Part shown: positions 1-33,441 of the stretch, one piece after another
Layout of the letters: the number at the start of each line of letters is the position of its first letter
Position numbering within the stretch: the first letter of the stretch is position 1
Origin: Lachnospiraceae bacterium
Lineage (GTDB): Bacteria > Bacillota > Clostridia > Lachnospirales > Lachnospiraceae
Direction: 5' to 3'
Length of the DNA stretch: 33,441 nucleotides
Assembly: GCA_017617545.1 (NCBI GenBank)
Contig: JAFZVZ010000013.1
Coordinates: 1-33,441, forward strand
The notes under the pieces: generated by a model
Database searches by the model: none
Seen by the model: only the letters and a program-made list of their open reading frames with translations
Told to the model about the DNA's origin: nothing
Program-made: the position numbers and the translations under genes

Positions 1-25
1 AAGCCCACGTCAGTGGGCTTTTTTT
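1..25. terminator. Hairpin terminator next to the glycerate kinase stop
   Basis: An 8-bp stem (AAGCCCAC pairing with GTGGGCTT) encloses a GTCA loop and is followed on the plus strand by a run of T. On the minus strand it lies directly after the glycerate kinase stop codon, with an A run before the stem, so it could terminate in both directions. Whether a T run follows on the minus strand lies outside the window. Confidence 0.7.
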
Positions 26-1257
26 CATATTATTCCGTTCTCTTTCAGTTCCATTACCGCGTGCGCCGCTGTCTCCGCCATGTTCCTGCGCGCCACCTCC
101 GGCTGCATCGCCGTCACGAGGTCGCATGCGGCACGGTCATTGATCCCGTACCAGGCCGTCAGGCCCATCTCTCGTAAAATGCCCTTCTCCGCCTCCACGC
201 TGCCCGCCAGCGCGATCACAGGTACTCCGTGCGCCTGCGCAACCGCCGCAACTGCCGCGGGTGCCTTGCCCATCGCTGTCTGCGAATCAAGCCGTCCCTC
301 GCCGGTGATGACCAGGTCGGCATCCGCGATATATTCCTCGAGTTTGGTCTCCTCGATCACAAGCCGCGAGCCCGGCAACAGCTCCGCGCCGAGCACCGCC
401 CGGAAGGCAAAGCCAAGTCCTCCCGCCGCGCCGGAGCCCGGGGTGTCAGGATCGGTGTCGGCCGCAGACCCGCGTTTCGTACAGTATTCACGCACCAACT
501 CCGCGTACCGCCGCAGCGCCGCATCCATCACTTGGATATCCTCTGTCCTCGCGCCCTTCTGCGGTCCGAACACCGCGCTGCTGCCAAGCGGCCCGCACAG
601 AGGGTTGGTCACGTCACAGGCGACGCGGAAGGTGCACTGTGTAAGGAGGGATTGCTTCTCCGGCTTTCTGATCGCCGCGAGCCTCATAAGCCCTGCCGCG
701 CCGTATCCGATATTGTTGCCTTCTGCGTCAGTCAGCCGGTACCCAAGCGCCTGCAGCATACCCGCGCCGCCGTCATTGGTCGCGCTTCCGCCGAGGCCGA
801 TCAGGAACCGACGGCACCCCTTCGCTGCCGCGTCTACAATTACCTCTCCGAGACCGTAGGTCGTTGTGTACATCGGGTTGCGCCGCTGCTGCGGCACAAG
901 CGGCAGTCCGCATGCACCGCTGCATTCGATGACGGCGAGCGGTGAGGATTCATTTTCCGAAAAATACTGCGCCGGCGCACTTTCCTTGCCAGTCGGCGGT
1001 TCACTGCCTGCCGCGCGCCGTGTTCTGATGACCGCGTACTCACACTCCACCGGCTCGCCGAGTGGCCCCGTGACGGTCACCCGCTCGGTCGCGCCTTCCG
1101 CAAGCGCCGCAACGGTTCCCTCGCCGCCGTCCGCGAGCGGACGCACGACAACTTCGGCCTCCGGCCATACCTGCCGGATGCCCTCCGCCGCTGCCTCACC
1201 CGCCTCGCGCGAGCTCAGGCAGCCCTTGAACGAATCCATTGCGACAACGATCTTCAT
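25..1257 (-). CDS. glxK: Glycerate kinase (GlxK/GarK family)
   Basis: This cytoplasmic enzyme phosphorylates D-glycerate with ATP, most likely giving 2-phosphoglycerate as in the GarK/GlxK family, and feeds glyoxylate- or serine-derived carbon into lower glycolysis. The N-terminus (MKIVVAMDSFKGCLSS) and the GGEGT, LIGLGGSATNDGGAGM, GAAGGLGFAFRAVLGAELLPG-type and ITGEGRLDSQT blocks are all characteristic of the family. At 410 residues it is about 30 longer than usual. The extra length is a Ser/Glu/Pro-rich insert near residues 78-108 that interrupts the strand leading to the ECSGACGLPL segment. The ATG follows GAGGGAGG with good spacing. It lies 39 bases after the gene at 1297-2178 with no terminator between, so the two may share a transcript. 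Function assignment is firm; the phosphorylated position is inferred from the family. Confidence 0.95.
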   Translation of the reverse strand: MKIVVAMDSFKGCLSSREAGEAAAEGIRQVWPEAEVVVRPLADGGEGTVAALAEGATERVTVTGPLGEPVECEYAVIRTRRAAGSEPPTGKESAPAQYFSENESSPLAVIECSGACGLPLVPQQRRNPMYTTTYGLGEVIVDAAAKGCRRFLIGLGGSATNDGGAGMLQALGYRLTDAEGNNIGYGAAGLMRLAAIRKPEKQSLLTQCTFRVACDVTNPLCGPLGSSAVFGPQKGARTEDIQVMDAALRRYAELVREYCTKRGSAADTDPDTPGSGAAGGLGFAFRAVLGAELLPGSRLVIEETKLEEYIADADLVITGEGRLDSQTAMGKAPAAVAAVAQAHGVPVIALAGSVEAEKGILREMGLTAWYGINDRAACDLVTAMQPEVARRNMAETAAHAVMELKENGII

Positions 1258-1296
1258 TCGTGCGCCTCCCTCATTTTCCTCATTGTCTCTGACTCA

Positions 1297-2178
1297 TTAC
1301 GGAGCCTTAAATTCGATCGTGTCGGTATAGAACCACGGACGGTACTTCCCCTCCGTCTTTACATGCAGTCGGAACGTGAGCACATCATTTTCCTTAAGCG
1401 TGATCCGCTGATGACCCCAACATCCACCCAGGATGTAAGCGTCCTCGAACCAGTGCACGAACGCCTCCTCCCCGTTGAGTTCCGCTTCCATCGTACATCG
1501 CTCGTACATGTCGGTCTGATTCAGGAAGAACAGGTCGTAGGTATCACCGCCCATGTGACGGATCTCAACGGCGATCCCGTCCTTCTCGTAGATTATCTCG
1601 CCCTTCGGGTCCGTGTACGTGCCGTCATCGTCGGTCGTGGAAATCCTGCACGGACAGACCGTGATCAGTTCGCCGAAGCTGTAGGTGGTGTATTCATACA
1701 CGAAAATCAGGGAATCGATGCTTCGTACCTGCGTCTCTCCCAGCTGCGTCAAATACTCTGTCAACGGGCTGCCGTATATGTTGTCGGTTATTCCCGGAGC
1801 GGTCGGTTTGTTCACTCCCGAACCTGCCACCGGCCCCCGGGACATCATGATGCCGTTGACTGCATACGCCATGGTATATACGTTGAGCGGCCTGTCGTTC
1901 TCATTGTTGTACTCGTATTGGATGTACGTGTTGCCGCCGGCGTCCTCTCTGCTGCCGAGAACCCTGATGGTAAGGCCGTAGCCATTGTACAAATCCTGCT
2001 CTTCAACCGTGTAGTTGATCCTCGCCTCCTCCGTGGGCGCCGGTGTCAGCTCAACCGTCGGTGTCGGCGTCGGCTGCTTCGCCCAGAGCCAGCCGTTCTC
2101 GTTGATCACAACCACGACACGGTATCCCAGCAGTAATATTCCCAGTATTACCAATATCGGTATCCAAATCTTCTTCAT
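1297..2178 (-). CDS. Membrane-anchored extracellular protein of unknown function
   Basis: I do not recognise the family. From the ATG start the protein has about 293 residues: a short MKK start, one hydrophobic segment (about residues 4-24, a signal anchor without a lipobox Cys), a short Pro/Thr-rich stalk (PTPTPTVELTPAPT), and then a mostly beta-predicted ectodomain with conserved-looking Trp, Tyr and Cys residues. The same Pro/Thr stalk style appears in the surface proteins at 16703-18421 and 18491-19213, so the organism uses it as a common surface spacer. I chose the ATG at 2178 because GGGAGG lies 7 bases upstream. A GTG at 2208, with AGGAGG only 3 bases before it, would add 10 residues and is less likely. 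A good promoter lies upstream, and glycerate kinase follows. Confidence 0.8.
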   Translation of the reverse strand: MKKIWIPILVILGILLLGYRVVVVINENGWLWAKQPTPTPTVELTPAPTEEARINYTVEEQDLYNGYGLTIRVLGSREDAGGNTYIQYEYNNENDRPLNVYTMAYAVNGIMMSRGPVAGSGVNKPTAPGITDNIYGSPLTEYLTQLGETQVRSIDSLIFVYEYTTYSFGELITVCPCRISTTDDDGTYTDPKGEIIYEKDGIAVEIRHMGGDTYDLFFLNQTDMYERCTMEAELNGEEAFVHWFEDAYILGGCWGHQRITLKENDVLTFRLHVKTEGKYRPWFYTDTIEFKAP

Positions 2179-2238
2179 ACGAATTCCTCCCTTCGTACTG
2201 TCTGCCACATACCTCCTGAGTTTCCTGTATTTGCCTTA

Positions 2239-2267
2239 ATTGTAGCAGTATTGAACGGGCTTTGCAA
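2239..2267 (-). promoter_or_regulatory. Sigma-A promoter of the 1297-2178 gene
   Basis: On the minus strand, TTGCAA (2262-2267) and TACAAT (2239-2244) are separated by exactly 17 bases. Transcription would begin near 2232, leaving a leader of about 54 bases with two AGGAGG-like sites. Confidence 0.75.
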
Positions 2268-2298
2268 CTCGGTTCGGGGACGGATTGCGGAAATCCAA

Positions 2299-2328
2299 GA
2301 GGGACCGACTTTGATAAGCCGGTCCCTC
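2299..2328 (-). terminator. Terminator of the large surface protein gene
   Basis: A perfect 9-bp stem (GAGGGACCG with CGGTCCCTC) surrounds a 12-base loop, 50-80 bases after the surface protein stop. On the minus strand the tail is only moderately T-rich (TTGGATTT). On the plus strand the hairpin is followed by GTTTTG, so some bidirectional activity is possible. Confidence 0.65.
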
Positions 2329-2370
2329 GTTTTGTCTGTGTTGTTTTATCTGTGTCGTTTTATTGTGCGC
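2329..2370. repeat. Three tandem imperfect 14-bp repeats
   Basis: Three adjacent 14-base units read on the plus strand as GTTTTGTCTGTGTT, GTTTTATCTGTGTC and GTTTTATTGTGCGC. They lie between the stop of the surface protein gene (2378) and its terminator hairpin, hence in the 3' untranslated part of that transcript. No function is apparent. Confidence 0.6.
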
Positions 2371-2377
2371 TTGCGGA

Positions 2378-4957
2378 TTACTCTGCCTGCTCTCGCCGCT
2401 TCATGGCCGCGTAAAATGCCACTGCCGCGAGGATGCCGATGAATACGAGATACCCGAGAGGGCTGTTGTCGGCCGTCGTCGGTGTCGGCTCTGAGCCGCC
2501 TCCGTTCGCGGGCGTCGGTGCCGCGGACGGCGAAGGTGCTGCCGTCGGCGAAGGCTCCGCGGTCGGTGAAGGCTCCGCTTCTACGCTCGGTGTGGGCTCA
2601 TCTTTCTTGATCTCCTCCCAGACGGCCTTGAACTCGTGCGCGCCCTCGACCTTATACTTGTCGCCCGGGTTGTAGTTGGATCCCTGCCAGTAGAGGAACT
2701 TGTATCCGTCCTTCGTCGGCGCCGCGGGGATCGTGATCTCCGTGCCGTAGTCAGCCGCCATCACGTAGGTTCCGGTCTTGCCGTCGAGCGTGCCGCCGTC
2801 AAGATTGAACGAGAGGTCGTAGCTCCGCAGCGTCGCCTTGTACGTTGCCGTGTAGGTCGCGTCCGCGGTTGCCGCAGCGATCGCGGGTGTCCAGCCGTCG
2901 AACTTGTACGTGTACTGCACGTCCTCCTTCTTCGCGGGCTCGTCCCCGTCGTACGCGGGCGTCTTGCCCTGCTCAACTTCAACCTTCTTAAGAACGGTCT
3001 TGTCTTCATCGACAAATGTGATCGTGTACTTGGTTGTCTCAGGCTCCTCTTTGATCTCCTCCCAGATAGCCTTGAACTCGTGCGCACCCTCTACTTTGTA
3101 CTTATCGCCCGGGTTGTAATTGGAACCCTGCCAGTAGAGGAACTTGTAACCGTCCTTCGTCGGCGCGTCGGGGATCGTGATCTCCGTGCCGTAGTCGGCA
3201 GTCATCACGTACGTTCCGGTCTTACCGTCGAGCGTGCCGCCGTCAAGATCAAACGTGAGGTCATAACTTCTGAGTGTTTTCTCATACGTTGCCGTGTACG
3301 TCGTGTCCTCGGTCGCCGCCACGATCTCGGGCGTCCAGCCTGCGAACTTGTAGGTGTACTGTGCGTCTTCCTTCTTGGTGGGATCTTCGCCGTCATAAGA
3401 GGGCATCTCGCCGCGCTTTACAGTGACTTTCTCAAGCACAGTCGTCGTATCTTCGTCGACAAATGTGATGTCAAGCGTGGTCTTCTGCACCTCAACCGAA
3501 ATATCAATTCCGCCGCCCGAAGGAACATCGAAATAGAACTGATCGCCATCCTTGGTGAACGCTTCCTTCGAATCCCCGCTGCCGTTGTACGCATTGACAA
3601 GCTCATACCCCTCTTCCAGGTTTGCCTTGATATAAATCCTGTCGCCGACATGCGCAACCGGATAGTCAAAGCTCGTGCCGAATTCGTCGCCGTCCGCATC
3701 GGTCAGCTTGTAAGAGCCGTATTTCTCATTGAGTTCCTCGCTCTTAATAATATAGTTGATCTGCTGCTCCAGGACAGGATCTTTCTTATAATACGTATTC
3801 TCATCGAACCAATCACGCACAGCCACGACATTCTCGGCCTCAACCTTCCACGTCGTAAGCTCCAAAAAATTATAGTTGAGCTCCCCGCTCGTCAGCGGCG
3901 GTTCGTTATCCATATCCATTAATTCCCAGTCAAACGGGAAGATTACACCGTAGTTGTCGGCTTTGATGATCTCTTCGATCAGAATGGAGGTTTTTACGTT
4001 ATGGTTAACTTCCGCGATGTCGATTCCGATACCATCGGAAGTGACATTTTTCGCCGTAATCTTCGTAATACCACTGTAAGCAGTCGCTTCCGGAAGTATC
4101 GAGAAACAGATTCCATATGCGGATCTGCCGGCGCCTTCCCCGGTCAGCTTTGCAATAATATCTCCGGCTACAGTAGTCTCAAGCTTTCCTCCGAAATTGC
4201 TGAGTCTGAGACCGAAAGCCGCTCCTTCCGAAGTCGCTGTCACCGTTCCTTTGATATCTGCCCGTACGTCAGGACTGGCTCCTTCGCTGGTATCGAGGTC
4301 AACTCCATAGGCGGTCCCGCCTGCCGTAACGGTAATGTCGCCGGATACGATTGCTTTGATGGTATCCGGACTGGCTGCACTGCCCTTGATTCCATAAGCA
4401 AAGGTCGTTCCGTTGACCTTCATGGAATTTTGAAGTGTCACATCCCCGTGGCAGTAAACGCCAATACCTGTTGCATATGCCCCGGTCACATTCAGCTCGC
4501 CGGTCGCGTTGATCACCGGCATGAAACCGTTGTTCCATACTCCGCCATGGGCGTACAATCCGGTTACATCGCTTAAGTCGCCTTCCGCTGTCGCACTGAC
4601 TTTTCCGTTGATAACTGCGGAAGCATTGCCATCATATGTCCATGCCTGAACCGCATAGTAATCTTTCTCGCCATTGTCGTCGGCTGTTAAAGTCACATCA
4701 CCGTTAACCGTAGCACTCGCGTCCTTGGCACCTTCGGCCCCTTCGTAGGCCTCAACAGAGAGCGCTTTTTCGTGACCATCTGCATATTGATAGTTAATAT
4801 CCGCATCAATCGTAACAGACTGACCGGCTTCCACTAACACATATGTGTTCATCACGTCGGCAAATGCCACACTGCCGATGCTTCCTACGGCAAGCAGCGA
4901 TGCCATAACGATCGCGACAGGTCTTCGAAACAATTTCTTAAATCCCGATGCTTTCAT
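2378..4957 (-). CDS. Large secreted surface protein, beta-helix-like N-terminus plus duplicated InlB-type module
   Basis: About 859 residues from the ATG at 4957, which follows AGAGGA. A classic Sec signal peptide (KKLFRR, a hydrophobic run, then VAFA) is followed by some 300 residues rich in repeated short strands of the type VNGDVT, INGKVSATAEG, ISGDITVTAGGTAYGV, suggesting a beta-helix. The second half holds two near-identical 148-residue units, each with an ITFVDED strand, a WTP segment, and a Listeria-Bacteroides (InlB B-like, Flg_new) repeat with LDGGTLDGKTGTYVM and GYKFLYWQGSNYNPGD. A Pro/Ser/Thr/Glu-rich stalk, one membrane helix (LGYLVFIGILAAVAFYAAM) and a KRREQAE tail anchor the C-terminus. 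TTADNSPLGYL stands where LPXTG proteins have (L)PKTGDNSPLG, so the sorting motif looks degenerate. Likely an adhesin or cell-surface interaction protein; no ligand can be inferred. Confidence 0.85.
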   Translation of the reverse strand: MKASGFKKLFRRPVAIVMASLLAVGSIGSVAFADVMNTYVLVEAGQSVTIDADINYQYADGHEKALSVEAYEGAEGAKDASATVNGDVTLTADDNGEKDYYAVQAWTYDGNASAVINGKVSATAEGDLSDVTGLYAHGGVWNNGFMPVINATGELNVTGAYATGIGVYCHGDVTLQNSMKVNGTTFAYGIKGSAASPDTIKAIVSGDITVTAGGTAYGVDLDTSEGASPDVRADIKGTVTATSEGAAFGLRLSNFGGKLETTVAGDIIAKLTGEGAGRSAYGICFSILPEATAYSGITKITAKNVTSDGIGIDIAEVNHNVKTSILIEEIIKADNYGVIFPFDWELMDMDNEPPLTSGELNYNFLELTTWKVEAENVVAVRDWFDENTYYKKDPVLEQQINYIIKSEELNEKYGSYKLTDADGDEFGTSFDYPVAHVGDRIYIKANLEEGYELVNAYNGSGDSKEAFTKDGDQFYFDVPSGGGIDISVEVQKTTLDITFVDEDTTTVLEKVTVKRGEMPSYDGEDPTKKEDAQYTYKFAGWTPEIVAATEDTTYTATYEKTLRSYDLTFDLDGGTLDGKTGTYVMTADYGTEITIPDAPTKDGYKFLYWQGSNYNPGDKYKVEGAHEFKAIWEEIKEEPETTKYTITFVDEDKTVLKKVEVEQGKTPAYDGDEPAKKEDVQYTYKFDGWTPAIAAATADATYTATYKATLRSYDLSFNLDGGTLDGKTGTYVMAADYGTEITIPAAPTKDGYKFLYWQGSNYNPGDKYKVEGAHEFKAVWEEIKKDEPTPSVEAEPSPTAEPSPTAAPSPSAAPTPANGGGSEPTPTTADNSPLGYLVFIGILAAVAFYAAMKRREQAE
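2608..3481 (-). repeat. Two tandem 148-codon repeats inside the surface protein gene
   Basis: The segments around 2608-3034 and 3055-3481 are direct repeats with a period of about 444-447 bases. Long stretches are nearly identical at DNA level, for example those encoding GYKFLYWQGSNYNPGDKYK and AHEFKA. Differences are mostly at third codon positions, plus one extra Thr codon in the copy nearer the N-terminus. This is a recent-looking intragenic duplication and a site where copy number could change by recombination. Confidence 0.85.
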
Positions 4958-5053
4958 ATACCGTATCCTCTTCCCTTTATTTTGTTCCGTCCACTGCTTA
5001 CATGTGTGCATACCATCCATACTACAGCAGTAGACCAAACAATTACCAATAAT

Positions 5054-5082
5054 AGTATATCACTCTTCTTCTCCGCGGTAAA
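5054..5082 (-). promoter_or_regulatory. Sigma-A promoter of the surface protein gene
   Basis: On the minus strand TTTACC (5077-5082) and TATACT (5054-5059) are spaced by 17 bases. The start would be near 5047, giving a leader of about 90 bases before the ATG at 4957. The promoter begins immediately after the terminator of the upstream gene. Confidence 0.65.
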
Positions 5083-5085
5083 GAC

Positions 5086-5129
5086 ATAAATAAAGCGGAA
5101 GCATCTTACAATTCTGTAAGGCTTCCGCT
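5086..5129 (-). terminator. Terminator of the 5163-5645 gene
   Basis: The 9-bp arms AGCGGAAGC (5094-5102) and GCTTCCGCT (5121-5129) pair, and an inner CTTACA/TGTAAG pairing extends the hairpin. On the minus strand the stem is followed by TTATTTATG, a T-rich tail. Confidence 0.8.
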
Positions 5130-5162
5130 CCGCTCGCGGTTTTAATTGTTCGGGGTTCCCGG

Positions 5163-5645
5163 TCAATCGCCCCACTGCGTGTCCGGATCATTTTCATCGC
5201 GCACGATATACGAAGGACACTCCTTGTTGTCCAGGAGTTCTCTCGCCCACCAGTTGGCCGTCCGGCTGTCGTACATGAACATTCCTCCGAGCAGTACCGG
5301 GATGTTCTCACTGTTCTTGAACGCCCACAAAAACGGCGAATTTCCCTCGTTATAGATGGTCATGCCGCCCCAGTTATCGCGCGTCAGCCGGTAAACCTCC
5401 TCGTTCGCAAAATCAATAAAATACACGCTGTAGCTTACGCAGGGCAGTTTCAGTCTCCGATCCACCACCTTCTCCTGCGGCATGGCCTGCCTCCGCATCG
5501 TCTCCTTCATCCATCGGAACGCGGCCTTCAGATCTCTGACGAACTCTTTCCCGAACTGGTTTATATACTCCTGCTCTATAGCGGTCGGTTCCGCCTTTGC
5601 CGCCGTAAAATCAAGACGAAGTACCTTGTCCTTATTGTCATTCAT
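5163..5645 (-). CDS. Conserved hypothetical protein, 160 aa
   Basis: I do not recognise this soluble protein. It starts with ATG after AAGGAG at good spacing. The N-terminal third is charged and helical (DFTAAKAEPTAIEQEYINQFGKEF-type), followed by a mixed alpha/beta portion rich in aromatics, with a NWGGMTIYNEG segment and an acidic tail (DENDPDTQWGD). There is no signal peptide or membrane segment. It lies 40 bases downstream of the HAD-GNAT fusion gene and before a clear terminator, so the two probably form a transcription unit. Nothing in the sequence links it to a specific reaction. Confidence 0.75.
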   Translation of the reverse strand: MNDNKDKVLRLDFTAAKAEPTAIEQEYINQFGKEFVRDLKAAFRWMKETMRRQAMPQEKVVDRRLKLPCVSYSVYFIDFANEEVYRLTRDNWGGMTIYNEGNSPFLWAFKNSENIPVLLGGMFMYDSRTANWWARELLDNKECPSYIVRDENDPDTQWGD

Positions 5646-5685
5646 GTTCCGGTCTCCTTTCCTTACGCGCTTATTTGCCTTTCAA

Positions 5686-6795
5686 TTACTTGCTTTTCGC
5701 CTCCATCCACCGGTGCATTCCGCAGCCGTGTTCCGGCGTCGGTCTCGGCGCGAAGCCGAATCGTTCGTAAAATTCTTCCTTGCCCTTGGCAGACTGCAGA
5801 CTGATCATCACGCGGTAGCCGGGCTTGAGTATGGTGCCCTCGATAAATCCGATCACACGGTTCATCAGGTCGCGCCCCAGTCCGCCCTTCTGGTACGGCG
5901 GGCGCACGATGATATCCGCGATATACACGACGTATCCGTGGTCCCACAGCACGCGCGCCAGCGCGATAGGCTCACCCTCGCGGCGCAGACAGCACAGAAA
6001 CGTTGTATTCTTAAGTCCCTCTGCGGCCTGCTCGAGCGGAAACTCGCTCCAGCCGACCTCGCGGCGCATCTGCATGTATTCCTCGGGTGTGATGTGATCC
6101 GTCACCTCGTAATCGATCCGAAGCGCCTCCGTGACCACATCCGCCTGTTTCTCAAGATGCGGAAAATCACTGAACACCGGGCAGGAGACATGCGGCTCAA
6201 ACATCCCCGGACGGAACCACATCGCCTGTGCCGCGCTCATCCCGAGCTTTCTCGCCGCCTGCAGCTCATGCGAGCCGCCGTCACCGATGTAGAGGCACTC
6301 CGCCGGCGTCACCCCGAATTCTTCCATGATGCTCTGATACATCGACGGGTCCGGCTTCTTAACCCCCTGCTCGAACGAAAGCCTCACCGTATCAAACAGC
6401 GGGTACAGCTCGCTCTGCAGGATCATCGCTCTCTCGTCCGAGAAACAGTTGCTGATCAGCGCCGTGCGGATGCCGTGCGCCTTCAGATCCTTCAGCAGCT
6501 GCACCGACGCTTCCGGCACCGCGGAGAAGGTATCCCCGAGCGCCTCTCGTCTCTTCCTGCACACTAACTCAACCCAGTCCTCGTTGTAGAGATTGAGCTT
6601 GCGGAGCGTCTCCGAGAAGCCTTCCTCCATCGTGTATTTTCCGATGGTCCGCTCATCCTCCGTCGCGTGCCACGCGGCGCGAAACTCCGTGAGCGGAACT
6701 CCCAGATCCTCCGCGATATTTTCGCTGAAGTACGTCCGCCCCGTGAAGAGCGTGACCAGCGTTTCAAACATATCAAAGATTACTGCCCGTATCAT
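5686..6795 (-). CDS. HAD-superfamily hydrolase fused to a GNAT acetyltransferase
   Basis: A 369-residue two-domain protein. Residues 1-about 220 are a haloacid-dehalogenase-type fold: nucleophile Asp8 in FDMFETL, motif II Ser115 in ALISNC, motif III Lys146/147 in GVKKPDP, and motif IV Gly171-Asp172 in YIGDGGSHE. The second acidic residue of the usual DxD pair is replaced by Phe, as in L-2-haloacid dehalogenases and related enzymes, so phosphatase activity is not certain. Residues about 228-369 are a GNAT domain with the acetyl-CoA loop QKGGLG at 302-307 and the closing FYERFGF block. The substrates of both halves are unknown; a shared small-molecule substrate is a plausible reason for fusion (inference). 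The ATG follows GGGGG. The gene at 5163-5645 follows 40 bases later. Confidence 0.9.
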   Translation of the reverse strand: MIRAVIFDMFETLVTLFTGRTYFSENIAEDLGVPLTEFRAAWHATEDERTIGKYTMEEGFSETLRKLNLYNEDWVELVCRKRREALGDTFSAVPEASVQLLKDLKAHGIRTALISNCFSDERAMILQSELYPLFDTVRLSFEQGVKKPDPSMYQSIMEEFGVTPAECLYIGDGGSHELQAARKLGMSAAQAMWFRPGMFEPHVSCPVFSDFPHLEKQADVVTEALRIDYEVTDHITPEEYMQMRREVGWSEFPLEQAAEGLKNTTFLCCLRREGEPIALARVLWDHGYVVYIADIIVRPPYQKGGLGRDLMNRVIGFIEGTILKPGYRVMISLQSAKGKEEFYERFGFAPRPTPEHGCGMHRWMEAKSK

Positions 6796-6881
6796 AATCC
6801 GTCCCCCTTGTTATTATTTTACGCGGCCGTCCCGCGTCATACACACTTTCCGCAATCGTGCGATCCGCCGTTTGCACGGAA

Positions 6882-6906
6882 GAAACGCTGATCCAATCGG
6901 CGTTTC
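6882..6906 (-). terminator. Possible weak terminator after the HD-GYP gene
   Basis: A 7-bp stem GAAACGC/GCGTTTC lies just after the stop codon at 6908 and is followed on the minus strand by only a short TTCTT tail. It may be a weak terminator or simply a transcript-end stabilising hairpin. Confidence 0.35.
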
Positions 6907-6907
6907 C

Positions 6908-8656
6908 TCAGTGAAGCTTGCACATCTCGCCGCCGACGAAGCCCGAACCGTCCGCTACGGCCTCCTGCTCGTCATAATATTTTTCAAGGCGGGGCTTGGC
7001 CGCCAGGTAGTATCTCTCCAGCTGCGGATCAAACTGCGTTCCCATGCCGCTCATGATGATGCTGTCGGCCTTCTCGAACGACATGCTCTCCTTGTACACG
7101 CGCTTGCTCACGAGTGCGTCGTACACGTCCGCGATCGCCATGATGCGCGCCTCGAGCGGGATCTCCTCGCCCTTGAGGCCTTCAGGGTAGCCGGAGCCGT
7201 CCCAGCGCTCGTGGTGATAGTGGGCCACATTTTCCGCGATCTGATGGAACTCTTCGTCGTCAGTTCCCTCAAGGATCGCATGCACGATGCGCGCGCCCTC
7301 GCTCGCGTGAGCCTTCATCTTCTCGAACTCCTCCGGCTCGAACCGGCCCGGCTTGCGGAGGATCACGTCGTCGACCGCGATCTTGCCCAGATCGTGCATC
7401 GGGGCCGCCTTGATGAGGTTTTTGATAAAGTCATTCGACAGCTGTAGTACGTTGTCTTTCCTGATCTCGTCGGTCAGCATGCGCACGCCCTCGCTCGTGC
7501 GGCGGATGTGACCGCCGGTCGAGTTGTCGCGGCTTTCAACCATGGTTGCCATGCTCACGATCAGCTTGTCATGCATCTCCTCGATGTGCTGCGTCTTCTC
7601 CGCAACCTGCTCCTTGAGCTTGCCGTTGAAGTTGTTCAGAAGCTCGACATATCTCTGGCGCTCGGTGTCGTCCGTGAGGAAGAACTGGTAGCCGCGCTTC
7701 CTCTTGCCCGAATACAGGTAGTTGATCGCCACGAGGTAGATCTTGTCCCCCGCGTGATAGCGGAAATCGCTCTGGTTCTGATCGTGCTCGTACGTGTCCA
7801 GCCAGCGGTTCACGCTCTTCGCGATCGTTGAATCAGCCGGCAGCAGGCGGTCCACGTTGATGTTCTTAAGCTCCGGGAACACCTCGAGCGCCGTCTCGTT
7901 GCAGCCGAGGTAGTGCCGCTTGAAATCGAACGACAGGAAGCCCTTGTCGCCCTTCTGCACGATCGAATCGATGCCGCTGTCGGTGATGTCGTACAGACAC
8001 ACCTGGTGGATGATGATCAGGTACATGGTCTGCGCGAACACATACGCGACCGGCAACAGCTCGATGCGGTCCGTGATGACCGCCCTTCCTCCGTAAAATG
8101 CGAAGATCGCGACCGTCTCCGGTATGAACAGTAGTAAAATGATCTTATTCGGCACACTCTTCTTGCGCACGTAGCTGTACACAAGCGCCGCGAGCCCGAT
8201 CGCGAAATAGATCATGACAAGCGCCACGTACATCGTGTGCAGCGGCCCGTACACCTTGTCAACAAGGCGCGCAGCCCCGTCCTCCTGCACGAACACGCAG
8301 GAGCGGTAGAACCATGTCCTGTCCCCGACCGTCAGTGCGCCGAAGTACACAAGCGTGCTTGCCAAGAACATCGCAAACCGCACCATGCGCGGCAGCGTGA
8401 TCTCACACAGGTTGAGAATGGACAGCGTGATCATCAGCAGCAGGTACGTCCCGCCGAAGTACGTGATCTTGTTGGCTGTGATCGCTTCCTCCAGCACGCT
8501 CGACCTCGCGGTCAGCGCGTTCCCGAGGATCGCGATCGGGATCAGTAAAAAAATCAGCGTGACATGAACATCGAAATGCTTATGCCACGACAGAAAATAC
8601 AGCATCGTCAATACGATCGAAATCGCAAGCAATATCTGATAATACGCAACAACCAT
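6908..8656 (-). CDS. Membrane HD-GYP domain protein, predicted cyclic di-GMP phosphodiesterase
   Basis: A 582-residue protein. Residues 1-about 220 contain about seven hydrophobic segments with an aromatic-rich sensor-like pattern similar to histidine-kinase-type N-terminal membrane domains. Residues about 225-330 resemble a PAS-like fold (FLSFDFKRHYLGCNETALEVFP), and a coiled coil spans about 332-365. The HD-GYP output domain runs from about 370 to 555, with HDLGK at 421-425, HH at 480-481, and the GYP signature in HERWDGSGYPEGLKGEEIP. Known HD-GYP proteins hydrolyse cyclic di-GMP, and both metal-binding and GYP motifs look intact. It should lower cyclic di-GMP in response to a membrane or extracellular signal. 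The ATG at 8656 has GGGAGG 7 bases upstream. It is monocistronic, with its own consensus promoter. Confidence 0.92.
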   Translation of the reverse strand: MVVAYYQILLAISIVLTMLYFLSWHKHFDVHVTLIFLLIPIAILGNALTARSSVLEEAITANKITYFGGTYLLLMITLSILNLCEITLPRMVRFAMFLASTLVYFGALTVGDRTWFYRSCVFVQEDGAARLVDKVYGPLHTMYVALVMIYFAIGLAALVYSYVRKKSVPNKIILLLFIPETVAIFAFYGGRAVITDRIELLPVAYVFAQTMYLIIIHQVCLYDITDSGIDSIVQKGDKGFLSFDFKRHYLGCNETALEVFPELKNINVDRLLPADSTIAKSVNRWLDTYEHDQNQSDFRYHAGDKIYLVAINYLYSGKRKRGYQFFLTDDTERQRYVELLNNFNGKLKEQVAEKTQHIEEMHDKLIVSMATMVESRDNSTGGHIRRTSEGVRMLTDEIRKDNVLQLSNDFIKNLIKAAPMHDLGKIAVDDVILRKPGRFEPEEFEKMKAHASEGARIVHAILEGTDDEEFHQIAENVAHYHHERWDGSGYPEGLKGEEIPLEARIMAIADVYDALVSKRVYKESMSFEKADSIIMSGMGTQFDPQLERYYLAAKPRLEKYYDEQEAVADGSGFVGGEMCKLH

Positions 8657-8670
8657 GCATTGCCTCCCTC

Positions 8671-8692
8671 GCCGGCGTCTGCGTTCGCCGGC
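8671..8692 (-). promoter_or_regulatory. GC-rich hairpin just upstream of the HD-GYP ribosome binding site
   Basis: The arms GCCGGCG and CGCCGGC (7 bp, all G/C) enclose an 8-base loop, and the stem ends one base before the GAGGGAGG ribosome binding site. It could modulate initiation or be a leader stabiliser. It does not contain the conserved core of either known cyclic di-GMP riboswitch class. Confidence 0.4.
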
Positions 8693-8771
8693 CCGTCCTT
8701 CTGCGGACTTTCATTATCCAAAATATACGCGCTCTTATCCCCGCGTACGCGTGCGGGATTTATATGCAGAT

Positions 8772-8800
8772 ATAGTATCATTTCCGCCCTGTAGTGTCAA
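8772..8800 (-). promoter_or_regulatory. Consensus sigma-A promoter of the HD-GYP gene
   Basis: On the minus strand a perfect TTGACA (8795-8800) is followed after 17 bases by TACTAT (8772-8777). Transcription would begin near 8765, giving a leader of about 109 bases. Confidence 0.85.
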
Positions 8801-8862
8801 TGGAACGGCTTGGGCCGGAGGGGCGGGTATGCCGTATAACCCGACATATTTTCCGACTAATT

Positions 8863-8893
8863 ACGCCCGGTCATCGGTGTGATGATCGGGCGT
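8863..8893 (-). terminator. Hairpin terminator after glmS
   Basis: ACGCCCG with an imperfect GTCATC/GATGAT extension pairs around a short loop, 22-53 bases after the glmS stop. The T run (GTTTTG) follows on the plus strand; the minus-strand tail is TAATTAG. It sits between two minus-strand units, so it most likely ends the glmS transcript, perhaps weakly, or works in both directions. Confidence 0.6.
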
Positions 8894-8915
8894 TTTGTAA
8901 TCTTATGAAATTGTG

Positions 8916-10754
8916 TTATTCGACCGTCACGGACTTCGCGAGGTTTCTCGGCTTGTCGATGTCACAGCCGCGGTTGAGCGCTACATAGTACGCGAAGATC
9001 TGAAGAGGCATCACGCCGAGCACGGGCTGCAACAACGGATGCGTCGTGGGGATGATCAGAAGCTCCGTCGCCTGGTCGCGAACCGCCGGCGCGGTCTCCT
9101 CCGTCGCTACGACGATGACGTCCGCGCCGCGGGAGCGAACCTCCACGATGTTGGAGCGCGTCTTCTCAAGAAGCGGCGCATATGTTGCGAGCGCCACGAC
9201 GAGCGTGCCGGGCTCGATTAGCGAGATCGTACCGTGCTTGAGCTCTCCCGCCGCGTACGATTCGGAGTGGATGTAGGAGATCTCCTTGAGCTTCAGGGAG
9301 CCCTCCAGGCCGAGCGCGTAGTCCAGGTTTCTGCCGATGAAGAACACGCTGTTGCGGTTGAAATAGTGCGATGCCGCCTTCTGGCAGATGTCCACGTCGC
9401 CGAGGAGCGATTCGATCTTCTCCGGAAGCTCGGTGATGCCGTCGACCAGCGACTTGTACTCCTCCGCCGGCACGCGTCCGTTCACGTCCGCCATGTAGAT
9501 GCCGAGCATGATGAGAAGTACCATCTGCGTCGTGTATGCCTTCGTGGTCGCGACCGCGATCTCCGGGCCTGCCCACGTGTACAGTACGATGTCGGACTCT
9601 CTCGCGATCGAGCTGCCCATCACGTTGACGATGGAGAGCACCTTCGAACCGCCCTTCTTCGCCTCACGAAGAGCTGCCATCGAGTCGAGCGTCTCACCGG
9701 ACTGGCTGATGACGATCACAAGCGTGTCCTCGCCGAGCAGCGGCTCGCTGTAGCGGAATTCCGACGCGAGATACGCATCAACGGGGATGCGCAGCAGCTT
9801 CTCGAGGACGTATTTGCCGACCATGCCGACGTGGTATGCCGAGCCGCAGGCCACGATGTTGATCTTGCGAAGTCCCTTCAGAAGCTCGGTCGCTCCCTCA
9901 AGCTCCGGCAGCACGATGCGGCCGTCCTGAAGTCTCGGGGATACGGTCTTGCGGACCGCCTCGCCCTGCTCCATGATCTCCTTGAGCATGAAGTGCGCGT
10001 AACCGCCCTTCTCGGCGGCGCTCACGTCCCAGTCCACCGTGTGCTTTTCCTTGTCGATCGGAGCGCGCTCACGGTCGTAGATCTGTACATTTTCCGCTGT
10101 GAGAACCGCGACCTCGCCGTCCTCCATGTATGTCACGGTTCGCGTGTGCGCCAGAAGCGCCGTCACGTCCGACGCGATGAAGTTGCCGTCCTCGCCGTAG
10201 CCGATCAGAAGCGGCGCGTCCTTGCGGGCCGCGATCATCTGGCCCGGCACATCACGGCACAGAATGCCCATCGCGTACGCGCCCTGGATACGCCCCAGAA
10301 CCGCGTATACCGCGTTCATCAGATTGCCGAGCTTGCGGTAGTAATATTCCATCAGCTGCGCGATGACCTCAGTGTCGGTCTCCGACGCAAAATGAATTCC
10401 CTTTCTCTCGAGCGATGCCCGGATCTCCAGGTAGTTCTCGATGATGCCGTTATGCACGACGGCGATCTTGCCGTCCGCTCCGACATGCGGATGCGCGTTC
10501 GTATCGTTCGGCTCGCCGTGGGTTGCCCAGCGCGTGTGTCCGATGCCGATCTCGCCCTTCAGCGGCTCCTGCTTCGAGAGCTGCTCTCTGAGGACCGAGA
10601 GGCGTCCCTTGGTCTTCACGACCTGGAGCTCATTGTCCGGCGAGACGACCGCAACTCCGGCCGAATCGTAGCCGCGGTACTCAAGTCTCTCCAATCCGTC
10701 CAGGAGAATGGGTACCGCCTCCGAATGTCCCGCATAACCGATAATACCACACAT
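8916..10754 (-). CDS. glmS: Glutamine--fructose-6-phosphate aminotransferase (isomerizing)
   Basis: This enzyme makes glucosamine-6-phosphate from fructose-6-phosphate and glutamine, the first committed step to UDP-GlcNAc for peptidoglycan and other envelope sugars. At 612 residues it has the normal length. It begins with MCGIIGY, so the catalytic Cys2 of the class II glutamine amidotransferase domain is exposed after Met removal. HTRWATHGEPNDTNAHPH and the SETDTEVIAQLM block follow, and then two SIS sugar-isomerase domains with IVACGSAYHVG, SQSGETLDSMAALR, and SLKLKEISYIHSESYAAGELKHG. The C-terminus DIDKPRNLAKSVTVE is the canonical substrate-closing tail. It lies 35 bases after an XRE regulator and appears to depend on that gene's promoter. 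The gap is far too short for a glmS ribozyme. Confidence 0.98.
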   Translation of the reverse strand: MCGIIGYAGHSEAVPILLDGLERLEYRGYDSAGVAVVSPDNELQVVKTKGRLSVLREQLSKQEPLKGEIGIGHTRWATHGEPNDTNAHPHVGADGKIAVVHNGIIENYLEIRASLERKGIHFASETDTEVIAQLMEYYYRKLGNLMNAVYAVLGRIQGAYAMGILCRDVPGQMIAARKDAPLLIGYGEDGNFIASDVTALLAHTRTVTYMEDGEVAVLTAENVQIYDRERAPIDKEKHTVDWDVSAAEKGGYAHFMLKEIMEQGEAVRKTVSPRLQDGRIVLPELEGATELLKGLRKINIVACGSAYHVGMVGKYVLEKLLRIPVDAYLASEFRYSEPLLGEDTLVIVISQSGETLDSMAALREAKKGGSKVLSIVNVMGSSIARESDIVLYTWAGPEIAVATTKAYTTQMVLLIMLGIYMADVNGRVPAEEYKSLVDGITELPEKIESLLGDVDICQKAASHYFNRNSVFFIGRNLDYALGLEGSLKLKEISYIHSESYAAGELKHGTISLIEPGTLVVALATYAPLLEKTRSNIVEVRSRGADVIVVATEETAPAVRDQATELLIIPTTHPLLQPVLGVMPLQIFAYYVALNRGCDIDKPRNLAKSVTVE

Positions 10755-10789
10755 AGAAATGTACTTCCTTTCCCTTTATATCTTCGTGA

Positions 10790-11314
10790 TCAGCTGTTTC
10801 TCACGATCTCTTCGTTGATCTCCGTCGCTACCGAAGCGAGCACCATCTCAAGGTACTTCTGCGGCTCCGGGTAGGTGTTCCGGCGGATCTTGAACTCATC
10901 CAGAAGGCCGATCAGACGGCGGATCTGATCCTTGAACTTATTCAGCACGAGCATCGTTCCGATCGCCTCGTTCTGATCGTAGTGGATCATCACGCCCGCC
11001 GTGTAGCTCTCGTAGTACGAGATCACGCCGAGGCTCCAAAGCGTGTAGACGGCGTAGACAATTCTCTTTCCTTCGTCAGGCTCATCGTTGACCTGCACCG
11101 CTTTCTCGCCGTAATACAGGCGCTCAATGCTCACGCCGAGGCTTCGCGAGATCTTGGCAACCGTCGTCAGGTTGGGGATCTTCTTCGAATTCTCGTACGC
11201 GCTCAGCGTCGTGTTCGAAATTCCGCACAGCTCCGCAAGCTTCTCCTGCGAGTAGCGTCTCTTCTGCCGCACTTCACGGATGTTTGAGCCGATGTTGTCT
11301 TCGTATGTACTCAT
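10790..11314 (-). CDS. XRE-family transcriptional regulator upstream of glmS
   Basis: A 174-residue protein with an N-terminal lambda-repressor-like helix-turn-helix at about residues 9-65 (IREVRQKRRYSQEKLAELCGISNTTLSAYEN and the usual KIPNLTTVAKISRSLGVSIERL continuation). The C-terminal 100 residues are helical, with no recognised ligand domain. The segment YAVYTLWSLGVISYYE and the following charged helices could form a dimer or effector domain. The ATG has GGAAGGAG upstream. It is first in a two-gene unit with glmS and has a consensus promoter, so it may control its own operon and with it amino-sugar synthesis (inference). Target and effector are unknown. Confidence 0.9.
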   Translation of the reverse strand: MSTYEDNIGSNIREVRQKRRYSQEKLAELCGISNTTLSAYENSKKIPNLTTVAKISRSLGVSIERLYYGEKAVQVNDEPDEGKRIVYAVYTLWSLGVISYYESYTAGVMIHYDQNEAIGTMLVLNKFKDQIRRLIGLLDEFKIRRNTYPEPQKYLEMVLASVATEINEEIVRNS

Positions 11315-11410
11315 ATTCCTCTCCTTCCGAGGTGATGCCGACCTTTTGTCTCAACTTATCGTTTAAATTATTAAGCTTTCGTATAACTGTATTAAACCTT
11401 CGTTGCACAT

Positions 11411-11439
11411 ATTATACTGCATTTATCGGCAAATTGCAA
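11411..11439 (-). promoter_or_regulatory. Sigma-A promoter of the XRE regulator-glmS operon
   Basis: TTGCAA (11434-11439) and TATAAT (11411-11416) are separated by 17 bases on the minus strand. The leader is about 90 bases and contains separated GTTTAA and TTAAAC arms (between 11360 and 11400) that could be an operator, though this is weak evidence. Confidence 0.85.
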
Positions 11440-11519
11440 TATTTTTCTGTGAGGACACGGATTTATCACCGATTTTCCACGTTCGCCGGAGGCGCCCCCT
11501 CGGATCCCTCAGAGCATCA

Positions 11520-11555
11520 AAAAAGAGCACCCTGCTTTCGCAAAATGCTCTTTTT
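11520..11555 (-). terminator. Terminator of the cell-envelope operon
   Basis: Perfect 10-bp arms AAAAAGAGCA and TGCTCTTTTT flank a 16-base loop. The A run on one side and T run on the other make it suitable in both directions. It lies 62 bases after the last gene of the operon (stop at 11617) and just upstream of the promoter for the next operon. Confidence 0.85.
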
Positions 11556-11616
11556 GTTTCTCATAAATTGTTTCGCGTTGCCTGACCACTCCCCCCTATC
11601 GGTTCGCCGGTCGCGG

Positions 11617-13020
11617 TCACTTCATCGCGTCCGCCGTCGCGTAGAAGAAATGTCCCTTTGTCTCCACGAGGATGCCGATCACCGCTGCCTCGGTCGTGCC
11701 CTCCGGCAGATACGCGGAGAAGCCGTTGTCGCCGCCCTCCTCCGTGCCGAGCAGCTCTCTCTCGTACGCGTTGAACGCCTCGTAAAATGCGTTGTGCCCG
11801 TCCTGATTGACTACTACGTAAACCTGATAGCTGTCTCCCAGCCATTCCGCGTCGATCCAGCCGTATGCGTGCAGCATGCCGTTCGACGCCTCAAACTCCA
11901 GGTGATCCGCCGCGTCGCTCATATCCACGGCATCGAGCATTTCCGGCTCAGCCACGGGCGCTTCCATAAGCGGCGCTTTCTCCACCAGGTTGATCAGGTT
12001 TCTCTCGACGATCTCCAGAATGACCGTGTCCGCGTTCAAGCGCTTCACCGAGCTCATGCGGTACGGCACCGCGCGCTGGAACTCCGCCTTCGAGAACCCT
12101 TCCGCAAAATACCGCCACGACGTGTTACCGAACGAATCGCGGAACATCAGCAGGTTGCCCTCTCCCGCGCCGCCGAGCGTCTCGATCACGAGAGCCTCGT
12201 CGAAGACCATGTCGCCCTTCGTTGTGAACGTGTATGTGATATTGGGGTACGTCTGCGCGTCATCGTCCGCGGCGTCCGGATAGATCATATTCGCCAGGTC
12301 GGCATCCCAGTCGTTCCGCTCCGTGAAGGTCACGTCCTCAAAGCGGTCGTGCTCCGTCGTCAGGCTGTCCAGGATCGTGCGGTACGCGAGCATCGCGCCC
12401 TCGTACGTCCAGTGCGAATCGCGCGGCTGGTACAGCACCTTGTCCTCCATGCGGAACGCCATCGTCAGATCGGCGTATTTTACGCCGTATTCGTACAGCG
12501 CCGTCGTCAGCGCCTCGAGGTTGCTCTTCCCCTTCGCCTGCGCGTAGCGCGCGGGCATGTTGTCCGCGTAGAGCGTATTCTTGTTGGGCGCAACCGTGAA
12601 CACGAACTCGGCGCCGTTGTCCCGGCAATACGTCTGCAGCATCGAGAGGATCTGCGCCGCGTTGTCGATGTTGCGGTCGCTCATCGTGCGCACGTGGCAG
12701 TAATCGTCCTCCGTGTCCGCGTAGTACAGCCAACCGTTCTTCCCAAGGATCACGGACGTCTCCGCGGATTCGCCGAAGAGCGTCTCCTTCATCGCCGTCT
12801 GCGCCTTCACGAGGAAGGACCGGCCGCCCATGTGGTCCGAGAACCACGCGTCAAACTGCGTAAAATACTGTGTATTCAGTTTTCCCTCTTCGACTGCCTT
12901 CGGAAACTCGGCGCTCTCGCGTTTCTCCGACGCAGACGTGTCCTGTGACATGCCTACGGTGATCAGCGGCACCAGGCATACCAGCAGGTAGATCACGATG
13001 AATGCCAGTTTCTTCTTCAT
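11617..13020 (-). CDS. DHHW/AlgJ-AlgX-like SGNH protein, partner of the MBOAT acyltransferase
   Basis: A 467-residue exported protein with an N-terminal signal anchor (residues 5-24). It carries the SDHMGGR motif at 61-67, the DSHW motif at 201-204 and a Ser-containing FRDSFGN block with Ser296, matching the Asp/His and Ser positions of the SGNH-like catalytic triad in AlgX and AlgJ. In those systems this protein moves an acetyl group, delivered across the membrane by an MBOAT protein, onto an extracellular polysaccharide. A C-terminal domain (about 355-467) without catalytic motifs may bind the acceptor. It starts 8 bases after the MBOAT stop codon and ends the operon. The acceptor (wall glycan, teichoic acid or capsule) cannot be told from sequence. 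Confidence 0.88.
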   Translation of the reverse strand: MKKKLAFIVIYLLVCLVPLITVGMSQDTSASEKRESAEFPKAVEEGKLNTQYFTQFDAWFSDHMGGRSFLVKAQTAMKETLFGESAETSVILGKNGWLYYADTEDDYCHVRTMSDRNIDNAAQILSMLQTYCRDNGAEFVFTVAPNKNTLYADNMPARYAQAKGKSNLEALTTALYEYGVKYADLTMAFRMEDKVLYQPRDSHWTYEGAMLAYRTILDSLTTEHDRFEDVTFTERNDWDADLANMIYPDAADDDAQTYPNITYTFTTKGDMVFDEALVIETLGGAGEGNLLMFRDSFGNTSWRYFAEGFSKAEFQRAVPYRMSSVKRLNADTVILEIVERNLINLVEKAPLMEAPVAEPEMLDAVDMSDAADHLEFEASNGMLHAYGWIDAEWLGDSYQVYVVVNQDGHNAFYEAFNAYERELLGTEEGGDNGFSAYLPEGTTEAAVIGILVETKGHFFYATADAMK

Positions 13021-13028
13021 ACAGTCTC

Positions 13029-14438
13029 CTAGAATCTAAAGTAAATGAACGGGTTATAACTCTCCGCCGCAAGCGCCATCAGCGCGAGCACGAGGATCGC
13101 CATCGAAAGCGCCATCGAAGCGAATTCACCGAGCGAGCGACCGCTGCTCTTCTCCTGAATGCGCAGGGCCATTTTCCGCGGAAGCGGTGTACAGCCGACA
13201 AATGCGCACAGCATGACGACGATCACGTACGGCGACAGGATTGCCGCTGTCTTCACCATCCCGAAGCCCGTGCCGGCCCCGAAGCCGAACATCGCGGCGA
13301 TCATGGTTCCCGCCTGCGACAGCGTGTCCGCGCGGAACACGACAAAGCCGATCGTCACCATGAGAAGCGCGTAGATGTGGTTAAATACCTTCCAGCCGCG
13401 GTGCACGGGGATCCACTCCTTCTCCTCGGCCATCTGCAGCGTGCCGTGGAACAGGCCCCACACGAGGAATGTCCAGTTCGCGCCGTGCCAGAAACCGGTG
13501 CAGAAGAACACGATGTACTTGTTGAGGATCGTGCGCGCCTTGCCCTTGCGGTTGCCGCCGAGCGGGATATACAGGTAATCGCGGAACCACGTCGACAGCG
13601 AGATGTGCCAGCGGCGCCAGAACTCGCGAATGCTGTCCGCGATGTACGGATAGTTAAAGTTCTCCTGAAAATGGAACCCGAACATCCGCCCAAGGCCGAT
13701 GGCCATGTCAGAGTAGCCCGAGAAGTCGAAATAGATCTGCATCAGGTACGCGATCGCCGCCACCCACGACGCCAGCAGGCCGATGTAGGACTTCGGCATG
13801 GCAAATACAGCGTCCGCGACGTACGCCATCGTGTTCGCGATCAGCACCTTCTTGCCGAGGCCGATGCTGAAGCGCGTGAGGCCGCTGAAGATGTCGTCCA
13901 CGGTCGCGTTGCGAGTGCGGATCTCATTTTCAATATCATGATACTTGACGATCGGTCCCGCGATCAGTTGCGGGAAGAACGAGACATAGAGAAGCAGGCG
14001 GAAGAAGTTTCGCTGTACCTCCGCCTTGCCGCGATACACGTCGATCACGTACGACAGTGCCTGGAATGTGTAAAATGAGATACCGATCGGCAGCGACAGC
14101 TTCGGCACCGGAAGCGCCGATTTCGCCGGCAGAACGCTGTTTAGGGACGTCACGAAGAAGCCCGCGTACTTGAACACGAACAACAGTCCGATGTTCACGA
14201 TCACGGCCATGGTCAGCACGCCCTTCTTGCGCTCCCCGGCCACACCGAGGCCGAACAGGTAGTTGAATATGACGGAAACAAGCAGCAGGATGACATAGAC
14301 AGGCTCCCCGTAAGCATAGAACAGTATGCTCGCGAGGATCAGCGCCGCGTTCCTTGCTCTGCCGTTCGGAAGAACCGCGTGCAGCAGGAACACGATCGGA
14401 AAGAAAATGCACAAAAATGTCACCGAGCTGAAAACCAT
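13029..14438 (-). CDS. MBOAT-family O-acyltransferase (AlgI/DltB type)
   Basis: A 469-residue polytopic membrane protein with about 11 hydrophobic segments. The family core is complete: FPQLIAGPIVKYHDI, YFDFSGYSDMAIGLG, FNYPY, REFWRRWHISLSTWFRDYLYIPLGGNRKG, and the catalytic His318 in FWHGANWTFLVWGLFHG. MBOAT enzymes of this type load an acyl group, normally acetyl from acetyl-CoA, and pass it through the membrane to an extracellular transferase; the gene at 11617-13020 is the obvious partner. The start is the ATG at 14438, with GGAGG at proper spacing. The TTG just before it is too near that site. The gene follows the transglutaminase gene by 18 bases. Confidence 0.95.
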   Translation of the reverse strand: MVFSSVTFLCIFFPIVFLLHAVLPNGRARNAALILASILFYAYGEPVYVILLLVSVIFNYLFGLGVAGERKKGVLTMAVIVNIGLLFVFKYAGFFVTSLNSVLPAKSALPVPKLSLPIGISFYTFQALSYVIDVYRGKAEVQRNFFRLLLYVSFFPQLIAGPIVKYHDIENEIRTRNATVDDIFSGLTRFSIGLGKKVLIANTMAYVADAVFAMPKSYIGLLASWVAAIAYLMQIYFDFSGYSDMAIGLGRMFGFHFQENFNYPYIADSIREFWRRWHISLSTWFRDYLYIPLGGNRKGKARTILNKYIVFFCTGFWHGANWTFLVWGLFHGTLQMAEEKEWIPVHRGWKVFNHIYALLMVTIGFVVFRADTLSQAGTMIAAMFGFGAGTGFGMVKTAAILSPYVIVVMLCAFVGCTPLPRKMALRIQEKSSGRSLGEFASMALSMAILVLALMALAAESYNPFIYFRF

Positions 14439-14456
14439 CAAAACCTCCGAATGCCT

Positions 14457-16691
14457 TTACGGCATCGTGTATCCGTAGTAGTACTCCGCGGTATAACCGG
14501 ACGATCCCTTCTTCGGGCCGTACCGCGAGTCATTGTAAGTGAACGTGTATTCCTTCAGTTTCTCCGTCGTCACCATGTAGACGTTAGAGCGCATCGCGTC
14601 GATGTGATACCATACGCCGTCGACCCTCACGATCGTCCACTGGTGCTCGGCATAAGTATGTCCGCCGCCCTTCAGCACGCGCGCTTCATATCCCGCCGCC
14701 TTGAGGATCTCGGTCATCAGTGCCGCGTAGTGCCAGCACGCGCCGCATCGCTTGTTGATCGCCTCTGCCGCGAGCGTCTTGGTGCTCTTGCTGCCGCTCG
14801 AGTAGTATGAGTAGTAGCCGACCTTGCGTCTCACCCAGTTGTAGAGATCCTTGATGTTCTTGCTCTTGATCTCGGAGTCGATCACGTTCTTCAGGTAATC
14901 TTCGAGATTGTCCTCGTTAATGGTACTGAACTTTTTCGTCGCCACACCGTTCGAGTCGATCGTGTACTTCTGTCCGCTGATCGTCATCTCGGTGCTCGTC
15001 ACGATCGTTCCGTCGGACTTCACGTAGCGGTTCTTGCCGCTGACGCGCTGCAGACCTTCCTTCGTGATGAGCGTGCCGCTGTCGCTGAACGCGTACAGCT
15101 TGCCGTCGATCTTCGTCACGCCCGTCGCGATCGTGCCGTCGGAGTAACAGTAGATCTTGCCGCTCGTCGTGTGCCAGCCCTCCGAGAGGAAGCCGCCGTC
15201 CTTGGCGAGGTAGTAGTATTTGCCGCCGATCTCAACGGTGCCCTGCTTCTGCACGCCGTCGGAGCCGAAGTAGTACTTCTTTCCGTCGATCGTCTTCCAC
15301 CCGGTCACGGCGCTGCCGTCCTCGTTGTAGTACGCGAGCTTGCCGTCCACGGTGTGCTTGCCGCCGCTGATGATACCGTTGCTGTCGAGGTAGTAGTATT
15401 TGTCGCCGATCTTCGTCACGCCGGTCTGCAGGAAGCCGCGCTTGTAGTACTGCTCCCCGAGCTCCGTCTTGATGTACCCGTCGAGGTACGCGCCGTCGTC
15501 GCGGAAGCGGTACTTCGTGCCGTCGAGTTCAACATCTCCGACGTACAGCCGTCCCGAATCGGAGAAGCAGTATCTCACGTCGCCGATCGTCTGCCAGCCG
15601 GTCATCAGCACGCCGTTCTCGTCGTAGTAATACCGGTTTCCGTCGCGCGTGATCCAGCCGCGCGCCAGCTGATAATTGTCCTCAAAATAATACCGCTTGC
15701 CGTCAATCTTCTGCTCTCCGGACAGCAGTCCGTCGTCCGAGCAGTAGTACGTGCCCGCGGGCTCCTCGATCCAGCCGTAGAGGAAGACATTGTCCTTGAG
15801 GTACCACGTTGTCCCCTCGATCTCGGCAGGCCCGTTGATGCGGTCACCATTTTCCGAAAAATAATACTCCTTGCCGTCGATCGTGATCCGCCCGAAGCTG
15901 AGCGATCCGTCCTCCTCGGACGCGTAATACAGACCGTCCTGCATGAGCACGAAGCCCTTCTGCAGGTAGCCGTTCCAGTCGAAGAAGTACTGCTTACCCT
16001 CTATCTCCTGCATGCCGGTGAACATCGCATTGTCCTCCGGCGAAAAATACCTCTGTCCCTCCGCGCAGTCGAGCCAGCCGTTCAGCACGCGCCCGTCCTC
16101 GGCGATCTGGTACACGCTGCCGCCCACCTCGCGGATGCCCGCTTCGACAAAGCCGTGCGAGTTGCGGTAGTAGAGCACGCCGTTCTCCGTGTAGAAGCCT
16201 CTCTTCAGCACGCCGTCGGTCTCGCAGAAGCAGTAATCCTCGCCGTTGATCTGCGTGACGCCCTTGAATATGCCGTCCACGGTGGAGTAGTAAACCCGGC
16301 CGTTCATCTCGGCGGGGCCCTCGATCAGATATCCGTCGCTGTCGAAGAGGTACATCACACCGTCGATCATCCGCGCACCGACCGCTCTCTCATCGTCCCG
16401 GAGGTAATATCTGCCGGCCTTCGAATCGTGCCAGCCATCCCGCACGCTCGCGCGGTAGGCCATGCCGATTCCCACCAGGAACAGAAGGCTGAGCACCAAA
16501 ATAACCGCGAGATGCCGCTGCCGGCTGCGCAGCTTTCTACGCAACCGAAGCCGCCGCTCGCGCGGGTCCGGCATGGGACGTACTTCCTCGGTGGAGGCTG
16601 CCGCAGGAGTATTTTCCTCGGCGTTTCCTTCGTCGGAAATCTCCTCCCGAAGTTCTTCGTCCCGATTCACTTGTCGCGAATCATGTTCCAT
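14457..16691 (-). CDS. Membrane-anchored protein with about twenty cell-wall-binding repeats and a C-terminal transglutaminase domain
   Basis: A 744-residue protein. Residues 1-60 are cytoplasmic, acidic then strongly basic (RRLRLRRKLRSRQRH), followed by one membrane helix (about 61-83). Residues about 95-570 are a long array of roughly 20-residue cell-wall-binding repeats of the type GWKTIDGKKYYFGSDG, which resemble choline-binding modules. Residues about 585-744 are a transglutaminase-like domain with the triad Cys652 (CGACWHYAALM), His683 (AEHQWTI) and Asp698 (YHIDAM). Such domains crosslink amines to glutamine side chains or act as proteases or peptide N-glycanases in other contexts. The ATG follows AGAGGA. 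The gene is third in the operon, 11 bases after the VanX-like gene, so action on peptidoglycan peptides or wall proteins is likely (inference). Confidence 0.92.
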   Translation of the reverse strand: MEHDSRQVNRDEELREEISDEGNAEENTPAAASTEEVRPMPDPRERRLRLRRKLRSRQRHLAVILVLSLLFLVGIGMAYRASVRDGWHDSKAGRYYLRDDERAVGARMIDGVMYLFDSDGYLIEGPAEMNGRVYYSTVDGIFKGVTQINGEDYCFCETDGVLKRGFYTENGVLYYRNSHGFVEAGIREVGGSVYQIAEDGRVLNGWLDCAEGQRYFSPEDNAMFTGMQEIEGKQYFFDWNGYLQKGFVLMQDGLYYASEEDGSLSFGRITIDGKEYYFSENGDRINGPAEIEGTTWYLKDNVFLYGWIEEPAGTYYCSDDGLLSGEQKIDGKRYYFEDNYQLARGWITRDGNRYYYDENGVLMTGWQTIGDVRYCFSDSGRLYVGDVELDGTKYRFRDDGAYLDGYIKTELGEQYYKRGFLQTGVTKIGDKYYYLDSNGIISGGKHTVDGKLAYYNEDGSAVTGWKTIDGKKYYFGSDGVQKQGTVEIGGKYYYLAKDGGFLSEGWHTTSGKIYCYSDGTIATGVTKIDGKLYAFSDSGTLITKEGLQRVSGKNRYVKSDGTIVTSTEMTISGQKYTIDSNGVATKKFSTINEDNLEDYLKNVIDSEIKSKNIKDLYNWVRRKVGYYSYYSSGSKSTKTLAAEAINKRCGACWHYAALMTEILKAAGYEARVLKGGGHTYAEHQWTIVRVDGVWYHIDAMRSNVYMVTTEKLKEYTFTYNDSRYGPKKGSSGYTAEYYYGYTMP

Positions 16692-16702
16692 CCGTTATCC
16701 TC

Positions 16703-18421
16703 TCAGATTTCGTAGTCCGCGAAAACATAACTCTGAATGCACGGAAAATCCTCAACGTTCTTGTTCAGCTCAAAATGCCACCATTCCTGCTTTCCGCGGA
16801 GCGGGATCAGGCCCGTCCCCTCGGTCATGATCGAGTACAGCTTGTTCGCCTCCTCGGTGTTGTAATCCATGTTGCCGCGGAAGTCGAGCGTATGCATTTT
16901 CGTCTGCATGACCGCCTCGTCCCCGAGCCGGTCGAGCGTGTCATACCTCTGGATCGTCAGGTCGAGCGCGATGCCCTTGTTGTGGTTGGAATCAACCGCG
17001 ATAAAGTTCGCCTCCGTGTAGGTCTTGTTCAGGAAACCGTTGGCCAGCGTCAGCTTCTTCTCGGTCGCGTTTCCGTCCGCGTCAAGCACGGGGATCTCCT
17101 CGCGGAAGTATCCGTACTCACGCATCGCCTTGTACACCGCCTTCGAGGTCGAATTCGGCCGGTAGGACTCGTAGATCAGCAGGCAGTAGCCTTCCGCGAG
17201 CGCGTTGCGCTGCGCCGTCAGCAGCTGGATCGCCACGTCGAAAACTGCCGGTGCCTGTTCCTTCGGTCCGTAGTTCGGGAGCGCTTCTCCCGTCACACCG
17301 CCGATGACATTGTAGCCGCCCGTGGCGAGCGATGTCGCCGCGTCCGCCACCCTGAGCGGGTCATACCGCGTCTCCTCCGCCGAATCCGTGTCGATCTGCT
17401 GCGCGTTGCCGCCGCAGGTGAAGATGGACGCGTACGCGTTGGTGCGGTTGTATTTTACGGAATACGGGTTGTCGTTGGGGAAGATCATGGCGAGGTCCAC
17501 CAGGAGCGCGTTGCCGAGCACCCAGCCTTCCTTCACGCCGCCTTCCATCGCGGCCTTCAATGTAACGTGTACCGCGTACCTCTTGTCCGGGAAGCTGTAC
17601 ACATACTGTCCGTTCTCGTCCGCGCTGATCGTCATCGGAGTTCCGCCGGGTATCAGGTCACACAGCGTTTCCGTGAGCTCCGCGCTTGTGTACATGACGC
17701 TGTCAAATTCCATCCAGCAGTTGACGCCGAGGCAGCCCTCCGGCCTCGTGTAGGTCACCTGCTTCGTCTCCTCGCCGACTCGCAGCGTTCCGCTCGCGTT
17801 ACAGAACGGATCGCCGTAGCCGTTGCCATCCGGTGTAAACCGGACGGTCTCCGAGATGTACACCTCACCGCTCTCGCGCTGTACGATGATCTCCGCGTCA
17901 TACTGGCGTCCCGCCGTAAGCGCGCCGATCCCGACCGCTGTCTCCGCGGTTTTGATCTCGTTCCATTCAGTATCCTCGGAAGCCTTGTACCGGAGCGTAT
18001 ACTCCATTCCCTCCGGCGCTCCCGCAAGCGTAAATGCCGCAGTATTCTTCGTCACATCCCCGATCGTCAGAACCGGTGTGATCGGTTCCGGCGTCGGTGT
18101 CGGCGTCGGAGTATCCGGCACCGCTTCCGTAGGCGTCGCTGTCAGCTGCGGCTCGATTTCCGTCTTGCCACCCGGCGTCTTGTTCGGATCTTCCGCCGGC
18201 TCCGTCGGTGTAGCCTCCGCAGGCTGCTGCGTCACCGTGGGCGTCGTCTTCCCGTCGTCCGGGTCGTTCAGAAGGTTCTTCGCTCCCTTGACAAGCATGA
18301 TGATCGCAAGCGTCAGCAGAGCGATGCCCGCGATGCTCACCAGCGTGTAGCGGAGAATTTTCTGCATACGCTTCTTGCGGCGCTGCTTATATCTCGTGTT
18401 GTTGTGTTTGATCTCTTTCAC
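16703..18421 (-). CDS. Membrane-anchored VanX-like D-Ala-D-Ala dipeptidase (peptidase M15)
   Basis: A 572-residue protein: a basic N-terminus, one membrane helix (about 24-45), a Pro/Thr stalk (about 52-116), a fibronectin-III-like domain (about 117-197), a linker with SH3-like features around EGWVLGNALLVDLAMIFP, and a C-terminal M15 domain (about 385-572). The M15 domain has Arg421 in YESYRP, zinc ligands His480 and Asp487 in SNHNKGIALDLTI, and Glu546 and ligand His549 in EWWHFEL. These match VanX (M15D), which cleaves D-Ala-D-Ala, although here the enzyme is outside the membrane, so its substrate is probably a peptidoglycan stem peptide (inference). Translation begins with GTG, preceded by GAGGG; the later ATG at 18367 lacks a ribosome binding site. 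Second gene of the operon. Confidence 0.9.
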   Translation of the reverse strand: MKEIKHNNTRYKQRRKKRMQKILRYTLVSIAGIALLTLAIIMLVKGAKNLLNDPDDGKTTPTVTQQPAEATPTEPAEDPNKTPGGKTEIEPQLTATPTEAVPDTPTPTPTPEPITPVLTIGDVTKNTAAFTLAGAPEGMEYTLRYKASEDTEWNEIKTAETAVGIGALTAGRQYDAEIIVQRESGEVYISETVRFTPDGNGYGDPFCNASGTLRVGEETKQVTYTRPEGCLGVNCWMEFDSVMYTSAELTETLCDLIPGGTPMTISADENGQYVYSFPDKRYAVHVTLKAAMEGGVKEGWVLGNALLVDLAMIFPNDNPYSVKYNRTNAYASIFTCGGNAQQIDTDSAEETRYDPLRVADAATSLATGGYNVIGGVTGEALPNYGPKEQAPAVFDVAIQLLTAQRNALAEGYCLLIYESYRPNSTSKAVYKAMREYGYFREEIPVLDADGNATEKKLTLANGFLNKTYTEANFIAVDSNHNKGIALDLTIQRYDTLDRLGDEAVMQTKMHTLDFRGNMDYNTEEANKLYSIMTEGTGLIPLRGKQEWWHFELNKNVEDFPCIQSYVFADYEI

Positions 18422-18490
18422 TGTAACTATCCCTCACACTGTCGTTTCGTGAATTGCCGGCCTCGCGCAAATGCCGGTTTGTCTCCGGTC

Positions 18491-19213
18491 CTACTGGAAA
18501 CTGGTGTCCACGATGACCATCTCGGACACGACATCGTCCTCCATGTAGAACAGAAGCTGCTTGCTCCCCGCGACGTACACAAGGCTCACGCCGGTGTCCT
18601 CCGTCGGTTCGCCGTACGCCGCGATCACATCGTCCGCCGTGGAACCGATCCCGATCCCGCGCGTTGTCTTCGCGCCGCCTCCGCTGAAGCTTGCCATGTA
18701 CACCAGCTGCTTTCCGTTCTGCGTGAGCGTGTCGATGTTGTAACCGTCATAGTAGTAGTTGATATCGTAGCCGCTCTCAAGACACGATTGTCCCTCGAGC
18801 TTCTCCACGATCTTGCCGGCCTCATTTTCCTTACCCGAAAAATCCATGTTCGGCTTTACGGTGACCCCGTTGACCGTCACGGCGCAATCGTCCTCGGTGT
18901 ACGTCCCTCTCTGATCCGGCGCCTGCGTTACCTCAGGGCTCGGCTCCGGCGTACCGGTAACGCTGCCCGTAGGCTGCGACACGGCGATCGTCGGTGTCGG
19001 TGTCGGAGACGGCGTGGGCGTCGCGGTGTACACCGGCTCATCGGTGTCCACGTACGCGCGGCTGTCACCGTCGCCCTCGCCTACGCCGAGTACAACACGC
19101 ATCGCGCCCTCATCGGACGGAACGCCGCGCTGCTCACCACAGGCGACAAGCACGAAAACGGCCGCCGCTGCCAGCATCGCCAATGTAATTGTGTGTTTCA
19201 CACTGTGTTTCAT
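18491..19213 (-). CDS. Lipoprotein with a C-terminal SmpA/BLIP-like domain, first gene of the envelope operon
   Basis: About 240 residues from the ATG at 19213. A lipoprotein signal peptide ends in the lipobox LVAC. A Thr/Pro-rich stalk (TATPTPSPTPTPT) leads to a globular C-terminal domain with VNGVTVKPNMDFS and GIGIGSTADDVIAAYGEP; the latter resembles the helix-turn segment of SmpA/OmlA and BLIP-like domains, a moderate match. A Cys and several Tyr residues lie in the YDINYYYDGYNID segment. I chose this start because the signal peptide fits it and AAAGAAGAG precedes it. It may bind a wall component or regulate the downstream M15 and transglutaminase enzymes (inference). The gene has its own promoter, and the VanX-like gene follows 69 bases later. 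Confidence 0.82.
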   Translation of the reverse strand: MKHSVKHTITLAMLAAAAVFVLVACGEQRGVPSDEGAMRVVLGVGEGDGDSRAYVDTDEPVYTATPTPSPTPTPTIAVSQPTGSVTGTPEPSPEVTQAPDQRGTYTEDDCAVTVNGVTVKPNMDFSGKENEAGKIVEKLEGQSCLESGYDINYYYDGYNIDTLTQNGKQLVYMASFSGGGAKTTRGIGIGSTADDVIAAYGEPTEDTGVSLVYVAGSKQLLFYMEDDVVSEMVIVDTSFQ

Positions 19214-19228
19214 AGTCTTCTCTTCTTT

Positions 19229-19248
19229 GATCATTTCGGAAAATGATC
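19229..19248 (-). promoter_or_regulatory. Perfect 8-bp inverted repeat in the lipoprotein leader
   Basis: GATCATTT and AAATGATC flank CGGA, ending about 15 bases before the start codon and directly next to the purine-rich ribosome binding region. It contains the word CGGAAAAT. In RNA it would form a hairpin that could affect translation; as DNA it could be an operator. Confidence 0.45.
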
Positions 19249-19300
19249 GTTTTTTCTGCCTCAAATGCCCCCGGGCTGCCTGAAAACCACACAAACCCAA

Positions 19301-19334
19301 ATTATATTGTACCATAAAACCCGGGCTCAAGCAA
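19301..19334 (-). promoter_or_regulatory. Promoter of the five-gene envelope operon
   Basis: TTGCTT (19329-19334) and TACAAT (19306-19311) are 17 bases apart; an overlapping alternative is TTGAGC with TATAAT (19301-19306) at 18 bases. Two copies of AGCCCGGG flank the promoter, one between -35 and -10 (about 19320) and one about 50 bases downstream (about 19270), a possible operator pair. The -35 region overlaps the T run of the preceding terminator. Confidence 0.75.
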
Positions 19335-19335
19335 T

Positions 19336-19363
19336 AAAAAAGCGGAGGCCGCCAAGCCTCCGC
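19336..19363 (-). terminator. Strong terminator of the GH8-nucleoside phosphorylase operon
   Basis: The perfect 8-bp stem GCGGAGGC/GCCTCCGC with a 6-base loop is followed on the minus strand by TTTTTTATT, a textbook intrinsic terminator 56 bases after the nucleoside phosphorylase stop. Confidence 0.92.
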
Positions 19364-19418
19364 CCTGTTGTTCTCCTGTGAGTTTTGTATATGGCGTTGT
19401 TTTCTTCCGTTTCACCGC

Positions 19419-20174
19419 TTACGAAACGTAATCGGCGAGCGCCAGAGCGATGTCGAAATGCCCGACGTCATGCTGTCCGCCGGTGCGGTAGTCCATCCCG
19501 CGCTGGTCCCACTCCGGCGCGTCCAGAAGGTCCCCGCTCGTGAAGAATGGGTACAGCTCAAGCCCGCGGAACAAGCACATTGCCTGCACGCCGGCGCACT
19601 CCATCTCGACCGAGATGCAGCCGTCCGCCTTGCGCTTCTCGAAGTTATTCCTCGTCTCGCGATAAAACGAATCCGTCGTCCAGGTCTTGCCGGTCACGTA
19701 CGGAATGCCGTTCTTCTCCATGAACCCGGCAACCGTCGCAGCGTTCGGCACGCTCACGTAGTCCGAGGCCGGCGCGTAGTGATACGACGTGCCCTCGTCG
19801 CGGTACGCTTCGGTCGGCACCATCACGCGCCCGTGTGCGATCTCCTTGTTCAGGCAGCCCGCCCCGCCGAAGAGGATGAATTTGCGGCACTTAAGTTCCG
19901 CGGTGAGGTCCTCGATCAGGCCCGTCGTGATCGGCGCGCCCACGTATGTCTTGTAGAACGCGAACCGCTTCCCGTTCCGCTCGATCAGATAGACCGGCGT
20001 GCGGCCCGTGGCGCACCACAGCGAAGCGATCTCGCCGCTCACGTAATTGTCCACGACGTTCTTCTCGATCTCGTGGGAAAATGTGATGATGCACGCGTCC
20101 ACCTCCGGCGCGTTCTCCTTCGTCATCGGGTTGATGATCGCCGGCGAAAGGTTGTCAAATGTATCTGTGATCAT
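19419..20174 (-). CDS. Nucleoside phosphorylase (PNP/UDP family)
   Basis: A 251-residue cytoplasmic enzyme of the purine nucleoside/uridine phosphorylase family 1, which splits a nucleoside with phosphate into base and (deoxy)ribose-1-phosphate. The evidence includes FILFGGAGCLNKEI (the glycine-rich phosphate segment), GRVMVPTEAYRDEGTSYHY, and SVEMECAGVQAMCLFRG, the family's base/ribose-binding Met-Glu block. The final TGGQHDVGHFDIALALADYV fits the C-terminal helix. The N-terminus is slightly divergent, and base specificity cannot be decided; the YAP segment is somewhat closer to uridine-phosphorylase-like members. It is the last gene before a strong terminator and lies 27 bases after the acetyltransferase gene. 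Confidence 0.88.
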   Translation of the reverse strand: MITDTFDNLSPAIINPMTKENAPEVDACIITFSHEIEKNVVDNYVSGEIASLWCATGRTPVYLIERNGKRFAFYKTYVGAPITTGLIEDLTAELKCRKFILFGGAGCLNKEIAHGRVMVPTEAYRDEGTSYHYAPASDYVSVPNAATVAGFMEKNGIPYVTGKTWTTDSFYRETRNNFEKRKADGCISVEMECAGVQAMCLFRGLELYPFFTSGDLLDAPEWDQRGMDYRTGGQHDVGHFDIALALADYVS

Positions 20175-20201
20175 GATAATGCTCTCTTTTTTGCTTTTTT
20201 T

Positions 20202-20963
20202 CTAGTGCGTTCTGCAAGTGCTGTCCACCTCGTACGCCGTGTACTCGTGGTCGAACTCATAGCCGAGTTTTTCCGCCATCCGGACGGAATTCATATTTTG
20301 CGCATCCCAGCTCGGATACAGACCTTCCTCCAGGCAGCGAAGGATCAGCGCCGAGCACGCGACCGTCGCGAGATGCTTCCGCCTCTCCTCCTGTACCGTG
20401 TCCACCTCGATCTCGATCCCCTCTTTGTATCGGGTGTAGGAGGACGCGCCGGCAACGATCCGTCCGTCCTTCAGGATGACAACGCCGCGGCCGAGCTCGA
20501 GGTACTTCTCCTTGCTCTCGAACGAGGACACAAAATCACTTGTCACCGGGTCCGCGATGCAGCAGTCGTACAGCTCCGAGTCGATCTCCCGGAGCTCATA
20601 GCCCTCCGGAAGGAGTTTGAGGTTATCGTGCAACAGCTCCGTGTCGAACACGGTATCCTTCTTGATCGCGTACCGAGCCATCTTCGTCGCGTCGGGATAC
20701 ACATTCTCAATCAGCGATGCCCACGCCTCGTTCCGCGGGGTGAGTATCACAAACCCGTCGGGTTTATTCTCCACTAACTCGCGATCCGGCTCGCCCGCGT
20801 AAAAGCCGAAGCACCCGACGAACGCAAATGCGGCCTTCGGGTCCTCGAGGTCCGTGACGTAGATCTTCCCCATGACCTTCTGCAGGCAGGAGTAGATCAG
20901 CGTCTCCTTCCATCCCTCAAACAGCTTCGCCGCTTTCGATGTATCTTCCAGTTCGAATACCAT
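20202..20963 (-). CDS. GNAT acetyltransferase, ZmaR-like (GNAT_acetyltran, Pfam PF12746 type)
   Basis: A 253-residue protein with the layout of the zwittermicin A resistance-like acetyltransferases: an N-terminal helical half and a C-terminal GNAT fold. The C-terminal half has VVILKDGRIVAGASSYTRYKEGIEIEVDT and the acetyl-CoA segment VQEERRKHLATVACSALI. It closes with PSWDAQNMNSVRMAEKLGY, a strong family signature. The substrate is unknown; family members act on amines of antibiotics or metabolites. Its start codon follows the upstream stop (GAGGAGTAAC then ATG), so the ribosome binding site overlaps the stop and translation is coupled to the unknown gene at 20965-21606. Confidence 0.88.
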   Translation of the reverse strand: MVFELEDTSKAAKLFEGWKETLIYSCLQKVMGKIYVTDLEDPKAAFAFVGCFGFYAGEPDRELVENKPDGFVILTPRNEAWASLIENVYPDATKMARYAIKKDTVFDTELLHDNLKLLPEGYELREIDSELYDCCIADPVTSDFVSSFESKEKYLELGRGVVILKDGRIVAGASSYTRYKEGIEIEVDTVQEERRKHLATVACSALILRCLEEGLYPSWDAQNMNSVRMAEKLGYEFDHEYTAYEVDSTCRTH

Positions 20964-20964
20964 G

Positions 20965-21606
20965 TTACTCCTCGAAATACTGACCCTTCGGGTCCTTCTT
21001 GTTCGCGGGGATCGTCACCTCGCAGGCCCAATCCTTGTCGTACGCGTCTTTCGTGTTTCTCTTGCGCCAGTAATCTCTCCAGTACTCCCACCAGCGTTTG
21101 ATCGACGGAATGATCTGCTCCTCGCTGTATTCTCCGCTGCGTCCCACGACAACGATCTCGTCGCCGCCCACGACAAATGCGGTATCACCGCATTGGCCGG
21201 CAAGAATGTGCTTCGGTTTCGTGAACGTGTCCGTATCCGCAAAATCCTTGATCGCCGTCTTGTTGCGGTACTCCTCGTAGATCTTCTTCGCGCATTCCAC
21301 GTCGTCGAAGCTCAGCTCATACGGATCAACATCGAAATAATCGATCTCGTCATCGTAGAACCGCTGATACCACGGTTTCTCCGAATTGTCGTTCAGGTTG
21401 TCGAGGAACACGGCAAACGTATTGCCGAAGAACCGGATTGCCAGAGTGCTTGTATGGGATTCCTTCTCCGCCTTCGACTCGTCATAGAACAACACGCCGA
21501 GGAACTCCATCTGGAAAAGATCCCCCTCCGTAAACCACCACTGCCATCCGCCGATCTCAGATATGGCATCCGACAGTGCGTTCAAGGTTTCCTTGTCGTT
21601 GATCAT
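20965..21606 (-). CDS. Hypothetical protein, 213 aa, aromatic- and acid-rich
   Basis: I do not recognise this family. From the ATG at 21606, preceded by GAGGGAG, it is a soluble protein of about 213 residues with many Trp and Tyr (GGWQWWF, RWWEYWRDYWRKR) and an acidic centre (YDDEIDYFDVDPYELSFDD). A strand-rich part AFVVGGDEIVVVGRSGEY sits near the C-terminus. There is no signal peptide or membrane helix. The gene lies between the GH8 gene (80-base gap) and the ZmaR-like acetyltransferase, to which it is translationally coupled. A related function is likely but not identifiable. Confidence 0.75.
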   Translation of the reverse strand: MINDKETLNALSDAISEIGGWQWWFTEGDLFQMEFLGVLFYDESKAEKESHTSTLAIRFFGNTFAVFLDNLNDNSEKPWYQRFYDDEIDYFDVDPYELSFDDVECAKKIYEEYRNKTAIKDFADTDTFTKPKHILAGQCGDTAFVVGGDEIVVVGRSGEYSEEQIIPSIKRWWEYWRDYWRKRNTKDAYDKDWACEVTIPANKKDPKGQYFEE

Positions 21607-21686
21607 GCAATTTCTCCCTCGTATCATCGCTTTCACAAGTATTGATCAGTTTCTGTTTCGCCGCAGCAAACTTTGCCCGCCATCGC

Positions 21687-22841
21687 TCACCACGCGCGAT
21701 ATCTGCCCGAGAGCGCCAGCAGCGCGAAGATATACAGGCAGTTGTCGTAGTAGCGGCGTCCGCCCTTGCGCAGCGGCTGGTTCCAGAACCACTCGACCCA
21801 GCGCTTCGCAACCGCGAAATCGCTGTCGGGATCGTCGCTGTACGGAACCGTCAGCGCGCCCTGCGCCATCGTAGCGACCAGTCCGACCGGATGCAGCACC
21901 GGGCGGTCGATCGGCGTACCGTCGATCTCGTACGAGCAGCGGCATGCCTCAAGGTCCGTGCCGAAAAACCGCATCATGCGAAGCGGCACGCTGTACTGGC
22001 CGAAGTCCTCGCCGTACCATACCGAATCCAGGCCGATGTTCGCGGCCGTGCGATACGCATCACTGAAGAACGTGCCCATACTGCCCCACGGGAGCTTCTT
22101 GTTCATCGGCGTTCCGTCAAAATTCGCATACTCCGGGTTCAGGCCGGTCACCGGGTGGCACGCGGTCACCAGGTACTCACGGCTCGCGCGGGCCGCGCGC
22201 TTCCAAAACGGCCGGTCCTCCTCGTACGCCCACTCCGCGAACAGCTCATAGAAGTGCGGCAAATGGTACGACGGGTCCGTGTGCGGGCTTCCCGGAACGA
22301 ACAGGATCTGCGCGTTGTCGCGGTTCCACATCGGAGCGCCCGGTCTCCCGTTCTCACCCTTGTGAAGCGCCGCGCGCAGGATCTCCTTCGCCTCCCTGCT
22401 GTACTCAAAGATGCCCTCGCCGTCGCCCCAGCGGTGCGATGCGAAGAACAGTGCCATCGCGTAGAACTCCTCGCCGTCCGGCGCGGGACCGTGAGCGTTC
22501 TTCGTACCGTCGGTCTTGCACGACCACGCAAAATACCCCTCGTTCTCGCCGTAGTCCATGTACATGTTGGTCTTCGACCATTTCCAGATGCGGTCGAATT
22601 CCTCCTTGCGGTCCATCTGTACGCACATCATCATGCCGTAAGACATGCCCTCCGTGCGCGCGTCGTGGTTGCCGGTGTCCTCGAGGTACCCCATGTCCTC
22701 GCCGGCCTCATGATAGATCCGCTCCGTCTCGTCGTAGAAAAATGTATTCCAAACCTCGTTGATGCGCTGCTCGATCTCGGCGTCGGTCTTGCCGATCTCC
22801 TTCAGCAGATTACGGTACTGTCCGCTCTGTACTGCTCCCAT
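21687..22841 (-). CDS. GH8 reducing-end xylose-releasing exo-oligoxylanase (Rex)
   Basis: A 384-residue cytoplasmic glycoside hydrolase family 8 enzyme without a signal peptide, matching the length of Rex enzymes (EC 3.2.1.156), which remove xylose from the reducing end of xylo-oligosaccharides. The family motifs are clear: DTGNHDARTEGMSYGMM with the likely acid Glu64, PAPDGEEFYAMAL with Asp122, and FFSDAYRTAANIGLD with Asp261, close in spacing to the catalytic residues of the Bacillus halodurans Rex. WKWSKTNMYM and GYFAWSCK complete the sugar-binding barrel. The ATG follows AAGGAG. It probably heads the operon that ends with the nucleoside phosphorylase; a weak TTGTGC-17-TATCGT promoter lies upstream (about 22890-22920). 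It indicates growth on plant xylan. Confidence 0.95.
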   Translation of the reverse strand: MGAVQSGQYRNLLKEIGKTDAEIEQRINEVWNTFFYDETERIYHEAGEDMGYLEDTGNHDARTEGMSYGMMMCVQMDRKEEFDRIWKWSKTNMYMDYGENEGYFAWSCKTDGTKNAHGPAPDGEEFYAMALFFASHRWGDGEGIFEYSREAKEILRAALHKGENGRPGAPMWNRDNAQILFVPGSPHTDPSYHLPHFYELFAEWAYEEDRPFWKRAARASREYLVTACHPVTGLNPEYANFDGTPMNKKLPWGSMGTFFSDAYRTAANIGLDSVWYGEDFGQYSVPLRMMRFFGTDLEACRCSYEIDGTPIDRPVLHPVGLVATMAQGALTVPYSDDPDSDFAVAKRWVEWFWNQPLRKGGRRYYDNCLYIFALLALSGRYRAW

Positions 22842-22949
22842 GTGCCTTCTCCTTCTTCGCCGCGCTCCTGCGCAGCCTTATTACGGCCACGATACCACAA
22901 AGAAAGCTTCCGCACAATGGATTATCGTTTTGTTATCTGCAGTATCGTC

Positions 22950-23708
22950 TCAGACAATCCGGATGAGCCTTCTTTCCAGAAGGAATTCCCTGTCATTAAC
23001 GTCAATCTCTTTATGATAATGCCCGAAGAACCACTTCTTGTAATCCACGGTGTTATGGATATTCTCGAAATAATCCGTAAGGTAGTTAGCCCTGGTCGAC
23101 GGATCGCCTACCAGCGCCTGCGTGGAGGTACAACAACAGTGCGTCACGATGTAATCCACCGTGTTGTTGTGCCTGGCAAGGTTGTCAAGTCCCTCGGCCA
23201 GTTCTTCCTCGGTAGGCATCTCCTCCTCAAACCAGGAAACACCTTTGATACGGTATTGAGGATCAAACTCCCTTCTGAGTTCCCTCTTTTTTTGTTTGTA
23301 ATCGGGATCGCTCGGATCCAGAATGCCATCCTTCAGATCATGGCTCTGCCCTCCGCCGAAAGTGAAGAATGTCTTTCCCTGGAGCTCAAAGACCTGACCA
23401 CGCATCAGGTGGAGGACATGCGGACGGATCTCATGAACCTTACCGCCGTGCCATTCTTTCACCGGAAAGCCTGCCAGACGCAGATGGTGCTCGTGATTGC
23501 CATCGATGAAGAGAAGCGTATACGAACGCGACTCAAACCAGTCGCACCAGTATTTCTCTTCTCTCGTTTCCTCGGCACAGCCGATCAAGGTGAAATCCCC
23601 GCAGACGATAACGTAGTCATCCTTCGTCATCTGATTCTGCTCCGGCAGGACTTCGGTATTAAAACGTCCTTTATATCTGCCATGCGTATCACCTGTGATA
23701 AAGATCAT
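22950..23708 (-). CDS. Calcineurin-like metallophosphoesterase
   Basis: A 252-residue cytoplasmic metallophosphoesterase. The metal-binding motifs are in order: GDTHG at 6-10, GDF at 37-39 (the usual GDxG lacks its final Gly here), GNHE at 70-73, THC with His190, and GHYH at 229-232. The substrate could be a phosphoprotein, nucleotide or small phosphoester. An insert of about 60 residues (about 118-180, charged and helical) separates the two metal-site halves. It follows the methyltransferase-STAS gene by 35 bases, so the two may be cotranscribed. From here rightwards the DNA becomes noticeably more A/T-rich. Confidence 0.93.
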   Translation of the reverse strand: MIFITGDTHGRYKGRFNTEVLPEQNQMTKDDYVIVCGDFTLIGCAEETREEKYWCDWFESRSYTLLFIDGNHEHHLRLAGFPVKEWHGGKVHEIRPHVLHLMRGQVFELQGKTFFTFGGGQSHDLKDGILDPSDPDYKQKKRELRREFDPQYRIKGVSWFEEEMPTEEELAEGLDNLARHNNTVDYIVTHCCCTSTQALVGDPSTRANYLTDYFENIHNTVDYKKWFFGHYHKEIDVNDREFLLERRLIRIV

Positions 23709-23742
23709 GGTGCTCCTCCTTTCCTCGAATGGTCACCGTCTT

Positions 23743-24753
23743 TCATGATGGTTCCCCTATCCCTTCCAAACTGTAAACATATCTGAATTCCAACAGCTGT
23801 GAAGAATCCTTCTCCTGACCTTCCAACTCCTCGCAAAGGGAATTGGCTTCATCTATGATAAAGTAGATGACGCGGCATCCATACTCTTTTGCCTTTGGCA
23901 TAAAGTATTCCGCCACCCACTTCGTATCAAGAGGATTATCTTCAAATCCGTCTCTTGTGTCTGCCACATAATTGCATCCGGGATGCTCTTTTATTACCAT
24001 TAACGCATGTTCAAGCGGTTTCCGATACTGATCCAGTTCACAATATTTCTTCCAGTGAACCAAAACAACATTCTTGTCTTTTACGTAGAAGACATCACTG
24101 AATTCGGATAGGAAAACGCTTTCCATCTTACAATCTTTCCTGAAATCCATTCTTACCAGTGCCTTTCCATTCGGCAGATCGTAGCATTGCCTGTCAAGTT
24201 CCCGATAGCCGATCCCTTCCATGGCCATACTCAAGTCACGCTCTTCCATTTGGCAATGAACCTCGTCCAGGCGATCAAACGCATGAAGATACGGTGAATC
24301 GGAAACCCAGTTTATATCATCCATGTTTATCTGAATAACGCAGGAAACATACTCCGGCTCCGCCTGAAGTACGACCTTTTGAAAGGATTGATACCCGATA
24401 TACTCAATCAACAGGTTCGCAATTACCAACCGGGCTTTCGGAAGGTGCGAACAGTCTTGCATCAGGTCAATCTGCATGCACTCGAGAATATCCGAAAAGC
24501 TCTGATACCGCTGCATCACAGTCTGAAGATATTCCTTGTTGATATCTATCCCGTAAACTTTCTTATACTTCTCCCGACTGACATGTTCCAGCCCGTTTCC
24601 TCCTGCAATCCCCAAAACCATTGCCGTTTCGACAGGGTATCTTCCGAATTGCTCCTTCATGATCACGTTCATAACCTGCAACTGTCTTATCGAGTCCATG
24701 CTCATATGTTTTTCGTAATCATCCAGACTGATATCTTCCCAGGGGTTTGCCAT
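23743..24753 (-). CDS. SAM-dependent methyltransferase fused to a STAS/SpoIIAA-like domain
   Basis: A 336-residue two-domain protein. Residues about 20-215 form a class I methyltransferase fold with motif I around VLGIAGGNGLEH (46-57), the acidic strand end YGIDINKEYL (67-76) and QIDLMQD as motif II. Residues about 218-336 match the small SpoIIAA-like/STAS folds common in Bacteroidetes and Firmicutes: FYVKDKNVVLVHWKKYCELD, YVADTRDG, and WVAEYFMPKAKEYGCRVIYFII. The methyl acceptor is unknown. SpoIIAA-like domains are usually small-molecule or protein-binding modules. The ATG follows TTAGGAGATGAT. The tight link to the metallophosphoesterase and the fusion itself hint at a small regulatory unit (inference). 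Confidence 0.82.
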   Translation of the reverse strand: MANPWEDISLDDYEKHMSMDSIRQLQVMNVIMKEQFGRYPVETAMVLGIAGGNGLEHVSREKYKKVYGIDINKEYLQTVMQRYQSFSDILECMQIDLMQDCSHLPKARLVIANLLIEYIGYQSFQKVVLQAEPEYVSCVIQINMDDINWVSDSPYLHAFDRLDEVHCQMEERDLSMAMEGIGYRELDRQCYDLPNGKALVRMDFRKDCKMESVFLSEFSDVFYVKDKNVVLVHWKKYCELDQYRKPLEHALMVIKEHPGCNYVADTRDGFEDNPLDTKWVAEYFMPKAKEYGCRVIYFIIDEANSLCEELEGQEKDSSQLLEFRYVYSLEGIGEPS

Positions 24754-24810
24754 ATCATCTCCTAATAATCTTTGAGCGTAATCCCGAAATAGTATCCCGG
24801 TCTTTGCCCC

Positions 24811-25374
24811 CTAAATCCCGTACACCGCGACTCCCAGAGCCGCCGAAACTACAATCAACAGAATGGGGGACATTTTCCTTTTTGAAATCTTTCGCGAACC
24901 GAAATATAACAACGCCAGTATCAATGTCATCAACACAGGCCACAGATCGGCTGTCTGCTGCTTGAGCGGCACAATACAGTTCTTCAGGATCATATAGCAT
25001 CCCATGGCAACGATGATCCCGGCAACGCAGGGTTTCAGCCCGCGAAGAACTGCCTGTACGTATTTGTTTCCAAGCATTTTCCGCAGAAGAATCATGAGCA
25101 GTAAAATGATAAAGAACGCCGGCAAAACAACTGCAAATGTTGCGATGATCGCGCCGGGAATACCCGCCTGACTGCTTCCGATATAGGTTGCCAGATTGAC
25201 CATGATCGGTCCCGGCGTCGATTCGGCAATCACCGTGACTTCCATCATCTCATCATGTGTGATCCATTTTTTCTGTTCCACACAAATGTTCTCGATGATC
25301 GAGATCATGGCGTATCCGCCGCCGAAGGTGAACAATCCGATTTTCGCAAAAGTAAGAAACAGTGTCAGTATCAT
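24811..25374 (-). CDS. Half-size chromate transporter family protein (CHR)
   Basis: A 187-residue membrane protein of the short-chain CHR family, with the defining FAKIGLFTFGGGYAMISIIE start, VTVIAESTPGPIMVNLATYIGSSQAGIPGA, and about six membrane helices. Short-chain CHR proteins normally come as two adjacent homologous genes that act together. Here the neighbours are an AAA ATPase upstream and a methyltransferase downstream, so the partner is missing, unless it lies elsewhere. Chromate itself is unlikely to be the natural substrate. The start follows AAGGAATACG. The gene sits 38 bases from the upstream ATPase stop. Confidence 0.92.
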   Translation of the reverse strand: MILTLFLTFAKIGLFTFGGGYAMISIIENICVEQKKWITHDEMMEVTVIAESTPGPIMVNLATYIGSSQAGIPGAIIATFAVVLPAFFIILLLMILLRKMLGNKYVQAVLRGLKPCVAGIIVAMGCYMILKNCIVPLKQQTADLWPVLMTLILALLYFGSRKISKRKMSPILLIVVSAALGVAVYGI

Positions 25375-25412
25375 TGATTCGTATTCCTTTTCCTTCTCCG
25401 CAAAAGGCTTGA

Positions 25413-26672
25413 TTATACAAACCAGCAGGGTATCTGTAAAATGTTATCTCTAAGAGCCCCTGGGGCTGAGCACATACATACTATCGCGCCGGTTCCTCTT
25501 TTCTTCTCCGGTATTTTATCGAGGATCTTAAATGCTGCCGTCATATCCGCTGTCACTTTATCATTCTGCTTTATCTCTATCGGATACAAAACGCCATCCT
25601 GCTCTATGATGAAATCGATCTCCGATTCTTCCCAAGTTTCTTTTCCATCCTTTTTGATTACTTTTTTATCCTTGCCCCTGTAATAGGAAACAAAGTATCT
25701 ATAATCCAGCCCTCTGTTTGAATAGCTCTTCAAAATTTCCGAAATAACAAAAGTTTCAAAGAACTGTCCGTTCATTGCTCCTAAAGCTAATGTCTCCGGA
25801 GTGAGCCATCTGGTCAGATATGCGGCAAGACCGGTGTCTCTGAAGTAAAGTTTTGGCGTCTTAATCACGCGCTTTAATGCGCTGTTGGAAAATGGTTCCA
25901 GTATATATACAATTCCGGACGCCTCAAGAATAGAAATCCAACTCTTAATTGTAGTTGAATCTTTCCCAACCTCGTCCGCAATGTTTGAATAGTTCAGCAT
26001 CTGCCCGGTCCGCGCTGCACATGCAACCATAAATCTTCGAAAAGCATCCAAATCCTGGACAGCAGCCAATTCTCTTACATCGCGTTCCAGATACGTCTTA
26101 ACGTAACTGGAGAAAAACATAGACCAATCCACTTCCGAATCCTGCAATTCCGGGTAGCCGCCTCTATGGATAATCTGCCAAATATTCCTGGGTTTTCTTG
26201 CGTCTTTGTTTCTCTCCCTCACATACTCCATTGTCGGCAAGAACGGCTGTGAAAAACTGCTTCCCATTATTTCCCTTAACGAAAGCGGAGGAAGTTCTAT
26301 TATGGCAACACGCCCGGCCAGCGAGTCTGATACCATTTCCATGAGTTTGAAGGGCTGTGATCCCGAAAGAAAATATAACCCCTTGGCATCAAGGTTGTCG
26401 CTGGACTGTTTGATATACCGAAACAGTGACGGAACATATTGAACCTCGTCCAGGATAATCGGTGGTTCGTTCAATGACATAAACATTTCCGGGTTCTGTT
26501 TTGCCTGCTCCTCAATAAACGGATCGTCAAATGACACAATTTTAAGACTGGAATACAAGTGCTTCACAAGTGTTGATTTTCCGGTCTGTCTCGCTCCGGT
26601 TACCAATACGCATTTAAACGTTTTTGCGGAATGATCCACCACATCTTCAATGGCTCTTTTTATATATTTCAT
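25413..26672 (-). CDS. AAA_14/DUF4143-family ATPase with a nuclease-like C-terminus
   Basis: From the ATG at 26672 (AGGAG upstream) this is a 419-residue protein. The AAA_14 ATPase domain has the Walker A loop GARQTGKST (26-34) and the Walker B region ILDEVQYV (about 73-80), followed by the sensor segment FLSGSQPF. A winged-helix-like middle (NYSNIADEVGKDSTTIKSWISILEASGIVYIL) leads to the DUF4143 part, which ends in ESEIDFIIEQDGVLYPIEIKQN, a PD-(D/E)xK-like pattern (Asp, then Glu-x-Lys). Proteins of this kind are widespread and poorly understood; some are associated with mobile or accessory DNA. The gene has its own consensus promoter with a long palindrome over the start site, consistent with self-regulation (inference). 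It appears full length. Confidence 0.9.
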   Translation of the reverse strand: MKYIKRAIEDVVDHSAKTFKCVLVTGARQTGKSTLVKHLYSSLKIVSFDDPFIEEQAKQNPEMFMSLNEPPIILDEVQYVPSLFRYIKQSSDNLDAKGLYFLSGSQPFKLMEMVSDSLAGRVAIIELPPLSLREIMGSSFSQPFLPTMEYVRERNKDARKPRNIWQIIHRGGYPELQDSEVDWSMFFSSYVKTYLERDVRELAAVQDLDAFRRFMVACAARTGQMLNYSNIADEVGKDSTTIKSWISILEASGIVYILEPFSNSALKRVIKTPKLYFRDTGLAAYLTRWLTPETLALGAMNGQFFETFVISEILKSYSNRGLDYRYFVSYYRGKDKKVIKKDGKETWEESEIDFIIEQDGVLYPIEIKQNDKVTADMTAAFKILDKIPEKKRGTGAIVCMCSAPGALRDNILQIPCWFV

Positions 26673-26695
26673 GTAAGAAGTTTCTCCTTTTGCAA

Positions 26696-26734
26696 ATATG
26701 ACCAATTTGGGTTTCAATCCCAGATTGGTCATAT
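26696..26734 (-). promoter_or_regulatory. Long palindrome over the transcription start of the AAA_14/DUF4143 gene
   Basis: Perfect 11-base arms ATATGACCAAT (26696-26706) and ATTGGTCATAT (26724-26734) flank a 17-base centre in which TGGG and CCCA also pair. The right arm overlaps the -10 box, so a protein bound here would block transcription, or the leader RNA would begin with a stable hairpin. A candidate operator. Confidence 0.7.
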
Positions 26735-26761
26735 TATAGCATTATATTCATTTTTCTGCAA
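26733..26761 (-). promoter_or_regulatory. Sigma-A promoter of the AAA_14/DUF4143 gene
   Basis: TTGCAG (26756-26761) and TATAAT (26733-26738) are 17 bases apart on the minus strand. The predicted start (near 26726) lies inside the palindrome described at 26696-26734. Confidence 0.85.
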
Positions 26762-26807
26762 CTATCTCTCACATTCGCGTCTTCCATATAGAACACATTC
26801 CTCAAAA

Positions 26808-26954
26808 TCAAAAATCATCCAAAGAATAGTCGCCCGCATCATCGGGTAACAAGCAGAGAGAATCCGGTTGCTTTTTCCACTCGGCAATTATGCCAAAACA
26901 GTACTCCTTTCCATTGCTTAGCCGGAAATCAGAAATTATCCCAATCAAAGAATT
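26808..26954 (-). pseudogene. Possible C-terminal gene remnant or frameshifted tail
   Basis: Directly past the stop of the 26929-27411 gene, in a shifted frame, about 48 codons are open and read like real protein: FRLSNGKEYCFGIIAEWKK, then PDSLCLLPDDAGDYSLDDF and a stop. There is no good start or ribosome binding site. It could be the displaced C-terminus of the upstream gene after a frameshift, or the last piece of a deleted gene. The rest of the stretch 26740-26928 shows only the promoter described separately. Confidence 0.35.
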
Positions 26955-27411
26955 TCATTGTGAGCATAAATTCCTCTTTTGTCACATCTGTTCTCTCCGA
27001 CTTTGGAGGGGAATATCTTTTCCCTCCACTTGCAAAAATTTCCTTCTTAATAAACTGCCCTTCAACTTGGGCATAATCAAATTCTTTGCAGCTTACTCCT
27101 CTTTCCCGGTATTTCCAGCCTTCATAGTTGTATCCCCAAAGCGTAACCTTATTATTCTCAAAGTCTATATCTTCTTTGTTGATCCGCCACTCCTTGGGGG
27201 CTCCCGGAATCTTGACATCGTATATTACATACCAATCTATGTCGAACAGTTCCAGGTCCTTGTCACATACGTTGATCTCTTTTCGATATTTACCCGGCTT
27301 ATACTCCGTAAACCCGGGCTCTTTTCTATTGTATTTCCTACTGAAAATGTAGTACCGGTTACAATCAATATAGGCGTTATAAATCACTCCGTTACTTATT
27401 CTTGCAAACAT
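26929..27411 (-). CDS. Hypothetical protein, 160 aa, cytoplasmic
   Basis: I do not recognise the family. The ATG at 27411 follows GGAAGGAG and gives about 160 residues, with no signal or membrane segment. The sequence is beta-rich and full of Tyr, Trp and Lys (MFARISNGVIYNAYIDCNRYYIFSRKYNRK, VTLWGYNYEGWKYRERG), with an acidic centre (INVCDKDLELFDIDWYVIYDVKIPG). A/T-rich composition and orphan status resemble the small immunity-type or cargo genes found in accessory regions, but this is a weak analogy. A shifted open segment immediately downstream (26808-26954) may be its lost C-terminus. Confidence 0.7.
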   Translation of the reverse strand: MFARISNGVIYNAYIDCNRYYIFSRKYNRKEPGFTEYKPGKYRKEINVCDKDLELFDIDWYVIYDVKIPGAPKEWRINKEDIDFENNKVTLWGYNYEGWKYRERGVSCKEFDYAQVEGQFIKKEIFASGGKRYSPPKSERTDVTKEEFMLTMKFFDWDNF

Positions 27412-27524
27412 TTTTCGTCTCTCCTTCCCCCCATCAATCGTAATGCCGAAAGATAAAGAAAAACAATCAGCCATCTATTGTAAATTACCGAAAAATCGTA
27501 TTAACAAAATATATGGTTCCCGTC

Positions 27525-28157
27525 TCACTTTAGCACGGTCGGCTTCCCATGCCCGTAATAGGCGGTTCGTCCGCCATATGTGCAGAGCCTGTCATACGTC
27601 TTCTTCTGCACCTCTTTGTCATAGTATAGATGACCCATTCCCGGACGGATCCAGTTGTCAAGAGCATCCCCGACTATTATTTTATCTTCACCTACAAGAA
27701 GTCCAATCGAACCATTCGTGTGTCCGGGAAGTTCTATAACCCTAACATCCGGAAACCCATATTCGGAAAATGTGTCACCTTCGCTTACGAAGAAATGATT
27801 CTCGGGACGTATAACTTTCGTCGTGCGAAGAACTTTAAGAGACATCTTCAGAACAACCATACCTACTGCCCCATAGGATTTGAGCGGCTGAGCATCATAC
27901 CTGTCAAAAATCTCATCGTCTGCCTTGTGGTACGCCACAGGTATATTGAACTGTCTTGCTATTGCATCTGCATTTTCCGCATGATCGAAATGGGGATGTG
28001 TCAGAACAACTAGCTTCATATCGTATTTACTGCAGGCATCCATAACCATCTTAAGGCTTCCTCCGCTGCTCGTATCAGCGAGTATGGCATTCTTGCCGTC
28101 TGTAATGATATAACAGTTATCCGTTCCGCCCTTAAGGCGGATTACATCATAATTCAT
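27525..28157 (-). CDS. Metallo-beta-lactamase-fold hydrolase
   Basis: About 210 residues from the ATG at 28157, which is preceded by AAAGGTGG. The MBL core is intact: the zinc-binding THPHFDH motif, LPGHTNGSIGLLV with the next His, GDALDNW with the bridging Asp, and the terminal YYGHGKP His. Family members include glyoxalase II-like thioesterases, quorum-lactonases and phosphodiesterases. The extra MGHLYYDKEVQKKTYDRLCTYGG segment is of the small glyoxalase II-like group, but the substrate cannot be fixed. It lies between two possible remnants and the KptA gene and seems to be transcribed alone or with its neighbours on the same strand. Confidence 0.92.
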   Translation of the reverse strand: MNYDVIRLKGGTDNCYIITDGKNAILADTSSGGSLKMVMDACSKYDMKLVVLTHPHFDHAENADAIARQFNIPVAYHKADDEIFDRYDAQPLKSYGAVGMVVLKMSLKVLRTTKVIRPENHFFVSEGDTFSEYGFPDVRVIELPGHTNGSIGLLVGEDKIIVGDALDNWIRPGMGHLYYDKEVQKKTYDRLCTYGGRTAYYGHGKPTVLK

Positions 28158-28185
28158 CAAAACACCACCTTTCCTACCTGTCGTA

Positions 28186-28317
28186 TTATTCTACCAGCTC
28201 ATAGAAAGGATCATGTATCAATTCACGCATATTTCCCAACCTGTAAACATAGATTAGTCTTCGCCATAGCGCGTAAAACCGAAAGATTGAGTTCCGTATT
28301 TCAAAAGGAAAGGCCAT
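28186..28317 (-). pseudogene. Small 43-aa open frame overlapping the KptA 3' end
   Basis: An ATG at 28317 opens 43 codons in a frame shifted from the KptA gene and runs 113 bases past its stop. The product is basic and aromatic, with RFYALWRRLIYVYRLGNMRELI and ending HDPFYELVE. The region would otherwise be an unexplained gap. No strong ribosome binding site is seen, so it may be a remnant of a lost gene or chance. An open frame of this length is not rare by chance. Confidence 0.25.
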
Positions 28318-29293
28318 ACTTCGCCAGCTCTTTGATTATTTTTTCGTCTTTTACAGGGTCATACATCGAATTACAGTAATCCAAATGATACAAATCACAT
28401 GTTATGCTCCATAGCAGGTTTTCAGTAAGGTCATCCGAATCCCACAATCTGTAATACAACAGTGCGATGATAGTTTTCTTTTTGAATTTCAGTATAGGCA
28501 GATCTTTTTCCTTTCTTGTATCACTGGTACAAATTGCATGCCAGAACACGCAAGCCATCTGATACCAGTCATCCTCGGTTCGGTTCTCATCCAGCAAAAC
28601 ACGGAAGAGCGCTTGCTGCAGCACTTCCCAGGAGTATTTTTCTTCTAATTCGAATATTACTTCTGATCTGGTAATTTCCGAAGAATCCTCATCCAACTCC
28701 GTTTTTTGAAGGATTGAATTAATCTCTTCAACGATCTCCTCGAGTTCCTTTTCGTTAAATGTTTCCCGCTTTATATATTGCGTCGGAACACATTCTGTTA
28801 ACCAAACACCATTCGCGGATCTGAAAAATACAAAGCCAGCCTCATACATCTCTTTACTCGACACCCGGTAAACCACCGGTTCCCCGTGTCTTTTTCCAAC
28901 GTTAACAGCCGTCTCAATATCCTGAGACAAATGAACATAGAGGCGACTTTTTGGAATCAGGCCTTGAATATCAATGGATTCACAGTATTTCTCTCCGGTC
29001 CCATGATAGAGGTATTTCGGCGGCACTACCCTCTCAAGTCCAACATCTACAGGAATGGAATGCCCTTGATTTGCCCGGATAAGAGTTTTGTCATCATTAA
29101 AAGAATACCGTTGTTTCTCGTCAGTTCGAACAATCTCCTCAAGCATTTCCATATCAAAATTCCGAGTTTTGGAAATCCCTGTAATCAATTCATCAACATT
29201 TGCCCACCCATGCTCATCAAGAGTTATCCCTATGGTTTCCGGCTTGTGTCGAAGAATCAAGCTTATATATTTGCTTATATCTTTAAGGTCCAT
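28301..29293 (-). CDS. kptA: RNA 2'-phosphotransferase (Tpt1/KptA) with a C-terminal extension
   Basis: The N-terminal 180 residues are a complete KptA/Tpt1 enzyme, which removes a 2'-phosphate from RNA by transferring it to NAD+, giving ADP-ribose 1'',2''-cyclic phosphate. Visible landmarks are SLILRHKPE with Arg15-His16, LIRANQGHS with Arg73, the NAD-binding YHGT at 96-99 and [12 protein letters not shown] with Arg135, the catalytic basic tetrad. A linker (about 181-205, acidic) joins a further 125 residues (about 206-330), helical and Trp-rich ([46 protein letters not shown]), not part of normal KptA, which is about 180 residues. I do not recognise this extension. The ATG follows AAGAGG. 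In bacteria the role of KptA is unclear because tRNA ligation by the fungal route is rare. Confidence 0.9.
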
Positions 29294-29346
29294 TTTAGCC
29301 TCTTAATAACTCGTGATGTCAAAATCTGTTGCTTAAACAACCGCCA

Positions 29347-29886
29347 CTACCTTAACCATTTCTCTAGGCCTCGGTCCGTCCAAACCTGAACTTCGACATA
29401 ACACTCCGGCCCGTATTTGAAGTCCGGATTCCATTTTTGTGGCAATCCATACTTATCTATGATTTTCTGTATTTCTTCAAAACTGTAAAGCCGGTTTCTG
29501 TACTCTTTTCCATCTTTCACATTGCCGCTAAACGTAGGATGGGAGTCTCCGTAAGTAAACGAAAGCATACTAGTGTCTAGTTCATCCGAATCTATTGAAA
29601 TGCTTGAAGTATGTTCGTACCATTTTTCGAAAAACGGCACCTCTTCCACCACCATATAATGAGGTGTTTCTCTCTCAGGCTTTCCTCCGATTTTTATGAA
29701 CTCATTTCGAAGGATGCCTTCGAATTTTCTCCGTTTCTGCAGATAATCATCCGGCCGTTTGGCAAGAAAAATGTCTGGCTTTTCCTTGCGAATCTGCTCA
29801 AGAACCGCCTCTGCCTCTTCATCGGAGAGATTCGATATGCTTCGAAACGGACCGCTCTCTTTTTCAAAATAGTGATACAATCTCAT
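29347..29886 (-). CDS. Conserved hypothetical protein, 179 aa
   Basis: The sequence looks like a Firmicutes family of unknown function that I have seen only as hypothetical: MRLYHYFEKESGPFRS, NLSDEEAEAVLEQIR, PHYMVVEEVPFFEKWY, FTYGDSHPTFS, and YGPECYVEVQVWTD. It is soluble, with no signal peptide, and has a helical N-terminus and a beta-rich second half. The consistent PTFSGNVKDGKEYRN and SFEEIQKIIDKYGLP blocks suggest a folded enzyme- or adaptor-like protein rather than a remnant. No good ribosome binding site is seen close to the ATG. It lies between KptA and another orphan gene. Confidence 0.78.
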   Translation of the reverse strand: MRLYHYFEKESGPFRSISNLSDEEAEAVLEQIRKEKPDIFLAKRPDDYLQKRRKFEGILRNEFIKIGGKPERETPHYMVVEEVPFFEKWYEHTSSISIDSDELDTSMLSFTYGDSHPTFSGNVKDGKEYRNRLYSFEEIQKIIDKYGLPQKWNPDFKYGPECYVEVQVWTDRGLEKWLR

Positions 29887-29905
29887 AACTGTTTAATTTT
29901 TCCTA

Positions 29906-30859
29906 TCATAACAGAACGAGTCTGCCCAGCTCTGTCAGTTTTTCTTTCGAACGTTTTTTCTCACATTCATAAATTCTATATTCTTTTCCGCTTTCCAGTG
30001 AAAAATCTTTTGGTGCTAACACTCCACGCGTAACCCTGCACCGGGTGACCCCTTCCTGCTCAGTATCAGCAGAAGCGAACTTAATGCGCAGATTCCATTT
30101 TCTGCCATCCTCTAAAAGTAATACAAGTGAGTTTTTTAACCATGGCTCCCGAATCGGCCACTTAATCCCGCTCTCTTTTTTAGGAAGCCAGTATACCGTT
30201 CCCGGCCAGGACGTTCTAATCCACTCCGTATTGAATTCATAATCATCGGTTTCTCTCGGATTTCTGCAATCTTTGAAATCCTCCGTTTTCACGAACGAAA
30301 ACCGAAAACCACTGTTGACTTCTCCGGCTTTTCTTGCTTCCTTTCCCGCTTCCTTTCTGGCGTAACCGCGTATGGAAACAAGGTATTTTCCGGCCGGAAC
30401 ATCATACCAAATGTCCGAATTACTGAGAGTACCGTTCATATCTTTATGCCAGCGTATGCTGGAGGAGTTATATTGAACGATACCATAGCTTCCCTTGATT
30501 TCCTGACCTTCTCCTTCGTATTTGGCCGGATCAAAATCCATGAATGCTCCTATGTCGGATACCCATACTCCATTTTCGACTTCCAGATTAAATCCATCAT
30601 AGAAAAACAGTTCTTCCCATAAATCATCAAACGGTTCGTCAAACCCTTCCACGCTAAGAGCGTAGCCGACACTATCAATTTCCGGTATTGGAAACCAAGC
30701 CCCGGTTTTTATGCTGTTTAAGAAGATATTCTTGCTTTTCTGAAGAAGAACTAGCGGCTTACGCGAAATCAGCCCTTCTTCCTTCAAAAATGCCTTCATC
30801 GTATTCATCGAAAACAGACACAAGCCGTAATTAGATGTGTGAATAATATTATGCTGCAT
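29906..30859 (-). CDS. Hypothetical protein, 317 aa
   Basis: Unrecognised. From the ATG at 30859 (GGGGTG upstream; a GTG 9 bases earlier would add 3 residues) the protein starts like a small N-terminal domain (MQHNIIHTSNYGLCLFSMNTMKAF). It continues with beta-rich, Trp-containing segments (GYALSVEGFDEPFDDLWEELFF, SSSIRWHKDMNGTLSN, and the EWIRTSWPGTVYWLPKK stretch). The C-terminus is basic (YECEKKRSKEKLTELGRLVLL). There is no signal peptide or membrane helix, and no catalytic motif is apparent. It sits just before the unknown gene at 29347-29886, 20 bases apart, so they likely share a transcript. Confidence 0.7.
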   Translation of the reverse strand: MQHNIIHTSNYGLCLFSMNTMKAFLKEEGLISRKPLVLLQKSKNIFLNSIKTGAWFPIPEIDSVGYALSVEGFDEPFDDLWEELFFYDGFNLEVENGVWVSDIGAFMDFDPAKYEGEGQEIKGSYGIVQYNSSSIRWHKDMNGTLSNSDIWYDVPAGKYLVSIRGYARKEAGKEARKAGEVNSGFRFSFVKTEDFKDCRNPRETDDYEFNTEWIRTSWPGTVYWLPKKESGIKWPIREPWLKNSLVLLLEDGRKWNLRIKFASADTEQEGVTRCRVTRGVLAPKDFSLESGKEYRIYECEKKRSKEKLTELGRLVLL

Positions 30860-30894
30860 TGCTTTCACCCCAATTAAACAGAATTACCGAAATA

Positions 30895-31980
30895 TTATAA
30901 TACTCCCGATTCGAGAATTTCAATCTTCGGAGCATCGCAGTCAATCTCCATCTGCGCTCCGACCGGAAGCACCGTCATGGGCGTTCTGTGAATGTAATCC
31001 ACGTTCTCCAGAATCACCAGATCCGGTCTTTGAACCTCCTTGTTGATCACCCGGAAAAGCGTTTCCCTGCTGTCATCATCAAGCGGCCCTGTAAGGATTG
31101 CTTTTGCCTTGTCAAATGCGCCTGCGGCAGCAAATGCGCGAAGTTCATGTAACCCTGCTAATTTGCTGTCGTATATATTGCAGTGCTCCAACGCAATAAT
31201 CGAATCTTTCCACATATCGGCAGTCGGAAAATACTTTGTTCCCATGATCTGCCAGAGCGGACCGCCGCACACCGGAATAATATGTCCTCTGATCTTTCCG
31301 GAGCCCTGCAATACTTTGTAACCGGTTCCGGGTTCCCACGGGATTTTGTCGTTCAGATCTTCAATCGCATCATTTTCCGAAAAACGATCGACCTGTATTT
31401 TTTGCAGTCCATTTTTGAGCGTGTACGTCGTGTTCCAATCGATGGGCGTGTTCCATTCGGACGGCTTGATCTCACCGATCACTTCGTTCGAAAACAACGT
31501 GCGCCGGATTGCATTTTCCGTGTATTCATCAAGCTTTCCTGGCTGCGCGATCGGCGTCAGAACGGTCGGACCGTAATAGGAGCGGACTCCCGCATACGAA
31601 AAAACAGCCGTCCACGTCGCGATATCGGAGAAGCCCATAAATACCTTCGGATTATCGTGAATGACCTGCGGATCAATGTACGGAAGAACCCGGTAAGAAT
31701 CGTCTCCGCCCTGATTGCAGATGATGCCCTTGATGGAGTCGTCCTTCAACGCACACATCAGGTCCTCCGCACGCTTCTCCGGATGCTCGTAAAGGTACTC
31801 ACTGCCCTTGAGCGCATTTGGCGTTTCAACCACTTCCACGTTGAAGATTTTCTCGAATCTTCTCTTCCCGAGCATATACCTGGGAACCATGTCCTTGTCT
31901 CCGGCGCGTCCTCCCGATATAGAAATAAACGCTACTTTGTCGCCCGCATTCAACTTCTTCGGTATGATGAGATCTTTCAC
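30895..31980 (-). CDS. Peptidase S66 LD-carboxypeptidase / MccF-like protein
   Basis: From the GTG at 31980 (361 residues) this is a complete S66 serine peptidase: the nucleophile Ser118 in MGFSDIATW, Glu265 in IIALEHCN, and His331 in YIHRTPMTVLPVG form the expected triad. QGGDDSYRVLPYID precedes the nucleophile as usual. S66 enzymes either trim the last D-Ala from tetrapeptide stems of recycled peptidoglycan or act as MccF-type self-immunity proteins that cut peptide-nucleotide antibiotics. The substrate loop cannot be judged here. The GTG start overlaps the stop of the preceding methyltransferase by 4 bases (GTGA) and has GGAGG upstream, so translation is coupled; an extra 11-residue extension upstream is unlikely. 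Confidence 0.92.
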   Translation of the reverse strand: MKDLIIPKKLNAGDKVAFISISGGRAGDKDMVPRYMLGKRRFEKIFNVEVVETPNALKGSEYLYEHPEKRAEDLMCALKDDSIKGIICNQGGDDSYRVLPYIDPQVIHDNPKVFMGFSDIATWTAVFSYAGVRSYYGPTVLTPIAQPGKLDEYTENAIRRTLFSNEVIGEIKPSEWNTPIDWNTTYTLKNGLQKIQVDRFSENDAIEDLNDKIPWEPGTGYKVLQGSGKIRGHIIPVCGGPLWQIMGTKYFPTADMWKDSIIALEHCNIYDSKLAGLHELRAFAAAGAFDKAKAILTGPLDDDSRETLFRVINKEVQRPDLVILENVDYIHRTPMTVLPVGAQMEIDCDAPKIEILESGVL

Positions 31981-32681
31981 TTTACGTGCCCCTCCACAAG
32001 TTTCATGACACAACCATACAACAACGGAATGTCTATGTATTCTTCCGTCATTTCCTGACCTCGTTTTTTGATGCTGACGATCTCAAAATCGGAACCGAAA
32101 AAGTTCCGTAGTCTTTGTTCCGAAAATGACACGCCGGTGTTCCTTTTCGTGTAAAACTCCAGGTCATCAAGCTCCTCGGCGCCGTCTTCATCTGCCGAAA
32201 AACACAGTAGGACAAAGTATCCGTTCTCTTTCAGAATTGCCCTGAGAAGCTCTCTGTACTGCAGCCTTCTGTGCGGCGGCAAATGATGAAACATTCCGCT
32301 GTCGATCACGAGGTCGTATTTTCGGCCCTCAAAGTCAACCGTCAGAAAATTACTGCAGATAAACCTTGCGTTTTCAAGCCCTTCCGCCTTGTCCTTTGCA
32401 TTACGGATTGCGACTTCGGAAGAGTCTACTGCAAGCACGTCGATTCCTCTTTTTGCCAGATAGATTGCGTTTCTGCCTTCTCCGCATCCGAATTCGACGG
32501 CATCCTTAACGTTGTGCGTTTTCACGAATTCCGTTATCATCTTATCCGGCAGCGTATTGTTCACAAGAAACGGTGCCTTCATTACTCTGTCCGCATAAAA
32601 CGTATTCCAGTCAATACTTTCGTTTAACCGGTCAAGAACCTGAAACAGGTCCTCATAATTGTTAATCTCTATCTTCCCCAT
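31977..32681 (-). CDS. SAM-dependent methyltransferase
   Basis: About 234 residues from the ATG at 32681, which has GGGGGA at good spacing. A class I methyltransferase: motif I VEFGCGEGRNAIYLA, the acidic post-I position VLAVDSSEVAI, YDLVIDSGMFHHL as motif IV, and the family end DIPLLYGCVMKLVEGH. It resembles small-molecule methyltransferases of the TehB/UbiE-like group (the VIDSGMFHHLPPHRRLQYRELLRAIL pattern is common in these). The acceptor is unknown. Its last codons overlap the start of the S66 peptidase gene (GTGA), indicating a two-gene unit, possibly linked to resistance or to envelope recycling (inference). Confidence 0.9.
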   Translation of the reverse strand: MGKIEINNYEDLFQVLDRLNESIDWNTFYADRVMKAPFLVNNTLPDKMITEFVKTHNVKDAVEFGCGEGRNAIYLAKRGIDVLAVDSSEVAIRNAKDKAEGLENARFICSNFLTVDFEGRKYDLVIDSGMFHHLPPHRRLQYRELLRAILKENGYFVLLCFSADEDGAEELDDLEFYTKRNTGVSFSEQRLRNFFGSDFEIVSIKKRGQEMTEEYIDIPLLYGCVMKLVEGHVK

Positions 32682-32806
32682 GTTTCCCCCATTGAGCACT
32701 ATACCGAAATATACCAAAATGCTACTTCCATGTTTTTCTGCCTCCCTCTACTTTTTAGTAAATATCCCTCCACTTCATTTGCATCCATCTGCTTTTACTC
32801 TTCATT

Positions 32807-33268
32807 CTACAGTTCTTTCTTTAAAATTATTTTATCTTCAGTTCTGTACTCTTCATAAAAGCCTTTCTTCAGAAAAAGACTGATTGCAGGATTATCGATT
32901 GCAATATCATCATAAAGAACAGAGATACCATTTTCTTTGGCGGCAGCACAAAGAAGTTCTAACCCGTTTGCTCCATAGCCTTTTCCACGATACTTAGAAA
33001 AAACTATAACATCGGCAACATAACCATCATACTCCGGATCGAAATGATACGCTATTTCGCCCACAAATCCATTCTCATCTTTCAGATATCTGTAAAATCT
33101 CTGCCCTTCGTGTTTGACAATCCAGTAATCATACCACCCCTGCCATCTTTCTTTTGGAAATGGTATTGTTCCTCCCCAAGCATGATTATAGGACATTGTT
33201 TCCTCATCAGCCATAAGGCTCTCTCTAAACCACATATCTTCTAATGCGGGTACAACTAATTCAAGCAT
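32807..33268 (-). CDS. GNAT acetyltransferase
   Basis: From the ATG at 33268 the protein is about 153 residues: a helical N-terminus (MLELVVPALEDMWFRESLM), then VGEIAYHFDPEYDGYVADVIVF, the acetyl-CoA motif YRGKGYGANGLELL, and DNPAISLFLKKGF, the typical final GNAT block. It is related to small-molecule or protein N-acetyltransferases of the RimJ-type superfamily, but the substrate is unknown. The ATG at 33307 would overlap the upstream gene, so I use the later start, which sits 27 bases after that gene's stop. The ribosome binding site (GAGAG) is weak. Confidence 0.87.
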   Translation of the reverse strand: MLELVVPALEDMWFRESLMADEETMSYNHAWGGTIPFPKERWQGWYDYWIVKHEGQRFYRYLKDENGFVGEIAYHFDPEYDGYVADVIVFSKYRGKGYGANGLELLCAAAKENGISVLYDDIAIDNPAISLFLKKGFYEEYRTEDKIILKKEL

Positions 33269-33294
33269 TAAATTCGTCTCTCTTTCTGTTTGAT

Positions 33295-33441
33295 TTATCT
33301 CTCCCATTCAGATTTCAATAAACTATACATACAAGCATCTACAACACCTTTGTTACTCCAATCCGCTTGGCGAAGTGTTCCCTCGTACTTTAATCCGCAT
33401 TTTTGCATTACTTTTCCTGAATTCGGATTGTTGGGATCATG
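33295..33441 (-). CDS. Partial GNAT acetyltransferase, N-terminus outside the window
   Basis: The final 48 codons of another acetyltransferase are visible, with the stop at 33295-33297: HDPNNPNSGKVMQKCGLKYEG is the classic GNAT motif B/C-end block of RimJ/RimL-type proteins, followed by ADWSNKGVVDACMYSLLKSEWE. The gene runs off the right edge, so its length and full domain set cannot be judged. It lies immediately upstream of a second GNAT gene, forming a tandem pair of unrelated sequence. Confidence 0.8.
   Translation of the reverse strand, partial: HDPNNPNSGKVMQKCGLKYEGTLRQADWSNKGVVDACMYSLLKSEWER

Follow-up and report, generated by a model that had tools for sequence, protein, structure and literature searches.

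Within the 33,441-nucleotide stretch of contig JAFZVZ010000013.1 from a Lachnospiraceae bacterium analysed here (the window), five genes that we designate A to E lie on the minus strand and are transcribed in the order A, B, C, D, E, with intergenic gaps of 69, 11, 15 and 8 bases (Table 1). This bears out the original prediction, made from the letters of the window, of five neighbouring open reading frames (ORFs) separated by 8–69 bases. The listed start of D is TTG, and the following codon, ATG at 14438, agrees with its 469-amino-acid relatives. Of the single promoter and single terminator also foreseen for the block, the terminator holds, with none of 200 shuffled sequences folding as stably; a single promoter is only plausible, since the promoter scan as a whole performed at chance (6 sites versus 4.3 expected, s.d. 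2.1) and a weaker promoter-like site lies within B (17338–17309, minus strand). Terminator-like sites on both strands, at 13 versus 9.0 expected (s.d. 3.5), were not clearly above chance; two fall inside the block on the minus strand, both within D, and the scan gave no clear sign of an internal boundary.

Table 1 Features of the five-gene block on contig JAFZVZ010000013.1 (window coordinates).
Feature	Position	Strand	Basis
A, lipoprotein with Thr/Pro linker and one extracytoplasmic domain	18491..19213	-	Lipobox by eye
B, N-terminal hydrophobic anchor, Thr/Pro linker, Fn3 and M15 (VanX-like) zinc-peptidase domain	16703..18421	-	Anchor by eye
C, N-terminal hydrophobic anchor, long choline/glucan-binding-type repeats and C-terminal transglutaminase-fold domain	14457..16691	-	Anchor by eye
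Transglutaminase-fold catalytic domain of C, residues 600–744	14457..14894	-	PF01841
D, MBOAT acyltransferase ending in FIYFRF (FXYXXF acyl-shuttle motif)	13029..14441	-	PF03062
E, DHHW/AlgX-type SGNH O-acyltransferase with N-terminal hydrophobic anchor	11617..13020	-	PF16822, PF14286; anchor by eye
Intrinsic terminator hairpin behind E	11505..11575	-	Fold -23.8 kcal/mol, z -4.6
Candidate promoter before A, TTGAGC-18-TATAAT	19301..19330	-	10/12 consensus matches
Terminator-like hairpin between the upstream gene and the block	19339..19366	-	12-pair stem, T tail

The products of D and E are well supported, at the level of sequence, as an acylation pair. D matches the MBOAT family at 4e-33 (115.6 bits, cut-off 27) and falls under the equivalog cut-off of DltB, the teichoic acid D-alanylation protein (157.6 bits versus 375). 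All 45 MBOAT ORFs recovered with E < 1e-60 end in FIYxxF, and the WHG/His motif pattern was unmatched in 2 of 59. E is above cut-off for both ALGX (4e-19) and DHHW (2e-6); its best solved match by profile is Bacillus cereus PatB1 (5v8d, 1.7e-20), which phmmer also recovers, and D201, H203, S296 and R316 are invariant in 15 rows, the motif reading DSHW. With the family matches, the shuttle motif and the Ser-Asp-His residues in place, the earlier assignment of the MBOAT-DHHW pair to an O-acetylation type appears sound.

Comparison with described systems places the pair without fixing its substrate. It resembles PatA1/PatB1 of B. cereus in joining an MBOAT to an SGNH protein with the Ser, Asp and His residues and, following the Ser, an invariant Arg; it differs in having DSHW instead of DHHW, and we noticed no S-layer genes alongside. 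PatB1 is described, in the accessible part of a review, as a secondary-cell-wall-polysaccharide O-acetyltransferase (PMC9487903). The FXYXXF motif at the MBOAT C terminus is shared with PatA/PatB of Gram-negative peptidoglycan O-acetylation, where its Tyr is acetylated in PatA according to the accessible text of PMC12148441; here the lineage is Gram-positive and extra wall-peptide enzymes are present. The clostridial cellulose locus ccsHI likewise holds an MBOAT/DHHW pair (PMC7710045, in part), but no cellulose synthase was noticed adjoining D and E among neighbours viewed without its profile. Relatives of E act on alginate, cellulose and secondary wall polysaccharide, so that sequence cannot give the acceptor.

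B carries a Peptidase_M15 domain (PF01427, 2e-10) and matches the VanX-type structure 1r44 (phmmer, 1.3e-6). R421, H480, D487, E546 and H549, which, from the M15 family and the 1r44 alignment, we take to be the catalytic and zinc residues, are invariant in 15 rows. It shares with the D-Ala-D-Ala dipeptidases VanX/DdpX (M15D) the Arg of YRP and both zinc-site motifs, SxHxxGxAxD and EWWH; unlike them, it adds an N-terminal anchor, a linker and the Fn3 domain (residues 111–200). The VanX-like M15 label is upheld for domain and catalytic residues but not by the VanX equivalog score, which is far under the cut-off (38.1 bits versus 320).

C combines repeats matching Choline_bind_3 (PF19127, 4e-37, 126 bits, above cut-off) with a Transglut_core domain (PF01841, 3e-12, 47.4 bits, cut-off 23), the latter present in all 14 members of the C-domain set. 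Since the repeats also exceed the NCBIfam cut-off as glucan-binding repeats, choline is not required as their ligand; in many C homologues no repeats were detected. The Cys-His-Asp triad is invariant in 14 genus rows and, counting the genus loci, complete in 53 of 55 transglutaminase-fold ORFs close to DHHW genes. Among solved structures, the domain best matches the pseudomurein endoisopeptidase PeiW, a weak similarity (E 8e-4, 71 residues) closely followed by a protein-glutamine transferase, an N-glycanase and an N-acetyltransferase-type enzyme; the domain profile also matches N-glycanases and an N-hydroxyarylamine O-acetyltransferase, chain 4dmo appears at E 0.011, and PF00797 N-acetyltransferase scores E 2e-4 on C, below its cut-off. 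PeiW is a transglutaminase-fold wall enzyme, and we know of no acylation partner for it. With an isopeptidase as best match, C need not be a crosslinker: of the proposal that it crosslinks or modifies wall proteins, the fold and the triad stand, and crosslinking is not implied.

A has no Pfam match. Its lipobox reads LVAC, the Cys being nearly invariant, and its domain is predicted to resemble CAP-associated/DUF4309 (BLIP-like) domains in fold. A-type lipoproteins are enriched beside MBOAT-DHHW pairs, which they adjoin in 14 of 24 matches across 49 genomes, 4 of those 14 coming from genomes that supplied profile rows.

The gene set goes far beyond chance: the genus conserves it, and elsewhere it recurs in rearranged order. 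In 14 of the 22 genus genomes A to E lie side by side, as expected if the set is conserved rather than scattered in relatives. No ortholog of the block was found in 6 of the 22, three being drafts of 79–85% completeness and three 96–100% complete; the block is either whole or missing, save in two genomes in which a contig end interrupts it. The order A-B-C-D-E is kept in 13 genomes, with a C-D gap of 11–57 bases, and is scrambled elsewhere, to D-E-C-B-A, D-(E.C)-B-A, D-E-A-C-B or B-C-D-E-A; the changed orders occur in a single member of the genus, in two further Lachnospiraceae genera and in one genome from a different family (L202). The block occupies five chromosomal settings and in seven genomes adjoins housekeeping genes (ispF, tex or cysS). 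In one genome, G084, an intact reading frame of 865 amino acids unites the SGNH domain, the repeats and the transglutaminase-fold domain. G017 probably has a second fusion, split by assembly: close to the end of contig C35 a DHHW frame enters a Thr/Pro linker, and another such linker, with a transglutaminase-fold domain, stands at the start of contig C56; these contigs are unjoined, the MBOAT gene of this genome lies in two frames, and the case is excluded from the fusion count. Judged by the C-D gap and the fusion of C with E, there is no sign of a transcription boundary between the M15/transglutaminase and acetylation parts.

Outside the genus, 35 of 40 Lachnospiraceae MBOAT-DHHW loci have a transglutaminase-fold gene nearby, as counted with an iterated profile of our own that probably exceeds PF01841 in sensitivity, against 0.6 expected from PF01841 counts per genome (274 matches, 48 genomes); at four times the PF01841 rate, and assuming 2.8-Mb genomes, the probability of 35/40 is still 5e-38. 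A curated PF01841 match, judged by eye, stands beside the pair in at least 21 of the 48 genomes. One of the five loci without such a neighbour is a 3.6-kb contig. In the wider class only 5 of 20 DHHW loci have a transglutaminase-fold neighbour. Among 14 paralog loci within the genus, each with a short flank of about 1.5 kb, two have an SGNH gene followed by a transglutaminase-fold ORF, so this partner is not confined to the present clade. The idea that every MBOAT-DHHW pair has these partners was rejected, as the second pair of the same genome has none within 18 kb. M15 genes are accessory: they occur near 6 of the 40 outside-genus pairs (chance 2e-12), and most loci have no B. The widely shared core is C-D-E, with A common and B accessory, and not five equal parts. 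Among 60 loci, other neighbours include a GH25-type muramidase ORF no more than 8 kb from the pair (3 loci), a G5/DUF348 lipoprotein next to E (6 loci) and, as the commonest other cluster, an ABC-transporter ATPase (8 loci, median 5.4 kb away).

We found no paper that, by title or opening of its abstract, associates a transglutaminase-fold enzyme with an MBOAT-SGNH pair, and none naming DHHW together with transglutaminase, in the open-access literature searched, a body that leaves most subscription papers and bioRxiv outside; by title, its papers on MBOAT and transglutaminase concern animals, plants or medicine. Transglutaminase is unmentioned in the accessible portions of PMC2824669 and of the PatA1/PatB1 review PMC9487903.

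That the five genes form a joint system, as originally proposed, is strongly supported by linkage and fusion, whereas the exact chemistry proposed for it (D-Ala-D-Ala trimming, crosslinking) is putative. We lean, with modest confidence, towards a PatA/PatB1-like envelope O-acylation machine with built-in cysteine (C) and metallo (B) wall-peptide enzymes. The model builds on the gene set, the conserved active-site residues, the shuttle motif, linkage and fusion; the acyl donor, the acceptor polymer, the direction of C chemistry (cutting or crosslinking) and the role of A are what we infer within it. A cytoplasmic donor would supply D with an acyl group, most likely acetyl, to be loaded on the Tyr of the C-terminal FIYFRF peptide of D; that peptide would deliver the group across to the catalytic Ser of E, on the outer side of the membrane, and E would transfer it to a hydroxyl of a wall glycan. 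C, membrane-anchored and with its repeats reaching into the wall, would be a Cys-His-Asp enzyme on amide or isopeptide bonds, acting on the wall acylated by E at the same place; B would trim D-Ala-ended stem peptides at the site of acylation, and A would be an accessory lipoprotein that may regulate the system or serve in docking.

The M15 family targets D-Ala-D-Ala. Together with the PeiW match of C and the GH25 and G5/DUF348 neighbours, this favours peptidoglycan as the most likely acceptor. A secondary wall glycopolymer, as for PatB1, is a possible but somewhat doubtful acceptor: the repeats of C would then bind the polymer, C would crosslink or process attached surface proteins, and B would be a wall-trimming passenger. 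PatB1 as best solved match of E, the choline/glucan-binding-type repeats, present also inside the G084 fusion, and the recurring ABC-transporter ATPase, which could equally mean polymer export, are in keeping with such a polymer; against it, none of the five named clusters among the best 22 neighbour clusters is a polymer synthase or S-layer gene, M15 and GH25 indicate peptidoglycan, and repeats go undetected in many C homologues.

It is rather improbable that C stands within the acyl-transfer chain itself, its Cys receiving acyl from E or passing it to wall peptide or protein amines. Its fusion to E and a fold that includes acyltransferases suit this role, but the same profile fits peptidases and N-glycanase about equally, and PatA/PatB are described without such a partner in the accessible text of PMC12148441. 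Mere co-localisation of five unrelated envelope genes, through expression or shared ancestry, seems very improbable: envelope genes often cluster, and the block does sit beside housekeeping genes in seven genomes, yet it is reassembled in varied orders and contexts and in another family, shows a domain fusion and an association far above expectation, and none of the three partners stands within 18 kb of the paralogous pair in the window's own genome.

Should peptidoglycan be the acceptor of the favoured acylation machine, the block would combine acetylation of glycan strands with editing of the attached peptides, which would tune lysozyme or autolysin sensitivity. A bolder and on present evidence unlikely extension makes the transglutaminase-fold cysteine enzyme a regular third component of a large Clostridia MBOAT-SGNH class, adding a transfer or editing stage at the active site of the SGNH protein; a single step would then join acylation of the glycan to peptide-bond chemistry on the same wall unit, and the C-E fusion would embody that coupling.

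MBOAT-SGNH pairs modify wall polymers and thereby affect lysozyme resistance, autolysis and surface-layer assembly. Lachnospiraceae are a major gut and rumen family, and they hold a clade of such pairs that usually have a transglutaminase-fold enzyme as a neighbour and in some cases a D,D-peptidase. If the proposed system is correct, glycan acylation and wall peptide editing would be coupled in Lachnospiraceae, and surface enzymes annotated only by domain would gain a function and defined partners.

The order A-B-C-D-E (lipoprotein, M15 peptidase, repeat and transglutaminase-fold protein, MBOAT acyltransferase and DHHW-type SGNH protein) is kept in 13 of 22 genus genomes, and G019 alone carries D-E-C-B-A, which bears out the original prediction that the five genes form one unit. 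The source of the window is a 2.7-Mb draft genome (G000) with 11 named relatives, all uncultured Lachnospiraceae or Lachnoclostridium, the samples including ruminant forestomach or horse faeces in six. Scattering of the five genes among relatives was not found at the sequence level, and the C-D gap (11-57 bases across the 13 genomes) gives no sign of a boundary between the M15/transglutaminase part (A-B-C) and the acetylation part (D-E). The block occupies five chromosomal settings: near glmS/HTH in six genomes (HTH only in G020; about 4 kb distant in G009), next to one of the housekeeping genes ispF, tex and cysS in a further seven, and alongside an AMP-binding, SIR2 or AAA gene in G012, G017 and G019, respectively. 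A contig end truncates the 5′ end of A in G012, G020 shows D-E alone on a 3.3-kb contig, and G017 has B-A-D-E on a single contig and a C-type domain on another that starts within a linker. No block ortholog was found in six of the 22 genomes (G002, G003, G006, G007, G010 and G015), of which G003, G010 and G015 are 79-85% complete; the MBOATs of G007 and G015 are paralogs only. Two SGNH paralogs in the genus, one in G015 (L060) and one in G017 (L062), are also followed directly by a transglutaminase-fold ORF.

Alignments show invariant M15 residues in B (R421, H480, D487, E546 and H549; 15 rows), an invariant transglutaminase-type Cys-His-Asp site in the C domain (14 rows) and invariant D201, H203, S296 and R316 in E (15 rows). 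D ends in FIYFRF, and 45 of 45 MBOAT ORFs with E < 1e-60 share an FIYxxF terminus; this is the FXYXXF motif, whose Tyr is the acetyl carrier in PatA (PMC12148441).

Across 348 Lachnospiraceae genomes, the E profile matched 49 (E ≤ 1e-50) and the B profile 18 (1e-12), the latter spanning most of its length, besides G000, only in G084. Many further ORFs in the genus match B weakly, at its N-terminal anchor and Thr/Pro linker alone, which suggests a common anchoring style. Outside G000 there are 48 E loci; among 40 of them (all but those of G087, G173, G248, G258, G284, G330, G381 and G385), a transglutaminase-fold ORF lay within 6 kb of the D-E pair on the same strand in 35, the exceptions being L158, L159, L161, L169 (a 3.6-kb contig) and L175; given a mean of 5.7 PF01841 matches per genome (48 genomes), about 0.6 of 40 loci would be expected to have one nearby by chance. 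Among such ORFs, genus loci included, Cys is present in 54/55, His in 55/55 and Asp in 54/55. Within that distance and strand limit, M15 proteins accompany the pair at 6 of 40 loci (chance, 2e-12), all six also recovered with curated PF01427, and A-like lipoproteins at 16 (iterated profile). The A-domain profile gave 24 matches, spread over 22 genomes out of 49; by our count, 14 of them adjoin the pair (one on the opposite strand), and ten of these are independent because G000, G033, G084 and G282 also supplied profile rows. Class-wide, the E profile matched 23 of 391 genomes (1e-30); of 20 new loci, 11 had an A-like protein, one an M15 gene on the same strand (two more on the other) and five a transglutaminase-fold ORF, so that this association weakens with distance.

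Full sets recur as D-E-A-C-B in G024 and B-C-D-E-A in G656, of another family. In G084, of another genus, a single intact frame joins SGNH, repeats and transglutaminase fold, preceded by the MBOAT gene and followed by those for M15 and A; G017 probably holds a second fusion, broken up by assembly. Other genes also recur among the 60 loci: a GH25-type muramidase (three; Pfam run on one member), a G5/DUF348 lipoprotein close to the DHHW gene (six; median gap 13 bases), a second lipoprotein family there (eight; 16 bases) and, at greater distance, an ABC-transporter ATPase (eight; Pfam run on one member).

Coordinates of the G084 fusion, the probable G017 fusion and recurrent neighbours
Feature	Locus	Details
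G084 fusion, 865 aa, contig C74	L140:7400-9997	SGNH, residues 91-222 (Pfam); seven choline-binding-repeat stretches; Transglut_core, residues 748-826
G017 DHHW frame	L013:8425-10077	Passes into Thr/Pro linker where contig ends
G017 transglutaminase-fold domain	L088:1-522	Contig opens with Thr/Pro linker
G017 MBOAT gene	L013:7003-8408	Two overlapping frames; frameshift or sequencing error
GH25 muramidase with SH3 and Fn3	L164:5997-8174	Between MBOAT and DHHW genes; related ORFs near pair in L155, L170
G5/DUF348 lipoprotein	L157:10471-11454	Pfam run on this member; also L151, L163, L166, L172, L204
Second lipoprotein family	L149:10794-11684	No Pfam match for this member; seven other loci

The proposed meaning of the operon stands in part. 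Sequence supports D and E well as an acyl export pair of known kind; C, given its N-terminal anchor, should lie at the same membrane face, and the G084 fusion argues that C and E share a substrate. Crosslinking of proteins by C fared less well, since the best solved match of its domain, the pseudomurein endoisopeptidase PeiW (E 8e-4), weakly favours cleavage of wall peptides. M15 peptidases target D-Ala-D-Ala ends, which occur in peptidoglycan, and the PeiW match, the M15 gene, the muramidase and the G5/DUF348 lipoprotein, taken together, lead us to lean towards peptidoglycan as the acceptor. The acceptor may instead be a secondary wall polymer, the substrate of PatB1 (PMC9487903), which is the best solved match of E.

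We found no paper in the open-access literature searched on a transglutaminase-fold partner of MBOAT-DHHW pairs; the more general finding here is such a partner across the Lachnospiraceae.
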